This document shows positions 1 through 64,000 of a stretch of DNA of 64,000 nucleotides, piece after piece (within the stretch, counting starts at the first letter, position 1; the number at the start of each line of letters is the position of its first letter). The stretch lies in the NCBI RefSeq assembly GCF_029318685.1, contig NZ_CP119677.1, positions 992,001-1,056,000 on the forward strand. Direction: 5' to 3'. Below the pieces are notes generated by a model. That model worked only from the letters and a program-made list of their open reading frames with translations. It was not told the origin of the DNA and did not search any database. This DNA comes from Ruminiclostridium papyrosolvens DSM 2782 (GTDB taxonomy: Bacteria; Bacillota; Clostridia; Acetivibrionales; DSM-1351). A program made the position numbers and the translations under genes.

Positions 1-516
1 GTTTGCAAGAAAGTTTATGGGAGATGAAATAATATTCATATTCATCAGTACCTTGTTTACCACACCGTCTCCCGTTGAAAAGAACACATAGGCAACAGAG
101 TAAACAAGTACCCAGCTGATAAAGTTGGGCAGAGTAGTCAACACTTGTACCGTTCGTTTGAACCAGCCTCGTTTAACCTCATTTAGAAATACAGCAAAGG
201 CAAGAGGCAGAACGGAGGTTAACAGGTTTAGCCCGCTAATCGCAAAGGTATTACGAAGAACGTCACCGATTGCATTTCTGTAAGCAGGATTTGTAACTAT
301 AGAAGTAATCCATTTTAGCCCCACAAAATCACACTGATACAACTTAAATGGAGGACGGTAATCGAACATTGAGTAAATCCATCCGTATAAAGGTAAGTAG
401 GAAAATGTAAAACAAAGAATCAGAAAAGGTAATGCCATGAAAAACAGTTTGAATCTATCCCGGTGCTTGTTCTTTTTAAACTTGACGTAGGTGATGCCAT
501 TCGACGGATTGGACAT
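1..516 (-). CDS. Sugar ABC transporter permease, LplB/YteP type (partial)
   Basis: The reading frame is open from the ATG at 516 to the window edge (172 residues; the C-terminal part lies outside). It begins MSNPSNGITYVKFKKNKHRD, a positively charged cytoplasmic start, followed by a membrane span at about residues 26-45 and further spans after about residue 100 (segments NTFAISGLNLLTSVLPLAFA and LPNFISWVLVYSVAYVFF). The phrase FVGLKW followed by a stretch before the first EAA-side helices is typical of LplB-type permeases of CUT1 carbohydrate importers. A GGAGGG ribosome site sits at 524-529 on this strand. It is divergent from the GH31/GH3 genes, so it probably imports the oligosaccharide they degrade. 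The substrate is inferred from context only. Confidence 0.85.
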   Translation of the reverse strand, partial: MSNPSNGITYVKFKKNKHRDRFKLFFMALPFLILCFTFSYLPLYGWIYSMFDYRPPFKLYQCDFVGLKWITSIVTNPAYRNAIGDVLRNTFAISGLNLLTSVLPLAFAVFLNEVKRGWFKRTVQVLTTLPNFISWVLVYSVAYVFFSTGDGVVNKVLMNMNIISSPINFLAN

Positions 517-613
517 TAAGCTTCCCTCCAAATATTTTGGGTTTAGTAATTTTTTACAAAAATATTGTATCTTACCCATTAAAATTTGTATATCCTAAAA
601 AAATAGTCAAAAA

Positions 614-671
614 CACTGTAAAATTTATAGGTGAGTATCTGTTTTCAAAAAGTTCTATAATTATTACAGTG
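614..671. promoter_or_regulatory. Long inverted repeat in divergent intergenic region
   Basis: Two 17-base arms, CACTGTAAAATTTATAG (614-630) and CTATAATTATTACAGTG (655-671), are inverted repeats matching at 15 of 17 positions, separated by 24 bases. They lie between the divergent ABC-permease and GH31 genes. A direct repeat GTGATTTT follows at 669-676 and 680-687 (period 11), upstream of a TATAAT at 716-721. This arrangement fits a shared operator for the two divergent operons, with the AraC-type regulator at 7177-8706 as the obvious candidate. Binding is inferred. Confidence 0.5.
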
Positions 672-715
672 ATTTTAATGTGATTTTTTACGTTTTAAAT
701 ATACTCATGAGACTG

Positions 716-721
716 TATAAT
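716..721 (+). promoter_or_regulatory. Candidate -10 of the GH31-GH3 operon
   Basis: TATAAT at 716-721 precedes the GH31 ATG by about 55 bases. At the right distance there is only TTTTAA as a -35, which suggests an activator-dependent promoter using the direct repeats at 669-687. Confidence 0.4.
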
Positions 722-776
722 TGAAAATATGGAAAAATAAAATAGCCGGATAAACTTTTCAGGAGGTCTTAATACC

Positions 777-3092
777 ATGAAATTTCTAAATGGATATTGG
801 TTGAGCAAGGAAGGATATTCACTGCATTACCCGTCCAAGGCATACCGTATTGAGAAATGCGGGGACAGATTACGCATTTTTGCACCATGTAACCAGATTA
901 ATCACAGAGGAGATACTTTAGCCGGCCCTGCACTGACTATTGAATTGAGTTCACCGGCGGCTGATATAATTCACGTAAGAGCATATCACTATAAAGGAGT
1001 AAAAAAAGACGGACCTTATTTTGAACTTAATTCTGCCGGAAGTTCTCCAACAATCAGTGAAGATAGTGATGCAGTGTGGTTTGAAAGCGGAAATATTAAG
1101 GCTCGTATTGATAAAAACAACTTTAGTATTGACTATTATCGGGGCAGTGAACTTCTGACAGGGAGTGGTTGGAGGCATCTTGCATACATTAAAGATGAAA
1201 ACGGTCATACCTATATGAGGGAACAACTTGATTTGGATGTGGGAGAGTGTGTGTATGGTTTGGGTGAGAGGTTTACACCCTTCGTAAAGAATGGTCAGAC
1301 AGTTGATATTTGGAATCAGGACGGAGGTACTTGTACCGAGCAGTCCTATAAGAATATCCCATTTTACATGACAAACCGAGGGTATGGAGTTTTTGTAAAC
1401 GACCCCGGACTTGTGTCATTTGAAGTTTGCAGTGAAGTAGTATCCCGGGTGCAATTTTCTGTTGAAGGTGAAGCCTTGGACTATTTTGTGATTGGAGGTT
1501 CAGACTGTAAGGAAGTGATTTCAAATTATACTGCGCTTACAGGACGTCCTTCAATGCCTCCTGCATGGTCCTTCGGACTATGGCTTTCCACTTCCTTTAC
1601 GACGAACTATGATGAAGAAACCGTCACCGGATTTATTAATGGAATGAGTCAGCGGCGTATTCCCCTATCCGTTTTCCACTTTGATTGCTTTTGGATGAAA
1701 GAATTTAACTGGTGCGATTTTATTTGGGACAAGGATGTTTTTCCAGACCCCAAAAAGATGTTGTCCAATTTAAAGGAAAGTGGCCTGCATATCTGTGTCT
1801 GGATTAATTCATATGTCTCACAGGAGTCTGTTCTGTTTGATGAAGGAATGGAAAAGGGCTATTTCATACACAAAAAAGATGGCAGCGTCTGGCAATGGGA
1901 TATGTGGCAGCCGGGAATGGCAATAGTTGATTTTACAAATCCTGAGGCGTGTAAGTGGTTTTCTCAGCAGCTTCTTAACCTTGTGGATATGGGTGTGGAT
2001 TGTTTTAAAACCGATTTCGGAGAACGTATTCCAACAGAGGATGTTGTATACTACGATGGTTCAGACCCTAAAAAGATGCATAACTTTTATACTTACCTTT
2101 ATAACAGGACAGTGTTTGATACATTGAAATCAGCGGGAAAAGACGCGGTACTATTTGTACGGTCGGCTACAGCAGGCAGCCAGAAGTTCCCTGTTCACTG
2201 GGGAGGAGATTGTACTGCTGACTTTTCCTCTATGGCTGAAAGTTTGAGAGGTGGTCTGTCTTTAGGACTGTGCGGATTCGGTTTCTGGAGTCATGACATC
2301 GGAGGCTTCGAGCAAACTGCTACAGCTGATGTTTATAAACGATGGGTGGCCTTTGGTATGCTGTCATCTCATTCACGTCTTCACGGAAGTACCAGCTACC
2401 GTGTACCTTGGCTATATGACGAAGAGGCAGTGGAGGTATTACGTTTTTTTGCAAATCTCAAATGCCGACTAATGCCTTATATATACAAAACGGCGGTTCA
2501 GGCCTCGCAAAAGGGGTTGCCATCGTTACGTGCAATGTTTGTTGAGTTTCAGGAAGATTCTGCTTGTGCAACCCTTGACCGTCAATATATGCTGGGTGAC
2601 TCCCTGCTGGTAGCGCCTGTATTTACGGCTTCCGGCCTGGTAGACTATTATTTGTCTAAAGGTGAGTGGTATAACCTTCTGACGGGTGAAATTGTTGCAG
2701 GAGGAAGTTATCGCAAGGAAAAGCACGATTACATGAGTCTGCCCTTGTATGTACGTCCGGGCAGCCTTCTGGCAATGGGCTGCAGCGAAGATGAAACTGT
2801 CTATGAATATGCACAGGATGTTCGATTGCTGTTGACACCTCTTTGCGACGGTGCTTGTACAAATACTTCTGTATACGAAAAGGATGGAAAAGAAGCACTT
2901 AATGTTACTGCGACCCGTAAAGGAAGTGAAATCACTGTGCTAGCAGAGGGAGACGGAAAACCTTGGAGCTTAAAACTGTGCGGTATTAAAGCAGACAGAT
3001 GTACCGGAGGTACTATTGTAAGGGAGCAGGATGGTGATATATTTGTACCAAAAGCCTTTGGTGGCAGATACACCCTTGAAATTATGGAGTAA
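777..3092 (+). CDS. yicI: Alpha-xylosidase, glycoside hydrolase family 31 (YicI-like)
   Basis: A 771-residue GH31 enzyme, close to the usual length of YicI-type alpha-xylosidases. It releases alpha-linked xylose from the non-reducing end of xyloglucan oligosaccharides such as isoprimeverose units. The catalytic nucleophile is D413 in KTDFGERIP, and the acid/base is D478 in HWGGDC followed by MAESLRGGLS and FGFWSHDIGGFE, all hallmarks of the family. There is an N-terminal beta domain, a central (beta/alpha)8 barrel from about residue 255 and C-terminal beta domains. No signal peptide is seen, so it acts in the cytoplasm. CAGGAGG precedes the ATG. The GH3 gene follows after 38 bases, so the two are probably cotranscribed. 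Alpha-glucosidase activity is possible, but the KTDFGER motif favours alpha-xylosidase. Confidence 0.92.
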   Translation: MKFLNGYWLSKEGYSLHYPSKAYRIEKCGDRLRIFAPCNQINHRGDTLAGPALTIELSSPAADIIHVRAYHYKGVKKDGPYFELNSAGSSPTISEDSDAVWFESGNIKARIDKNNFSIDYYRGSELLTGSGWRHLAYIKDENGHTYMREQLDLDVGECVYGLGERFTPFVKNGQTVDIWNQDGGTCTEQSYKNIPFYMTNRGYGVFVNDPGLVSFEVCSEVVSRVQFSVEGEALDYFVIGGSDCKEVISNYTALTGRPSMPPAWSFGLWLSTSFTTNYDEETVTGFINGMSQRRIPLSVFHFDCFWMKEFNWCDFIWDKDVFPDPKKMLSNLKESGLHICVWINSYVSQESVLFDEGMEKGYFIHKKDGSVWQWDMWQPGMAIVDFTNPEACKWFSQQLLNLVDMGVDCFKTDFGERIPTEDVVYYDGSDPKKMHNFYTYLYNRTVFDTLKSAGKDAVLFVRSATAGSQKFPVHWGGDCTADFSSMAESLRGGLSLGLCGFGFWSHDIGGFEQTATADVYKRWVAFGMLSSHSRLHGSTSYRVPWLYDEEAVEVLRFFANLKCRLMPYIYKTAVQASQKGLPSLRAMFVEFQEDSACATLDRQYMLGDSLLVAPVFTASGLVDYYLSKGEWYNLLTGEIVAGGSYRKEKHDYMSLPLYVRPGSLLAMGCSEDETVYEYAQDVRLLLTPLCDGACTNTSVYEKDGKEALNVTATRKGSEITVLAEGDGKPWSLKLCGIKADRCTGGTIVREQDGDIFVPKAFGGRYTLEIME

Positions 3093-3130
3093 CTGTATTA
3101 ACTAAATTATAATATTTTGGAGTGAATATT

Positions 3131-5266
3131 ATGCAAATTAATCCTATAGATAAAAAAATAGAAGAACTACTGTCCATGATGACTTTAGAGGAAAAGGCGG
3201 GCATGTGTCACGGCAATGGGTTATTCCGCACAGGTGGAGTAGAAAGACTGGGAATTCATCCCATTGTATTTTCCGACGGGCCTTTGGGCATACGCAATGA
3301 GTTTGCAGATAATCGGTGGGAAACGGTAGGCGGCAATACAGATTTTGTTACATATCTGCCTGCCTGCACTGCCCTTGCCGCAACCTTCAACAGAACCCTT
3401 GCAGAGAGGGTGGGAGAAGTACTGGGCTGCGAAGCAAGAGGCCGTGGTAAGGACGTTATCCTTGCTCCGGGCGTAAATATTATACGTACACCTTTATGCG
3501 GCAGAAATTATGAGTATTTCAGTGAAGACCCCATGCTCACAGCAGAACTTGCATCAGCATTAATAAAAGGTGTACAGCGCTTTGATGTGGCAGCCTGCGT
3601 GAAGCATTTTGCCGCAAATAATCAGGAGACAGAACGTCTTACTGTCAGTGCCCAAGTGGATGAACGGACACTTAGGGAGCTGTATTATCCTGCATTTGAA
3701 GCAACTGTAAAGGCTGGAGTTCTTACAGTTATGACTGCGTATAACAGGCTAAATGGTACATTTTGCAGTCACAGCTCTGAGCTGATTACGGAAATTCTTC
3801 GTGAGGAATGGGGCTTTGAAGGTGTTGTGGTTTCGGATTGGGGAGCAGTACACGATACAGTGGTACCTGCAGAAGCCGGACTCGATATCGAAATGAGCGT
3901 AACTTCTGATTTTGATGACTACTTTTTTGCAAAACCCCTTATAAATGCTGTTCAAAACGGGAAAATCTCTGAAAGTATTCTTGATGATAAGGTACGACGA
4001 ATACTTAAATTGATGTTCAGACTGAATATGTTCTCCAAAGACCGAAAGCGAGGCGGCTTCAATCTGCCTCAACACCAACAGACAGTACTTGAAGCAGCTA
4101 AGGAGAGTTTTGTTTTATTAAAAAATGACAATAGTGTACTCCCTCTTAATGCAGACAAAATTAGAACTGTTGCCGTTATCGGCAATAATGCAGACAAAAA
4201 ACATTCCACAGGGGGAGATAGTGCGGCAGTCAAGGCACTATTTGAGGTTACGCCTTTATCCGGCATAGTTATGAGATTGGCAGGAGGAGCAAAGGTATCA
4301 TATTATCCGGGGTGCCTGGATGAAACATATTCTAAGCATGAATTTCACATACCTTCTAATGCTGATGAAAAAACCCGTACTGAGATAGAAGAAAAGGCAA
4401 GAGCTGCTCAAGAGGAATATAAAAATGTTAAAATACGTCTTGAGAATGAGGCAATTCAGGCGGCACAAACTGCCGATGCAGTTATTTTCGTTGGAGGTAC
4501 AGGTCACGAGCAGGAATCGGAGGGCCGAGACAGGGCGGATATGACTTTGCCTTACCAACAGGATAAACTTCTGGAAAGTATTTTAGCAGTAAACCCCAAC
4601 ACAGTGGTAGTCATATTAAGTGGTTCTCAGGTTGATATGAGCTCATGGATAAACAATGCACCTGCGGTTTTGCAGGGATTTTTTTCAGGCATGCACACTG
4701 GAACTGCGTTAGCAGAAGTTTTATTCGGTGATGAAAACCCAAGCGGACATCTCCCATTCACAATTCCGGCGAAAGAGGAGGATACAGGAGTTAAGGCACT
4801 GGGCGAATACCCAGGAGGGGAGAAGGTCTTTTATAAAGATGGCCTTTTTGTAGGATACCGTTATCACGATGCATATAAGGTACCACCGCTTTTTCCCTTT
4901 GGACACGGCTTGTCCTATACGGATTTTTCGTTGGGGAAGGGTGTAGTCAGACAGATTTCCGGCTCCTGTAAGGAGTATGAAATAAACGCAGATGTAACCA
5001 ATACAGGGGATAGGAAAGGTGCGCAGTCAGTACAGCTATATGTGGAGCCACCAAGAAAAGCAGACTCCCCTATACGTACTTTAAAAGGTTTTGAAAAGGT
5101 ATGTCTTAATCCCGGCGAAACCAAAACCATTACATTTAAACTTGATGAAAGAACTTTCTCGGAATTCCGCACTAATACAGGGTGGGTCTTTGTTCCGGGC
5201 GAATATACCATACACATTGGTACTTCATCCCGTGAGCTTCCCATAGCTATGACTCTTACACTTTGA
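3131..5266 (+). CDS. Beta-glucosidase, glycoside hydrolase family 3
   Basis: A 711-residue GH3 enzyme. The N-terminal barrel contains FSDGPLGIR (substrate pocket), KHFAANNQE and TAYNRLNG, with the nucleophile D236 in VVSDWGAVHD. A GH3 C-terminal alpha/beta sandwich follows (GGTGHEQESEGRDR), then a fibronectin-III-like domain from about residue 600. No signal peptide is present, so it is cytoplasmic. It most likely removes glucose from the glucan backbone once xylose has been removed by the upstream GH31 enzyme. The start is set at ATG 3131 because GGAG at 3119-3122 is 8 bases upstream of it. The in-frame GTG at 3122 overlaps that ribosome site. The exact aryl or cello specificity cannot be told from sequence. 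Confidence 0.92.
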   Translation: MQINPIDKKIEELLSMMTLEEKAGMCHGNGLFRTGGVERLGIHPIVFSDGPLGIRNEFADNRWETVGGNTDFVTYLPACTALAATFNRTLAERVGEVLGCEARGRGKDVILAPGVNIIRTPLCGRNYEYFSEDPMLTAELASALIKGVQRFDVAACVKHFAANNQETERLTVSAQVDERTLRELYYPAFEATVKAGVLTVMTAYNRLNGTFCSHSSELITEILREEWGFEGVVVSDWGAVHDTVVPAEAGLDIEMSVTSDFDDYFFAKPLINAVQNGKISESILDDKVRRILKLMFRLNMFSKDRKRGGFNLPQHQQTVLEAAKESFVLLKNDNSVLPLNADKIRTVAVIGNNADKKHSTGGDSAAVKALFEVTPLSGIVMRLAGGAKVSYYPGCLDETYSKHEFHIPSNADEKTRTEIEEKARAAQEEYKNVKIRLENEAIQAAQTADAVIFVGGTGHEQESEGRDRADMTLPYQQDKLLESILAVNPNTVVVILSGSQVDMSSWINNAPAVLQGFFSGMHTGTALAEVLFGDENPSGHLPFTIPAKEEDTGVKALGEYPGGEKVFYKDGLFVGYRYHDAYKVPPLFPFGHGLSYTDFSLGKGVVRQISGSCKEYEINADVTNTGDRKGAQSVQLYVEPPRKADSPIRTLKGFEKVCLNPGETKTITFKLDERTFSEFRTNTGWVFVPGEYTIHIGTSSRELPIAMTLTL

Positions 5267-5312
5267 TATTTGTACAAATAGGTTTGTATGTGGTTTACAA
5301 TATTGTTATAAT
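5267..5312 (+). promoter_or_regulatory. Promoter with upstream palindrome for kinase-regulator-GH42
   Basis: TTGTAT (5284-5289), 17 bases, TATAAT (5307-5312) form a good promoter about 50 bases upstream of the kinase start. The perfect 14-base palindrome TATTTGTACAAATA (5267-5280) abuts the -35 on its upstream side. It starts at the GH3 stop, so the regulatory genes have their own promoter as well as possible readthrough. Confidence 0.55.
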
Positions 5313-5362
5313 AAGCCTATAATACAAGAAATATCAGTGTCGGCGAGGGTGGAATAAATATC

Positions 5363-7183
5363 GTGTTCATCAAGCGTTTGAAAGAAGGTTGGAACAATAT
5401 TCGGATACGCAAAAAAATGATCGGTATCTACATAATCTCCGTGCTGCTGCCGGTATTTTTCGTGAGCCTTTATTTAACCTACAGCATGTCAAATCTGGTT
5501 TACTCACGTATGGTTACCGAGGCTAAAACTGATACCCTTAGAGTGCGGGACCGTGTCAACGAGCTGTTATATCTTATGACTAACATTTCTGACAAAATTT
5601 ATTTTGATAAACAGCTCAAAAAACTTATTTCAACTAAATACGATAGTTTTTTGGAGTCTATTGATGCTTGGAATAGTTACCCTGCACTTAAGGAGTATAC
5701 AAAGTACTACAGCCAAATAGAAGCTATTACCTTGTATGTAGATAATAGCACCATATGTGAAAATGGCTTTTTTATTAAAACCACAGAAGATATTAGAAAA
5801 GAAGCATGGTATAAGGCGGCGGTTCGAAGCGGTGGGAATATGATATGGCAGTGTTTTTATAATAGTGATAACAATTCCTATTACCTTGCCTTGGTTCGTC
5901 GTATTCCAATTGACAATAATGGGAATTACGCCGTTATGGTAATGAGAGTAAGCTACAGCTATCTCACCTCTGTTATTCAGAACGAAAGAACAACCATGCT
6001 TATGACTGTGGATAATGACCGCATTGTACTGGCAGATAATCGCAAAAAGCTGGGTACAAAAATGGATATAAAGGGTTTAACTGCTGTATCCGGTGACAGA
6101 GAGCAAATTCTAAAGGATGTAACCTATGAAAACCGAAAGGTATTTATTGTCTGTGACTCCTTTCTTCCTCAGAAAACCCGCAGTACAATAAAGATTATTA
6201 ATATAACACCTACCAGTGACATTACAAGTCAAGTTTTCTCTACATATATAACAGGGATTGCAATTGCACTCATCAGTCTTGTAGTACCTGTATTGCTTAT
6301 GGTGCTATTTACCGGAAGCTTTTCAGAGCGTATTTTATTTATCAGAACTCAGATTCACAGGGCGGCCTCCGGGGATTTGGATATTCCGCAGGATATCAGC
6401 GGCAGTGATGAGATTGCCGACCTTTATACAGATTTGATTAAGATGATTGGCGATATGAAAAAGCTTTTACAGGAAAACTATGAGCACAAGCTCCAGCAGC
6501 AAAAGCTTCTGACAAAGCAAAATGAGGCACAGTTCAAGATGCTGGCCAGTCAGATTAATCCTCATTTTCTGTTTAATACTCTTGAAAGTATACGAATGAA
6601 GGCTTATGTCTGCGGTCAACGTGAAATTGCCACTGTTATAAAGCTTTTAGGGAAGTCTATGCGTAGTTTGCTGGAACTTGACGACAATGCTCAGCCATTG
6701 AAGAGTGAGCTGGATTTTGTTCGTAATTATTTGGAAATTCAGAAGTTCCGTTTTGCTGACAGGGTGGATTATACAATTGATGTTCAGGATGGTATTGATG
6801 AGAAAATTCTCAAGGTACTTCCTTTGTTGATACAGCCAATTGTTGAAAATGCCTTTGTGCACGGCTTGGAGCAAAAAGAGGGAAGTGGAAAAATAGACAT
6901 TATCGTAAAAAGGCAGCAGGAAAATATACTGGTGACTGTAAAGGATAATGGGCTTGGAATGGAAACCCGTAAGCTGGAGGAGGTTCAACGCAAGATTAAG
7001 GAAGCAGGAGGGAATACAGGCAAAAGTATTGGACTATCAAATGTCAATCAGCGTATAAAGCTATATTACGGTGAAGCCTATGGAATCAGGGTGGACAGCA
7101 GTCCCGGAACAGGAACAACGGTATGGATTTCTTTTCCGGAACAGCCTGTAAAAAAACAAAATATCTTAGGAAAGGAATGGTAA
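5363..7183 (+). CDS. Sensor histidine kinase, LytS/YesM family
   Basis: A 606-residue membrane kinase. The first membrane span is at about residues 18-38. An extracellular sensor region of roughly 250 residues follows, then a second span at about residues 292-318 and a HAMP linker. The His_kinase domain contains QINPHFLFNTLESI (phospho-acceptor H401), and the ATPase domain has PIVENAFVHGLE (N box) and DNGLGM (G box). The start is GTG at 5363 with GAGGGTGGA upstream. It overlaps the downstream regulator by a few bases, so the pair is translationally coupled. YesM/YesN-type pairs usually control oligosaccharide uptake and hydrolase operons. The signal is presumably an extracellular sugar, perhaps through a transporter-binding protein (inferred). 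Confidence 0.93.
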   Translation: MFIKRLKEGWNNIRIRKKMIGIYIISVLLPVFFVSLYLTYSMSNLVYSRMVTEAKTDTLRVRDRVNELLYLMTNISDKIYFDKQLKKLISTKYDSFLESIDAWNSYPALKEYTKYYSQIEAITLYVDNSTICENGFFIKTTEDIRKEAWYKAAVRSGGNMIWQCFYNSDNNSYYLALVRRIPIDNNGNYAVMVMRVSYSYLTSVIQNERTTMLMTVDNDRIVLADNRKKLGTKMDIKGLTAVSGDREQILKDVTYENRKVFIVCDSFLPQKTRSTIKIINITPTSDITSQVFSTYITGIAIALISLVVPVLLMVLFTGSFSERILFIRTQIHRAASGDLDIPQDISGSDEIADLYTDLIKMIGDMKKLLQENYEHKLQQQKLLTKQNEAQFKMLASQINPHFLFNTLESIRMKAYVCGQREIATVIKLLGKSMRSLLELDDNAQPLKSELDFVRNYLEIQKFRFADRVDYTIDVQDGIDEKILKVLPLLIQPIVENAFVHGLEQKEGSGKIDIIVKRQQENILVTVKDNGLGMETRKLEEVQRKIKEAGGNTGKSIGLSNVNQRIKLYYGEAYGIRVDSSPGTGTTVWISFPEQPVKKQNILGKEW

Positions 7184-8706
7184 GCCAAATGCTCAAGGTT
7201 TTAATCATTGATGACGAGCCGGCAGTAAGGGCTGGACTAAAGGCTATTATTGATTGGGACAGCCTTGGTTATGAGATAGCCGGAGAAGCAGCAGATGGGC
7301 ATGAGGGTCTTCGTATGCTGCTTGGGCTTAACCCGGACCTATGTATTACCGATATCAGGATGCCGGGGTTGTATGGAACTGAGATGCTTGAAAAGGCAAG
7401 AGAAGGAGGCTTTGACGGCAAGGTTATAATCCTGACAGGTTATTCCGATTTTGAATATGCCCGCAGTGCCATTAGATCCGGTGTATCCTCCTTTCAGCTA
7501 AAACCTATAGAGGAAGACGATTTGCAGGAGGCAATTGTAAAGGTACGCAAAACGATTATGGCTGAAAAGGAAAAGCTTAAAAGTATTCAATCCAGTATGA
7601 ATCTTATATATGAAAAGCAGCTTACAGACCTTATTTGCGGGAAGGTGACGACTGAAGCAGTAAATCTCAATGAGCTTAAACTAAATGATAATATTTACCG
7701 TGTTGCTGTTATAAAAGCTGGGCAGTCTGATGCAGATATCCCGACGCTTTTTGACTATGAAAAAGAGATGCGATGTATCTGTATGGACGATTTGTGGGTG
7801 GTTTTGCTGCAAGGAGGAGGTATTACACGCTTCTTTGTACATATGAGGGATATATTCCATAAGACGCCTGATTTGTTTGTTTCTTTGGGAAGACTGTGCA
7901 GCAAGGCTGAAGAACTTCACCTTTCCTATGCAGATGCCAAAAAGATACAACAGCACAGTTTCTATTATCAGCAATCGGGAAATCTCGTATTATGGGATGA
8001 CGTATGTGAAGATTTTTCAAACGGAGTAAACCTTGATTCTATTGACATAAAAGAATATATTGAGGCTTTTTACGATTATATTGAAATAGGGCAGGAGGAG
8101 TTGCTGCAAAATAAAATGAGGAGCTTCGAGTCGGAATACCATAGACTCAATCTCCATCCCGACCGATTTGCAGGAGTTCTATCAAATATCTTTATACGAG
8201 TTCGGGATATGCTGTCTCAAAACTACCAGAATCTCATAATTCCCGATGACGGAAGAATAATTCATGATATATACAGAAAACAGAGTTTGCATGAAATTAC
8301 AGATTACATATTAAGTGAATTTTTATGTTTTATGAAGCAGATAGGGAATAATTCACGGGACAATATAGTAAAGAGACTTTGTATGTATATTGAAGCCAAT
8401 TATGCCAAGGACTTGAAGCTGGAATCCCTTGCTAAGATTTTTTGTTATAACAGCTCCTATCTGGGAAGAATTTTCAGAAGCGGAACAGGTGAGAGCTTCA
8501 ATTCCTATCTTGACCATGTCCGAATTCGCAAAGCTAAAGAAATGCTTGCGGAAGGAAAATACAAGGTTTATGAAATTTCTTATATGGTAGGGTACAAAAA
8601 TATAGACTATTTTTACAGGAAGTTTAAATACTATGTGGGACGAAAACCCAGAGACTATTGGGGCGAAATGCCGGACTTGACTACATGTATCAAAAAGGAG
8701 AGTTAA
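7177..8706 (+). CDS. Response regulator, YesN-type with AraC DNA-binding domain
   Basis: A receiver domain at the N terminus has the acidic pair IIDDE and phospho-acceptor D59 in LCITDIRMPG. A middle region without clear motif follows, then two AraC helix-turn-helix units at the C terminus (LESLAKIFCYNSSYLGRIFR and YEISYMVGYKNIDYFYRKFK). The total is about 509 residues. ATG 7177 overlaps the kinase stop by 7 bases and has AGGA 5 bases upstream; ATG 7189 (MLKVLIIDDE) is an equally possible start, and D59 would then be D55. It is expected to activate the GH/ABC promoters nearby, where 11-base-periodic direct repeats are seen at 669-687. Confidence 0.92.
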   Translation: MVSQMLKVLIIDDEPAVRAGLKAIIDWDSLGYEIAGEAADGHEGLRMLLGLNPDLCITDIRMPGLYGTEMLEKAREGGFDGKVIILTGYSDFEYARSAIRSGVSSFQLKPIEEDDLQEAIVKVRKTIMAEKEKLKSIQSSMNLIYEKQLTDLICGKVTTEAVNLNELKLNDNIYRVAVIKAGQSDADIPTLFDYEKEMRCICMDDLWVVLLQGGGITRFFVHMRDIFHKTPDLFVSLGRLCSKAEELHLSYADAKKIQQHSFYYQQSGNLVLWDDVCEDFSNGVNLDSIDIKEYIEAFYDYIEIGQEELLQNKMRSFESEYHRLNLHPDRFAGVLSNIFIRVRDMLSQNYQNLIIPDDGRIIHDIYRKQSLHEITDYILSEFLCFMKQIGNNSRDNIVKRLCMYIEANYAKDLKLESLAKIFCYNSSYLGRIFRSGTGESFNSYLDHVRIRKAKEMLAEGKYKVYEISYMVGYKNIDYFYRKFKYYVGRKPRDYWGEMPDLTTCIKKES

Positions 8707-8709
8707 GGA

Positions 8710-10773
8710 ATGAACAAATACATGCCTATTGGAAACAAGTTTCCCCACATCCTCCACGGCGGAGATTATAATCCTGAACAGTGGTTGGAGACTCCAAATA
8801 TAATAAATGAAGATTTTCGTCTTATGAAGCTAGCCCATTGTAATACAATGACAGTTGGCATTTTTTCATGGGTGGCACTGGAGCCGGAAGAGGGCAAGTA
8901 TAGGCTTGATTGGCTGGACGATATTATGGATAGGCTTGCCCAAAATGGAATGAAGGCAGTCCTTGCTACTCCAAGCGGTGCAAAACCGCCCTGGATGTCA
9001 CAAAAATACCCTGAGATACTGCGTACTCAAGCAGACAGGCTAAAGGATTTACACGGCGGGCGTCATAACCACTGTTTTACTTCCCCGATTTACCGCAAAA
9101 AGGTGAGCCGTATAAATCGTATGTTAGCAGAACGTTATGGAAACCATCCGGCGCTGATTTTGTGGCATATCTCAAATGAGTTCAGTGGTGAATGTCATTG
9201 TCCCCTGTGTCAGAATGAGTTTCGTAAATTTCTTCAGAATAAGTATGACAATGACCTTGAAAGGCTCAACCATGAGTGGTGGACGGGCTTCTGGTCACAC
9301 AGGTATACTGATTGGTCTCAAATCGAATCCCCTTCTCCACGAGGGGAGCATGAGACTCATGGACTTATTCTGGATTGGAAAAGATTTGTTTCACACCAGA
9401 CAATTGACTTTTTTAAAAATGAAATAAAACCCTTACGGGAATTAACACCGGAGGTTCCTGTTACTACAAATCTTATGGGAACTTTTCCCGGCATAGAATA
9501 CAGGGAACTGGCAAAAGAACTGGATGTGGTTTCCTGGGACAATTACCCAACCTGGCATACCACGGAACAGACTGATTGGAAAATTGGTTTACGAACCTCT
9601 TTTGTCCATGACCTTAACAGGTCTCTAAAGCAGGGTAAACCATTTATGATGATGGAAAGTACCCCCAGTACCGTTAACTGGCAAAAGACAAACAAGCTAA
9701 AGCGCCCCGGTATGCATATGCTGTCGTCCTTGCAGGCAGTGGCTCATGGAAGTGATACTGTTCAGTACTTCCAGTGGCGAAAGTCACGGGGAAGCTTTGA
9801 AAAATTCCATGGTGCGGTGGTAGACCATTCAGGCCATGAGAATACCCGTGTTTTCAGAGATGTTGCACAGTTGGGGCAGGCACTTGAAAAACTTGACGAA
9901 GTTGTGGGAACTACAGCTCATTCACAGGTTGCTATAATATTTGACTGGGAAAACCGATGGGCTTTAGAAGAAGCACAGGCTCTTGCCCGTGAAAGGCTGC
10001 AATATGAGGAAACCTGTATCTCACATTATGCTGCCTTCTGGAAACAAGGAGTAACAGTAGATATTATAGGTGCCAGAGAGGATTTATCACAGTACAAGCT
10101 TGTTATTGCGCCTATGCTTTATATGACACATCCCGGTGTGGGAGAGCGCATCGAGGCTTTTGTCAGAGAGGGTGGAACCTTTGTTACCACCTATTGGAGC
10201 GGAATTGTAAATGAGAATGATTTATGTCATCTGGGGGGATTCCCGGGGCCCCTGCTAGGAGTTACGGGTATTTGGAGCGAGGAAATAGATACTTTGCACG
10301 CTGATGAAAACAATAGTCTTTTAATGAGTGAAAATTTTTTAGGTCTTTCTGGCTCTTATAGAGTGATGGACTTCTGTGAGTTGATTCGCCCTGAGGCTGC
10401 ACAGGTTCTGGCTGTGTATGGTGACGATTTTTATCAAGGACGTCCGGCTCTAACGGTTAACCGTTTTGGCAAAGGAGATGCCTACTATATGGCAGCCCGG
10501 ACAGGAGAAGAGTTTCTTGATGATTTTTACATGGCTCTTATGGAGAAATTGTCACTTACACGTACAATTGAAACCAAGCTGCCAATAGGAGTAACTGCCC
10601 AACAGCGCACCGATGGACAATATCGCTATATATTTATAATGAATTTTAATTCAAAGAAGGAGCAAATCTCTCTTAACGGGATTTACACTGATATGTTTAC
10701 TCAAGTAGACAAGCAAGGAGTTTTGGAACTTGACCCCTTTGACGTAAAAGTTCTGAAAGCTAAAGCAAAATAA
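8710..10773 (+). CDS. Beta-galactosidase, glycoside hydrolase family 42
   Basis: A 687-residue GH42 enzyme. HGGDYNPEQW at the N terminus is the family signature. The acid/base is E157 in HISNEFSGEC, the zinc-type cysteines follow in CHCPLC, and the nucleophile is E316 in MMMESTPS. A trimerisation domain of Rossmann type follows (about residues 400-610), with a small beta domain at the end. No signal peptide is present. It begins 3 bases after the regulator's stop, with AGGAG upstream, so it is in the same transcript. In this locus it would remove the terminal galactose from xyloglucan side chains before GH31 and GH3 act. An arabinosidase side activity is possible in the family. Confidence 0.92.
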   Translation: MNKYMPIGNKFPHILHGGDYNPEQWLETPNIINEDFRLMKLAHCNTMTVGIFSWVALEPEEGKYRLDWLDDIMDRLAQNGMKAVLATPSGAKPPWMSQKYPEILRTQADRLKDLHGGRHNHCFTSPIYRKKVSRINRMLAERYGNHPALILWHISNEFSGECHCPLCQNEFRKFLQNKYDNDLERLNHEWWTGFWSHRYTDWSQIESPSPRGEHETHGLILDWKRFVSHQTIDFFKNEIKPLRELTPEVPVTTNLMGTFPGIEYRELAKELDVVSWDNYPTWHTTEQTDWKIGLRTSFVHDLNRSLKQGKPFMMMESTPSTVNWQKTNKLKRPGMHMLSSLQAVAHGSDTVQYFQWRKSRGSFEKFHGAVVDHSGHENTRVFRDVAQLGQALEKLDEVVGTTAHSQVAIIFDWENRWALEEAQALARERLQYEETCISHYAAFWKQGVTVDIIGAREDLSQYKLVIAPMLYMTHPGVGERIEAFVREGGTFVTTYWSGIVNENDLCHLGGFPGPLLGVTGIWSEEIDTLHADENNSLLMSENFLGLSGSYRVMDFCELIRPEAAQVLAVYGDDFYQGRPALTVNRFGKGDAYYMAARTGEEFLDDFYMALMEKLSLTRTIETKLPIGVTAQQRTDGQYRYIFIMNFNSKKEQISLNGIYTDMFTQVDKQGVLELDPFDVKVLKAKAK

Positions 10774-10776
10774 AAA

Positions 10777-11079
10777 GGCGCTGTGGTAATTAAGATATTC
10801 TATTTTAGCATGTACTCAGAGTATGAATTGTATCAATGGAAGCTTAGTTAAAGATATTTGCAGATGTTTATCGGCGAAGATGGATATTTTACCGGAAAAC
10901 CTATACGATATAGGTTTTAGCGACACAATGAATCACGGACGATGAATGTGAGCGACGGTAAAATATCCTAAGATGAGCCGCTGGAAACTCTTGCAAATAT
11001 CTTGGAAGCAATCATTGATACAATTTTATACGGGAGTACCAGTGTTAAAACAAAAAGCTTTATGTTTTTTAACAGCGCC
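10777..11079. repeat. Palindromic intergenic repeat, copy A (MITE-like)
   Basis: This element of about 303 bases starts 3 bases after the GH42 stop. The outer ends are inverted: GGCGCTGT (10777-10784) and ACAGCGCC (11072-11079). Inside, GTACTC at 10812 and GAGTAC at 11034-11039 bound about 50-base imperfect inverted arms, both including AAGATATTTGCA. Further in are GGATATTTTACC and its complement GGTAAAATATCC. At the core is a hairpin with 10-base arms AAAACCTATA / TATAGGTTTT around CGA. The same nested structure recurs in opposite orientation at 28989-29331. No reading frame of substance lies inside. It looks like a non-autonomous mobile element whose ends resemble IS termini, and it may also act as a transcription terminator. 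Confidence 0.7.
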
Positions 11080-11107
11080 TTCTTTATATTTGATATTAAG
11101 CGGAATA

Positions 11108-12472
11108 CTACTTTATATTCGGTAAGTTTTGCAAACTTTTTTCAGCAGATTCCGGTGAAAACTCTATATCATCAATAAGCCCGTTAAAATAGTTTTCATA
11201 TGCCGTAAAATCAAAGTATCCGTGTCCGCTGAGACAGAAGAGAATAACCTTTTCCTCGCCGGATTCCTTTGCCAGAATAGCTTCATCCATTGCAGCCCTT
11301 ATGGCATGTGCCGATTCGGGAGCAGGAACTATTCCTTCTGCCCTTGCAAAGGCTACTGCCGCATCAAAGACTGATTTCTGACCGTAGGCTTTTGCTTCAA
11401 TGATTCCATCATGGTATAACTGGCTGACAATGGCGGAATCACCGTGATATCTCAATCCACCGGCATGTATACCGGATGGAATAAAGTCATGCCCTAAAGT
11501 ATACATTTTTGTTATTGGAGCTGCTTTTGCTGTATCGCCGTAATCAAATGCAAATACACCTTTTGTCAAAGTGGGACATGCTGAAGGTTCAACAGCTACA
11601 GCCCTGAGGTTGTTCCCTTTTAGCTTATCCTGCAAAAATGGGAAAGTCAGACCGGCAAAATTGCTTCCGCCTCCGCAGCATGCAAATATTACATCAGGAT
11701 ATTCATCCAGATACTCCATTTGTTTTTTTGCTTCGATTCCGATTATGGTCTGATGCAGGCATACGTGGTTTAAAACACTTCCAAGGGCATAGTTGGTATC
11801 AGCATGTGTCGCAGCATCTTCAACTGCTTCACTTATTGCTATTCCAAGACTGCCTGAACACTTCGGGTCTCTTTCCAAAATACTTCTTCCGCTGTTGGTA
11901 AGTGTGCTGGGGCTTGCTACAACATTTGCACCGAAGGTTTTCATAAATGAACGTCTGTATGGTTTTTGCTGATAGCTGACATTAACCATGTAAACCGAAC
12001 ATTCTAATCCAAATTGGCTTGTTGCAAGGCTCAAGGCACTACCCCATTGTCCTGCACCTGTTTCCGTTGCAAGTCTTTTTATACCCGCCAGTTTGTTGTA
12101 ATATACCTGTGGTATTGCGGTATTAAGCTTGTGGCTTCCTGTGGCATTTGTTCCTTCATATTTATAATAAATTCTGGCAGGAGTATCCAACAGTTTTTCA
12201 AGAGCCTTTGCCCTGTATAGAGGACTTGGCCTGAACTGGCAGTACCTTTGACGAACTTCGTCAGGGATATCTATATATCGTTCGGAAGACATTTCCTGCC
12301 TGATTACCTCATCCGGGAAAATAGCCTTCATATCATCGGGCTTAATAACATCAAGTGTTGCTGGATTGTGATAGGGTGCAGGCTTATTTGGCATGTCTGC
12401 AACTATGTTGTACCATTGTTTGGGAATATCGCTTTCAGACAGAATTACCTTACTGATCTCATCTCTTCTCAT
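11108..12472 (-). CDS. trpB: Tryptophan synthase beta chain, TrpB2 type
   Basis: A 454-residue PLP enzyme with RPSPLYRAKALEKLL and YKYEGTNATGSHKLNTA, where the Lys in SHKLN forms the PLP aldimine. The glycine-rich phosphate loop is CCGGGSNFAG, and the ADP-like C-terminal part contains SGHGYFDFTAYENYF. The long N-terminal extension and the SHKLNTA form are typical of the TrpB2 branch rather than the classical TrpB of trp operons. It joins indole (or a related substrate) to serine. The gene stands alone, without trpA or other trp genes, and may salvage indole. The ATG at 12472 is chosen because GGAGG lies 6 bases upstream; the longer frame from 12499 would include that site. Confidence 0.9.
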   Translation of the reverse strand: MRRDEISKVILSESDIPKQWYNIVADMPNKPAPYHNPATLDVIKPDDMKAIFPDEVIRQEMSSERYIDIPDEVRQRYCQFRPSPLYRAKALEKLLDTPARIYYKYEGTNATGSHKLNTAIPQVYYNKLAGIKRLATETGAGQWGSALSLATSQFGLECSVYMVNVSYQQKPYRRSFMKTFGANVVASPSTLTNSGRSILERDPKCSGSLGIAISEAVEDAATHADTNYALGSVLNHVCLHQTIIGIEAKKQMEYLDEYPDVIFACCGGGSNFAGLTFPFLQDKLKGNNLRAVAVEPSACPTLTKGVFAFDYGDTAKAAPITKMYTLGHDFIPSGIHAGGLRYHGDSAIVSQLYHDGIIEAKAYGQKSVFDAAVAFARAEGIVPAPESAHAIRAAMDEAILAKESGEEKVILFCLSGHGYFDFTAYENYFNGLIDDIEFSPESAEKSLQNLPNIK

Positions 12473-12641
12473 CTTAACCTCCATATCCTTTATAATCAAA
12501 GGACTTCTTAACTAGTCTATATAATATTTTACTTGAATTAAATTATAAGTCAATAAAATAATTTGAACACACATGGATTAAACCTCTGTTTAAAAGAATA
12601 TAAATTTAATATACTTAAAAGCAGGACAAGGGGGCTTATAA

Positions 12642-13424
12642 ATGTTCAGATATTTTTTTACTTACATAGACAATATACCAAGAAGAAATCACAACTCCAT
12701 GTTCTCTGTACAGCATCTTCTTGCTATTGGTATGGTGATTTGTATGTGGTGTATTCTTACTATACTGTTCAAGGACAAGAGTGACGAAAAAAAGTGGAGG
12801 ATGCTTATACTGACCAGCTTGCTGCTGCCCCTGACAGAAGGCGCACAAATGTTATGGTACAACGCTGTAGGACAGTTTTCCTGGGGCTATACACTTCCAC
12901 TTCACTTGTGCAGCCTTATGTGTATTGTACTCCCTGTAATGACTATTACCAGAAGCAAACTACTGATGGAGTATTCGTATGCTATGGGACTGGCGCCTGC
13001 TTTTATGACACTCCTGACACCTGATGTTTACTATTATCCGTCCATTTCATTTATATATATACAAAGTATGCTGGTTCACGGAATTATTTGCTTTATACCC
13101 ATATTCATGGTTTTTGGTATGGGGTTTAAGCCGGATATACGGAGCCTTCCGAAGACAGTTGCTATGTTGATAGCTTTTGCCCTGTTAGTTACTCCCGTAA
13201 ATATAGCTACTAACGGGAATTACTTTTTTTTAAGGTTTCCGGCACCCGGCTCACCTATGGAGTTTTTTGCAAAGCAGGTAGGAAGCCCCTGGTATCTCAT
13301 TCCTACGTTTCTTCTGGGGTGCTTCCTTTGGGTTATATTATATATGCCCTTTGTTTTATTAAAAAGACACAAAAGGTATTCACAGAACTCTGCTGACAGA
13401 GAAAAAATCCGGATTTTATTTTAA
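12642..13424 (+). CDS. YwaF-like integral membrane protein (TIGR02206 type)
   Basis: A 260-residue protein with about six to seven predicted membrane segments and little soluble sequence. The features WGYTLPLHLCSLMC and the C-terminal SPWYLIPTFLLGCF match the uncharacterised YwaF/TIGR02206 membrane family. A run of five G (12629-12633) lies about 8 bases upstream of the ATG. Its last 9 bases overlap the end of the convergent oxidoreductase gene. Function is unknown; no catalytic motif is apparent. Confidence 0.8.
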   Translation: MFRYFFTYIDNIPRRNHNSMFSVQHLLAIGMVICMWCILTILFKDKSDEKKWRMLILTSLLLPLTEGAQMLWYNAVGQFSWGYTLPLHLCSLMCIVLPVMTITRSKLLMEYSYAMGLAPAFMTLLTPDVYYYPSISFIYIQSMLVHGIICFIPIFMVFGMGFKPDIRSLPKTVAMLIAFALLVTPVNIATNGNYFFLRFPAPGSPMEFFAKQVGSPWYLIPTFLLGCFLWVILYMPFVLLKRHKRYSQNSADREKIRILF

Positions 13425-14948
13425 CCTGTCAAGAGGCTTTAGGGCAGGGCCTTCAATTACTGTTCCGTCATAGCTGTATCTGGAAGCGTGACAGGGACAA
13501 TCCCAGCTTTTTTCCGCTGAGTTCCAATGTACTTCACAGCCCAGATGTTTGCAGGTTGTATCTATTATATAAACGTTACCGTCATTGTCCATATAGGCTC
13601 CGGCTTTTTTGCCTTGGTACTTTACTGCCTTGCCTTCTCCCGGTTGAATTGTAAACTCTTCCGGTGGTGATGCCAGCTTTCCTGAAACAAGGTTGTCAAC
13701 AACATCAGCATTTTCTTTTATAAAATTCTTTGCAGAACTTGCCGGAGTAAATCTTGAGGGAGTAAAAATATTTTCGGCTTCACTTTTTCCGTCGGCAATT
13801 ATATCACGTATTATCATAGCTGATACATGACTGGTAGTCATACCCCATTTCTGGAAGCCTGTGGCTACAAATATATTCATTTTATTACTGGTGATGTGTC
13901 CTATAAAAGGTATTTCATTCATTACGGTATAATCCTGAGCTGACCAGCGATAAGGAACATCTGTAGCCTGAAAACTGTCTTTTGCAAAATTTATAAGATT
14001 TGTATAGTTTTCTTTCTCATTTACATCTTGCCCTGTTTTGTGGTGTTCTCCACCCAAAATAAGCAGCTGATTTCCGTCTTCTCCGGGTTGGGTTCTGATA
14101 GACCTTGTAGGTTCTTCATAGGAGATATACATTCCATACGGAACATTGACAGGTGATTTTACTGCAAGTGAATAGGAGCGTTCTGCATACATTCTGGCAG
14201 AATAGAAGCCCCACCCGTCGTAAAAGGGAAAGTGACTGGCAATTATTACTTTGGCTGATTTTATACTGAAGCCGCTTCGGGTAGAAGTTGTACATTCACG
14301 GTCTTCATGGATGTCGAGAGCTACCGTGTTCTCAAAAATGTGCCCGCCATTTTTTACAAATGTATCTGCCAGGGACAGAAGATATTTACGGGGATGAAAC
14401 TGAGCCTGATTATCAAAGCATACTGCACCCTGAACAGCAAAGGGCAGAGGAAGAGAAGCTTCAAATCTTGCAGGAAGACCAATGGATTTTGCTGCATTTA
14501 CCTCTTCCTCAATAACGTTTATATATTGTTCTTCCTTTGTATACACAAAGTTTGGCTGACGGCTGAAATCACATTGTATACTGTTTTCTTTTATTATGTC
14601 TTCAATCATTGAGATGGCTTTTTCGTTAATTTCTCCGTACTTGCCGGCACCTTCTTCTCCCAACTGCTTTATCAGTTTTGCATATTTTACGTCATGGAGA
14701 GAAGTAATTTTCGCTGTGGTGTGTCCCGAAGTGGAATAAGCGATTCTGTTGGCATCTATTATAACAACATCCAAGCCTTCCTTCTGAAGCAGATACGCTG
14801 TTGCTATTCCGGTTATTCCGCCTCCCACAACAAGAATGTCTGCTTTGATATTTTCATTCAATTCGGGATAGTCAGTTTTGGGCGTTGACCCAATCCAATA
14901 TGATTCTACCGGCCTTGAAAATGCTTTTTCTATTAAATTCTGTGGCAT
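13416..14948 (-). CDS. FAD-dependent oxidoreductase with C-terminal Rieske [2Fe-2S] domain
   Basis: A 510-residue fusion. The N-terminal DadA-type FAD domain has the dinucleotide-binding motif ADILVVGGGITGIATAYLL (about residues 38-56). The final 100 residues form a Rieske domain with CKHLGC and CPCHASRY, giving the Cys-x-His and Cys-x-x-His cluster ligands. This domain order is that of YhfW-type proteins, whose substrate is not known. It is soluble, with no signal peptide. The start is ATG 14948, with AAGGAG 7 bases upstream; the in-frame extension to 15023 has no ribosome site. It is divergent from the UbiD/UbiA pair. Confidence 0.88.
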   Translation of the reverse strand: MPQNLIEKAFSRPVESYWIGSTPKTDYPELNENIKADILVVGGGITGIATAYLLQKEGLDVVIIDANRIAYSTSGHTTAKITSLHDVKYAKLIKQLGEEGAGKYGEINEKAISMIEDIIKENSIQCDFSRQPNFVYTKEEQYINVIEEEVNAAKSIGLPARFEASLPLPFAVQGAVCFDNQAQFHPRKYLLSLADTFVKNGGHIFENTVALDIHEDRECTTSTRSGFSIKSAKVIIASHFPFYDGWGFYSARMYAERSYSLAVKSPVNVPYGMYISYEEPTRSIRTQPGEDGNQLLILGGEHHKTGQDVNEKENYTNLINFAKDSFQATDVPYRWSAQDYTVMNEIPFIGHITSNKMNIFVATGFQKWGMTTSHVSAMIIRDIIADGKSEAENIFTPSRFTPASSAKNFIKENADVVDNLVSGKLASPPEEFTIQPGEGKAVKYQGKKAGAYMDNDGNVYIIDTTCKHLGCEVHWNSAEKSWDCPCHASRYSYDGTVIEGPALKPLDRLK

Positions 14949-15106
14949 ATGCTTTCTCCTTGATTCAACTGGTTTTCGTTTAATAATATTGTTAGAATAT
15001 CCAGATTTTTTAAAGAAATTCACCTGTTAAGGTTATATTCTGTTTAATTTAACCTTGACAAGTCAATATTTTCATAAGACTTGATTTTTTATAGAAAGGG
15101 GAATTT

Positions 15107-16552
15107 ATGGCATATTCAGACCTCCATGAATTTATCGGTAAACTGGAAGAGAAAGCACTTATTAAAAGAATAAAGTCAGAAACCGATGCGGAGCTTGAAA
15201 TTACGGAAATAGCAGATAGAGTGGTAAAAAGTGGCGGGCCTGCTCTTCTTTTCGAAAGGGTAAAAAACTCAAAATTTCCGTTGCTTATTAATACTTTTGG
15301 CAGTTATGAAAGGTTGAATCTTGCATTGGGTGTTAAAAATATTGAGGAGGCTGCCGTGAAAATAGGAGATTTTATTGATGCGGCAAATTATGCGGGGTTT
15401 ATTAAAACCGTAAAAGCAGTTCCGTCTTTAATCCAGTTAACATCTGTTTTCCCATTAAAACTTCCAACTAAAGGAAAGTGCCAGCAGATAATTGATTACA
15501 GTCCTGATTTGGGAAAGCTCCCAATACTTAAATGCTGGCCCGGGGATGGAGGCAGGTTTATTACATTGCCTGTGGTTATAACTAAAGACCCTGAGACAGG
15601 CATTCAAAATATGGGTATGTACCGTATGCAGGTATATGATGCACAAACTACGGGGATGCACTGGCACCTCCACAAGGACGGAAGAAGCATTTACGACAAG
15701 TGTCGCAATACAGGAGGGATAATGCCCGTCTCTGTGGCTATAGGCTGTGACCCGGTGGTTATTTATTCTGCAACTGCTCCTCTTCCGCAATATATAGATG
15801 AAATATTATTCGCAGGGTTTCTAAGAAAAAAGCCCGTAGCCTTGGTTAAATCTATAACAAATGATATTTACGTTCCGGCTAATGCTGATTTTATTCTGGA
15901 AGGGTATGTGGACACAAAGGAGGACCTTCGTATGGAAGGCCCTTTTGGAGATCATACCGGGTATTATTCTCTTGCTGATATGTATCCGGTTTTTCATCTG
16001 ACCTGTATGACTTACAGAGAGGATGCTGTTTATCCTGCCACTGTTGTGGGCAAACCGCCCATGGAGGACTGTTATCTGGGTAAGGCAACTGAAAAACTCT
16101 TTCTTCCTTTATTAAGAATTCAGTTCCCTGAGATTATTGATATGAATTTTCCTTTGGAGGGTGTATTTCACAATTGTGTTATTGTTTCGATAAAAAAGAG
16201 GTTTCCGGGACATGCTAAAAAAGTAATGAACTCCATATGGGGTTCGGGGCAGATGATGTACACAAAAATGATTGTAGTTGTGGATGAATCTGTAAATCCT
16301 CATGATTTATCAACAGTTGCATGGAAGGTTTTTAACAATATTGACGGCAGGCGGGATATAGTACTGTCTGACGGCCCACTTGACGCACTGGACCATGCCT
16401 CTGACCAAAGACATTATGGATGCAGGCTAGGTATTGACGCTACCGTAAAACTTCCCGAAGAAGGCTATAGCCGTACATGGCCTGATGAAATAACCATGTC
16501 AGAGGACATAAAGACATTGGTTACAAGGAGATGGAAGGAATACGGTTTTTAA
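15107..16552 (+). CDS. UbiD-family decarboxylase
   Basis: A 481-residue UbiD-family protein. It contains NTFGSYERLNLALGV, the GMYRMQVYDAQTTGMHWHLHKD prenyl-FMN-pocket region, EGPFGDHTGYYSLADMYPVF (metal and catalytic Glu region) and IDATVKLP at the end, close to the family's length. UbiD enzymes need prenylated FMN made by UbiX; no UbiX gene is in the window. The UbiA prenyltransferase gene follows by 15 bases, so the pair probably decarboxylates and prenylates the same aromatic acid, as in futalosine-type menaquinone synthesis or a related prenyl-aromatic pathway. The choice between these is open. AGAAAGGGG precedes the ATG. Confidence 0.88.
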   Translation: MAYSDLHEFIGKLEEKALIKRIKSETDAELEITEIADRVVKSGGPALLFERVKNSKFPLLINTFGSYERLNLALGVKNIEEAAVKIGDFIDAANYAGFIKTVKAVPSLIQLTSVFPLKLPTKGKCQQIIDYSPDLGKLPILKCWPGDGGRFITLPVVITKDPETGIQNMGMYRMQVYDAQTTGMHWHLHKDGRSIYDKCRNTGGIMPVSVAIGCDPVVIYSATAPLPQYIDEILFAGFLRKKPVALVKSITNDIYVPANADFILEGYVDTKEDLRMEGPFGDHTGYYSLADMYPVFHLTCMTYREDAVYPATVVGKPPMEDCYLGKATEKLFLPLLRIQFPEIIDMNFPLEGVFHNCVIVSIKKRFPGHAKKVMNSIWGSGQMMYTKMIVVVDESVNPHDLSTVAWKVFNNIDGRRDIVLSDGPLDALDHASDQRHYGCRLGIDATVKLPEEGYSRTWPDEITMSEDIKTLVTRRWKEYGF

Positions 16553-16567
16553 ATAAAAGGAGGAAAT

Positions 16568-17455
16568 ATGCTCGCTTCAAAAGTAATAAGAAAAATATCT
16601 GACTATGGAACTCTTGTAATGTTTTCACACTCCATATTTTCTTTATCCTTTGCCGTTATTTCAATGCTGCTGGCTTCAAATGGGTTTCCAAGTCTGTGGA
16701 AGGTACTGTGGATACTGCTTGCATTTATGGGTGCAAGAACAGGTGCCAATGCCATTAACAGGGCTATAGATGGGGAAATTGATAAACTTAACCCCAGAAC
16801 TTCTGTAAGACAGATTCCACAGGGACAGGTCAGCAAGGCTGAAGCCTATGGGCTGGCGGCGGTTTGTTTTGCACTAATGTTTGTTTCGGCGACCATGTTG
16901 AACATGCTCTGCCTTATTCTGGCACCTGCTGCTCTTTTATTTATGACAGGCTACTCCTATACAAAAAGGTTTACATGGCTCTGTCATATAGTTTTGGGAA
17001 TTACGACAGCGGCAGCTCCTGTAGGAGCATGGATTGCCGTAACCGGAAGTTTATCCTTAACTCCGTTGATAATGGGTGCTGCAAACACTTTCTGGGTAGC
17101 CGGCTTTGATATAATCTACGGTATCCAGGACTATGAGTTTGATAGAGCTAACAAACTACGCTCAATTCCTGTAAAATTCGGTATACGCAAGGCACTTCAT
17201 ATATCAAGCGCCTTCCATCTTATATCCTGTATCTTCCTGCTTCTGTTGGGGATAATCAGCAAAGAGCTGGGATTAATATATTACTCGGGGCTATTGATAA
17301 TAACAGTACTTTTTGCTATAGAACATTCACTTGTGGTAAATGTCAGAAAACCAGATGATACCGGAGCTGAGGTGTACTCCTTTACATCCTATTCCCTGAA
17401 CCAGATAATAAGCGTTGTATTTTTAACGGCCTCCTTAGTGGAAATACTAATATAA
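16568..17455 (+). CDS. UbiA-family prenyltransferase
   Basis: A 295-residue membrane protein with about eight predicted spans. The first Asp-rich motif is NAINRAIDGEID (NxxxDxxxD), and the second is DIIYGIQDYEFD (DxxYGIQDxxxD), which is diagnostic of UbiA/MqnP-type enzymes that move a prenyl chain to an aromatic acid. AAAGGAGGAA precedes the ATG, and it is in an operon with the UbiD-family gene. Typical substrates are 4-hydroxybenzoate or the naphthoate of the futalosine pathway; no other pathway gene is in the window. Confidence 0.9.
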   Translation: MLASKVIRKISDYGTLVMFSHSIFSLSFAVISMLLASNGFPSLWKVLWILLAFMGARTGANAINRAIDGEIDKLNPRTSVRQIPQGQVSKAEAYGLAAVCFALMFVSATMLNMLCLILAPAALLFMTGYSYTKRFTWLCHIVLGITTAAAPVGAWIAVTGSLSLTPLIMGAANTFWVAGFDIIYGIQDYEFDRANKLRSIPVKFGIRKALHISSAFHLISCIFLLLLGIISKELGLIYYSGLLIITVLFAIEHSLVVNVRKPDDTGAEVYSFTSYSLNQIISVVFLTASLVEILI

Positions 17456-17611
17456 AAATACTCATTTGAGTACATTTTAATAGCATCTTACGTAAAAGAA
17501 TGGACTTACCATAAATGTTAATGTAAACTAATTTTACTAACCCTTTTTAGAAAAGTTTGTAAGATTGTTTACAAATTAAGGGCTGGAAAATAATAAAAGG
17601 AGATAAGAGTG
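17456..17611 (+). promoter_or_regulatory. Intergenic region upstream of M16 peptidase with an inverted repeat
   Basis: A small hairpin TACTCATTTGAGTA follows the UbiA stop. A 7-base inverted repeat, TTTGTAA (17556-17562) and TTACAAA (17569-17575), lies about 40 bases upstream of the peptidase start and could be an operator. No strong -35/-10 pair was recognised. Confidence 0.3.
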
Positions 17612-20600
17612 ATGAAAAAAGTTGTTTCGTACATGCTGTCATTTGTTTTGATTTTGAGCCTTTTTCTCAACGTCGCACCTTGTGTAGATGCTGCTCAAAC
17701 GGAACTCAAAGCGTTGCCGGAGGTGGGACAGGTTGTATCCGGCTTTAAGGTTCGGGAAGTTGGGAACATGGAAATCATCGACAGCAAAACTGTTTTATTT
17801 GAGCATGAAAAAACAGGTGCAAAGCTTATTTTTATTCAGAATAAAGATACTAACAGGGCTTTTGATATTTCATTCAAAACACCTGCCTTCAATGATACGG
17901 GAGTAAATCATGTATTGGAGCATATAACCGTGTCCGGCTCACAGAAGTATCCTATGAAAAACGTTCTGTTTACAATTTTAAATCAGACATATTCGACTTT
18001 TATAAATGCATTTACCGCTCAAAACTTTACTACATATCCTGTCTCATCATTGAGTGAGGATCAGCTTTTAAAGTTAACTGAGGTTTATATGGATTGTGTA
18101 TATCATCCGTCAGTATATAACGACAAGAATATTTTCAAAAGGGAAGCCTGGAGATATGAAATGGCAGACAGCAAGGCGGACCTGAATATAAGCGGTACGG
18201 TATATAATGAAATGAAGGGTGCTTTGGGGAATATAACCACAGCCGCCGCATACAACAGTCTAAAAACACTTTTTCCAAACAGTACCCAATCCACTGTATC
18301 AGGAGGAGACCCTGATAAGGTAAAGGATTTGGCATATGAGGATGTAATTAAGACCCACAACACTTATTACCATCCTTCCAACTCACTTATGGTTCTGTAC
18401 GGAAATGTGGATTATGAAAGATTCCTTAAAATGATTGACGACAGTTATCTTTCCAAGTATGACAAGAAGGATATTAAGATTGAAAAGTTAAAGCTTCAGC
18501 CGCTTGAAAAAACAGTAGAAAAAACTTTTAAATACCCGGTGGCTGCAGGTACTGATACTAAAAATGCATCTCAGATTGATTATTGTTTTCCTCTTGCAAA
18601 TATGTCCGATGATGATTTACTGGGAGTAGCTGTGTTAGCTGAGCTGATTGGAAGCGACTCATCGCAGCTAAAACAGGAATTCAGGGATAAAAAACTTGGG
18701 GGAGATATTGTAGTTAGCTACAATTCCGGATTATCAATACCGGTTTTAAGTTTTTCGGCGCAAAATACTGATGAAAGCAAAAAGACGGATATTAAAGCCC
18801 TTGTTGATAAATATCTGAATATTATTGTTAAGACCGGCTTTAAGTCAGAAGATGTTGATGCAGTACTTGCAGGAGAATTAAGGGGAGTATCAAATATAAC
18901 CGAAACTCCCAATCTTGGCGTGAATTTATCTACACAGGTGGGCAGCTTCTGGGCAAATTTCGACAGCATTGATTTTTACAATAATATGCTCAAGAACATA
19001 AAGTCCTTTTCTGCTAAGTCCGAAAAAAGGTATTTTGAAGGTCTTATCGAAAAATTTCTTTTAAATAATAAAAACACTGCCCTGGTTACTACTGTTCCGG
19101 AAGCAGGACTTTCAGAGAAGCAGGCGGCAGAACAGAAAAAGTATTTGTCTGACAAACAGGCATCAATGAGCCAACAGCAGATAGATGCAATTGTCAATGA
19201 AACAAAGACCTACAACGAGTGGAACAGCAGAGAAGATAATAAAGACGTAGTTAAAAGTCTTCAGGCTGTAAAGATTTCCGATTTACCTGAGGAAGTTAAA
19301 AACTATAATATTAAAGAAACTAAATCAGACGGAGTAAAATTGATATCTGCAGAGGCAAATGTTGGGGAGATGGAGTCCACCAGTCTTTATTTCGACACTT
19401 CATCTGTTCCTGCTGATAAGCTGCATTATTTAAAGCTATATACTGAGTTATTAGGAAACCTCGATACCAAAAACAGCAAGAAGGCTGAGCTGAGTAATCT
19501 AAAGACAAGATATATTAACGGAGCAGCATTTAATTTATCTATCTTGCCTGATAAAAACTATATAAAATACTCTCCTGTTTTAACTGTTTCCTGGTCAGGT
19601 ATTATAGGGGATTATGATAAGCAGCTTGAGGTAGTAAAAGACATTGTTTTAAATACACAGGTTGATAATAGTACTGATATCTTGAATATAGTAAAATCCA
19701 GAATATCGGAAATGAAAACCCAATACACAAGCAACCCTTTAAGTATACAGGCAATGAGAAGCAGATCATATTTCAACGAAGGGTATAACTATCTTGACTA
19801 TATTTCTGCTATCGACTATTACAATTTCCTTACAAATCTGGAAAAGGAAATTTCAAAAAATCCTAATGGGGTTTTGAAAGAGCTGGATAATGTTAAAGCC
19901 TTGGTTACAAACAAAAAGAATTTGATAGTGACTTTTGCAGGTAATAAGAACAGTATCAGCAAATTTGAAACTGCAATAAAGAAGTTTACCGCAGTAATGC
20001 CATCAAAGGATATTGCAAAACAGGATTATTCAAAACTACCTAAGCCTGCAAAAAAAGAGGGTATATCTGTAGACGGCTCTGTACAATATAATATGATTTA
20101 TGCACCGTATGATAAAATGGGAACTGTATTCAACGGAAAATATATTCCAATAGGTTCAGTAATAAACGAAAACTATATTACTCCAAAGATAAGATTTGGT
20201 TACGGTGCGTACGATAACATAGTTGACTTCGGTAATGAAGGCTTTATGCTTGCATCATACCGTGACCCTAATATTAAAGAGACCTTTGAGGTATACAACG
20301 GCTTGCCGGAATTCATAAAGAATATTAATCTTACACAGGAACAACTGGATAGCTACATTCTGAAGTCATTCAGCAATTATACTGTGTCTTCCGGAGAATT
20401 ATCAGGTGCCAATACTGCAATTGGTTACTATCTGATGGGAATTAAGTCAGAAGATATATTACAGATATTGAAAGAAATTAAGTCAGTTACCGTCAAGGAT
20501 GTCAAGGATTCGGCTTCCATGATTGAAAACATGCTTAAAAACGGAACATATTCAACCGCAGGAAGCAAGGAAAAACTTAGTCAAAACAAAGAGCTTTATG

Positions 20601-21022
20601 ATAGTATAATTGCTTTGGAGCAGGGACAGGATACCAAAACAGGTACTATTACAAGAGGACAATTCTTTGAACTGGTTCTTGCAGGTACTCCAAATCCTAT
20701 TGAAATGGCTAAGCAACAAGGCTTGATAACCGCGGATAAAAAGGGAAACTACTTTGAAAACAGAAAACTGACAAGAGAAGAGCTTGCGGTGTTTGTATTC
20801 AAAATAGCTACTTGGAGCGGCGTAAAGATTCCGGATGCAAAGTCTGAAATAGCAGATATCAATTCTGCTGCAGTATGGTCAAGAAAAGCAGTTAATGCTT
20901 TGGTTGGCTTTGAGGTTATAAAGCTGGATGACAAGGGTAATTTTAATCCTAAAGGTGAAGTAACGGCTGACTTTGTTACTACAGTTTTTAATAACCTTAA
21001 TCAGAAGCTGGCAGGAAAATAG
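17612..21022 (+). CDS. Secreted M16C metallopeptidase with C-terminal SLH-like repeats
   Basis: A 1136-residue protein. An N-terminal signal peptide, MKKVVSYMLSFVLILSLFLN, ends near the AQ at about residue 29. The M16 zinc motif HxxEH is seen as HVLEHITVSG (about residues 109-113), with the downstream Glu in YNEMKGAL. Two M16 halves follow, as in PreP/Hyp1-type peptidases. The last 120 residues contain two stretches resembling S-layer homology repeats (ITRGQFFELVLAG and LTREELAVFVFKIATWSG), suggesting attachment to the cell wall. The ATG at 17612 follows AGGAG; the GTG at 17609 directly before it is less likely. It probably degrades peptides outside the cell. Confidence 0.88.
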   Translation: MKKVVSYMLSFVLILSLFLNVAPCVDAAQTELKALPEVGQVVSGFKVREVGNMEIIDSKTVLFEHEKTGAKLIFIQNKDTNRAFDISFKTPAFNDTGVNHVLEHITVSGSQKYPMKNVLFTILNQTYSTFINAFTAQNFTTYPVSSLSEDQLLKLTEVYMDCVYHPSVYNDKNIFKREAWRYEMADSKADLNISGTVYNEMKGALGNITTAAAYNSLKTLFPNSTQSTVSGGDPDKVKDLAYEDVIKTHNTYYHPSNSLMVLYGNVDYERFLKMIDDSYLSKYDKKDIKIEKLKLQPLEKTVEKTFKYPVAAGTDTKNASQIDYCFPLANMSDDDLLGVAVLAELIGSDSSQLKQEFRDKKLGGDIVVSYNSGLSIPVLSFSAQNTDESKKTDIKALVDKYLNIIVKTGFKSEDVDAVLAGELRGVSNITETPNLGVNLSTQVGSFWANFDSIDFYNNMLKNIKSFSAKSEKRYFEGLIEKFLLNNKNTALVTTVPEAGLSEKQAAEQKKYLSDKQASMSQQQIDAIVNETKTYNEWNSREDNKDVVKSLQAVKISDLPEEVKNYNIKETKSDGVKLISAEANVGEMESTSLYFDTSSVPADKLHYLKLYTELLGNLDTKNSKKAELSNLKTRYINGAAFNLSILPDKNYIKYSPVLTVSWSGIIGDYDKQLEVVKDIVLNTQVDNSTDILNIVKSRISEMKTQYTSNPLSIQAMRSRSYFNEGYNYLDYISAIDYYNFLTNLEKEISKNPNGVLKELDNVKALVTNKKNLIVTFAGNKNSISKFETAIKKFTAVMPSKDIAKQDYSKLPKPAKKEGISVDGSVQYNMIYAPYDKMGTVFNGKYIPIGSVINENYITPKIRFGYGAYDNIVDFGNEGFMLASYRDPNIKETFEVYNGLPEFIKNINLTQEQLDSYILKSFSNYTVSSGELSGANTAIGYYLMGIKSEDILQILKEIKSVTVKDVKDSASMIENMLKNGTYSTAGSKEKLSQNKELYDSIIALEQGQDTKTGTITRGQFFELVLAGTPNPIEMAKQQGLITADKKGNYFENRKLTREELAVFVFKIATWSGVKIPDAKSEIADINSAAVWSRKAVNALVGFEVIKLDDKGNFNPKGEVTADFVTTVFNNLNQKLAGK

Positions 21023-21046
21023 TATATTTATACGCAGCAGCACGAA

Positions 21047-21094
21047 CCCCCCGGTAACTACAGCGGCAATGGCTGTAGTTACCGGGGGGTTTTT
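21047..21094 (+). terminator. Intrinsic terminator after the M16 peptidase
   Basis: A very strong stem starts CCCCCCGGTAACTACAGC and closes with its perfect complement, followed by TTTTT (21090-21094). It isolates the peptidase from the next gene. Confidence 0.9.
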
Positions 21095-21150
21095 ATTATT
21101 CATAAAAGAGCTACATGTGTAATATAGTGCTTTTATGGAGGTTGTAATAT

Positions 21151-22095
21151 ATGCGAAATAAATTACTGTTTAGGATTTTATGTGCGGCAATGATTGTTTC
21201 AGTAGTTTTTGCTGCCTGCGGATGTAAAAAAGAAAAAGACCTAAAAGGCGAAGAACACTTGAAAATAGGCCTTACTCCGGCAGTTGATGCCATACCCTAC
21301 ATAATTGCAAGAGACAAAGGTATTTTTAATAAATTTGGGTTAAAGGTGGATATGGAGGTGTTCAAAAGTGCGGCAGACAGGGATGCTGCATTTCAAAGCT
21401 CAAATATTGATGGTGTTCTATGCGATATGGTAGCTGTCTGCCTTTACCGTAACGCAGGATTTGATGTAAAAATAACCGGAGTTACAGACGGGGACTTTAT
21501 ACTCTTGGCAAACAAGCAATCAGGTATAAAAAACATAAATGAAGTCAAAGGCCACAAGGTTGCAATATCTGAAAATACTATAATTGAGTACACACTGGAT
21601 AAAATTCTGAGTAAAAACGGTATTGGGATTAATCAAGTTGAAAAAGTTCCAGTGCCTTCTATACCCATACGTCTTGAGATGCTTCAGCAGAACAAGGTTC
21701 AGCTTGCCTTGCTTCCGGAGCCTTTTTCTTCCATGGCAATTAAACAAGGTGCTATTGTTCTGGATTCTGCCTACAAAAACAGTATTTTCAGCAATGTAAT
21801 TGCCTTTAAAACTGCTACAATTAAAGAAAAGGCATCAGTAATAAAAAAAATGAATGAAGCCTATAATGATTCTGTCAAATATCTAAAGGAAAATTCAATA
21901 GAAAAGTATCAGAATGAAGTCATTAAATTTATCGGATATCCCGAGGATATGAAGGGAAGTATTATACTTCCGGATTACAGAAAAGCAGGACTTCCGGCTG
22001 ATAGTGAATTGAAATCTACTATTGAGTGGGGCGAAAGGGAACACTTGCTTAATAAAAAGCTTAAAGAAAAAGATTTGAAGGAAATAATTAACTAA
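21151..22095 (+). CDS. ABC transporter substrate-binding lipoprotein, NMT1/SsuA type
   Basis: A 314-residue protein with a lipoprotein signal ending VVFAAC (Cys at about residue 23). It then begins HLKIGLTPAVDAIPYIIARDKGIFNKFGLKVDMEVF, the typical opening of periplasmic-binding-fold proteins of the nitrate/sulfonate/thiamine-precursor class. GGAGG precedes the ATG. It stands alone between two terminators. The only matching ATPase and permease are 4 kb downstream (26091-27579), separated by glnK-amt and an antiporter. The ligand cannot be told from sequence. Confidence 0.85.
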   Translation: MRNKLLFRILCAAMIVSVVFAACGCKKEKDLKGEEHLKIGLTPAVDAIPYIIARDKGIFNKFGLKVDMEVFKSAADRDAAFQSSNIDGVLCDMVAVCLYRNAGFDVKITGVTDGDFILLANKQSGIKNINEVKGHKVAISENTIIEYTLDKILSKNGIGINQVEKVPVPSIPIRLEMLQQNKVQLALLPEPFSSMAIKQGAIVLDSAYKNSIFSNVIAFKTATIKEKASVIKKMNEAYNDSVKYLKENSIEKYQNEVIKFIGYPEDMKGSIILPDYRKAGLPADSELKSTIEWGEREHLLNKKLKEKDLKEIIN

Positions 22096-22110
22096 ATTTC
22101 ATGTATATTA

Positions 22111-22139
22111 TTGTAAGTTAAAAACATATGTGGTAATAT
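22111..22139 (+). promoter_or_regulatory. Promoter for the glnK1 leader
   Basis: TTGTAA (22111-22116), 17 bases, TAATAT (22134-22139). Transcription would start near 22146, placing the first hexaloop hairpin about 20 bases into the RNA. Confidence 0.5.
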
Positions 22140-22165
22140 ATTACTGTAGTAATTAATTTTTTGAA

Positions 22166-22208
22166 GGCAACGATGCCAATTCTGTATATATCAGAATTGG
22201 CGTTTTTT
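22166..22208 (+). promoter_or_regulatory. ANTAR-type hairpin and overlapping terminator, module 1 of glnK1 leader
   Basis: The hairpin GGC-AACGAT-GCC (22166-22177) has a six-base loop with A at position 1 and G at position 4, the known signature for ANTAR proteins. Its 3' arm is the start of an intrinsic terminator, GCCAATTCTG (22175-22184) pairing perfectly with CAGAATTGGC (22192-22201), followed by G and six T. Formation of one excludes the other, as expected for antitermination. Confidence 0.7.
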
Positions 22209-22242
22209 ATATTAATTTTTATATTTGTTTATTATTAATGCA

Positions 22243-22284
22243 TGGCAATGACGCCGGTTTCTGTGAGGAAATCCGGCGTTTTTT
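22243..22284 (+). promoter_or_regulatory. ANTAR-type hairpin and overlapping terminator, module 2 of glnK1 leader
   Basis: This is a second copy of the same design 66 bases downstream. The hairpin TGGC-AATGAC-GCCG has A1 and G4 in its loop (22247-22252). The terminator GCCGGTTTC (22253-22261) pairs with GAAATCCGGC (22268-22277) with one bulge, then G and six T. No promoter was recognised between the modules, so a transcript must pass both. Confidence 0.7.
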
Positions 22285-22318
22285 ATTTATATCAATAGAT
22301 TAAGGAGATGAGTAATTT

Positions 22319-22657
22319 ATGAAAAAAATCGAAATGATTATCAGACCTGAAAAGCTGGAGGATGTGAAGGAAATATTAAATGAATCACAAATATTCGGTA
22401 TGACGGTATTGATGGTTTCTGGCTGCGGACATCAAAAGGGAAGAAAAGAAATATACAGAGGTGCCGAGGTTACAATAAATCTTCTTCCTAAAGTAATGGT
22501 TCAAACTGTTGTTCACGATGATGAAGTCCAGAAAATAATAGAAAAGGTTACACAGAGAGTGAAAACAGGTAATGTAGGAGATGGAAAGATTTTTGTGTAT
22601 AACGTTGAAGAAGCAGTGAAAATAAGAACAAGTGAGAGTGGTGAAAATGCAATATAA
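22319..22657 (+). CDS. glnK: P-II nitrogen regulatory protein 1
   Basis: A 112-residue P-II protein, the family's usual length. It has KKIEMIIRPEKLEDV at the N terminus, the T-loop HQKGRKEIYRGAEV, and the C-terminal VGDGKIFVYNVEEAVKIRTSE. Position 51, which is the uridylylated Tyr in enteric GlnB, is Val here, while Tyr46 is kept. It binds ATP/ADP and 2-oxoglutarate and normally plugs the Amt channel. It is followed by a small membrane protein and an amt gene, the usual order for GlnK. Two tandem antitermination modules precede it, suggesting that the operon is induced by nitrogen status. Confidence 0.93.
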   Translation: MKKIEMIIRPEKLEDVKEILNESQIFGMTVLMVSGCGHQKGRKEIYRGAEVTINLLPKVMVQTVVHDDEVQKIIEKVTQRVKTGNVGDGKIFVYNVEEAVKIRTSESGENAI

Positions 22658-22916
22658 AAAAGCGGCTGTTATTTTATTGACCTTGTTGTCAGCGGGCATA
22701 TGCCTCTCAGGTATATTCTTTATTTTTTACAGTTGGATGAACAATATAAGCTTCAAAGTATTAAATACAAATATCTCAGGGATATTGTTCGGTGTGGCTG
22801 CTTTATATCTGGGGTTCAGATACCTGCTTTCGGTTTTAAAACTAAAAAAAGAGCTGTATAAGGAATCTTCAGTATTTTCATGGAGTAATTTCAGAAAGCA
22901 AAAGACTGCAAGATAA
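22647..22916 (+). CDS. Small membrane protein in glnK-amt operon
   Basis: An 89-residue protein beginning MQYKKAAVILLTLL, with two clear membrane segments (about residues 5-28 and 43-62) and a basic C-terminal tail. The ATG at 22647 overlaps the end of glnK by 11 bases, so it is probably translated by coupling. I do not recognise a family. Its position between glnK and amt suggests a role with the ammonium transporter, but this is only context. Confidence 0.6.
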   Translation: MQYKKAAVILLTLLSAGICLSGIFFIFYSWMNNISFKVLNTNISGILFGVAALYLGFRYLLSVLKLKKELYKESSVFSWSNFRKQKTAR

Positions 22917-22960
22917 GCAAATCGCTTATATATAAATTCAGAAGGAAATGAGGGATAATT

Positions 22961-24534
22961 ATGAAAAGAGTTGCGAAAATTTTAAGTTTTATTTCAGTAA
23001 TTGCAATACTAACACTGTTTATTTCAACTGTTGTTATGGCGGCAGGAGACCCAACAGGTGCTTCATATACATCCGTAACAGGAAAGGAAACCCTTTCAGA
23101 TGTTGCCAATGCTGCAAGCAGAGCTCAATACAGTGCTAACTTTGTTTGGATTATGATTACAGGTTTTATGGTATTTTTCTTCCAGTGTGGTTTTGCAATG
23201 GTTGAAACCGGCTTTTGCCGTGGTAAAAATGCCGCTCATACAATTACAATGAACTTAATGGTTTTTCTTGTTGGTGCTATAGGGTATTTTCTTGTAGGTT
23301 TCGCATTACAATTCGGAGGCTCGGGAGGAGCTGTAGGCTTGGGAACAGGCGGCTCAGTTTTAAATGGTATGCTTTCAATCCCCGGATTAGGGGGTATTCT
23401 GGGGTATAAAGGCTTCTTCCTGCAGAGCGGAGGAACCTATGATGCAGGGATTTACGCTTTATTCTTCTTCCAAATGGTGTTTATGGACACTACTTGTACT
23501 ATTCCAACGGGAGCAGTTGCGGAAAGAGTAAAATATTCTGCTGTTGTAATAGCTTCGTTTTTCATATCCATGATATATTATCCTGTGTTCGGAAACTGGG
23601 TATGGGGCGGAGGGTGGATGGCTACCCTTGGCAAAAACTTTGGCTTAGGTCACGGGGTTGTTGATTTTGCAGGATCTGCAGTAGTTCACTCCATGGGCGG
23701 TATGATGGCTATTGCAGCGGCTATAGTCATAGGGCCCAGAATAGGAAAGTTCAAAAAAGACGGTACCGCAAGAGCATTTCCCGGACACCATATACCTATG
23801 GCGGTAGTAGGGACCATTATTCTGTTCTTCTGCTGGTTTTCCTTTAATGCCGGTTCTACACTTAACGCCGGAGATTTCAGACTGGCAGTTGTTGCTACAA
23901 ATACTATGATAGCAGGTGCTATTGGCGGGTTGGTTGCAATGTTCTATATGTGGGGTAAATACGGAAAACCAGACCTTCAATGACTTGTAACGGAGCGCTT
24001 GCCGGTTTGGTAGCAATTACTGCTCCATGTGCCTTCGTCAATGCCATAGCTTCTTTTTTTATAGGTGCATTTGCAGGAATACTGGTTTGTATTTCTGTAG
24101 CTTTTGTTGAAAACAAGCTGAAGCTTGATGACCCTGTAGGTGCTATTTCAGTCCATGCCGTAAACGGTGTATTTGGAGTCTTATGCGTGGGATTATTTGC
24201 TGATGGAAGTTACGGTGACGGTATTAACGGTGTAGCAGGAGGAGTAAAAGGCTTATTCTACGGAGACGCATCCCAGTTGGTTGCCCAGCTCATAGCAGTA
24301 GGAGTTCTGATAGTGTGGGGCTTTGGAGTCTCATATGTATTCTGGAAGCTTCTTGACAAAGTCTGGGGTATAAGGGTTAGCCCTGAAGTTGAGATTGAGG
24401 GTTGTGATCTTGAAGAAATGGGGGCTTACGGATATCCTGATTTCCAGATTGTTAAGTCAGAATTGGATTTCCAGAAAGCAGATGACTTGTATTTAAGTAA
24501 ATTGAAAGTCAAAGGTACAAGTTTAAATGCATAA
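22961..24534 (+). pseudogene. amt: Ammonium transporter Amt 1, split by a frameshift
   Basis: Two adjoining frames together make one Amt protein. The first, 22961-23983 (340 residues), has a signal peptide (MKRVAKILSFISVIA ... VVMAAGD), then FVWIMITGFMVFFFQCGFAMVETG and FAGSAVVHSMGG. The second, 23980-24534 (184 residues), opens MTCNGALAGLVAITAPCAFV and holds SVHAVNGVFGVL. In intact Amt proteins these join as GKPDPSMTCNGALAG. Here GACCTTCAATG lacks one C of GACCCTTCAATG, so the first frame ends TGA at 23981-23983. The break is near residue 337, within the core fold. The ATGA overlap could allow reinitiation and two half-proteins. A sequencing error in the C run, a recent mutation or a true split gene cannot be separated here. 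Confidence 0.8.
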
Positions 24535-24554
24535 AAATTAAATGGTTTACAATT

Positions 24555-24596
24555 AAAAAAGCCTGGGTTATATTAATAAATATTCCCAGACTTTTT
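24555..24596. terminator. Bidirectional terminator between amt 1 and antiporter
   Basis: The stem CTGGG / CCCAG, lengthened by AT pairs, is flanked by AAAAAA on the left and TTTTT on the right, so it can end transcription from both convergent genes. Confidence 0.75.
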
Positions 24597-24635
24597 ATGT
24601 TCTTTTATTTAAATAGATTACGCTGCTGAATCACT

Positions 24636-25808
24636 CTAGCCGTGCTTTGAGCTGAATACAATTTTTAGCAGTGCAGGAGTGATTACTGTGGTAAGTATAA
24701 CTACAATCAGCGTAGGAATGTATATTTCCTCGGATATAATCTTGTTTTGCATTCCTATGTTTGCTGTAATTATGGCAACCTCACCACGTGAAACCATACC
24801 TACTCCAATTTGAATGCATTCCTGCTTGCTCATTTTGAACAGCTTTGCCGCTCCTCCGCAACCAAAGAGCTTGCCCGCAACAGCTATTGCAAACATAACC
24901 AGCGTAATAAGCACAACTTCGAAGTTCAAGCCCTTGATGTCCGCTGCGATACCTACGCTTGCAAAGAATATTAATGACAAAAAGCCCGAGGATATGGCTT
25001 TGACATTTTTCTCAATGTAATCTCTGTGTATGAATTGTGAAAGAGTCAAACCGCAGATGTATGCACCTGTTATTGCAGCAATACCAAGCAGTTCTGATAT
25101 AAAGGCAAGAATGAGTGCCATTGCAATTGCGTAGGTTAACAGGTCACGTTTGTGACTGCTGTCAGCTTTGATTTTATTGATAAATTTAGGTACAACTGCA
25201 ATCATAATTACTGCGAGTACACAGAATGCAATTATTTTAGCAAAGGTCAGAACAAGGCTTATTACTGCGTCTGAACCGGATGCTCCGCTTCCGACTGTTT
25301 TGGACACGGCAAGCACGATTGATATGAGAATCAAGCCCAGAACATCGTCAATAACAGCGGCTCCCAGGATATTTACTCCGGCTTTTGTATTAAGCTTACC
25401 CAGTTCGTTAAGTGTTTCAACCGAAATACTAACGCTTGTTGCTGTAAGAATTACACCAACAAAGAGGTTTTCCCAGAAGTTTGTAAAAAACAGGTAGGCA
25501 GCAGCCGTTCCCAGAATCAAAGGAACGATTACTCCTCCCAGAGCAATAACAAAGGAGGTTTTTCCTGCTTTTTTCAGTTCATCCACATTAGTTTCCAGTC
25601 CGGCAAGAAACATAAGCATAATAACGCCCAGTTCCGACAGTAACTTTATGTGTTCAGTATAATCAACAAGCTTTAACACAGCAGGCCCCAGAATAACACC
25701 TGCAATTAATGCCCCCAATACCTCAGGCATTTTCAATTTCCTACTTATAAGCCCACCTATTTTTGTAAAAATCAGAATAAGGGCGATATCAATAAGAACC
25801 TTTTCCAA
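24636..25808 (-). CDS. Cation/proton antiporter, CPA2 (KefB/NapA) family
   Basis: A 390-residue protein with about 12 membrane segments. Family features are LKMPEVLGALIAGVILGP near the N terminus, LGVIMLMFLAGLETN, and the ion-binding Asp pair in GAAVIDDVLGLI (about residues 157-158). There is no C-terminal TrkA-N domain, so it is a NapA-like exchanger rather than a KefB potassium channel. The start is TTG at 25808 with AAGAAGG upstream; there is no ATG nearby. The leader on this strand contains a terminator-like hairpin (25889-25916). Na+ or K+ as the substrate is not decided. Confidence 0.88.
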   Translation of the reverse strand: MEKVLIDIALILIFTKIGGLISRKLKMPEVLGALIAGVILGPAVLKLVDYTEHIKLLSELGVIMLMFLAGLETNVDELKKAGKTSFVIALGGVIVPLILGTAAAYLFFTNFWENLFVGVILTATSVSISVETLNELGKLNTKAGVNILGAAVIDDVLGLILISIVLAVSKTVGSGASGSDAVISLVLTFAKIIAFCVLAVIMIAVVPKFINKIKADSSHKRDLLTYAIAMALILAFISELLGIAAITGAYICGLTLSQFIHRDYIEKNVKAISSGFLSLIFFASVGIAADIKGLNFEVVLITLVMFAIAVAGKLFGCGGAAKLFKMSKQECIQIGVGMVSRGEVAIITANIGMQNKIISEEIYIPTLIVVILTTVITPALLKIVFSSKHG

Positions 25809-25888
25809 GTTTACACCTTCTTTACTGTTTATTAATCTTTGAATTTTCCTACCACATTATGTAGTGTGATTTTTCCATTAACATAAAT

Positions 25889-25916
25889 AAAAAGGAAAGT
25901 CACTAACGGACTTCCC
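25889..25916 (-). promoter_or_regulatory. Terminator-like hairpin in the antiporter leader
   Basis: On the minus strand GGAAGTC, a 7-base loop and GACTTTCC are followed by TTTTTATTT. It lies about 80 bases upstream of the TTG start and downstream of a TATAAT at 25969-25964 (minus). That leaves a leader of roughly 150 bases with a built-in stop signal, possible room for attenuation or a riboswitch. No known aptamer was recognised. Confidence 0.45.
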
Positions 25917-26090
25917 TCATTGGAAGACGGACAACAATTATCAAACAGAAATCTCACAGGATTATTATACCATGTTAATTCATAAATCAACAAGCCCCTT
26001 TGATTTACGGGTATCCTTTATTTTTTAAAATTCTAATGCATATATTAGAACGTAATCTCTATTATAAGGTTTATACGAAGGAGAGTGCTT

Positions 26091-26873
26091 ATGCTTGAAT
26101 TGACAGAAGTCAGTGTTTACTATGCTGCAAAAGGAGAAAAAAAGCATGTGGCTGGGCCTGTAACTTTGCAGGTGGCAAATCGTGAGACTTGTGCCATAAT
26201 TGGCCCGTCAGGGTGTGGAAAGACAAGCTTGCTTAGGATAATGGCAGGAGTTCAGAACAGCTTTACTGGTAGTGTGAAGCTGGACGGAGAGGATTTGAAG
26301 CCCGACTTACATAAAATAGCGTATATTCCTCAGAACAGCGGATTTCTGAGATGGAAAACCATTAGAAATAACTGCCTGCTGCCTGTGAAAATCAAAAAGC
26401 TGCCTTTGGATAGTGAAGTTAATTCAAGACTAAAAGAAATAACCCAAAGACTGGAAATAGAAGATATTATGGACAGGTATCCTTCACAGGTTAGCGGAGG
26501 TCAGCTCCAAAGGGCAGCAGTTGCCAGAAGTCTTATGATAAAACCGGATTTGTTGTTAATGGACGAACCTTTTTCTGCATTAGATGCCCTGACACGGGAG
26601 TATGCGCAAAATATGCTGCGATGTGTGCTGAAGGATTTCAAGGCCACGGCAGTACTTGTTACACATAGTATAGAGGAGGCTGTCTTTTTAGCTGACAGGG
26701 TAATTGTACTTTCAGCGTCTCCCGGAAAGATTATTGCTGATATTACAACATTAAGCAGTGCTTATGAAGATAGGTCAGCAGTACGTTTTACGAAGCTTAC
26801 AGCAATAGTAAGACAGCTTATAAAAGATGAATGGGAGGGATTTGGTGAAGAAGAAAGTAACAGTGTATGCTGA
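26091..26873 (+). CDS. ABC transporter ATP-binding protein, SsuB/TauB type
   Basis: A 260-residue ATPase with Walker A GPSGCGKTS, signature SGGQLQRAAVARSL, Walker B LLLMDEPFSALD and the His switch VLVTHSIEEA. This matches nitrate/sulfonate/taurine-type importers. AAGGAG at 26078-26083 places the start at ATG 26091 rather than the GTG at 26085. The permease gene overlaps its end. The binding protein for the set is probably the orphan lipoprotein at 21151-22095 (inferred from family match). Confidence 0.9.
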   Translation: MLELTEVSVYYAAKGEKKHVAGPVTLQVANRETCAIIGPSGCGKTSLLRIMAGVQNSFTGSVKLDGEDLKPDLHKIAYIPQNSGFLRWKTIRNNCLLPVKIKKLPLDSEVNSRLKEITQRLEIEDIMDRYPSQVSGGQLQRAAVARSLMIKPDLLLMDEPFSALDALTREYAQNMLRCVLKDFKATAVLVTHSIEEAVFLADRVIVLSASPGKIIADITTLSSAYEDRSAVRFTKLTAIVRQLIKDEWEGFGEEESNSVC

Positions 26874-27579
26874 GGGTATGCTATTTATTAATCTGATATG
26901 GTATGCAATACACGTAATATTTCAAACAAGGATAATTCCCAACCCCATAAGAGTGTACAGGAGTTTTTATTTATTTTTTAAAGAAGCCATGCTTTTGCAT
27001 ATAAGTATAAGCCTTTGTAGGATATTTGCAGGAGTAATAATAGCACTTTTGCTGGGCTCCTTAATAGGTTATAAAATGGCTGTGTCTGATATATGGAATA
27101 AAATTCTTAACCCATTGGTGTTTTTAACATACCCTATTCCCAAAACAGCACTCCTGCCTATAATCATGACAATATTTGGTTTGGGCGGGGCATCAAAAAT
27201 AATTCTCATAACAATGATAATTATCTTTCAAATAATAATAACTGTAAGAGATTCCGTTACAAGGATAGATAAAGAGTGTATATACAATGTACGAAGTATG
27301 GGGGCATCCCAAAGGCAGATTCTTTACCACGTTATTATACCTGATATAATACCCGGTATATTAACAGGCTTGCGTGTAACAATAGGGACTGCACTGTCCA
27401 TTCTTTTTTTCTGCGAAGCCTATGGTACTTCATGGGGTATGGGGTACTATATACTTGATGCCTGGACCAGAATAGATTATATCAGCATGTACAAGGGAAT
27501 TCTGGTATTGTCTGTCGTTGGAATAGCATTGTTTTCATCAATTGATATTCTAGAGCAAAAAATAGTCAAATGGCGATAA
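26845..27579 (+). CDS. ABC transporter permease, SsuC/TauC type
   Basis: A 244-residue membrane protein with about six spans and the EAA-like loop NVRSMGASQRQILYHVIIPD that docks with the ATPase. The GTG at 26845 has GGGAGG 8 bases upstream and overlaps the ATPase gene by 29 bases. An earlier ATG at 26827 has no ribosome site. It forms a two-gene operon with the ATPase. Confidence 0.85.
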   Translation: MKKKVTVYAEGMLFINLIWYAIHVIFQTRIIPNPIRVYRSFYLFFKEAMLLHISISLCRIFAGVIIALLLGSLIGYKMAVSDIWNKILNPLVFLTYPIPKTALLPIIMTIFGLGGASKIILITMIIIFQIIITVRDSVTRIDKECIYNVRSMGASQRQILYHVIIPDIIPGILTGLRVTIGTALSILFFCEAYGTSWGMGYYILDAWTRIDYISMYKGILVLSVVGIALFSSIDILEQKIVKWR

Positions 27580-27672
27580 ATTTCTTTTCACAAGCCCTTG
27601 CTTATAATATATAATAATTTATGTCAACTTTTTTGGACGAGTATATATTATTAAACAGAGGGGTACATAGCC

Positions 27673-28983
27673 GTGAATTTATTATCAAAGTTCAGGGAAA
27701 TTTATTTTAATAAAGAAAGCCTTTCCGAAGAAGATATGCGGGTTTCAAGGAATATATCCGTATATGAGGGCTGTACCGCCAGAAGTATTCTTACCCTGAC
27801 AAGTGGAGCTTTCTTGATTGGATTTGCTAAATATTTAGGAGCAAGCAATGAACAGTCGGGAATTATTGCTGCTATTCCGGTATTGGCGGGAATAGTAACG
27901 GTGTTTTCTCCTATAATTCTTGAGAAGCTTGAAAGCAGAAAATTGCTGACTTGTATAATGTGCTTTATAGGAAGATTGATGATGGGACTAATGATACTTA
28001 TACCTTTTATAAGTCCTCACAAAACAGTTAGGGTTCAACTGTTAATATGGATATTCTTAATTGCAAATTTAGTTTTGATTTTTACAATTCCATATGTACA
28101 GATGTGGCAACTGAATATAACTCCAGAGAGAATAAGAGGCTCTTATTATGGTAAACGTGAATCAATAATTTTAGCTACAGTTACTGTTGTTACCCTTCTT
28201 ATGGGACAGGTTCTCGATAAACTTGAGCAGTTGGGACACCAATTTACGGGCTTCATCGTATTATACGCTTTTGTTATTGTTATGGCTTTTGTAAACGTTG
28301 TTATGTTGTCAAAAATAAAAGAGCCGGTTAATCCCCTTTTAGAATCAAGGGTTTCAATTAAAAACTTGTTTACGCTGCCCACTAAAAACAAAAATTTTAT
28401 GAAAATAACTTTCATAACTGTATTATGGAATTTGGGTTATCAGATTGCTTTCCCGTTTACCTCGGTTTATATGGTATCGACCCTTCAATTAAGATACGGA
28501 CTTGTTACGGCAATGGCAGTTTTGGCTTCAATTACAAGTGTTGTATCTGTTAGGTTCTGGGGAAAAATTGCAGATAAAAAATCATGGATTTATATTATGA
28601 AACTAATGATTATCCTTCAGATTTTGAGCTTTGTGACTTGGTTTTTCATAAATGCAGACACGGTATATATTCTTATGCCTATAGCTCATATACTCGGCGG
28701 AGCAGCAATTTCAGGAGTTAACATATCTGTGAACAATTTGCAGTACAGCTACTCCCCAGCAGACAATAAGACTGTATACATGGGCTTCTCATCGGCAGTT
28801 AACGGTATTATTGGATTTGTAGGCACCCTAATAGGTTCATTTTTTATTAAGGTTACGAATACCATAGGAGTTTCTCCGGCAGGTTTTTCAATTGGTAATA
28901 TGCAGCTGCTGTTTTTAACAGCAGTACTTGTTTTAACAGTGAGTATTTTAAGCATTTCAAAATTCAGAATTAATAACGCCTGA
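27673..28983 (+). CDS. Major facilitator superfamily transporter
   Basis: A 436-residue protein with about 12 membrane segments in two halves. The first half contains GFAKYLGASNEQSGIIAAIPVLAG and RGSYYGKRE, in the place of the usual loop 2-3 motif; the second half contains SVRFWGKIADK. The start is GTG at 27673 with GAGGGG upstream. Nothing in the sequence gives the substrate. It stands alone after the ABC pair, and repeat copy B begins 5 bases past its stop. Confidence 0.85.
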   Translation: MNLLSKFREIYFNKESLSEEDMRVSRNISVYEGCTARSILTLTSGAFLIGFAKYLGASNEQSGIIAAIPVLAGIVTVFSPIILEKLESRKLLTCIMCFIGRLMMGLMILIPFISPHKTVRVQLLIWIFLIANLVLIFTIPYVQMWQLNITPERIRGSYYGKRESIILATVTVVTLLMGQVLDKLEQLGHQFTGFIVLYAFVIVMAFVNVVMLSKIKEPVNPLLESRVSIKNLFTLPTKNKNFMKITFITVLWNLGYQIAFPFTSVYMVSTLQLRYGLVTAMAVLASITSVVSVRFWGKIADKKSWIYIMKLMIILQILSFVTWFFINADTVYILMPIAHILGGAAISGVNISVNNLQYSYSPADNKTVYMGFSSAVNGIIGFVGTLIGSFFIKVTNTIGVSPAGFSIGNMQLLFLTAVLVLTVSILSISKFRINNA

Positions 28984-28988
28984 CATTT

Positions 28989-29331
28989 GGCTCTGTTATT
29001 TGTCAGCAAAGGAGTATAATGAAATATGAGGGTATGAATATAATAGAAAAATAGTCATACACTAGTACTCCCGTATAAAATTATATCAATGATTGCTTCC
29101 AAGATATTTGCAAGAGTTTATAACGGCTCATCTTTGGATATTTTACCGTCGCTCACATTCATCGTCCATGATTCATTGTCTCGCTAAAACCTATATCGTA
29201 TAGGTTTTCCGGTAAAATATCCTTCTTCAACCATAAACTACTGCAAATATCTTTAACCAAGCTTCCATTGATAAAATTTATACTCCTTAAGTACAGGCTC
29301 AGATAGACAAAAATTATTTTTGCAACAGCCC
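28989..29331. repeat. Palindromic intergenic repeat, copy B (MITE-like)
   Basis: This is the inverted counterpart of 10777-11079, about 343 bases long. The outer ends are GGCTCTGTT (28989-28997) and AACAGCCC (29324-29331). The inner bounded part, GTACTC (29065) to GTAC (29294), is about 230 bases and aligns with copy A along its length, including AAGATATTTGCA, GGATATTTTACC, the core arms AAAACCTATA / TATAGGTTTT, and GGTAAAATATCC. The right end read on the minus strand, GGGCTGTTGCAAAAA, looks like an insertion-sequence terminus. It begins 5 bases after the MFS stop. Confidence 0.7.
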
Positions 29332-29368
29332 ATAATAATTCATAAATAAACACTATCACTGTCTTTGT

Positions 29369-31198
29369 TTAAACAATAGTAACTTTATATTCCTTAAACC
29401 AGTAGTCCAACTGAATCAACCATGCAATAAGCTGCGGTCTTCCCATAAGCTGTCCATACCAGGTTACATTGCTGCCGGAACGGAGAAGGGGCAGAGTATC
29501 CGGGTGAAGTATATCCTTGAGTATGGAATCAGGAGTAGCCATAACTTCTTCAAACATTGCTGATACGATTGATTCATACTCAGGGTTGTGAGTTTTGGGG
29601 TAGGGACTCTTTTTCCTGTACAAAATCTTGTCAGGCAAGTAATCGCTCATAGCTTCCCTCAAAAGTGACTTTTCAACCTTATTTTTAAATTTTATCTTCC
29701 ATGGTACATTATAAACATATTCCAGAATCCTATGGTCTGAAAAAGGAACCCTGACTTCAAGTCCGCTTGCCATTGACATACGATCCTTTCTTTCCAAAAG
29801 GGATACCATAAACCAGTTTACAGAAAGCCAATTTGCCAACCTTGCAGTTTTCATTTCCTCAGTTTCATTACCTGTAAAAGGACAGGCGTTTACACTGTCA
29901 CGGTACATTTGGTTTACAAAATCCATACCTTGCTTTGGCTTTGCAAAATCAGCAGCAAACAGGTAAATTCTTGATTCAGGGTCATGTATCCACGGGAAGA
30001 AATTTCGGTGTAGCATTTCAGGCTTATAGAACCAGGGGTATCCGCCGAATATTTCATCAGCACATTCACCGCTTAAAGCAACAGTATGCCTTTTTTTAAT
30101 CTGCTGACAATAATAAAGCAGAGAGGAGTCTATGTCTGCCATGCCGGGGTAGTCTCTGAATTTCACGGCATCATAAAGGAGGTCAGCGATGGTTTGCTGG
30201 CTAACGGTAAGAACCGAATGGTCTGTGCCAAGGTATTCACTAAGCCAAACTGCGTAACTGTCATCGCTTTCAGGCTGGAAGCTTGTGGAGGTGAAATGCT
30301 GCTTATTACCTTCATATTCAAAGGAATAGGTACTCAGCAAATCTCCGTTTTTCTTGTCAGCACGGGCGACAGCTGTTACTACGGAGGAGTCAAGTCCCCC
30401 TGACAAAAGAGTACATAAGGGTACATCGGAAACCAGCTGCCTTTGAATTGCATCTGTAAGATAAAACTTTGTTTTTTCTACAATGGTACTTTCACTGTCC
30501 TCCAGCTCGTAAGCCTGTAAAGACCAGTATTTGCGTAATTCAAGACCGTTACGGTTAAAAATTCCATGAAAACCGGGTGAAACTTCATAAATGTTTTTGA
30601 AAATCCCGCTATTGGACGGGCGCATGGGGGAGAGGTATAATAACTGCCAGACTCCTTCACTGTCAAGCTCTGCCTTAACCTGAGGATGTTTTAAAATTGC
30701 TTTTACTTCAGATGAGAAAAGTATTGTATCTCCTATAAAAGTATAAAAAAACGGTTTTACGCCCATTCTGTCTCTGGATACGTAAATCTGTTTTTTATCA
30801 TCATCATAAACTGCAAAGGCAAAAATACCATTAAGCTTTTCCGAACAGCCCATACCCCAAAGTATGTACGAATAAAGTAAAACCTCCGTGTCGCAGTGGG
30901 TTTTAAATTCTACTCCCAGATTTTCAAGCTCTGAACGCAAATCATTTGAATTATAAAGCTCGCCGTTGTAAACAATAGTATAAGATTTACCTTCGAAAAC
31001 AGCAGTCATAGGCTGTAAGCCGTTGGCAACATCAATTACGGCAAGTCTGTTATGTCCAAAGCAAACATATTCATCTCTAAAAAAACCATGTTGATCTGGA
31101 CCTCTGTGATTAGTAGTCATTCTCATTGCATCAAGGGTTTCCTGAGAGATGCTTCTTGTACCATCTTTAAAATTTACCAAACCAAGAATTGAGCACAT
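29369..31198 (-). CDS. asnB: Asparagine synthetase B, glutamine-hydrolysing
   Basis: A 609-residue enzyme that makes asparagine from aspartate with glutamine as amide donor. The N-terminal class II glutaminase domain starts MCSILGLV with the catalytic Cys2; the usual MCGI is MCSI here. Other features are NHRGPDQHG and VYNGELYNS. The synthetase domain has the PP-loop LLSGGLDSSVVTAVA and SGECADEIFGGYPWF. GGAGG precedes the ATG. It lies downstream of glnN and the chemoreceptor-like gene, but its leader has its own candidate promoter and a hexaloop hairpin. Confidence 0.93.
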   Translation of the reverse strand: MCSILGLVNFKDGTRSISQETLDAMRMTTNHRGPDQHGFFRDEYVCFGHNRLAVIDVANGLQPMTAVFEGKSYTIVYNGELYNSNDLRSELENLGVEFKTHCDTEVLLYSYILWGMGCSEKLNGIFAFAVYDDDKKQIYVSRDRMGVKPFFYTFIGDTILFSSEVKAILKHPQVKAELDSEGVWQLLYLSPMRPSNSGIFKNIYEVSPGFHGIFNRNGLELRKYWSLQAYELEDSESTIVEKTKFYLTDAIQRQLVSDVPLCTLLSGGLDSSVVTAVARADKKNGDLLSTYSFEYEGNKQHFTSTSFQPESDDSYAVWLSEYLGTDHSVLTVSQQTIADLLYDAVKFRDYPGMADIDSSLLYYCQQIKKRHTVALSGECADEIFGGYPWFYKPEMLHRNFFPWIHDPESRIYLFAADFAKPKQGMDFVNQMYRDSVNACPFTGNETEEMKTARLANWLSVNWFMVSLLERKDRMSMASGLEVRVPFSDHRILEYVYNVPWKIKFKNKVEKSLLREAMSDYLPDKILYRKKSPYPKTHNPEYESIVSAMFEEVMATPDSILKDILHPDTLPLLRSGSNVTWYGQLMGRPQLIAWLIQLDYWFKEYKVTIV

Positions 31199-31231
31199 AT
31201 TTTATCCTCCAGAAAAAATTCATATCAATAC

Positions 31232-31288
31232 AAGACAATGGGACAATTATCATCGCTGACGCCATTGTCCCATGCTCTTATTAGTATA
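31232..31288 (-). promoter_or_regulatory. asnB leader with candidate ANTAR hexaloop and alternative hairpin
   Basis: On the minus strand TATACT (31288-31283) could be a -10. The hairpin GAC-AATGGC-GTC (31269-31258) has A1 and G4 in its six-base loop. It competes with a perfect 10-base stem, ATGGGACAAT (31273-31264) with ATTGTCCCAT (31247-31238). No clear T-run follows, so this may not be a normal terminator and the assignment is weaker than for the other leaders. Confidence 0.35.
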
Positions 31289-31319
31289 TGAAAAAGTGAG
31301 GTAAATTGTGCTTTAAAAT

Positions 31320-32849
31320 TTAATGAATATTTATATCTATACCCACCACTCCTACGATTTCGCCTGTACCTGACTTAATGGGAGAGGACACCGTAATACA
31401 TGGATTTCTGGTTATGGCAGAAATGTAGATAGAGGATACAAAATTCTCGCCTTTAATACTCCTTTTGAACCATTCACGTACATTTGCGTTGGCTATTCCG
31501 GCTTTTGGTATTGAGCATATAAAACGTCCTTTTTTATCATTGGTCCATACGGCTTCCACATAAGGATATCTATTTTTAAATTCACTTAAAATTTCTTCAT
31601 GAAGGTTGCTATCCTTAGAATTCATGATTTCATTTTTTGAACAAAGCTCTTTAGATACAATGGAAAGAGAACTTTTTGCCTTCTCCATTGCATCATTACC
31701 AAGTGCTTCAACATCTTCCGCTTCAACGGAAAAGAGTTCCGACAGGGTAGAGGAGGCTTCGTTAAGCCTTATACCCATAGAGGAGATTTCTTCTATATTC
31801 TTTTTCTGCTGATGTACAGATGTGCAAACATCATCTACAGACCGTGAAGTTGCAGACAAAATATCTTCCACGCCTCTAATCTGATTTCCTACATTCTGTG
31901 CAATAAGAACCTCCTGCTGTGATAAGGAACTTATTTTATCCATCATGCCAAACACATCATTAAAGGAAGAATCAATTTTCCCCAGATATTGTTCAATGCT
32001 CTTGGTTGCAGAAATACCTTCATCAACTCTGGAGGCGTTTTCTCTTACAACCGTATAAACGTTTCCAACCTCTCCATGAATGGATTTAATCAGTGAACCT
32101 ATTTCTTCCACTGATTTGCTTGTATTGTCTGCAAGTTTGTGAATTTCAGCTGCCACAACGGCAAAGCCCTTACCGTGTTCCCCGGCACGTGCGGATTCAA
32201 TAGTTGCATTTAATGCAAGAAGTTGAGTCTGTTTGGAAATACTGCTGACAGTCTCTAAAATATGCTCGATTTCCCCGGAAGTTTTCTGGAGTCTCTCCAT
32301 ATTCGCAAGAGTTTTATTTGAGGATTCGTGGATGCTATCTATAGTCTTTACAATTTGCATTATTTCTTCAAGACTCAATCTGACCGTATCCTTTGAAAGA
32401 GAGCTTTTTTTAATCATTTGTCCGGTTATGTCTTTTGCGTTATTCAGCAAATCCACAATGTTTTTAACTTCGGAAAGAGTATTGGTAATACTATCGTAGA
32501 CATGCTCATTTTTGTTAGCCATTTCCTTAACTTCATCATAAACATATTTTGCAAATTCATTGTTTTCATCTAATGTCACCGAAATATTTTCGGAAACGGA
32601 TGAAATCTGACTTGAGGTAACCTGAACTTCAAAATTGAATTTCTTCAGATCACTTTTCAGTTTTTTAATTCTGCCAGTATATAGCCTGAATTTTCCCTGA
32701 ATGAGTTTCCATGTAACGAAGAAGTATACTATAAATGCAATAAAGTACAATATTAGCTTAATATAAAAATTTATTCCTGAAAAACAAACCAAAAAAGTTG
32801 ATACCAGAAAAAACAGGCAGCTTGCAACTATGTAAGAAGAGCTTTTCAT
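31320..32849 (-). CDS. Methyl-accepting chemotaxis-like protein with C-terminal Cache-like domain
   Basis: A 509-residue protein. Two membrane spans lie close together at the N terminus (about residues 7-46) with almost no external loop. The signalling core follows, with the hairpin tip KQTQLLALNATIESARAGEHGKGFAVVA. After this comes a C-terminal domain of about 110 residues resembling the membrane-distal part of a Cache sensor (REWFKRSIKGENFVSSIYIS and GEIVGVVGIDINI). Cache domains are normally outside the cell and N-terminal; here the domain would be in the cytoplasm. It sits between glnN and asnB, which hints at an internal nitrogen or amino-acid signal. GGAGAG precedes the ATG. Confidence 0.8.
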   Translation of the reverse strand: MKSSSYIVASCLFFLVSTFLVCFSGINFYIKLILYFIAFIVYFFVTWKLIQGKFRLYTGRIKKLKSDLKKFNFEVQVTSSQISSVSENISVTLDENNEFAKYVYDEVKEMANKNEHVYDSITNTLSEVKNIVDLLNNAKDITGQMIKKSSLSKDTVRLSLEEIMQIVKTIDSIHESSNKTLANMERLQKTSGEIEHILETVSSISKQTQLLALNATIESARAGEHGKGFAVVAAEIHKLADNTSKSVEEIGSLIKSIHGEVGNVYTVVRENASRVDEGISATKSIEQYLGKIDSSFNDVFGMMDKISSLSQQEVLIAQNVGNQIRGVEDILSATSRSVDDVCTSVHQQKKNIEEISSMGIRLNEASSTLSELFSVEAEDVEALGNDAMEKAKSSLSIVSKELCSKNEIMNSKDSNLHEEILSEFKNRYPYVEAVWTNDKKGRFICSIPKAGIANANVREWFKRSIKGENFVSSIYISAITRNPCITVSSPIKSGTGEIVGVVGIDINIH

Positions 32850-32892
32850 TCAACTTCTCTCCGTTTCATTAAATTATTTATACTATCATGTT

Positions 32893-32943
32893 AAAAAACG
32901 ACAAAAGGGACAGTAGTAAGTTGGTACGTATTGTCCCTTTTGT
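32893..32943 (-). terminator. Intrinsic terminator after glnN
   Basis: On the minus strand ACAAAAGGGACA pairs perfectly with TGTCCCTTTTGT, then CG and six T. It separates glnN from the chemoreceptor-like gene. Confidence 0.85.
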
Positions 32944-32974
32944 GTCAGATACAATTATATTTTATTTGTATATA

Positions 32975-35068
32975 CTATATATTAAAAAGTAAGTCAGCAT
33001 AAGTTGGGAATGGATACAAATCCTTTGGAATAATAGCTTCCAGCTTATCTGCATCGGCTCTAAGTGAATCCATAGCAGGTACTACAATTTTACTGAATGC
33101 TTCTGCCTGTTTTAATGCACTTGAGTCTTCTGCACTTGCTTTTTCAATAGCTTTCTTCAAAGCGTTGATGTTTGAAGAGAAGGAGCTTAATACAGGTGAC
33201 AACTCTTTAAGAACAGAAGACTGTGCTGATACTTCAACTGACATTCCTGTAGCTTTTACGGAATTTATTGTATCGGACAAATTCTTGCTGAACTTAAATG
33301 CAGCAGGAAGAAGCTCAGTTTTAGCCATTGATATCATAGTCAAAGCTTCAATATTAATTGTTTTAACATAGTTTTCAAGTAATATTTCATATCTTGATTC
33401 AATTTCCGAATTACTGAGAACTCCATGTTTAACAAATACAGCTACGTTTTTATCTTTTATGAAGGTAGGAATACATTCAACAGTTGACTTTAAGTTGAGC
33501 AATCCTCTGCTTTCAGCTTCTGCAACCCATTCATCAGTGTAGTTGTTGCCGTTAAATATTATACGCTTGTGCTCTTTTATAGTTTCAGATATCAAATCTG
33601 TAACTGCACTTGAAAGATCGTTTTGTGCCTCCAGAGTGTCAGCAAACTTTTGAAGTACTTCTGCAACTATTGTATTTAATACAAAGTTTGGTCCTGCAAT
33701 AGAAGCTGAAGAACCAAGCATTCTAAATTCAAACTTGTTGCCTGTAAATGCAAATGGTGAAGTTCTGTTACGGTCAGTTGTGTCTTTAGGAAGCTTTGGC
33801 AAGCTTGCAACACCTGTTTCAAGAATGGAGTTGTATGCTTTACCCTTAGCTTTTCCGTTTTCAAGCTGAGCGAGGATGTCTGTTAATTGATCTCCAAGGA
33901 ACATAGATACTATAGCAGGAGGAGCTTCATTTGCACCAAGTCTGTGGTCATTTCCTGCAGATGCTACTGAAAGACGCATCAGATCCTGATACTCGTCAAT
34001 AGCTTTAATAACTGCACACAGGAAAACAAGGAACTGAACATTTTCGTGTGGAGTTGATCCCGGTTCCAACAGGTTCTGGCCGTCGTTAGTTGACATTGAC
34101 CAGTTGTTGTGCTTACCTGAACCATTTACACCTGCAAATGGTTTTTCGTGGAGCAGGCATACAAGATTGTGTCTGAGAGCTATTTTCTGCATAAGCTCCA
34201 TAGTAAGTTGATTGTGGTCGGTTGCTATGTTTGAAGTTGTGAATATTGGAGCCAATTCGTGCTGAGCAGGAGCAACTTCATTATGCTTTGTTTTAGCTGC
34301 AATTCCAAGCTCCCACAGTTCTTTATCAAGATCCTTCATGTAGTTGGAGATTCTTTGCTTGATGTTTCCAAAGTAGTGGTCTTCCAGCTCCTGTCCTTTT
34401 GGAGGCTTGTTGCCGAAAAGAGTTCTTCCGGTGAAAATCAAGTCTTTTCTCTTTTTATACAAATCTCTGTCAATCAGAAAGTATTCCTGTTCAGGGCCTA
34501 CAGTAGTTGTAACTCTTGTAGCCGTATTTCCGAACAATTTCAAAATTCTGAGAGCCTGTTTGTTAAGAGCTTCCATTGAACGGAGCAAAGGAGTTTTTTT
34601 GTCTAAAACTTCTCCGGTATACGAACAGAAAGCTGTTGGAATATAAAGAGTGCCATCTTTAACAAAAGCCGGTGAAGTACAGTCCCAAGCAGTATAACCT
34701 CTAGCTTCAAAAGTTGCTCTGAGTCCGCCGGAAGGGAAGGAGGAAGCGTCAGGCTCACCCTTTACAAGATCCTTGCCGGTAAATTCCATAATAACTCTTC
34801 CGTCATCTGTAGGCGAAATAAAAGAGTCATGCTTTTCAGCTGTGATACCTGTCATTGGCTGGAACCAGTGAGTGAAATGTGTTGCACCCTTTTCCATTGC
34901 CCAATCCTTCATTGCACTTGCAACAACGTCAGCTACTGTTACATCCAGTGCTAAACCTTCATCAATAGTCTTTTTTATAGACTTATAAGTAGTTTTTGGA
35001 AGACGTTCACGCATAGCAGCATCATTAAATACATTACTTCCATAAATTTCTGTAACACGAAAATCCAT
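32975..35068 (-). CDS. glnN: Glutamine synthetase type III
   Basis: A 697-residue GSIII, the usual length for this large type. Family features are [18 protein letters not shown] and [11 protein letters not shown] (metal-binding Glu residues), [15 protein letters not shown] and [16 protein letters not shown]. It makes glutamine from glutamate, ammonia and ATP. AGGAGGGG precedes the ATG. It lies directly downstream of gatB, but its own leader carries a 7-base-pair hexaloop hairpin overlapping a terminator. Transcription from either its own promoter or gatCAB readthrough would therefore be subject to antitermination. The genome also has a type I enzyme at 44048-45373. Confidence 0.95.
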
Positions 35069-35120
35069 GTTAACCCCTCCTTGAATAATTTAAATTTAAT
35101 TAATTGTCAATGTAATATAT

Positions 35121-35181
35121 AAAAAAAGACATTTCACCCCTTAAAAAAATTCTTTAAGGAAGTGAAACGCCTTTGTTTCAC
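35121..35181 (-). promoter_or_regulatory. ANTAR-type hairpin and overlapping terminator in glnN leader
   Basis: On the minus strand GTGAAAC-AAAGGC-GTTTCAC (35181-35162) is a perfect 7-base stem with a six-base loop having A1 and G4. Its 3' arm is the start of a terminator: GCGTTTCACTTCCTTAAA pairs with TTTAAGGGGTGAAATGTC, then seven T (35127-35121). This is the longest hairpin of the set. A possible TATAAA lies at 35203-35198. Confidence 0.75.
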
Positions 35182-35207
35182 AAAATATATTAAGTTTTTT
35201 ATACTAC

Positions 35208-36647
35208 TTAGCTTTTAAGCTTGTTCAGCTCACTTCTCAGTATCTCCTGAATTACTTTAGGATTGCCTCTCCCAGCCAATGCTCTTGAACATTGCCCCAT
35301 CAAAAATCCAAAAGTCTTTTCCTTGCCTTCAAGATATTCTGCAACAGCTTTTTCATTATTTGATAGTATTTCTTTAACCGTGTTTTCAACTTCAGAGGTA
35401 TCATTTATTACCTTGTAACCCTTTTCAGCTATAATGGCTTCAGGCTCTTTGCTTGTTTCAAACATTTCTGCCAAAACCTTTTTAGCATTGTTGGAAGTAA
35501 TCTCATCACTGTCCATCATCTTTATAAGTCTCCCCAACAGTTTTGCGTCAAAGGGGATATCCTCTGGGGTTATACAACTGTCATTGAGTCTTCTCAATAC
35601 TTCAACTACTATAAAATTAGCGGCTGTTTTAGGATTACCCGATTCAGCAGCAGTAGCTTCAAAGAAATCAGAAAGGCTTACGGAAGTCAGCAACAGATTG
35701 GCATCAGCCTCGTTAATGCCATAATCTTTGGTATATCTTTCAAACCTTTTGTCAGGAAGTTCCGGAAGAGCTTTTCTAAGCTTCTCAATATCCTCACTTG
35801 TAAAGGAGACAGGTACAATGTCAGGCTCAGGAAAATATCTGTAGTCATGGGCATTTTCCTTGCTTCTAAGTGACTTACTTTCTCCTTTGCCGTCATCCCA
35901 ACGTCTTGTTTCCTGAGTTATTTTTTTACCTTCGTCCAGAAGTTCTGTCTGTCTTTCAATTTCATAATCAATAGCTCTTGCAATAGCCTTTATGGAGTTG
36001 ATATTTTTCATTTCTGTTCTTGTTCCAAGTTCATCAGTACCTACCGGCCTAATAGAAACATTGACATCGGCTCTCAAAGAGCCTTCCTCCATACGACAAT
36101 CCGAAACGCCGGAGTAGAGAAGCATCAAACGAACCTTTTCAACAAATTCTCTTGCTTCCTCCGCAGAAGACAAATCAGGTTTAGTTACAATTTCAATCAG
36201 AGGAACTCCGCAGCGATTATAGTCTGCAAGACTGTACCTGTCATAGCTGTCATGAAGAAGCTTTCCGGCGTCTTCCTCCAAATGAATTCTCTCTATTCTG
36301 ATGAATTTTTCTCCATCAGGGGTATTTATAGTCAATCCACCGTCTTTACAGATGGGGAGATCAAATTGCGATATCTGATAAGCCTTTGGTAAATCCGGAT
36401 AAAAGTAATTCTTTCTGTCCATTTTCGAAAATTCATTTATTTTGCAGTTTAAGGCCAAGCCTGCCATTACAGTATATTCAACTGCTTGTTTGTTGAGAAC
36501 CGGAAGAGTTCCGGGCATTCCCGTGCAAACAGGACAACACCGCGTATTTGGCTCGCCGCCGAAACTTACGGGACAATCACAGAAAATTTTCGATTTTGTT
36601 GATAACTCCGAATGTATTTCCAAGCCTATAGTGGGTATATATTTCAT
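35208..36647 (-). CDS. gatB: Aspartyl/glutamyl-tRNA amidotransferase subunit B
   Basis: A 479-residue GatB. The N terminus IPTIGLEIHSELSTKSKIFC is the family signature, followed by the zinc cysteines (CDC ... CCPVC) and MDRKNYFYPDLPKAYQISQ. The C-terminal YqeY-like tail binds tRNA. With GatA and GatC it converts Glu-tRNA(Gln) and/or Asp-tRNA(Asn) to the amides using glutamine or asparagine. AAGGAG precedes the ATG, 18 bases after the gatA stop. Confidence 0.96.
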   Translation of the reverse strand: MKYIPTIGLEIHSELSTKSKIFCDCPVSFGGEPNTRCCPVCTGMPGTLPVLNKQAVEYTVMAGLALNCKINEFSKMDRKNYFYPDLPKAYQISQFDLPICKDGGLTINTPDGEKFIRIERIHLEEDAGKLLHDSYDRYSLADYNRCGVPLIEIVTKPDLSSAEEAREFVEKVRLMLLYSGVSDCRMEEGSLRADVNVSIRPVGTDELGTRTEMKNINSIKAIARAIDYEIERQTELLDEGKKITQETRRWDDGKGESKSLRSKENAHDYRYFPEPDIVPVSFTSEDIEKLRKALPELPDKRFERYTKDYGINEADANLLLTSVSLSDFFEATAAESGNPKTAANFIVVEVLRRLNDSCITPEDIPFDAKLLGRLIKMMDSDEITSNNAKKVLAEMFETSKEPEAIIAEKGYKVINDTSEVENTVKEILSNNEKAVAEYLEGKEKTFGFLMGQCSRALAGRGNPKVIQEILRSELNKLKS

Positions 36648-36665
36648 CGTTACGCTCCTTTCTTG

Positions 36666-38126
36666 CTATATAGCGGGAACTCTGAACTTATCGGCAAATT
36701 CAGCCTCAAAGTTCGCAGCAGCCCTGAATATATCTTTTTCTCCCAAGGGTTTACCCGTAAAGGAAAGACCTATGGGAAGTCCCTGTGAATCGTATCCGCA
36801 CGGGACTGAAATTGAAGGAAGTCCGGCTATATTTACAGCAACAGTGTAAATATCAGCAAGATACATCGTAAGGGGATTATTTGTATTCTGCCCTATTTTA
36901 AATGCGGTTTCAGGAGCAGTAGGGTGCAGAACAACATCATATTTTGAAAAAGCCTCATTAAAGCCATTGCTTATTAATGTCCTGAGTTTGAGAGCTTTCT
37001 TGTAGTAAGCATCGTAGTAACCTGATGCAAGAGCATAGGTTCCAAGAAGAATTCTTCTCTTGACCTCTTTACCAAAGGCTTCAGCTCTTGACTTTCCGAT
37101 TAGTTCATTAAAGGTTTTGCAGTTGTCGGCTCTATAGCCATATTTTACTCCGTCATATCTGGAGAGGTTGGAACTTGCCTCAGCAGAGGACATGAGATAG
37201 TAAGCAGGTACGGCATGTTTCAATACAGGCATTGAGAACTCCTCTATTTTTGCTCCCATACTCTCCAATTTATCAATTGATTTATATAAGGAAGTCTTTA
37301 CCTCAGCGTTTAAGCCTTCGGTGAGATATTCTTGGGGTAAGCCAATCTTAAAACCTTTTATATCTCCTGAAACAGAAGAACTGTAGCTGGAGTCGTTTTT
37401 ATATTTTAATGATGTAGCATCTTTAGAATCATTTCCGCAAATGCTGTCCAGAATTATTGCGCAATCTTCAACGGTTTTAGCAATGGGGCCAATCTGGTCA
37501 AAGGAGGAGGCAAAAGCCACCAAACCATATCTTGAAACAAGCCCGTAAGTAGGTTTCATACCCACAACACCGCAGAAGGAGGCAGGCTGTCTTACTGAAC
37601 CGCCTGTATCAGAACCAAGAGAGCCAAGGGCTAAAGAAGCAGATACACAAGCAGCCGAGCCGCCTGACGAACCTCCGGGGACTCTTGATAAGTCAAAAGG
37701 GTTTTTGGTTGTCTTAAAAGCCGAATTCTCAGTAGAACCTCCCATGGCAAATTCATCAAGATTTGTTTTCCCGAGAATAACTGCATTGTCAGCCAACAGT
37801 TTGTTTACCGCTGTTGCTGTATATGGTGAAACAAAGTCCTCAAGCATTTTTGAAGCACATGTAGTTTTTGTTCCTTCAATACATATGTTATCTTTTATGC
37901 TTAAGGGAATACCTGTAAGCAAGGATGATTTACCGCTATCTATAATATTCTGAGCTTGATGGGCATTTTCCATAGCCATATCCTCAGTTACTGAAAGATA
38001 GGACTCAACTTTACCGTCAAGAAGGTTAATTCTGTCCAAATACATACGGGTGAGCTCAACAGCACTTATTTCTTTATTATCAAGAAGCCCTCTGGCCTCT
38101 TTAATAGTTAACCTGGTTATATCCAT
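36666..38126 (-). CDS. gatA: Aspartyl/glutamyl-tRNA amidotransferase subunit A
   Basis: A 486-residue amidase that releases ammonia from glutamine for GatB. The amidase signature is GGSSGGSAACVSASLALGS with the catalytic Ser; the Lys and cis-Ser of the triad lie in LSIKDNIC and GSDTGGSVRQPASFCG. The start is ATG 38126, 5 bases after AGGAGG; the frame extends to a TTG at 38144 that includes the ribosome site. It is preceded by gatC with only 10 bases between. Confidence 0.96.
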   Translation of the reverse strand: MDITRLTIKEARGLLDNKEISAVELTRMYLDRINLLDGKVESYLSVTEDMAMENAHQAQNIIDSGKSSLLTGIPLSIKDNICIEGTKTTCASKMLEDFVSPYTATAVNKLLADNAVILGKTNLDEFAMGGSTENSAFKTTKNPFDLSRVPGGSSGGSAACVSASLALGSLGSDTGGSVRQPASFCGVVGMKPTYGLVSRYGLVAFASSFDQIGPIAKTVEDCAIILDSICGNDSKDATSLKYKNDSSYSSSVSGDIKGFKIGLPQEYLTEGLNAEVKTSLYKSIDKLESMGAKIEEFSMPVLKHAVPAYYLMSSAEASSNLSRYDGVKYGYRADNCKTFNELIGKSRAEAFGKEVKRRILLGTYALASGYYDAYYKKALKLRTLISNGFNEAFSKYDVVLHPTAPETAFKIGQNTNNPLTMYLADIYTVAVNIAGLPSISVPCGYDSQGLPIGLSFTGKPLGEKDIFRAAANFEAEFADKFRVPAI

Positions 38127-38136
38127 GAGGACCTCC

Positions 38137-38430
38137 TTATTCAATCATCTTAGGAATAGCAAAACAATTTTCCATGGTCTTTTTTGAATTTGACAGGATT
38201 TTTTCGGTTTCAAACGAATCCCCGGGATTATCTTCCCTCATATTATTAGTTACTCGGGATATGTGTTCGGTTGCATCTATATGTTCTGTATCAATATTTT
38301 TGATAGTATCCATTAACCCTATAATATCTCGCATATCTTCAGCCAACGACTGTATTTCGTTATCATCAAGAGATAGTTTTGCAAGATTTGCTATATATTT
38401 AATGTAATCATTAGATTCAGAATTAGTCAT
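38137..38430 (-). CDS. gatC: Aspartyl/glutamyl-tRNA amidotransferase subunit C
   Basis: A 97-residue GatC with the usual opening IKYIANLAKLSLDDNE and the extended tail MREDNPG that wraps around GatA. It stabilises the GatAB pair. AGGAGG precedes the ATG. It is the first gene of gatCAB, and its leader holds an ANTAR-type hairpin and terminator about 80 bases upstream. Confidence 0.94.
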   Translation of the reverse strand: MTNSESNDYIKYIANLAKLSLDDNEIQSLAEDMRDIIGLMDTIKNIDTEHIDATEHISRVTNNMREDNPGDSFETEKILSNSKKTMENCFAIPKMIE

Positions 38431-38508
38431 GTATACCTCCTTGATTATTAATTATCAAATATGAATTTAAGCTTTACAAAAAAGTTAAAAATTATATACT
38501 ATATAAAT

Positions 38509-38572
38509 AAAAAAAACTGTACCAAACAAACATTTTGTTATAAAATGTTTGTTGACACAGCACCTTTGCTGC
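38509..38572 (-). promoter_or_regulatory. ANTAR-type hairpin and overlapping terminator in gatCAB leader
   Basis: On the minus strand GCAGC-AAAGGT-GCTGT (38572-38557) has a five-pair stem (one G-T) and a six-base loop with A1 and G4. The CTGT of its 3' arm starts a long terminator: CTGTGTCAACAAACATTTT pairs with AAAATGTTTG then TTTGGTACAG, followed by eight T (38516-38509). Confidence 0.7.
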
Positions 38573-38591
38573 ATTTAATTAATTTACAACC

Positions 38592-38620
38592 ATTATAATA
38601 TACGTCCTGCAAAAAAGCAA
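38592..38620 (-). promoter_or_regulatory. gatCAB promoter
   Basis: On the minus strand TTGCTT, 17 bases, TATAAT (38597-38592). The start site would be near 38585, only about 13 bases before the hexaloop hairpin, leaving no room for a second upstream hairpin. Confidence 0.55.
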
Positions 38621-38764
38621 TACTTTTTCCAGAAAACATTTTTGTAGGATAAACAAGCCTAATATGTGCCTTTCCGTGATACGGCTATAGTTTCAACGTT
38701 TTATACAATAATTTAGAGGTGGAATCATTTTGCAGGATTGAAAAATGAAAATTGCAAAAAAGTA

Positions 38765-38793
38765 TTGACGTATGATTATTTTCTTAGTAAAAT
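38765..38793 (+). promoter_or_regulatory. Glutamate synthase operon promoter
   Basis: TTGACG (38765-38770), 17 bases, TAAAAT (38788-38793). The expected start is near 38800, which gives a leader of about 190 bases. Confidence 0.6.
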
Positions 38794-38846
38794 ACTCTTG
38801 AAGATAAATTGCAGGTATGTCACATAAATCAAAAATTAATAAACAA

Positions 38847-38905
38847 AGAACAATGGCGTTCTCATAAAAACCTGATTTTAGGGGTTTGTATGAGTACGCT
38901 TTTTT
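38847..38905 (+). promoter_or_regulatory. ANTAR-type hairpin and overlapping terminator in glutamate synthase leader
   Basis: The hairpin AGAAC-AATGGC-GTTCT (38847-38862) has a five-base stem and a six-base loop with A1 and G4. The terminator begins at GCGTTCTCATAAAAACCT, using the hairpin's 3' arm, closes with AGGGGTTTGTATGAGTACGC and is followed by six T. It is 88 bases upstream of the first gene. Confidence 0.75.
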
Positions 38906-38992
38906 GTTACCCGATTATGTGACTGTTATTTTTATAAATATAGAAAATTTATTATTTTGATTTTTATTTTTTTAGTAAAGGAAGTGTACGAC

Positions 38993-40087
38993 ATGTTATT
39001 GAAGGAAGGTCAGGTAAGAATACCATCTGGTTGTGCAATTTCAGGAATGTTCAGCAGGGAAGGTAGACGCATCTCAGGTCAGGATATAGTTAAATCGATA
39101 GCGGTGATGCACGATCGCTCCAATGGTTTAGGAGGAGGCTTCGCAGGCTATGGCATTTACCCTGAATATAAAGAACTTTATGCATTTCATGTATTCTTTG
39201 ACAGTAATGAGGCAAGAGAAGATGCCGAAAGATTTATAAACAGACATTTTGATGTTGTTAATTTAAGCAGAATTCCTACCAAAAAGCACCCAAGGATAAC
39301 TGATGCTCCACTTATATGGAGATATTTTGTATCGCCTCTTCATGGAAAGCTTGAGGAAAGTCAGTTAGAAGAAAAGGAATATGTTGCAAGGTGTGTCATA
39401 AAGATAAATACAAGAATTAATGGTGCATATGTATTTTCCAGCGGTAAAAACATGGGAGTATTCAAGGCAGTAGGTTTCCCGGAGGACGTTGGAGAGTTCT
39501 ACAAGCTTGAAGATTACGAAGGTTATTGTTGGACTGCACACGGCAGATACCCTACAAATACTCCGGGTTGGTGGGGAGGAGCACATCCTTTTTCACTTCT
39601 GGACTATACAATAGTACACAACGGTGAAATATCCTCATATGATGCCAACAGACGATTTATGGAAATGTTCGGATATAAATGTTCACTTCTTACTGATACA
39701 GAAGTAATAACATATATTTTCGATTACTTGAACAGAAGACAAGGAATATCTTTAGAAGATTGTGCATCAATAATAGCTGCTCCTTTCTGGTCTGAGATAG
39801 ACAAAATGCCTCAGGATATGAAAGAGAAATTTACAGCAATCAGAAATGTATATGCAAGTCTTCTTATAACAGGTCCATTCTCAATAATATTGGGATATGA
39901 AGGCGGAATGATGGCATTGAATGACAGATTGAAACTTCGTTCAATGGTTGCCGCAGAAAAAGGAGACCTTGTACTTGTAGCCAGTGAAGAGAGTGCTATC
40001 AGGATTATACATCCGGAGGTAGACAGAATCTGGAGCCCTAAGGGCGGAGAACCGGTAATTGCAACGTTATCAGGGGGTGAAATTTAA
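38993..40087 (+). CDS. Glutamate synthase glutaminase subunit (GltB1-like, class II)
   Basis: A 364-residue class II glutamine amidotransferase corresponding to the N-terminal domain of the large GOGAT subunit, as in archaeal-type split enzymes. A short leader MLLKEGQVRIPSG precedes the Cys in SGCAISGMF, so the propeptide is probably removed to expose the nucleophile. YCWTAHGRYPTNTPGWWGGAHPF and VHNGEISSYDANRRF are typical of the domain. AAAGGAAG precedes ATG 38993, which is preferred over the upstream in-frame ATG 38957. It shares one base (TAATG) with the next gene, so translation is coupled. Confidence 0.85.
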   Translation: MLLKEGQVRIPSGCAISGMFSREGRRISGQDIVKSIAVMHDRSNGLGGGFAGYGIYPEYKELYAFHVFFDSNEAREDAERFINRHFDVVNLSRIPTKKHPRITDAPLIWRYFVSPLHGKLEESQLEEKEYVARCVIKINTRINGAYVFSSGKNMGVFKAVGFPEDVGEFYKLEDYEGYCWTAHGRYPTNTPGWWGGAHPFSLLDYTIVHNGEISSYDANRRFMEMFGYKCSLLTDTEVITYIFDYLNRRQGISLEDCASIIAAPFWSEIDKMPQDMKEKFTAIRNVYASLLITGPFSIILGYEGGMMALNDRLKLRSMVAAEKGDLVLVASEESAIRIIHPEVDRIWSPKGGEPVIATLSGGEI

Positions 40088-41592
40088 TGGGTATAAATTA
40101 TTTTACACCTCAATATGAGGTATGTAGAGATCCAAAGAAATGTATTAAATGTAAAGTATGTATGCGTCAGTGTGCAAACGAAGTACACAGCTATGACGAA
40201 GAACTTGATATGATGGTTGCTGATGACAGCAAGTGCGTGGATTGCCAGAGATGTGTTTCACTGTGTCCTACACGTGCGCTCCGCATAACCAAATATAAGA
40301 ATGAGTTCAAGGAAAATGCAAACTGGACACAACAACATATAACTGAAATATATAAGCAGGCAAATACAGGAGGAGTTCTTCTGTCATCAATGGGTAATCC
40401 TGTACCGTACCCGATTTACTGGGATAAATTGCTGATAAATGCAAGTCAGGTTACAAACCCATCTATAGACCCATTGAGAGAACCTATGGAAACAAGGGTT
40501 CAGTTGGGTTCAAAGCCTCAGAAACTGGAATTTGCAGAAGATGGAAAGCTCAAAACAAAGATAGCACCTCATCTTGAATTACAGGTGCCAATCATGTTCT
40601 CAGCAATGTCATACGGCTCAATAAGCAGAAATGCACATGAGAGTCTTGCAAGGGCAGCTGAAGAGCTTGGAACATATTACAATACCGGTGAAGGCGGTTT
40701 GAATGAGGATTTTTACCAATACGGTAAAAACACAATAGTTCAGGTTGCTTCAGGAAGATTCGGTGTTCATGTGGGTTACCTCAGTGCAGGTGCCGCAATT
40801 GAAATAAAAATGGGTCAGGGAGCAAAACCGGGTATCGGCGGACACTTACCGGGAGAAAAGGTTGGAGAGGATGTATCAAAAACCAGAATGATTCCTGTAG
40901 GCAGTGATGCAATATCTCCTGCACCTCACCATGATATATATTCAATAGAAGATTTAAGACAGCTTGTATTTTCTTTAAAGGAAGCAACTGCATATACCAA
41001 GCCGGTAATAGTAAAGATAGCAGCTGTACACAATGTAGCTGCAATAGCATCAGGTATAGCCCGTTCAGGGGCAGATATAATTGCAATTGACGGATACAGA
41101 GGCGGTACCGGAGCTGCTCCCACCAGAATAAGAGACAACGTAGGAATCCCAATAGAGCTTGCACTGGCGTCAGTTGACCAGAGATTGCGAGATGAAGGAA
41201 TCAGAAACAATGTTTCCTTGGTAGTAGCAGGAAGTATAAGAAACAGCGGAGATATTGTAAAAGCAATCGCTTTAGGAGCAGACGCAGTATATATCGGTAC
41301 ATCTGCATTGATTGCATTGGGCTGTCATGTATGCAGAAGCTGCCACGGCGGAAAGTGTAACTGGGGAATTGCAACACAAAGACCTGATTTGGTTAAGAGA
41401 CTTAACCCTGATATCGGATACAAACGTTTGATAAATCTTGTTCACGCATGGGATCATGAGATAAAGGAAATGCTCGGTGGCATGGGAATCAATGCAATTG
41501 AGAGTCTCAAAGGTAATCGTTTAATGCTCAGGGGAATAGGACTAAGTCAAAAAGAACTTGATATATTAGGCGTTATGCACGCCGGCGAATAA
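40087..41592 (+). CDS. Glutamate synthase FMN subunit with ferredoxin domain (GltB2-like)
   Basis: A 501-residue protein. The N terminus has two [4Fe-4S] motifs (CIKCKVCMRQC and CVDCQRCVSLCP). The rest is the FMN barrel of glutamate synthase: MFSAMSYGSISRNAHESLA, TGEGGLNEDFY, QGAKPGIGGHLPG and the [3Fe-4S] ligands in CHVCRSCHGGKC. It forms glutamate from 2-oxoglutarate with ammonia passed from the glutaminase subunit. The attached ferredoxin domain points to low-potential electron donors. It is the core gene of a split GOGAT operon. Confidence 0.92.
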   Translation: MGINYFTPQYEVCRDPKKCIKCKVCMRQCANEVHSYDEELDMMVADDSKCVDCQRCVSLCPTRALRITKYKNEFKENANWTQQHITEIYKQANTGGVLLSSMGNPVPYPIYWDKLLINASQVTNPSIDPLREPMETRVQLGSKPQKLEFAEDGKLKTKIAPHLELQVPIMFSAMSYGSISRNAHESLARAAEELGTYYNTGEGGLNEDFYQYGKNTIVQVASGRFGVHVGYLSAGAAIEIKMGQGAKPGIGGHLPGEKVGEDVSKTRMIPVGSDAISPAPHHDIYSIEDLRQLVFSLKEATAYTKPVIVKIAAVHNVAAIASGIARSGADIIAIDGYRGGTGAAPTRIRDNVGIPIELALASVDQRLRDEGIRNNVSLVVAGSIRNSGDIVKAIALGADAVYIGTSALIALGCHVCRSCHGGKCNWGIATQRPDLVKRLNPDIGYKRLINLVHAWDHEIKEMLGGMGINAIESLKGNRLMLRGIGLSQKELDILGVMHAGE

Positions 41593-41608
41593 GGGGTGAA
41601 GATTTAAG

Positions 41609-42040
41609 ATGAAAAAGATATATGTAAATGAAGACAGATGTTTGGGGTGTCATCTTTGTGAATACTATTGTGCATTTGCACATAGCGGAAAGGTAGATAT
41701 GGTAAAGGCTTTTTCGGGAGATTCAAAGCCACAGCCACGCTTAACAATAGAAGAAGGAGACAGCATAAATTTTGCCGTATCCTGCAGACATTGTGAAACG
41801 CCTTTGTGTGTAAAATCATGTATTACCGGAGCAATGCAGAAGGATGAAGACGGAAGAATATTTGTTGACGAGTCAAGATGTGTTGGCTGCTATACCTGTA
41901 TTCTTGTTTGTCCTTACGGTTCAGTTATACCGGGAAAAGAAAAGGCCATTAAAAAGTGCGACCTTTGTATTGAAAGCGGAAAACCGGCCTGTGCCGAAAA
42001 CTGCCCGAATTTAGCTATTGTATACGAGGAAAGGGGTTGA
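41609..42040 (+). CDS. 4Fe-4S ferredoxin-type electron-transfer protein
   Basis: A 143-residue protein with several [4Fe-4S] motifs: CLGCHLCEYYC, CRHCETPLCVKSC, CVGCYTCILVCPYG and CDLCIESGKPAC. This is the DMSO-reductase-B/CooF type layout with up to four clusters. Placed between the FMN subunit and the FAD protein, it probably carries electrons into glutamate synthase. The start is ATG 41609, 16 bases after the preceding stop. Confidence 0.88.
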   Translation: MKKIYVNEDRCLGCHLCEYYCAFAHSGKVDMVKAFSGDSKPQPRLTIEEGDSINFAVSCRHCETPLCVKSCITGAMQKDEDGRIFVDESRCVGCYTCILVCPYGSVIPGKEKAIKKCDLCIESGKPACAENCPNLAIVYEERG

Positions 42041-42046
42041 TTTTAA

Positions 42047-43276
42047 GTGAAGTATGTGATTATTGGAAACTCAGCTGCTGCAATCGGTTGTATCAGCGGA
42101 ATCCGTACTGTAGACGGGGAATCATCAATTACTTTGATATCGGATGAACCACATTTTACTTACTCTCGCCCGCTTATATCCTATTGGTTAAAGGGCAAAG
42201 TAACTGATGACAAGATGTATTACAGAAGCAGTGACTTCTATGAAAAAAACAATTGTACTGCTATTTTAGGAAAAAAAGCAGAGAAAATAGATGCAGCTGC
42301 AAAGAAAGTTATTCTTGAGGACGGAAGTGCTGTTGAATACGACAAATTGTTGGTAGCTACAGGCTCATCTCCGTTTGTACCGCCTGTAGAAGGCATGAAA
42401 GAAGCCAAAAACGCTTTTACTTTTCTGAACTGGGATAGCGCAAAGGCTGTAAAGGAAGTTGTGACTAAGGATTCAAAGGTTGTAATAATGGGTGCGGGTC
42501 TTATCGGTTTAAAGGCGGCAGAAGGACTACATGAAGTATGCGAGGATATTACTGTTGTTGACCTTGCAGACAGAGTTCTTCCAAGTATACTGGATGCAGA
42601 AGGCGCCGGCATGGTGCAGAAGCATATAGAAAAAGAAGGAATAAAGTTCATTCTCAATGATGCTGCATCAGCAGTAAAAGAAAACACAATTGTACTTAAA
42701 TCAGGCAAGGAATTGCCATATGACATATTGATAGTAGCAGTTGGAGTAAGGCCAAACACCGGACTGGTCAAGGATGCCGGAGGAGAAGTAAACAGGGGAA
42801 TTATAACAGACAATTGTCAGGCAACTTCACTCCCCGATGTATATTCTGCGGGGGACTGTACTGAAAGCCTGGATATTTGTACCGGACAGAGCAAAATACT
42901 TGCACTTTTGCCAAATGCTTATTTTCAGGGTGAAACAGCAGGCATCAATATGGCTGGCGGTAATCAAACCTTTGATACTGCAATGCCAATGAATGCCATA
43001 GGTTTCTTTGGGCTTCACATGTTGACTGCAGGAGCTATGGAAGGTGAATGCTTCGAGGATATTGATGAAAATAATTACAAGAGAATGTTCTTCTCTGACG
43101 GACTTCTAAAGGGCTTTATACTTATAGGGGAAATAGACAGAGCTGGAATTTATACTTCACTTATACGAGAGAAAACCCCAATGGATCAGATTGACAGCAA
43201 TTTATTAAAAGTAAATCCTCAGCTTATGGTTTTTGATAAAAAGGCTAGGATGCAGAAATTGGCGGGAGGGAAGTAA
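42047..43276 (+). CDS. FAD/NAD(P)-dependent oxidoreductase of the glutamate synthase operon
   Basis: A 409-residue pyridine nucleotide-disulphide-type oxidoreductase without the redox-active disulphide. The FAD motif is at the N terminus (YVIIGNSAAAIGCISGI), the NAD motif at VVIMGAGLIGLKAAEGL, and the second FAD motif at SLPDVYSAGDCTE. It probably takes the place of the classical GltD small subunit and passes electrons from NAD(P)H through the ferredoxin to the FMN subunit. The start is GTG 42047, with AGGAAAGGGG about 10 bases upstream. Confidence 0.85.
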   Translation: MKYVIIGNSAAAIGCISGIRTVDGESSITLISDEPHFTYSRPLISYWLKGKVTDDKMYYRSSDFYEKNNCTAILGKKAEKIDAAAKKVILEDGSAVEYDKLLVATGSSPFVPPVEGMKEAKNAFTFLNWDSAKAVKEVVTKDSKVVIMGAGLIGLKAAEGLHEVCEDITVVDLADRVLPSILDAEGAGMVQKHIEKEGIKFILNDAASAVKENTIVLKSGKELPYDILIVAVGVRPNTGLVKDAGGEVNRGIITDNCQATSLPDVYSAGDCTESLDICTGQSKILALLPNAYFQGETAGINMAGGNQTFDTAMPMNAIGFFGLHMLTAGAMEGECFEDIDENNYKRMFFSDGLLKGFILIGEIDRAGIYTSLIREKTPMDQIDSNLLKVNPQLMVFDKKARMQKLAGGK

Positions 43277-43277
43277 A

Positions 43278-43997
43278 ATGAAGATTACAGTTGGTGATAC
43301 TTACTATACCGAAATCAATGAACAGATAAGAAATACCGCCGATACCGAAATTATACTCGACAAGGTATACGGACAAAGATATATAGGCTGTGGGATTAAG
43401 GGAAAGACTATAACCATAAACGGTACTCCCGGAAATGCACTGGGCTCATATATGGATGGCGCTGATGTAATAGTAAACGGAAATGCCCAGGACGCCACAG
43501 GGGATACAATGAATGACGGGTCAATAATCATTCACGGTAACTGCGGTGATACTACAGGCTACGGTATGCGTGGCGGTAAAATCCTTATAAAAGGAAATGC
43601 CGGCTACCGCGTGGGAATACACATGAAAGAGTATAAGGAGCAAAAACCTATAGTGGTAGTTGGAGGCAAAACCGGGGACTTTTTAGGAGAATATCAGGCA
43701 GGTGGAATAATTATTGTTCTTGGAATAGGTGTGGATGGAATTCCTGTGGGTAGCTTTTGCGGTACTGGAATGCATGGCGGCGCCATATACTTGAGATGTA
43801 ATGATATTCCCGAGGGACTTCCTCCTCAGGTTTCAGCAACCTCTGTAACAGAAGAGGACAAAAAGCAGATTGACAGCATTATAGGGGATTTTTGTAAAAG
43901 CTTCGGATATGATAAAAATGATATTTTAAACTCAAATTATATAAAGCTGACTGCAAATACAAAAAATCCATATAAGCAGCTATATACACATAATTAA
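43278..43997 (+). CDS. Glutamate synthase GXGXG-domain subunit (GltB3-like)
   Basis: A 239-residue protein made of the repeating beta-helix typical of the C-terminal GXGXG domain of the GOGAT large subunit (GCGIKGKTITINGTPGNALG, then TGDTMNDGSIIIHGNCGDTTG and GYGMRGGKILIKGNAGYRVG). It has a structural role in holding the other domains. GGAGGGAAG precedes ATG 43278, which overlaps nothing; the frame is open further upstream inside the previous gene. Confidence 0.88.
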   Translation: MKITVGDTYYTEINEQIRNTADTEIILDKVYGQRYIGCGIKGKTITINGTPGNALGSYMDGADVIVNGNAQDATGDTMNDGSIIIHGNCGDTTGYGMRGGKILIKGNAGYRVGIHMKEYKEQKPIVVVGGKTGDFLGEYQAGGIIIVLGIGVDGIPVGSFCGTGMHGGAIYLRCNDIPEGLPPQVSATSVTEEDKKQIDSIIGDFCKSFGYDKNDILNSNYIKLTANTKNPYKQLYTHN

Positions 43998-44047
43998 TAA
44001 ATAGTGTAAAATAATAGTAATACAACATAAAGCAAAGAGGTGGGAAA

Positions 44048-45373
44048 ATGGCTACTAAGAATGATGTTCTGAAATTTATAGACCAAAACGACGTTAAATT
44101 TATCAGACTGCAGTTTTCAGATATATTCGGCAGAATGAAAAATATAGCTATAAATTCACAACTACTTGAGAAAGCTCTTGATGAGGGAGTAATTTTTGAC
44201 GCATCTGCCATAGCGGGATTTTCCGAGGTAGAATCGTCAGATATGCTGCTGTTTCCGGATCTCAATACATTTTCCGTTATTCCCTGGAGACCGCAGCATG
44301 GAAAAGTTGCAAGATTTATATGTGACATTAAGAATTATGATGGTTCTCAGTTTATGGGAGACCCCAGATATGTTCTGAAAAGATCAGCAGAAAAAGCAAA
44401 AAAACAAGGTTATACCTTCAATATAGGACCTGAGTGTGAGTTTTTCCTGTTTCATATAGATGCTGAAGGCATGCCTACAACAAAAACACATGATTCAGCA
44501 GGCTATTTTGATATGGCGCCTACTGATTTGGGTGAAAATTGCAGAAGAGAAATTTGCATGGTCCTTGAAGATATGGGCTTTGAAACAGAGGCATCACATC
44601 ACGAAAATGCAGCCGGACAGCATGAGGTTGATTTCAGGTACAGCGATGTTATGACTGCTGCGGACAGAATAATGACATTCAGAACAGTAGTTAAAATTGT
44701 TGCACAAAGAAACGGACTGCATGCAACTTTTATGCCAAAACCAATTTTTAATGATTATGGCTCCGGTATGCACATTAATATGTCTCTGTTTAAAGACGGC
44801 AAAAACCTCTTTAACGCAGGCGAAAACAGCAGGGATATATCCGACACTGCAAAAATGTTTGCAGCGGGCGTACTGGAACATATCAAGGGTCTTACTGCGG
44901 TTGCAAATCCGTTGGTAAACTCATACAAGAGGTTTGTACCGGGCTTTGAGGCTCCTATTCACATTGCATGGTCTCATATGAACAGAAGCCCGTTATTAAG
45001 AGTTCCTGCACCAAAAGGTGAAGCAACCAGAATAGAATTAAGAAGTCCTGACCCATCCTGCAATCCGTACCTGACATTGGCACTGATTCTGGAAGCGGGC
45101 TTGGATGGATTGCAAAAGAAAATGGAAATACCTGAACCTGTTGAGATTAATACTTATAATCTTACACCTGAACAAGAGGAAGAGCTGAACATACAAAGGC
45201 TTCCATCCAATCTATATTTAGCGTTGGAAGAAATGAAGAAGGATACTTATATCAGGGAGGTTTTAGGAGAACACATTTATTCAAAGTATATATCAGCTAA
45301 AGAACTGGAGTGGACTAAATACAACAGTACAGTTCATCCTTGGGAGATAGATAATTATCTTACTGCATATTAA
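44048..45373 (+). CDS. glnA: Glutamine synthetase type I
   Basis: A 441-residue GSI, the length of the alpha type that is not adenylylated. Motifs are GPECEFFLFH, GQHEVDFRY, GSGMHINMSL and FVPGFEAPIHIAWSHMNRSP. The N-terminal loop reads DASAIAGFSEVESSDM, whereas most GSI-alpha have DGSSIxGFxRIxxSDM. The Ser of the ammonium-site loop and the Arg used in glutamine feedback in Bacillus (Arg62) are therefore replaced (A54 and E60 here). GAGGTGGG precedes the ATG. It is followed by the ANTAR regulator gene, as in other clostridia. Confidence 0.93.
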   Translation: MATKNDVLKFIDQNDVKFIRLQFSDIFGRMKNIAINSQLLEKALDEGVIFDASAIAGFSEVESSDMLLFPDLNTFSVIPWRPQHGKVARFICDIKNYDGSQFMGDPRYVLKRSAEKAKKQGYTFNIGPECEFFLFHIDAEGMPTTKTHDSAGYFDMAPTDLGENCRREICMVLEDMGFETEASHHENAAGQHEVDFRYSDVMTAADRIMTFRTVVKIVAQRNGLHATFMPKPIFNDYGSGMHINMSLFKDGKNLFNAGENSRDISDTAKMFAAGVLEHIKGLTAVANPLVNSYKRFVPGFEAPIHIAWSHMNRSPLLRVPAPKGEATRIELRSPDPSCNPYLTLALILEAGLDGLQKKMEIPEPVEINTYNLTPEQEEELNIQRLPSNLYLALEEMKKDTYIREVLGEHIYSKYISAKELEWTKYNSTVHPWEIDNYLTAY

Positions 45374-45443
45374 TTAACAGATGTTTCTGTTATGGCAGTA
45401 TAATTAACTATAATTATTCCCCATTCAAATGGAGGTGATGCCA

Positions 45444-46013
45444 ATGAGTGCAGGAGGGATTCTTATAGTATGCAGTAAGCCTGAGTTAATTAAAGAAATC
45501 AGAGCCCTAATGCTGCAACAGGGATATTCGTCCGCAGAGTACTCGTTATCGGCAAGTGCTGCCAGACGTAAACTCGATTTTTTTGAACCTGAACTGATAT
45601 TGGTTAATTCACCTTTACAGGATGAACTTGGAATTGATTTCATTTTGGATATTGCTGATAATACTGATGCAGGAATTATAGTGTTGGCTAAGCATGAGCA
45701 TCTGGAGGATATGCAGTACAGACTTGAAAAAGTTGGAGCGTTAATACTGCCTAAGCCAATAAATAAAATGACTTTATTACAAACGGCCAGATTTGCTGCT
45801 CAATCCCGAAAGTCTTTAATGGGATTAAAAACTATAAACGAAGATCTTGAAAAAAAGATGAAGGATCGTAAGATTATAGAAAAAGCCAAATGGATTCTTG
45901 TTGAAAAGATGAATATGACTGAACCACAAGCACACAGATATATTCAGAAGAGAGCAATGGACACTAGAACATCACAGTTAAAGGTAGCTGAGGAAATTAT
46001 TCAGAGTTTTTAA
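45444..46013 (+). CDS. ANTAR-domain RNA-binding regulator with degenerate receiver (NitR-like)
   Basis: A 189-residue protein. The N-terminal 120 residues have a response-regulator fold pattern, but the acidic pair is replaced (IVCSKPEL) and the phospho-acceptor position is N55 in ILVNSPLQDELG; the Lys of LPKPI is kept. A coiled linker leads to an ANTAR domain (about residues 130-189, KIIEKAKWILVEKMNMTEPQAHRYIQKRAMDTRTSQLKVAEEII), which binds RNA hairpins and prevents termination. GGAGGTGAT precedes ATG 45444. It lies between glnA and the tandem antitermination leader of amt 2. Its likely targets are the hexaloop hairpins throughout this window. With no phosphorylation site, the signal is perhaps a protein partner such as glutamine synthetase or P-II (inferred). 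Confidence 0.9.
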   Translation: MSAGGILIVCSKPELIKEIRALMLQQGYSSAEYSLSASAARRKLDFFEPELILVNSPLQDELGIDFILDIADNTDAGIIVLAKHEHLEDMQYRLEKVGALILPKPINKMTLLQTARFAAQSRKSLMGLKTINEDLEKKMKDRKIIEKAKWILVEKMNMTEPQAHRYIQKRAMDTRTSQLKVAEEIIQSF

Positions 46014-46022
46014 AGAAATTGC

Positions 46023-46051
46023 TTGAATTTACGAATAACAAATGGTAACAT
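46023..46051 (+). promoter_or_regulatory. Promoter for the amt 2 leader
   Basis: TTGAAT (46023-46028), 17 bases, TAACAT (46046-46051). Transcription would begin near 46058, about 25 bases before the first hexaloop hairpin. Confidence 0.45.
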
Positions 46052-46082
46052 TACTGCATATTATTTAATTAAATATCAAAAA

Positions 46083-46147
46083 CAGCAATGAGGCTGCTTA
46101 TAAATCAAATTCTAAATATTGATTTATTAAGTAGCTTTCTGTATTTT
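46083..46147 (+). promoter_or_regulatory. ANTAR-type hairpin and overlapping terminator, module 1 of amt 2 leader
   Basis: The hairpin CAGC-AATGAG-GCTG (46083-46096) has A1 and G4 in its loop. A 16-pair stem with one bulge starts at its 3' arm: GCTGCTTATAAATCAA (46093-46108) with TTGATTTATTAAGTAGC (46119-46135), followed by TTTCTGTATTTT. The T-run is interrupted, so termination here may be weaker than in module 2. Confidence 0.65.
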
Positions 46148-46165
46148 AAAAGGGTTTTATAAGCA

Positions 46166-46220
46166 TTTATTCACAATGGCGTGTTAAAGAGGATAATTCT
46201 GTCTCTTTACATGCTTTTTT
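46166..46220 (+). promoter_or_regulatory. ANTAR-type hairpin and overlapping terminator, module 2 of amt 2 leader
   Basis: The hairpin CAC-AATGGC-GTG (46172-46183) is extended by TTTA/TAAA after a small internal loop; the loop has A1 and G4. The terminator GCGTGTTAAAGAG (46179-46191) pairs with CTCTTTACATGC (46203-46214) and is followed by six T. An open frame starting at 46181 runs through this terminator but is not the real gene start. Confidence 0.7.
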
Positions 46221-46270
46221 ATTTAAATCTTTTTGCATGTCAATTTTTTTTGAAATATGGGGGTAGAATT

Positions 46271-47524
46271 ATGGGAAATATTAACACTGGCGATACAGCC
46301 TTTATGTTGGTGTCAACTGCTTTAGTATTCTTTATGACACCGGGGTTAGCACTCTTTTACGGAGGAATGGTAAAAAGGAAAAATGTATTGAGCACCATTA
46401 TGGCATCTTTTTTTATTGCAGGTCTTGCATCGGTGCTTTGGGTGGCAGTGGGCTATTCGCTGTCATTTGGTAAGGATATCGGAGGAGTAATAGGAAATCT
46501 TGACTGGGCTTTTTTCAGTAATGTTTCAGGACAGCCAAATGCTGATTATGCAGGTACTATACCACATACTCTATTTGCTGCTTTTCAGATGATGTTTGCA
46601 ATTATAACACCCGCATTGATTACAGGTGCGTTAGTTGAAAGAATGAAATTTTCATCATTGGTTCTTTTTATAGGACTGTGGTCAATAATTATATATTACC
46701 CGATGGCTCATATGATGTGGGGTGTGGGAGGTTTACTTAAAAATCTTGGAGCTATAGATTTTGCCGGAGGTAACGTAGTTCACATAAGTTCAGGAGTATC
46801 AGGTTTGGTGGCAGCGATTATATTAGGTAAGAGAAAAGGTTATGGAATGACTTCGCATCAGCCTCATAATATACCTTTGGTGTTTATCGGTGCATCAGTA
46901 CTTTGGTTCGGATGGTTTGGGTTCAATGCAGGAAGTGCTTTAGGAAGCGGAGAACTTGCGGTTCATGCATTAATGACTACAAACACATCTGCTGCAATGG
47001 CACTTATTTCATGGATGTTTGTGGAAAAGATTACCAGAGGAAAGCCTACAATGTTGGGCGCAGCAACCGGAGCGGTAGTTGGGCTCGTGGCAATAACACC
47101 GGGAGCAGGATTTGTACCAATATGGGCATCTCTTATAATAGGAGCGATTGTAAGCCCTATCTGCTACTTTGCAATGAGTGTTCTTAAACCAAAATTCGGC
47201 TATGATGATGCACTTGATGCATTTGGTTGTCATGGTATCGGTGGTATTTGGGGTGGTATTGCAACAGGGCTGTTTGCCAAAACTTCTATAAATTCTGCAG
47301 CACAGTGGAATGGTCTGGTGTTTGGAGACACAAAGCTGTTTGTAGCTCAGATAATAAGTGTAGCAGTAACAATAGCTTTTTCAGTAGTTGGAACTGCGGT
47401 TATTATGTTTGTAGTTAAATTAATTATGAAGGAAATAAGAGTTGCTCCTAGAGAAGAATCTGAGGGACTTGATATAACACAGCATGGAGAATCTGCATAT
47501 CCTTCATTTACCGGAATGGATTAA
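46271..47524 (+). CDS. amt: Ammonium transporter Amt 2 (intact)
   Basis: A 417-residue transporter with 11 predicted spans and no cleaved signal. Features are TALVFFMTPGLALFYGGMVKRKNVLS near the N terminus, VHISSGVSGLVAAI, WFGWFGFNAGSALGSGE and DALDAFGCHGIGGIWGGIATG (pore His regions). The C terminus ends in the short tail that P-II proteins use. ATG 46271 follows the leader modules and is preferred over an upstream in-frame start lying in the terminator. It is paired with glnK2, 41 bases downstream. With the first amt frameshifted, this is probably the working ammonium channel. Confidence 0.93.
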   Translation: MGNINTGDTAFMLVSTALVFFMTPGLALFYGGMVKRKNVLSTIMASFFIAGLASVLWVAVGYSLSFGKDIGGVIGNLDWAFFSNVSGQPNADYAGTIPHTLFAAFQMMFAIITPALITGALVERMKFSSLVLFIGLWSIIIYYPMAHMMWGVGGLLKNLGAIDFAGGNVVHISSGVSGLVAAIILGKRKGYGMTSHQPHNIPLVFIGASVLWFGWFGFNAGSALGSGELAVHALMTTNTSAAMALISWMFVEKITRGKPTMLGAATGAVVGLVAITPGAGFVPIWASLIIGAIVSPICYFAMSVLKPKFGYDDALDAFGCHGIGGIWGGIATGLFAKTSINSAAQWNGLVFGDTKLFVAQIISVAVTIAFSVVGTAVIMFVVKLIMKEIRVAPREESEGLDITQHGESAYPSFTGMD

Positions 47525-47565
47525 TAAAAGAAAAAATAATTACCATGTAACAAGGAGGGTGTGGC

Positions 47566-47904
47566 ATGAAAAAAATTGAGGCAATTATCAGACCGTCAAA
47601 GCTTGAAGAACTAAAGGAAGCTCTTCTGGCAATTGATATAGACGGCATTACCATTACTCAGGTAATGGGTGCAGGAAAGCAAATGGGATGGAAAGAATTT
47701 TACAGAGGTACGGAAGTTTCTCTAAATGTTCTTCCGAAGGTAAAGCTTGAATTGGTGGCTGCAGATGATAAGGTTGAGCTGATTGCTGAAACTATAATTC
47801 AGTACTCCCAGACCGGAGAGGTGGGGGACGGTAAAATATTCATATTTGATCTTGCTGACTGTATTCGTATCAGAACAAGGGAAAGAGGAGACAAAGCACT
47901 GTAA
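47566..47904 (+). CDS. glnK: P-II nitrogen regulatory protein 2
   Basis: A 112-residue P-II protein, with KKIEAIIRPSKLEEL, the T-loop KQMGWKEFYRGTEV, and VGDGKIFIFDLADCIRIRTRE. As in the first copy, position 51 is Val and Tyr46 is kept, so enteric-type uridylylation at Tyr51 is not possible. AAGGAGGG precedes the ATG. It is cotranscribed with amt 2 and probably regulates that channel. Confidence 0.94.
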   Translation: MKKIEAIIRPSKLEELKEALLAIDIDGITITQVMGAGKQMGWKEFYRGTEVSLNVLPKVKLELVAADDKVELIAETIIQYSQTGEVGDGKIFIFDLADCIRIRTRERGDKAL

Positions 47905-47915
47905 ACCTACTTAAT

Positions 47916-47954
47916 AAAAAACCCGTTATCTTATTTTATGGATAACGGGTTTTT
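47916..47954. terminator. Bidirectional terminator after glnK2
   Basis: AAAAACCCGTTATC (47917-47930) pairs with GATAACGGGTTTTT (47941-47954). It ends both glnK2 and the convergent ureohydrolase gene. Confidence 0.9.
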
Positions 47955-47968
47955 AACATCTATAGTAA

Positions 47969-48832
47969 TTATAAATTCTGCATTGTAAGGATGACTTCTC
48001 TTAAAACCTTGCATGCAACAGCAGTAGAAGCACCGCTATGGTCATAGTGTGGTGACAGTTCTACTACATCGGCACCGATTATATTCAAGGAGGATACTGC
48101 TTGAAGTGCATTTATAAGTTGCAGGAATGTAACTCCTCCTGCTTCAGGAGTACCTGTTCCTGAAAAAATTGACGGATCGAGAACGTCCAAATCTATTGTA
48201 AGGTAAACAGGGGCAGCGCCAATTTGAGATACTGCAGCAGCAAGGGTATCAAAATTATGAAGACAGAGGTTGGTATGACCATCCTTGGCCCAATAGAATT
48301 CTTCTCTTGTTCCGCTTCTTATACCAAACTGATAAATGCGGTTATCTCCTAAAATATCCCATGCTCTTCTTATAACTGTTGAGTGTGATAAAGGTTCTCC
48401 AATATATTCTTCTCTCAAATCGGTGTGAGCATCAAAATGAATAATTCTGAGCTCAGGGTATAATTTTACTGCCTGCTCAATTGAAGGCAGTGATACAAGA
48501 TGTTCTCCGCCAATCATCAGAGGCTTTTTACCCTTTTCGAAAATTAATTTAGAAGTTTCGGATATCATTTTCAATGCTTTGGTTGGTGAACCAAAGGGCA
48601 AATCAAGATCACCGTAGTCGTGAATTTTATAATCGGAAATATCAGCGTCGAAGTAGGGACTGTAAGTTTCAAGGCCAAGAGAATCGGTTCTCATGGCAGC
48701 AGGGGCAAATCTTGTGCCGGGTCTAAAGGTAGTTGTACCGTCGTAGGGAGCCCCAAAGATTACAATGTCGGAGTCCTCAAAGCTACTTTCACATCCAAGA
48801 AAATTTGTTGGAAGGGTATTCTTATTTATCAT
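47969..48832 (-). CDS. speB: Agmatinase/arginase-family ureohydrolase
   Basis: A 287-residue manganese enzyme. The metal ligands are seen in IGGEHLVSLP (His), HFDAHTDLR (Asp-x-His-x-Asp) and TIDLDVLDPS (Asp-x-Asp). The form DAHTDLREEY with SHSTVIRRA is typical of bacterial agmatinases, which make putrescine and urea. It is not next to speE or a decarboxylase gene, so formiminoglutamase- or guanidino-type substrates are also possible. AAGGAG precedes the ATG. Confidence 0.85.
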   Translation of the reverse strand: MINKNTLPTNFLGCESSFEDSDIVIFGAPYDGTTTFRPGTRFAPAAMRTDSLGLETYSPYFDADISDYKIHDYGDLDLPFGSPTKALKMISETSKLIFEKGKKPLMIGGEHLVSLPSIEQAVKLYPELRIIHFDAHTDLREEYIGEPLSHSTVIRRAWDILGDNRIYQFGIRSGTREEFYWAKDGHTNLCLHNFDTLAAAVSQIGAAPVYLTIDLDVLDPSIFSGTGTPEAGGVTFLQLINALQAVSSLNIIGADVVELSPHYDHSGASTAVACKVLREVILTMQNL

Positions 48833-48929
48833 AAATCAAACTCCTTATTATTGATTTTAGTAATAACCGAATATAATTCTACCATGACTGGTTTGAATTA
48901 CAATACCTAAATAAATTATCAGAATGTCG

Positions 48930-48958
48930 GTATACTAGTCTATAATTTTTTAGTATAC
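48930..48958. promoter_or_regulatory. Inverted repeat overlapping a -10 sequence
   Basis: GTATACTA (48930-48937) and TAGTATAC (48951-48958) are perfect 8-base inverted arms. TATAAT (48941-48946) lies between them, upstream of the gene starting at 49033. This looks like a repressor operator over the promoter; the regulator is unknown. Confidence 0.4.
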
Positions 48959-49032
48959 TATTACGTGGATAAAGTATGCAGTTTATGTAAAAAGGTTATT
49001 ATAGTACAGATATATGATGGGAGGAAAAACAA

Positions 49033-49692
49033 ATGTTTGTACCGGAAATTGAGGGAAACTTGAGAAAGCACATGGTGAAGATACCTGACGTAATTAATCA
49101 GGCCAGTGGAATAAATATTTTCGGGAAGAATATAAAGTCCCTGCTTTTTTCTACTGATGTTGCTATAATAAAGAATTGCAATGCTCATGCAGCTATTGCA
49201 GTTTATCCTTTTACACCACAGCCGGTAATAACTCATGCCATAATAACTGCATCAGATATTCCTGTGTTTTGTGGAGTAGGTGGAGGCACTACAACCGGCA
49301 AAAGAGTTATAAATATTGCAATGGATGCTGAATTTCAGGGGGCTATAGGAGTTGTTGTCAATGCTCCCACACCAAATGAAATTATAAGACAGTTGAGTAT
49401 GAAAATAGATATACCTATTGTGATTACGGTGGCTTCGGACAAAACAGATATTCAAAGCAGACTGAATGCAGGGGCATCTATACTAAATGTATCCTGTGCA
49501 GGGAAAACACCGGCTGTTGTAAAGGAAATCCGCAGCAGATTCCCGGAGGTTCCAATAATTGCAACGGGAGGGCCGACTGTAGAGAGTATCAGGGCGACAA
49601 TAGAAGCAGGAGCAAACACTGTTACTTACACACCACCTACAAGTGCAGAGCTGTTTAAGAATCTTATGAATAAATACAGAGAAGAGTTGTAG
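49033..49692 (+). CDS. Conserved TIM-barrel-like protein of unknown function
   Basis: A 219-residue protein whose alternating strand/helix pattern (AIGVVVNAPTPNEI, PIVITVASDKTD, ASILNVSCAGKTPAVV, PIIATGGPTVESIRATIEAGANTVTY) is that of phosphate-binding alpha/beta barrels. The final GGPT ... GANTVTY resembles a phosphate-binding end. Similar clostridial proteins are usually labelled only as hydrolase-like. I see no safe catalytic motif. GGGAGG precedes the ATG. It is probably in an operon with the methyltransferase that follows after 57 bases. Confidence 0.7.
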   Translation: MFVPEIEGNLRKHMVKIPDVINQASGINIFGKNIKSLLFSTDVAIIKNCNAHAAIAVYPFTPQPVITHAIITASDIPVFCGVGGGTTTGKRVINIAMDAEFQGAIGVVVNAPTPNEIIRQLSMKIDIPIVITVASDKTDIQSRLNAGASILNVSCAGKTPAVVKEIRSRFPEVPIIATGGPTVESIRATIEAGANTVTYTPPTSAELFKNLMNKYREEL

Positions 49693-49749
49693 GTATAAAT
49701 TAAAATAATGTATATATTAATGAAGGAAAAAATAAGCGGAGGAAAATAA

Positions 49750-50613
49750 ATGTTACTGGCAGACGAATGGAAGGAATATGAACTAATAGAGACAGGAGAC
49801 GGTGAAAAGCTTGAACGGTGGGGGAATGTCATACTTAGAAGACCTGATCCACAGATAATCTGGCCTATAAAGGATAAAAAGATGTGGGACAAGGCTGATG
49901 CACATTACCATAGGAGCCAAAGCGGCGGAGGACAGTGGGAATTTAAGAAAAAGGTACCAAAACGTTGGACAGTAGCCTTTAATGACTTAAAGTTTTATAT
50001 AGAACCAACAGGCTTCAAGCATACAGGTCTGTTTCCTGAACAGTCTGTTAACTGGAAGTGGATGATAAATAGTATTCAGAAGGCAAACAGACCTATCAAG
50101 GTTCTTAATCTTTTTGCCTATACAGGCGGTGCCACGGTTGCAACAGCCTATGCAGGAGCAGAGGTCTGCCACGTAGATGCAGCAAAGGGAATGGTAAGTT
50201 GGGCAAAGGAAAACCTTGCACTATCAGGCTTGGCAGACAGACCCGTGAGATTTATAACTGACGATTGTATGAAATTTGTACAACGTGAAATAAGAAGAGG
50301 CAAAAAATATGATGGAATAATAATGGACCCGCCTTCTTATGGAAGAGGCCCGGGAGGAGAGATTTGGAAGATAGAGGACTCACTGTACGGCTTTGTAGAG
50401 CAGTGTATGGGCCTTTTATCTGATAAGCCGTTGTTTTTCCTGATAAACTCATACACTACAGGTTTTTCACCCACAGTACTCAGCAATATTTTAAAGCAGA
50501 CAATCGGAAAACGATTTAAAGGGACACACAGTGGTGGAGAGGTTGGAATACCTGTAAGCAACTCAGGACTGGTGCTTCCATGTGGCATATATGGAAGGTG
50601 GGAGAACAGATGA
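49750..50613 (+). CDS. SAM-dependent RNA methyltransferase, RlmI/RlmL-C-like
   Basis: A 287-residue class I methyltransferase with VLNLFAYTGGATVATAYAGA (SAM motif I), CHVDAAKGMVSWAKEN (motif II) and IIMDPPSYGRGPGGE (DPPSY, motif IV), as in COG1092 23S rRNA cytosine methyltransferases. It lacks the N-terminal PUA domain of RlmI. GGAGGAAAA precedes the ATG. Its stop overlaps the start of the pseudouridine synthase gene (ATGA), giving a pair of RNA-modifying enzymes. Confidence 0.85.
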   Translation: MLLADEWKEYELIETGDGEKLERWGNVILRRPDPQIIWPIKDKKMWDKADAHYHRSQSGGGQWEFKKKVPKRWTVAFNDLKFYIEPTGFKHTGLFPEQSVNWKWMINSIQKANRPIKVLNLFAYTGGATVATAYAGAEVCHVDAAKGMVSWAKENLALSGLADRPVRFITDDCMKFVQREIRRGKKYDGIIMDPPSYGRGPGGEIWKIEDSLYGFVEQCMGLLSDKPLFFLINSYTTGFSPTVLSNILKQTIGKRFKGTHSGGEVGIPVSNSGLVLPCGIYGRWENR

Positions 50614-51281
50614 TTCCCAATATAATATATGAGGACAATCATCTTCTGGTAGTAGAAAAGCCCGTAAATATACCTGTTCAGGCTGATAATACAAAGGATA
50701 CAGATATGCTTACTCTTTTGAAGAAATATCTCAAGGAAAAATACAATAAGCCCGGAGAGGTATATCTTGGCCTTGTACATAGATTAGACAGGCCTGTAGG
50801 GGGTGTAATGGTATTTGCAAAAACATCAAAAGCTGCGTCAAGGCTGTCTGAACAGGTCAGAACAAGAACCTTCAAAAAAGTTTATTTGGCAGTAATCAGA
50901 GGTGTTCCAAAGGAACAAAAAACTAAACTAAGGAACTTTCTGGTCAAAGACAGCTCGGAAAATATGGTTTATGTTGTTAAGGAAGGTACAAAGGACGCCA
51001 AGGAAGCAGTACTGGAATATGAAGTACTAAAGTCGGATGGTTTACTAAGTATGATAAAGGTAAAACTTCATACGGGAAGGCCTCACCAGATAAGGGTTCA
51101 GCTTTCCCATTCAGGATATCCTCTGTATGGGGACCAACGGTATGGGATTACTGTAAATAAGCCCGGACAACAGATAGCACTTTGGGCGTCTTCATTAACC
51201 TTGGAGCATCCCACCAAAAAAGAAGAAATGATATTTAACTGTGAAACACCTGATACTGAACCGTGGATTCGGTTTAGATAA
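50610..51281 (+). CDS. RluA-family pseudouridine synthase
   Basis: A 223-residue enzyme. The catalytic Asp is in LVHRLDRPVGGVMVFAKT, and GRPHQIRVQLSHSGYPLYGD is the second family motif. There is no S4 domain, so it resembles RluC/D-like short forms or the clostridial YlyB group. The ATG at 50610 overlaps the methyltransferase stop (ATGA), with GGTGGGAG upstream. The target RNA site cannot be told. Confidence 0.88.
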   Translation: MIPNIIYEDNHLLVVEKPVNIPVQADNTKDTDMLTLLKKYLKEKYNKPGEVYLGLVHRLDRPVGGVMVFAKTSKAASRLSEQVRTRTFKKVYLAVIRGVPKEQKTKLRNFLVKDSSENMVYVVKEGTKDAKEAVLEYEVLKSDGLLSMIKVKLHTGRPHQIRVQLSHSGYPLYGDQRYGITVNKPGQQIALWASSLTLEHPTKKEEMIFNCETPDTEPWIRFR

Positions 51282-51300
51282 AAAATATTTTTAAACAGTA

Positions 51301-51337
51301 AAAAACCATGGCATATAATATATATGCCATGGTTTTT
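51301..51337. terminator. Bidirectional terminator between RluA-family gene and gdhA
   Basis: AAAAACCATGGCATATA pairs with TATATGCCATGGTTTTT, closing both convergent genes. Confidence 0.9.
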
Positions 51338-51359
51338 CCATTTTATATGAGGGTTAGGG

Positions 51360-52712
<1,353 letters not shown>

Positions 52713-52857
52713 CTATGTATTAAATTATTAAGTATTATTTGGTGACAGGAGATATTTAGTCATGGTAATTTGAAACAGAAGTTACAAAAAATACCTTCAA
52801 TAAGCTAACATACGCGCCCGGAACTTAATGCAAAAGAAAGACATGTAAGTTAAACTG

Positions 52858-52930
52858 CATACTCCATTGTACACCAATTATTAACTTTTTTCGCCTCTCA
52901 TATTATATCATCAGCCTTTTTATTATGCAA
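52858..52930 (-). promoter_or_regulatory. gdhA promoter and candidate hexaloop hairpin
   Basis: On the minus strand TTGCAT, 17 bases, TATAAT (52907-52902) form a promoter. About 22 bases into the RNA is TGTAC-AATGGA-GTATG (52873-52858), a five-pair stem with two G-T pairs and a loop with A1 and G4. No overlapping T-tailed terminator was recognised, so membership in the ANTAR set is uncertain. Confidence 0.35.
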
Positions 52931-53275
52931 GAGCAAAAAGTAAAAATTGCAATTTATATTATGAAAATAAAATGAGCAAAAAAATAATAAGCTCGAAACT
53001 ACTGGAATGCAAGGCTTTGAAGGTAAAATTTGAATTTTAGAAAATCTTGAAGTGATAAAGAAATAAACGCATAATTGCAAGCAGTCTAAAAATCAATGTC
53101 ATTTATTTTGCATATAATTTTACATATAAGGTATGCTTTTTTATATACCTTATAATAGAGCATTTCAGAGGGCACCATGTGGTAAATAATGTTGTTAATA
53201 ATCCTCCATAAGGTTATAATAATATTACTTATTTTTGTAATAAAATCTCAAGAAATTTTGGTGAAAGGTAAAAAA
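52931..53275. other. AT-rich intergenic region between gdhA and THUMP methyltransferase
   Basis: This stretch is very AT-rich and holds no convincing gene. A possible GGTATGC ... ACCT-type inverted repeat (GGTATGCTTTTTTATATACC, 53131-53150) is the only structure noticed; it may be a small terminator-like hairpin. Confidence 0.3.
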
Positions 53276-54439
53276 ATGAGCAAATTACAACTTATTGCTA
53301 CATCTGCATTTGGAATAGAAGCTATAACTGCAAGGGAACTAAAAAAACTCGGATATTTTGAACAAAAAGTAGAGAATGGAAAGGTTACTTTCTCTGGTGA
53401 TGAATCGGCAATCTGCAGAACAAACTTATGGATGAGGACTGCGGATCGTATTTTACTTAAAATGGGTGAGTTTAAAGCCTTGAGCTTCGAAGAATTGTTC
53501 GAGCAAACCAAAGCTTTACCGTGGGATGAAATAATTCCTATGGATGCTGAGTTTCCCGTTGAAGGAAAGTCAATAGATTCAAAACTTTTCAGTGTCCCTG
53601 ATTGTCAGGCTATAGTAAAAAAAGCAGTTGTTGAAAAGCTCAAGCAAAAATACAAATGTGAATGGTTCGAAGAAAACGGACCAAGATATAGAATAGAAGT
53701 AGCATTACTTAAAGACATAGTTACCCTTACAATAGATACAAGCGGAGCAGGACTTCATAAGAGAGGCTATAGAAAGCTGGTGGGAGGAGCTCCGCTGAAA
53801 GAGACCCTTGCTTGTGCCATGATTCTGGTAAGCCATTGGAAAAAGGACAGGATACTGCTGGATCCTTTTTGCGGAAGTGGGACTATACCCATAGAAGCTG
53901 CTATGATAGGAAGGAACATTGCACCGGGTTTGGGGCGTGAGTTTGATGCTGAAAAGTGGCCGTTAGTTCCGCAAAAACTGTGGGATGATGCCAGAGACGA
54001 GGCGTATGATATGATGGTTGAGGATCAGGAACTCAGAATCCACGGTTCCGACATAGATGAGGACGCCATGAGCATTGCCAGATATCATGCAAAAAAAGCC
54101 GGTGTTGAGGATGCCATACATCTTCAGAGGCTTCCCATGTCCGACATAAGCTCCAGATACAAATACGGGATTATTATATGTAATCCTCCTTATGGTGAGA
54201 GGCTTGGAGAAAAGGAAGCTGTAGAAAATCTCTACAGAGAAATGGGTACAGTATTTAAAAAGCTGGATTCATGGTCTTATTATGTCATTACTTCAAACAT
54301 GGAATTTGAAAAACTGTTTGGCAAAAGGGCTGATAAAAAACGCAAATTATATAATGGAAGACTTCTTTGCAATTATTATCAGTTTTTTGGGCCGCCTCCG
54401 CCGAAACAAACAATAAATATACAAAATACACAGCAATAA
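53276..54439 (+). CDS. THUMP-domain RNA methyltransferase (RlmL N-terminal / YpsC type)
   Basis: A 387-residue protein. The N-terminal THUMP domain (LIATSAFGIEAITARELKKLGY onward) is followed by a UPF0020 methyltransferase domain with LLDPFCGSGTIPIEAAMIGR (SAM motif) and IICNPPYGERLG (NPPY motif), as in enzymes that make N2-methylguanosine in 23S rRNA. The start at ATG 53276 follows GTGAAAGG; the longer frame from 53189 adds a hydrophobic stretch without a ribosome site. It stands alone. Confidence 0.88.
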   Translation: MSKLQLIATSAFGIEAITARELKKLGYFEQKVENGKVTFSGDESAICRTNLWMRTADRILLKMGEFKALSFEELFEQTKALPWDEIIPMDAEFPVEGKSIDSKLFSVPDCQAIVKKAVVEKLKQKYKCEWFEENGPRYRIEVALLKDIVTLTIDTSGAGLHKRGYRKLVGGAPLKETLACAMILVSHWKKDRILLDPFCGSGTIPIEAAMIGRNIAPGLGREFDAEKWPLVPQKLWDDARDEAYDMMVEDQELRIHGSDIDEDAMSIARYHAKKAGVEDAIHLQRLPMSDISSRYKYGIIICNPPYGERLGEKEAVENLYREMGTVFKKLDSWSYYVITSNMEFEKLFGKRADKKRKLYNGRLLCNYYQFFGPPPPKQTINIQNTQQ

Positions 54440-54460
54440 TTTATTTATTTTAATAAAAAT

Positions 54461-54504
54461 AGGCTAAGCATCGGTTGACGAGACTTAGCCTAATTAGATA
54501 ACAT
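54461..54504 (+). promoter_or_regulatory. Candidate aro operon promoter overlapped by an inverted repeat
   Basis: TTGACG (54475-54480) and TAACAT (54499-54504) give an 18-base spacer. AGGCTAAG (54461-54468) and CTTAGCCT (54484-54491) form an inverted repeat whose right arm lies in that spacer. It could be an operator or a leftover terminator of the preceding gene, although no T-run follows on the plus strand. Confidence 0.4.
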
Positions 54505-54575
54505 AGTAAAGTAGGAACAATGTAGCACGGTAAACTCGTAAATAAAAAAATATGGTAATATGGTAGGTGAATTTT

Positions 54576-55844
54576 ATGTTATTAAAGGTAGGAAAATCAG
54601 AACTTTCGGGTAGTATAAACATACCCGGCTCGAAGTCTCACACTATTAGGTCGCTATTTCTGGCGGGGTTGGCAAAAGGTACAAGTAAAATTCGAAATCC
54701 CTTGCTTTCATCCGATGCAATTTCTGGAGCCGATGTATGCAGGGCATTTGGTTCGACCTTTGATCTGAAAGAAGATAGTTATATTGTAAACGGAATTGGG
54801 GCATGTCCTCAGGTCCCGGAAAATGTTATTGATGTAGGCAATTCAGGAACAAGCCTCAGGCTTGGGCTTATGACTGCTGCTCTTGTTGAGGGTCATACTG
54901 TTTTTACTGGAGATTATCAGATTCGTAAAAGGCAGATAGGGCCTTTGGTGAAAGCCATAAATAATCTGGGAGGTACAGCGTTTACAACCAGAGGAAATGA
55001 ATCAGCACCTGTAGTCATAAAAGGAAGGGCTACAGGAGGTTTTACGGAGCTTGATTCTGTCACATCACAATATTTGTCCTCTATTTTGTTAAATGCACCC
55101 CTCCTTGAAAAAGATACCCACATTAATGTTACACGCCTTAATGAAATACCTTACGTAGAAATTACGTTATGGTGGCTTGACAAATTGGGCATAAAATACT
55201 CACATAACTCAATGAAAGAATTTTTCATACCGGGAAGTCAGCAATATAAGCCTTTTGAATGTAACATTCCCGGAGATTTTTCTACAGCAACCTTCTTTAT
55301 GGTACAAGCCGCAATATCCGGTAACGAGTTGGTACTGACTAATCTCGATATGTCAGATCCTCAGGGAGATAAAGCTGTTCTTGGCATACTTCAGGATATG
55401 GGTGCGGACATAAAATATGATGATAAAAATATAACGATAAAAGGAAAGAGCCTCAAGGGAAGAGAAATAGATATGAACTCCATACCGGACGCTCTTCCTG
55501 CCATGGCTGTGGCAGCATGCTTTGCAAAAGGTGAAACCAGATTGGTCAATGTTCCGCAGGCAAGACTAAAAGAGACTGACAGAATAAGCGTGATGTGTTC
55601 TGAGCTTACTAAAATGGGTGCGGACATATCCGAACTTCCTGATGGCTTGGTTATACGTGAAAGTAAATTATGCGGAACGTCCGTAAAAGGCCACGATGAC
55701 CACAGAGTGGTAATGTCCTTGGCCATAGCAGGCTTAAATTGCCAAGGAGAAACCATTATTGATACAGCAGAGGCAATGAATGTTACATACCCGGGCTTTG
55801 TTGAATCCGTAAAAAGCTGCGGCGGAAAAATTCAATTATTATAA
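54576..55844 (+). CDS. aroA: 3-phosphoshikimate 1-carboxyvinyltransferase (EPSP synthase)
   Basis: A 422-residue enzyme of the shikimate pathway. It has GSINIPGSKSHTIRSLFLA (PEP/S3P site), DVGNSGTSLRLGLMTAA and RLKETDRISVMCSELTKMGA with GHDDHRVVMSLAIAGL near the C terminus. The NSGTSLR form differs from the enteric NAGTAMR motif, as in class II (glyphosate-insensitive) or Gram-positive enzymes. AGGTGA lies 5 bases before ATG 54576, preferred over GTG 54567. It is the first of three aro genes in a row. Confidence 0.93.
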   Translation: MLLKVGKSELSGSINIPGSKSHTIRSLFLAGLAKGTSKIRNPLLSSDAISGADVCRAFGSTFDLKEDSYIVNGIGACPQVPENVIDVGNSGTSLRLGLMTAALVEGHTVFTGDYQIRKRQIGPLVKAINNLGGTAFTTRGNESAPVVIKGRATGGFTELDSVTSQYLSSILLNAPLLEKDTHINVTRLNEIPYVEITLWWLDKLGIKYSHNSMKEFFIPGSQQYKPFECNIPGDFSTATFFMVQAAISGNELVLTNLDMSDPQGDKAVLGILQDMGADIKYDDKNITIKGKSLKGREIDMNSIPDALPAMAVAACFAKGETRLVNVPQARLKETDRISVMCSELTKMGADISELPDGLVIRESKLCGTSVKGHDDHRVVMSLAIAGLNCQGETIIDTAEAMNVTYPGFVESVKSCGGKIQLL

Positions 55845-55877
55845 TAACAGCCGCAATTGCGGCATATGGAGGTTTAT

Positions 55878-57056
55878 ATGTTAGGAAATACATTTGGAAG
55901 GTTATTCAGGGTTACAACATGCGGGGAATCCTATTCGGGAGCTTTCAGAAAAAATCCGGATATTCCGCCTGAACTGTGGGGAGGACTGGCAGTAATAGTT
56001 GATGGTGTTCCGGCTGGGCTGAAAGTAACTTCACAGATTATACAGGAAGAACTGGATAAAAGAAAACCCGGGCAGTCCAAGCTTCACACTCCAAGATCAG
56101 AAGCGGATAAAGTCTATATTTTTTCAGGAGTAATGCAGGATGACAGAACAACGGGTGCACCTGTGTGCATGATTATCCCAAGCAGTGATATAGGAGATTA
56201 CCATATAGAACAGCACAAAGGTAATAAAGATTTGCTAAGGCCGGGACAGGCAGCATATACCTATTTTAAAAAATATGGTGAACATTCCGACTATCTTGGA
56301 GCAGGAAGGGCATCTGCACGTGAGACAGTTGCAAGAGTTGCTGGGGGAGCTATAGCAAAAATAATTCTAGATAGCATGGGAATTGATGTAATAGCATTCA
56401 CCGTTGAGTCTCATGGTATAAAAGCAGGACCGTTTTCATATGAAACTGCCAAAGAGAATTATAGGTCAAATGAGATAAATTGTCCTGATTCGGATATTGC
56501 AAAACTGATGATTGATGATTTGCTTCAGGTAAAAAAAGAAGGGGATTCCTGTGGAGGTGCTGTGGAGATAATTGCAAAGGGAGTGCCTGCGGGACTTGGA
56601 GAACCTGTTTTTGATAAATTAAGCGCTACAATTGCACATGGAATCATGTCTATTGGAGGTGTTAAAGGAATTGAGATAGGAGATGGTTTTGGAGTAGCAT
56701 CCAAAAAGGGCTCTGAATGCAATGACACCCCTTATTACGACGAGGAAACAGGTAGAATCAGATTTAAAACAAACAGAGCAGGTGGTATGCTGGGAGGAAT
56801 ATCAAACGGTGAAGAAATAAGGATACGTGTTGCTGTTAAACCTACACCAACCATTTTAAAGGATCAACTGACAGTGAATGTATCAACACTTGAACCCGTT
56901 ACCCATAAATTTGCATCAAGAAGCGACCCTTCACTTGTACCAAGAATATATCCTATTTGTGAAGCCATGGTTAGAATGGCACTTGTAGACAGTATATTGA
57001 TGTCCTCTGGAAGCAGGAGTATAACTGATATGGATAACAGGTGGGATAAACTATGA
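55878..57056 (+). CDS. aroC: Chorismate synthase
   Basis: A 392-residue FMN-dependent enzyme making chorismate from EPSP. The features are FRVTTCGESYSGAF (signature 1; most have GESHG), GAGRASARETVARVAGGAIAKI and NRAGGMLGGISNGEEI. The His of GESHG is replaced by Tyr-Ser here (CGESYSGA), a variation of the first signature. GGAGG lies 6 bases before ATG 55878. The shikimate kinase start overlaps its stop (ATGA). Confidence 0.92.
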   Translation: MLGNTFGRLFRVTTCGESYSGAFRKNPDIPPELWGGLAVIVDGVPAGLKVTSQIIQEELDKRKPGQSKLHTPRSEADKVYIFSGVMQDDRTTGAPVCMIIPSSDIGDYHIEQHKGNKDLLRPGQAAYTYFKKYGEHSDYLGAGRASARETVARVAGGAIAKIILDSMGIDVIAFTVESHGIKAGPFSYETAKENYRSNEINCPDSDIAKLMIDDLLQVKKEGDSCGGAVEIIAKGVPAGLGEPVFDKLSATIAHGIMSIGGVKGIEIGDGFGVASKKGSECNDTPYYDEETGRIRFKTNRAGGMLGGISNGEEIRIRVAVKPTPTILKDQLTVNVSTLEPVTHKFASRSDPSLVPRIYPICEAMVRMALVDSILMSSGSRSITDMDNRWDKL

Positions 57057-57556
57057 TGGAATCTCCAAAAAATATAGTATTGATAGGTATGCCCGGCAGC
57101 GGTAAGACCACAGTTGGGAAAGCATTGTCGGAAAGACTTGGGTATACCTTTATTGATACTGATCATCTAATATGTGAAATGACGGGTAAAACCCCCAGAC
57201 AGCTTGTGGAAGAAGACGGTCTTGAATATTTCATGAAAGTTCAGGATGAAGCTGTTCTCTCGATAAATGATAGTACTTGTGTAATATCAACAGGCGGAGG
57301 CCTTATTCATAGTGAAATTTCAATGAATTATTTAAAAAGCATTGGATTTGTTATATATTTGAATACAAAGTATGATATTATTAGAGAGAGAATGGATACA
57401 TCAAGAAAGTTAGCCAGAACAGCAGGAACTTTGCTTGAGTTGTATAACAAAAGAGTTCCTTTGTACCAAAAATACGCGGACGCAGCTATAGATTGCGATT
57501 CCGCAGACCCTGACGCCGTTTCGGGGACGATACTTGGGGTCATATCTTCAAAATAA
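57053..57556 (+). CDS. aroK: Shikimate kinase
   Basis: A 167-residue kinase with Walker A GMPGSGKTTVG, the shikimate-binding region FIDTDHLICEMTGKTPRQLVEEDG and STGGGLIHSE. It overlaps aroC by 4 bases (ATGATGG), so it is coupled to it. It catalyses the step before EPSP synthase, so the three genes cover three of the last steps to chorismate. Confidence 0.93.
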   Translation: MMESPKNIVLIGMPGSGKTTVGKALSERLGYTFIDTDHLICEMTGKTPRQLVEEDGLEYFMKVQDEAVLSINDSTCVISTGGGLIHSEISMNYLKSIGFVIYLNTKYDIIRERMDTSRKLARTAGTLLELYNKRVPLYQKYADAAIDCDSADPDAVSGTILGVISSK

Positions 57557-57593
57557 ATTGATAAATAAAAAGAAAAGGGTAAAAAGAGGTACA

Positions 57594-58349
57594 ATGCGTA
57601 AGATAAGGATTTTAATTGCTGACGACAATCAGTTGGCTGCACAGACATTAAGAGATAGTTTAGCAGGGCACGATGACTTCGAGGTAACCAGCATAGCTCA
57701 GGATGGATTTCAAGCAATTGAGCTTATAGAAAAAGATTTACCCGATGTAGTTTTATTAGACATAATTATGCCAAAGCTAGATGGCATAGGAGTACTAGAA
57801 TATGCCAGAACATTAACAAAGGAAAGCAGACCCGTATTTATCATTTTTTCAGCAATAAGTCAGGAAATATACATTTCAAGAGCTATGAACCTTGGGGCAA
57901 ATTATTACATAATTAAGCCCTTTGATGAAAGTGTTATTGCTACTAGAGTAAGGCAATTATATTCCGATTCTGAAAGAGCTCAAATTGGTAAAAGTCAATA
58001 TACATATAATACAGCAAATAATTATAAACAGAAAAATCAAACAGATAATGAATTAAAGCTTCTTGCAACAAAATATATGAGTGAATATGGCCTAAAAGCT
58101 CACATGACCGGGTATTCCTATATCAGAGATATAATAACGGCATCCTTTGATTATTATTGCAAAACAGGCTCTTTACCTAAAGGGGTATACAGGACAATAG
58201 CCGAAAAAAACGGTGTACCTGTTCAAAAGGTTGAGAGAGCAATAAGAAATTGCATAGAAAAAGGAATTGAGGATAACGAAAGTGAAAAAAAACCAACAAA
58301 CTCACAAGTTATATGCCGGATTATAGAGAAGATAAGAAAAAACAACTAA
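57594..58349 (+). CDS. Spo0A-like sporulation response regulator (paralogue)
   Basis: A 251-residue protein. The receiver domain has IADDN and the phospho-acceptor in VVLLDIIMPKLDG (about residue 57). A variable linker follows, then a Spo0A_C-type DNA-binding domain (KAHMTGYSYIRDIITASFDYY and VPVQKVERAIRNCIEKGIE). The recognition helix region differs from classical Spo0A, which reads TASRVERAIRHAIEVAW in place of VPVQKVERAIRNCIEKGI. It also lacks the usual spoIVB neighbour, so it is probably a paralogue, not the master regulator. ATG 57594 follows AAGAGG. It trails the aro genes by 37 bases and may be cotranscribed. Confidence 0.8.
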   Translation: MRKIRILIADDNQLAAQTLRDSLAGHDDFEVTSIAQDGFQAIELIEKDLPDVVLLDIIMPKLDGIGVLEYARTLTKESRPVFIIFSAISQEIYISRAMNLGANYYIIKPFDESVIATRVRQLYSDSERAQIGKSQYTYNTANNYKQKNQTDNELKLLATKYMSEYGLKAHMTGYSYIRDIITASFDYYCKTGSLPKGVYRTIAEKNGVPVQKVERAIRNCIEKGIEDNESEKKPTNSQVICRIIEKIRKNN

Positions 58350-58352
58350 TAC

Positions 58353-58406
58353 AAAAGGGGCTGTCGTAAGAGAGAAATTACTTTCTACCTTATGACAGCC
58401 CCCTTT
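58353..58406. terminator. Bidirectional terminator between Spo0A-like gene and hup
   Basis: AAAAGGGGCTGTC pairs with GACAGCCCCCTTT around an AT-rich loop with further pairing. It serves both convergent genes. Confidence 0.85.
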
Positions 58407-58419
58407 ATGTAGTTTAGCA

Positions 58420-58695
58420 TTAAGCGTTTACGTTATCCTTTAAACCTTTTCCAGCCTTAAATACTGGAGCCTTGGAAGCTGGAATAGTAATCTCTTCCTT
58501 AGTCTGAGGATTTCTGCCTTTTCTAGCAGCTCTTTCTCTAACTTCGAAAGTTCCGAATCCAACTAATGTAACTTTATCGCCAGCTTTAAGAGTTTCCTCT
58601 ACGGAAGAAATGAAAGCATTCAAAGCAGCTTCACTATTTTTCTTATTTAAGCCTGACTTTGTGGCGATGGAATTGATTAAATCTGATTTATTCAT
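58420..58695 (-). CDS. hup: HU family DNA-binding protein
   Basis: A 91-residue histone-like protein of standard length. It has [19 protein letters not shown] at the N terminus, [24 protein letters not shown] (beta-arm signature) and the conserved end [13 protein letters not shown]. It bends and compacts DNA as a dimer. GGAGGTTGT precedes the ATG. Confidence 0.96.
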
Positions 58696-58824
58696 TTATA
58701 TACAACCTCCTAAAAATGGAATTCGACAATATTTTATAATGAAAGCTCGCTAAAGTCAAGCCTTTCAGGGGAAAATAGTTATTTTGTACCATCCAAAATA
58801 GGAAATATTTTATCGTTTTACGTT

Positions 58825-59208
58825 TTAGTTAGGGACCACATGTATATTAACCTTATCCAGTCTGGATTTTAATGCTTTATAAAAGTAGTTTTCGCTGTGA
58901 TCTCCTTTGGAATCACCCATAACCAACATATCTATATTGTTTTCCAAAGAATAGAAAACAATGGTATCTACAATATCATCAGACCTTAAAACCGTCAGAT
59001 TGGCACCCACTGATTTTGCAATACCAAAAAGATACTCAAGTGCTTCCCCTTCTTTATCGTTATCAAGGAAACTCCAGTCATTTTTTGCTACGTGTATTAT
59101 AAACAGAGAATCCCCGTCGTTTGAGAATTCCAATGCCTTCTTTATAAGTCTTTCGCAAGTTTTTTGTTGTGTTACGCAAACCAAAATATTACTGGCAGTT
59201 GATTTCAA
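58825..59208 (-). CDS. Universal stress protein-like (KdpD-type Usp domain)
   Basis: A 127-residue single-domain protein beginning NILVCVTQQKTCERLIKKALEF, like the Usp domain of KdpD sensors, and containing VLRSDDIVDTIVFYSLENNIDMLVMGDSKGD. The nucleotide-binding glycine loop of ATP-binding Usp proteins (GxxGxxxxxGS) is not clear here. The start is TTG 59208, 7 bases after AGGAGG; no ATG is close. Function is unknown. Confidence 0.75.
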   Translation of the reverse strand: MKSTASNILVCVTQQKTCERLIKKALEFSNDGDSLFIIHVAKNDWSFLDNDKEGEALEYLFGIAKSVGANLTVLRSDDIVDTIVFYSLENNIDMLVMGDSKGDHSENYFYKALKSRLDKVNIHVVPN

Positions 59209-59358
59209 AAAATAGCCTCCTTATACCCGTAATAAAACGTTTTGGGGATTAATTAATAAAACATCTATATCAATATTATACTAAAAAAACGATGATTTGT
59301 CTTTATAGTTTACGGGTTTTAAAAGCTATTATACCGAATATAAAATATTTAAAAACTG

Positions 59359-59387
59359 TTGTTGAGACAAAATGCCAAATGTATAAT
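59359..59387 (+). promoter_or_regulatory. Fumarase operon promoter
   Basis: TTGTTG (59359-59364), 17 bases, TATAAT (59382-59387), about 40 bases upstream of the fumarase ATG. Confidence 0.55.
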
Positions 59388-59425
59388 AAAAGTATACTTA
59401 CTTTAATAATTTAAACGGAGGAAAC

Positions 59426-60268
59426 ATGAGAGAGATTAATGTAACGACAATAATAGAAGAAGTCAGCAGACTTTGCATACAAGCGAATTATTTCCTTAAC
59501 AGTGATATTAGACAAGCTATGGAAAAAGGCTTGAAGTGTGAGGAATCACATATTGGCAGGGAAATACTTGATAAACTTTTGACAAATGCAAATTTAGCAG
59601 CTGATAAAAAAGTGGCTATATGTCAGGACACGGGTATGGCAGTAGTTTTTGTAACAATCGGACAAGAAGTTCACATAACGGGCGGAGGACTGGCAGAAGC
59701 AATAAATGAAGGTGTGAGAAGAGGGTATAAAGAAGGTTTTCTAAGAAAATCAGTAGTAAGTGACCCTATAGAAAGAGTAAATACCGGTGACAATACACCT
59801 GCTGTAATCCACTATGATATTGTTGAAGGGGATATACTTAAAATTGAGTTGGCTCCTAAAGGTTTTGGAAGCGAGAATATGAGTGCTTTGAAAATGTTAA
59901 AACCTTCGGATGGTATTGAAGGAGTAAAGAGCTTTATATTGGAAACAGTTGATAAGGCAGGCCCCAATCCGTGCCCTCCTATTGTAGTTGGCGTGGGAAT
60001 CGGAGGAACAATGGAAAAAGCCTCTATTATGGCAAAACGGGCGTTAATGAGACCAATAGATGTTCGGAGCAGCATAGAGTATGTAAAAAATCTGGAAATT
60101 GAAATGCTGGAAAAAGTAAATCAATTGGGTATAGGTCCTGCCGGGCTAGGCGGTAATACAACAGCACTGGCGGTAAATGTAGAGACATATCCTACACATA
60201 TAGCAGGACTGCCTGTTGCTATAAATATAAGCTGCCATGTTACAAGACATGCAGAAGTGACATTATAA
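59426..60268 (+). CDS. Fumarate hydratase class I, alpha (N-terminal) subunit
   Basis: A 280-residue subunit of the two-part [4Fe-4S] fumarase/tartrate dehydratase family. The cluster Cys residues lie in ICQDTGMAVVF, GPNPCPPIVVGVG and NISCHVTRHAE. It hydrates fumarate to malate together with the beta subunit, whose gene follows after 13 bases. CGGAGG precedes the ATG. Oxygen-sensitive class I fumarases are normal for anaerobes. Confidence 0.92.
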   Translation: MREINVTTIIEEVSRLCIQANYFLNSDIRQAMEKGLKCEESHIGREILDKLLTNANLAADKKVAICQDTGMAVVFVTIGQEVHITGGGLAEAINEGVRRGYKEGFLRKSVVSDPIERVNTGDNTPAVIHYDIVEGDILKIELAPKGFGSENMSALKMLKPSDGIEGVKSFILETVDKAGPNPCPPIVVGVGIGGTMEKASIMAKRALMRPIDVRSSIEYVKNLEIEMLEKVNQLGIGPAGLGGNTTALAVNVETYPTHIAGLPVAINISCHVTRHAEVTL

Positions 60269-60281
60269 GGGGGGAAGAAGA

Positions 60282-60839
60282 ATGCATCACATATTAACGG
60301 CACCTTTTGACCGGGAAAAAGCCAGAATGATGAAAGCAGGCGATACTGTTTCACTTAGCGGCACCATTTATACTGCCAGAGATGCTGCACATAAAAAAAT
60401 GCTGGAATTATTAAAGGAGAATAAGGAGCTTCCATTTGATATAAAAAACCAAACGATTTATTACGTTGGGCCTTGTCCTTGCAGAGAAGGTGAAATCATA
60501 GGTTCAGCAGGGCCGACTACCAGTTATAGAATGGATGCTTACGCTCCCACACTCATAAGCCTCGGTGAAACAGGCATGATAGGTAAAGGGTTGAGGGATA
60601 GAAATGTTATTGATGCAATGAAAGAGTATGGTGCGGTTTATTTGGGGGCAATAGGCGGTGCAGGTGCCTTGATGGCTGAATGTATAAAAAGTCAGGAAAT
60701 TATTGCTTTCCCGGAATTAGGTGCAGAGGCTGTAAGACGTCTCGAAATTGTAAATTTTCCATTAACTGTAATAATTGACAGCTGCGGAAATAACCTGTAT
60801 GAAAGCGGCAGAAAACAGTTTATGAAAATAAAACTGTAG
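60282..60839 (+). CDS. Fumarate hydratase class I, beta (C-terminal) subunit
   Basis: A 185-residue subunit. It contains GTIYTARDAAHKKM, IYYVGPCPCREGEIIGSAGPTTSYRMD and LGAIGGAGALMAECIK, all typical of the C-terminal fumarase domain. It completes the enzyme with the preceding gene. A GGGGGGAAG ribosome site precedes the ATG. Confidence 0.92.
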   Translation: MHHILTAPFDREKARMMKAGDTVSLSGTIYTARDAAHKKMLELLKENKELPFDIKNQTIYYVGPCPCREGEIIGSAGPTTSYRMDAYAPTLISLGETGMIGKGLRDRNVIDAMKEYGAVYLGAIGGAGALMAECIKSQEIIAFPELGAEAVRRLEIVNFPLTVIIDSCGNNLYESGRKQFMKIKL

Positions 60840-60941
60840 ACAAGAGTAAATTATGTAGTATATTTTTAAAAATGAATAGTGTATAATACAGAAGTGACAG
60901 CAATTGTTGATTTGTTAAATATCATAAGGAGGTTTATCATA

Positions 60942-61145
60942 ATGGCTAAAGTAACTAAGGATATGATTATTTCTGATGTATTAAACTTGGATAAGGGTAC
61001 AATTCCTATATTTTTAGAAAGCGGTATGCACTGTCTTGGATGTCCGTCGTCTTCCGGTGAAAGCATTGAAGATGCATGCGCAATTCATGGTATAGATGCG
61101 GACCAATTAATTGCAAACTTAAATAAATATCTTGAAAACATATAA
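60942..61145 (+). CDS. DUF1858 small protein
   Basis: A 67-residue protein with KDMIISDVLNLDKGTIPIFL and the CLGC pair in GMHCLGCPSS, the hallmark of DUF1858, often found beside or fused to hybrid-cluster or redox proteins. AGGAGG lies 8 bases before ATG 60942, so the longer frame upstream is not used. It may act in thiol or metal-cluster handling (inferred). Confidence 0.85.
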   Translation: MAKVTKDMIISDVLNLDKGTIPIFLESGMHCLGCPSSSGESIEDACAIHGIDADQLIANLNKYLENI

Positions 61146-61160
61146 ATGTTTATAATAGAT

Positions 61161-61190
61161 ACCTGGAGGCTTATTTCCAGGTATTTTATT
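61161..61190 (+). terminator. Terminator after DUF1858 gene
   Basis: ACCTGGA and TCCAGGT form a stem with an 8-base loop, followed by ATTTTATT. Confidence 0.7.
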
Positions 61191-61356
61191 ATTTATGCAA
61201 TAAACCTTGATAATAGCAGATAGTAATTTTATAGTCTGCATTACTTTATGTTGAATTATAAATTTCACTACGTTATAATTTAATGGGTTGAATTAGAAAA
61301 AGATACATATCATAAGTATGAAATAGTTTTAATCTGTTTTGAACATTTATGGATAG

Positions 61357-62643
<1,287 letters not shown>

Positions 62644-62663
62644 ACATAGAATACTAGCTTATA

Positions 62664-62707
62664 AAATAAAATATAATGGTATTTTGCCATTATATTTTAT
62701 TTTTTTT
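62664..62707 (+). terminator. Terminator after purA
   Basis: ATAAAATATAATGG and CCATTATATTTTAT form a stem, followed by seven T. Confidence 0.85.
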
Positions 62708-62737
62708 AAAAAAATTCACTTTTTTTAAAAAAATGAG

Positions 62738-62766
62738 TTGACAAAAGTGAATTTATTAAGTATTAT
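62738..62766 (+). promoter_or_regulatory. tRNA-Lys promoter
   Basis: TTGACA (62738-62743), 17 bases, TATTAT (62761-62766), about 28 bases upstream of the mature tRNA. Confidence 0.7.
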
Positions 62767-62794
62767 TTATACTTGTGATTCGGAAAAATTGTAC

Positions 62795-62870
62795 GACCCA
62801 TTAGCTCAGTTGGCAGAGCACTTGACTTTTAATCAAGGTGTCCGCAGTTCGAATCTGCGATGGGTCACCA
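62795..62870 (+). tRNA. tRNA-Lys (anticodon TTT)
   Basis: 76 bases fold as a normal cloverleaf. The acceptor pairs are GACCCAT and ATGGGTC, the D arm is GCTC/GAGC, and the anticodon stem CTTGA/TCAAG holds the loop CTTTTAA with TTT. The T arm is CCGCAGTTCGAATCTGCGA-like, the discriminator is A, and the CCA end is encoded (62868-62870). It is a single gene, not part of a cluster. Confidence 0.97.
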
Positions 62871-62880
62871 AAACAAAAAG

Positions 62881-62914
62881 CATGTATTTCAGAAATGGAA
62901 TACATGTTTTTTTT
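62881..62914 (+). terminator. Terminator after tRNA-Lys
   Basis: CATGTATT and AATACATG form the stem, followed by eight T. Confidence 0.85.
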
Positions 62915-62972
62915 GTGCGCCCAGCATAGGTGTACTCTGACAGATTATCGTCTGCACTATAAATTTATTGCA

Positions 62973-63017
62973 TGTTTGCCTTGCGTTTACTGTCCGTTTA
63001 CTTTCAGTTTTTATAAT
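62973..63017 (+). promoter_or_regulatory. Promoter of ABC exporter with 11-base direct repeats
   Basis: CGTTTACT occurs at 62984-62991 and 62995-63002, with a degenerate copy TGTTTGCC at 62973-62980, all 11 bases apart. TATAAT is at 63012-63017, and no normal -35 exists because the repeats occupy it. This is the layout of an activator (OmpR/BceR-type regulator) site. Confidence 0.45.
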
Positions 63018-63072
63018 CTGATTGAAACTACCGAATAGGTATTTTTAAAGCGTATAGAAAGGAAATGGACAT

Positions 63073-63999
63073 ATGAATCAAACGCCAGTAGTGCAGTTGC
63101 GACATGCAACAAAAAGAATTGGAAGTAAAAATATTGTAAATGATCTTTCTTTTGATATTCCAGCCGGGGAGGTTTTTGGTTTCTTAGGCCCTAATGGAGC
63201 AGGAAAGACAACCACAATTCGCATGATGGTGGGACTGATAAAGATTAGTCAGGGTGATATTCTCATTAAGGGGCAAAGCATTACAAAAGATTTCAACAAG
63301 GCAATTCGGCACGTAGGAGCCATCGTTGAAAATCCTGATTTGTATAAGTACTTGACCGGGTATCAGAATTTGATGCATTATGCACGAATGGTTCCCGGCG
63401 TTTCAAAAGCCCGGATAAATGAAATGGCGGAAATTGTGGGACTAAAGGACAAGATTCATGACAAAGTTAAAACCTATTCCCTTGGAATGCGTCAGCGTTT
63501 AGGAATTGCACAAGCGCTGTTGCATCGTCCCCCGCTTCTGATACTGGATGAACCAACGAATGGCCTCGACCCTTCGGGTATTCATGAACTGCGTAATTAT
63601 CTGAAAAGGCTCGCTCATGATGAAGGCGTTGCTGTTTTTGTTTCAAGCCATTTGCTTTCTGAAATGGAGTTGATGTGCGACCGAGTGGGTGTGCTGCAAA
63701 ATGGAAAGCTGCTCAGTATTCAAAGCATACAAGACTTTGTTCATAGGGGAGGGGCTTCCCGCGTTTGTGTTGTGGTGGAACCGGCGCAGATGGAACAGGC
63801 AAGAAGAGTCATTACTTCTGCAAACAAAACAGTTTTACCGACTGAACATCCGGGGCAGTTGTTTATTCAGATGAACAAAGAAGAAATTCCAGAAGTGAAT
63901 AAGCTCTTGATGGATGCGGGGATTCAGTTATATAGCATTCAAATACAAGAGCATACTTTGGAGGATAAGTTTTTGGAGATAACGGAGGAAAAGAAATGA
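63073..63999 (+). CDS. ABC transporter ATP-binding protein, BcrA/lantibiotic-immunity type
   Basis: A 308-residue ATPase with Walker A GPNGAGKTT, signature YSLGMRQRLGIAQALL, Walker B LLILDEPTNGLDP and the switch SSHLLSEMELM. A C-terminal extension of about 90 residues is typical of BcrA-type exporters that give resistance to bacitracin or lantibiotics. AAAGGAAA precedes the ATG. The next gene starts inside its stop codon region, so ATPase and membrane subunit are coupled. Its base use is slightly more GC-rich than its neighbours, which could mean later acquisition beside the tRNA gene. Confidence 0.9.
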   Translation: MNQTPVVQLRHATKRIGSKNIVNDLSFDIPAGEVFGFLGPNGAGKTTTIRMMVGLIKISQGDILIKGQSITKDFNKAIRHVGAIVENPDLYKYLTGYQNLMHYARMVPGVSKARINEMAEIVGLKDKIHDKVKTYSLGMRQRLGIAQALLHRPPLLILDEPTNGLDPSGIHELRNYLKRLAHDEGVAVFVSSHLLSEMELMCDRVGVLQNGKLLSIQSIQDFVHRGGASRVCVVVEPAQMEQARRVITSANKTVLPTEHPGQLFIQMNKEEIPEVNKLLMDAGIQLYSIQIQEHTLEDKFLEITEEKK

Positions 64000-64000
64000 G
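63996..64000 (+). CDS. Start of downstream gene (probable ABC permease), cut by window end
   Basis: ATGAG at 63996-64000 overlaps the ATPase stop (TGA 63997-63999). GGAGG at 63984-63988 is 7 bases upstream of this ATG. A membrane subunit would be expected at this point in a BcrA-type operon, but only the first codon is visible. Confidence 0.5.

Follow-up and report, generated by a model that had tools for sequence, protein, structure and literature searches.

The ANTAR targets closest to the leaders considered here are those of EutV at eutP, NasR at nasF and AmiR at amiE, where the hexaloops have A at position 1 and G at position 4 and the antiterminator overlaps an intrinsic terminator (PMC3369931). 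The linker between the two hexaloops is 5-12 nt in the eut targets and 2-25 nt in the actinobacterial ones, and EutV antitermination is abolished when the linker is lengthened by 20 nt. NasR has been reported to bind a single hairpin as well, more weakly. Recent work has shown that EutV contacts the two hairpins, P1 and P2, separately and that the minimal motif is one hexaloop, both loops still being needed for antitermination on a transcribing polymerase (Walshe 2022, PMC8934654). ANTAR sites have also been predicted before P-II, amt, nitrogenase and glutamate synthase genes, and Desulfotomaculum acetoxidans has at least 13 ANTAR systems in six transcription units (Ramesh 2012, PMC3369931). 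In Clostridium acetobutylicum a nitR antiterminator is mentioned in connection with ammonia assimilation (PMC4676874). ANTAR control of such genes is already known (Ramesh 2012), and recognition of a single hexaloop has already been proposed (Walshe 2022).

Here we describe leaders of nitrogen genes in Ruminiclostridium papyrosolvens DSM 2782 and its relatives, starting from a window (the whole stretch of DNA analysed) of 64,000 nucleotides. Similarly to the eutP, nasF and amiE targets, these leaders contain A1/G4 hexaloops and antiterminator candidates overlapping intrinsic terminators. Unlike in the parts of the literature compared here (PMC3369931, PMC8934654, PMC8164766, PMC7496416, PMC4676874), there is one hexaloop per terminator with no P1 above chance level within 25 nt, two full units may follow each other with their loops 68-188 nt apart, and position 1 may be G. 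The Walshe 2022 model shares with our leaders the single hexaloop as the recognition unit; it requires both loops, however, whereas many of the leaders described here have lone loops on terminators. The D. acetoxidans systems are similar in that more than one occurs per transcription unit and in their link to nitrogen genes, but they are matches to a dual-hairpin model, and side-by-side placement in one leader is not stated in the compared part of that article. The C. acetobutylicum case shares the nitR antiterminator and ammonia assimilation, but no RNA target of the single-hexaloop form is named in the compared part of the source. No report of a doubled module or of a single-hexaloop terminator leader was found in the open-access literature searched.

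The glnK1 leader

A sequence-only reading of the window had proposed two hairpin-terminator modules upstream of glnK1, at 22166-22208 and 22243-22284, and both were borne out (Table 1). The 5' arm of each terminator is the 3' arm of its own C-closed hexaloop hairpin, and both loops have A at position 1 and G at position 4 (AACGAT and AATGAC). When folded from the predicted start, the leader is more stable than shuffled sequences (z -3.42, with 1 of 200 shuffles as good) and both terminators are formed. The 12-mer GGCAAYGAYGCC was found twice in the window with at most one mismatch, both matches being exact and located in this leader; at least two matches were also obtained in 9 of 100 shuffles. 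The pair of bare 12-mers is weak evidence, and the case for a double module is based on conservation and terminator overlap, not on the statistics of the 12-mer.

Table 1. Positions of the leader modules and associated features. Coordinates refer to the window unless a contig is given.
Feature	Position	Strand	Remarks
Candidate promoter, TTGTAA-17-TAATAT	22111-22139	+	TG before -10; kept in three aligned leaders
Hexaloop hairpin 1 of glnK1, GGC-AACGAT-GCC	22166-22177	+	Antiterminator candidate; identical in G005 and G008
Intrinsic terminator 1 of glnK1	stem 22172-22204, T6 at 22203-22208	+	-17.5 kcal/mol; also matched by terminator scanner
Hexaloop hairpin 2 of glnK1, (T)GGC-AATGAC-GCC(G)	22243-22256 (core 22244-22255)	+	Conserved
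Intrinsic terminator 2 of glnK1	stem 22250-22280, T6 at 22279-22284	+	-17.8 kcal/mol; conserved; missed by simple scanner
glnK1 (P-II), first gene of glnK1-amt1 unit	22319-22657	+	PF00543
Single module of Na_H_Exchanger-family antiporter, CTTCC-AATGAG-GGAAG with terminator	25892-25926	-	
Single module of glnN (type III glutamine synthetase), GTGAAAC-AAAGGC-GTTTCAC with terminator	35127-35181	-	
Single module of gatC-gatA-gatB, GCAGC-AAAGGT-GCTGT with terminator	38516-38574	-	Nine genomes aligned; G006 has one too
Single module of GOGAT-glnA-nitR, AGAAC-AATGGC-GTTCT with terminator	38847-38900	+	
nitR, sole ANTAR (PF03861) gene of the genome	45429-46013	+	Pfam: receiver domain and ANTAR
amt2 leader module 1, CAGC-AATGAG-GCTG with hairpin/terminator	46083-46138	+	Poor T tract
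amt2 leader module 2, CAC-AATGGC-GTG with terminator	46172-46215	+	
Later-fetched match L288, CTC-AATGAT-GAG on strong terminator	G000:C1:748526		Ahead of Peripla_BP_2 gene

A GlnK search among 60 relatives yielded two close glnK1 orthologs, in G005 and G008 (95% identity). Both modules and both terminators, not just one of them, are kept in all three genomes where the glnK1 leader was found, as the alignment of relatives proposed in the sequence-only reading would have it. The loops are the same in the three genomes; the stretch between the modules differs and is shorter in both relatives, so that the loops lie 78, 68 and 69 nt apart. The linker in R. papyrosolvens, approximately 65 nt, is far beyond the 5-12 nt of eut and the 2-25 nt of the actinobacterial targets, which agrees with the earlier remark that the hairpin spacing is unusual. 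The leader shares with the dual-hexaloop targets the A1/G4 loops, the overlap of hairpin and terminator in both modules, and an ANTAR protein encoded in the genome.

The candidate promoter ahead of module 1 has 8 of 12 consensus matches by our own count, which is below the cut of the scanner; a transcript from it would start near 22145, approximately 20 nt ahead of hexaloop 1. Between the modules the scanner placed two sigma-70-like matches on the plus strand, but such matches are at chance level in the region (three on both strands against a shuffle mean of 2.5) and, judged by eye, neither is conserved in G005 and G008, where the first has a shorter spacer and the second lacks its TATTAT. A promoter between the modules is thus not supported. 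The stop codon of a lipoprotein-like, co-directional gene is at 22095, 70 nt upstream of module 1, and terminator 1 could merely end this gene, with the hexaloop there by chance and module 2 alone regulating glnK1. This is very unlikely, as the conserved promoter-like site lies between the gene and module 1, the three genomes do not differ in module 1, and the nifH and amt3 leaders of the same genome are doubled likewise behind divergent genes, so that their first terminators are not the ends of upstream genes.

Downstream, a 94-codon frame, hydrophobic by eye and without a Pfam match, lies between glnK1 and amt1 (22632-22916). In R. papyrosolvens amt1 is represented by two overlapping frames (22961-23983 and 23980-24534), while a single open frame is present in G008 (563 codons) and G005 (541 codons); the split would be due to either a frameshift or a sequence error.

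Single-hexaloop units across the genome

Hexaloops overlapping terminators were searched for, and the search was then repeated without the loop rule over 1.26 Mb. The loop form common to the nitrogen leaders is a C-closed RANGRN (A/G, A, any, G, A/G, any). In 2.06 Mb of the R. papyrosolvens genome (41% of it, picked partly around known glnK genes) there are 109 C-closed hexaloop and terminator sites with any loop, among which RANGRN accounts for 14 and seven other loop classes for 0-4 each. Thirteen of the 14 RANGRN sites precede nitrogen genes, the antiporter and gatCAB being classed as nitrogen-linked by judgement and the rule having been refined on part of the data that it recovers: amt3-glnK, glnK1 and amt2 have two sites each, and an Amt-family gene, the antiporter, glnN, gatC, GOGAT, anfO and nifH have one each. 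The second nifH module of this genome is just under the filter of the RANGRN scan. The fixed rule gave one match in 0.8 Mb fetched later, before a periplasmic-binding-protein gene without an evident part in nitrogen metabolism (Table 1), which neither confirms nor contradicts a nitrogen regulon.

Several other elements were seen near these sites. The anfO-family gene is divergent from nifH and has its own single module (L142, G000:C1:3259645). The GOGAT module is flanked by GTCACATAA (38819-38827) and TTATGTGAC (38915-38923), which could pair around it. The motif TTTTGCAGGA occurs in four copies in the window, two of them, at 38605-38614 on the minus strand and 38728-38737 on the plus strand, near the divergent gat and GOGAT promoters; it is perhaps a DNA-binding site.

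A second hexaloop hidden upstream of the single modules was also considered. The 111 distinct RANGRN modules span all the loci gathered, including close orthologs and some non-nitrogen matches; their loop position 1 is A in 85 and G in 26, within the search rule. Another hexaloop with A or G at position 1 and G at position 4 ends no more than 25 nt upstream in five of the 111, compared to 3.6 expected from shuffling, in a scan that is uncalibrated on a known dual site. No P1 upstream of single modules was conserved, as judged by eye, and none rose above chance. The first hairpin of the amt-like, amt3 and gat leaders is preceded by a -10-like sequence whose end lies 8, 13 and 17 nt away, respectively; if this sequence is the promoter, there is no space for a P1 in these leaders. 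The single-hexaloop anatomy, i.e., the site of Walshe 2022 with its G4, fits both single and doubled leaders, where binding is only predicted.

One or two units per leader

The loci of the relatives were scanned on both strands. Besides the glnK1 leader, doubled in all three genomes where it was found, the nitR-amt2 leader is doubled in six of eight (R. papyrosolvens, G004, G005, G006, G008 and G010), its module 1 being degenerate in G007 and G003. The amt3-glnK leader is doubled in three of four genomes (R. papyrosolvens, G006 and G008; one module was seen in G007), a count that leaves out G003, G004 and G010, the G010 contig beginning inside the gene. The best nifH copy has a doubled leader in eight of ten genomes, the exceptions being the ANTAR-bearing G001 and G009, where it is module-free, as are the further nifH copies (L196-L201). 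Within the genus the loops of doubled leaders are 68-151 nt apart; two amt leaders of another genus look doubled as well, at 78 and 188 nt and with poor T tracts. The sequence-only reading was right that each glnK1 hairpin has its own stop, but the arrangement is not peculiar to glnK1, since doubling was also seen in the leaders of amt2, amt3 and nifH.

Other leaders have a single module. One precedes GOGAT-glnA-nitR in R. papyrosolvens, G005, G006, G007 and G008, and one precedes glnA-nitR, GOGAT not being found there, in G001, G004, G009 and G010; no module was seen in the GOGAT/glnA leader of G003. The single gatC module is present in R. papyrosolvens and in all nine ANTAR-bearing relatives of the genus. 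The terminators of the G006 gat and G007 GOGAT modules exceed 50 nt, the latter module having been read by eye. Single modules were also found before glnN, the antiporter, an amt-like gene, and amt-glnK of G001 and G009, and at anfO or its place in eight genomes.

These lone units bear on how the two glnK1 hexaloops are to be read. They could represent the P1 and P2 hairpins of a single conventional ANTAR site, drawn out by the intervening hairpin and contacted as a pair, since the studied targets have two hexaloops and a shortened terminator-1 stem could draw the loops closer together. We regard this as unlikely: the loops are anywhere from 68 to 188 nt apart, depending on the leader and the genome, a lone unit is found upstream of each of GOGAT or glnA, gat, glnN, the antiporter and the amt-like gene, loop 1 overlaps its own terminator, and the action of EutV is lost with only 20 additional nt. 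Of the earlier proposal, the two hairpins and two stops are retained, while their designation as P1 and P2 of one site is not. The basic ANTAR unit looks to be one loop per terminator, and the glnK1 leader two such units.

Alignments of the terminators add some evidence of structural conservation. In nifH terminator 2, 99.0% of the cells are paired, one pair occurs as AU, CG and UA, and the covariation score was reached by 4 of 500 shuffles; in the gat terminator 94.8% of the cells are paired and the score was reached by 1 of 500. The nifH terminator 1 is 98.4% paired with covariation no better than in shuffles (139 of 500), and the antiterminator stems, which hardly vary, show no covariation within a leader.

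NitR and the proposed switch

The nitR gene follows glnA and precedes amt2 and glnK2 in a GOGAT-glnA-nitR-amt2-glnK2 cluster inside the window, approximately 23 kb from the glnK1 leader. A search of the named genomes with the NitR alignment gave ten loci, four of them distant. The EutV-type receiver Asp is absent from NitR, in which Asn60 aligns with the phosphoacceptor Asp54 of EutV, and its His169 and Met177 align with Tyr164 and Met172 of EutV (numbering of Walshe 2022, with an inferred two-residue offset). Asn60, His169 and Met177 are invariant in the ten orthologs of the genus, R. papyrosolvens included. The receiver can be described as a pseudo-receiver. Because Asn60 replaces the phosphoacceptor Asp and is invariant, phosphorylation is unlikely to be what activates NitR. 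AmiC-AmiR offers a model for a NitR acting with a partner protein, and on this analogy glutamine synthetase would be our guess for the partner.

G002 lacks an ANTAR gene, and neither GlnK nor Amt was matched in it. The 19.9 kb around its gat genes contain gatA, gatB and the agmatinase gene, the last of which runs straight into gat with no module; GOGAT, glnA, nitR, amt2, glnK2 and glnN were not found in this region. Both the genes and the gat module could have been lost from the region in one deletion. The antiporter leader of G002 has kept its terminator, while its hairpin (CTACC-ATTGTA-GGAAG) has a stem broken by an A.A and a loop that retains A1 and G4; elsewhere the hairpin is CTTCC-AAYGAG-GGAAG (R. 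papyrosolvens, G005, G006 and G008) or CTTCC-ACTGGG-GGAAG (G004). The antiporter module is missing in the ANTAR-bearing G001, G009 and G003, and no close antiporter ortholog was found in G007 and G010. As a natural control G002, the one ANTAR-less genome whose modules were counted, is suggestive only: it has lost ANTAR, and its modules are missing or damaged. Among 58 genomes of the order, Amt was found in 41 of the 48 with ANTAR and in none of the ten without it (Fisher p 4e-7, uncorrected for kinship or completeness).

Since the modules are linked to NitR by inference and the NitR receiver has no phosphoacceptor Asp, they might answer another RNA-binding protein or a small-molecule ligand. 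It is hardly probable that they do, given that the loops, with the form A/G1-A2-N-G4, conform to the ANTAR rule and that the loss of ANTAR in G002 is accompanied by loss or damage of the modules. In addition, no Rfam family was found for the leader modules at gathering score; the window yields tRNA only, and the best weak match is frnS (21.1 bits against a gathering score of 60, E 0.14). NitR is retained here as the probable regulator.

For the eight modules of the window, the antiterminator hairpins have forced energies of -0.1 to -6.8 kcal/mol against -12.8 to -22.1 kcal/mol for the terminators, which are 8 to 17 kcal/mol stabler. As the antiterminator stems are short and the terminators strong, everything would depend on protein binding. 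We consider it probable, from sequence, that the glnK1 leader consists of two ANTAR-type antitermination units in series, each rescued by NitR through one hexaloop. By default the polymerase would make the strong intrinsic terminator in each unit. Active NitR would bind the hexaloop as it emerges and hold the short hairpin, which would sequester the 5' arm of the terminator, and transcription would continue. One hexaloop per terminator would suffice, with no nearby P1, unlike in the eut, nas and ami targets.

In the glnK1-amt1, amt2, amt3 and nifH leaders, with two units each, the polymerase would have to be rescued twice. If a fraction r passes each unit, the output would, by arithmetic, be proportional to r squared, and a steeper response or a lower leak, as the sequence-only reading had suggested, is plausible. 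The unit at the head of the GOGAT-glnA-nitR cluster is single, and as nitR belongs to this cluster, NitR may increase its own amount.

For this order of Firmicutes we are inclined to think that the basic ANTAR switch consists of a single hexaloop with one terminator, and that tight control may be obtained by copying the whole switch. One copy would precede the assimilation genes (GOGAT, glutamine synthetases and GatCAB) and two the ammonium-transport and nitrogenase genes, where NitR would act twice, while the single copy before the nitR cluster would provide positive feedback. The extent to which single hexaloops can serve ANTAR function was left open by Walshe 2022, since both loops are necessary for EutV to act on a moving polymerase. 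The single-loop switches described here form a natural set, some of them in leaders whose predicted start allows no second loop, and make this question directly testable. They would also broaden those searches for ANTAR targets that require two hairpins, and the doubled leaders offer a natural case in which to ask how far leak and steepness benefit from serial termination checks.
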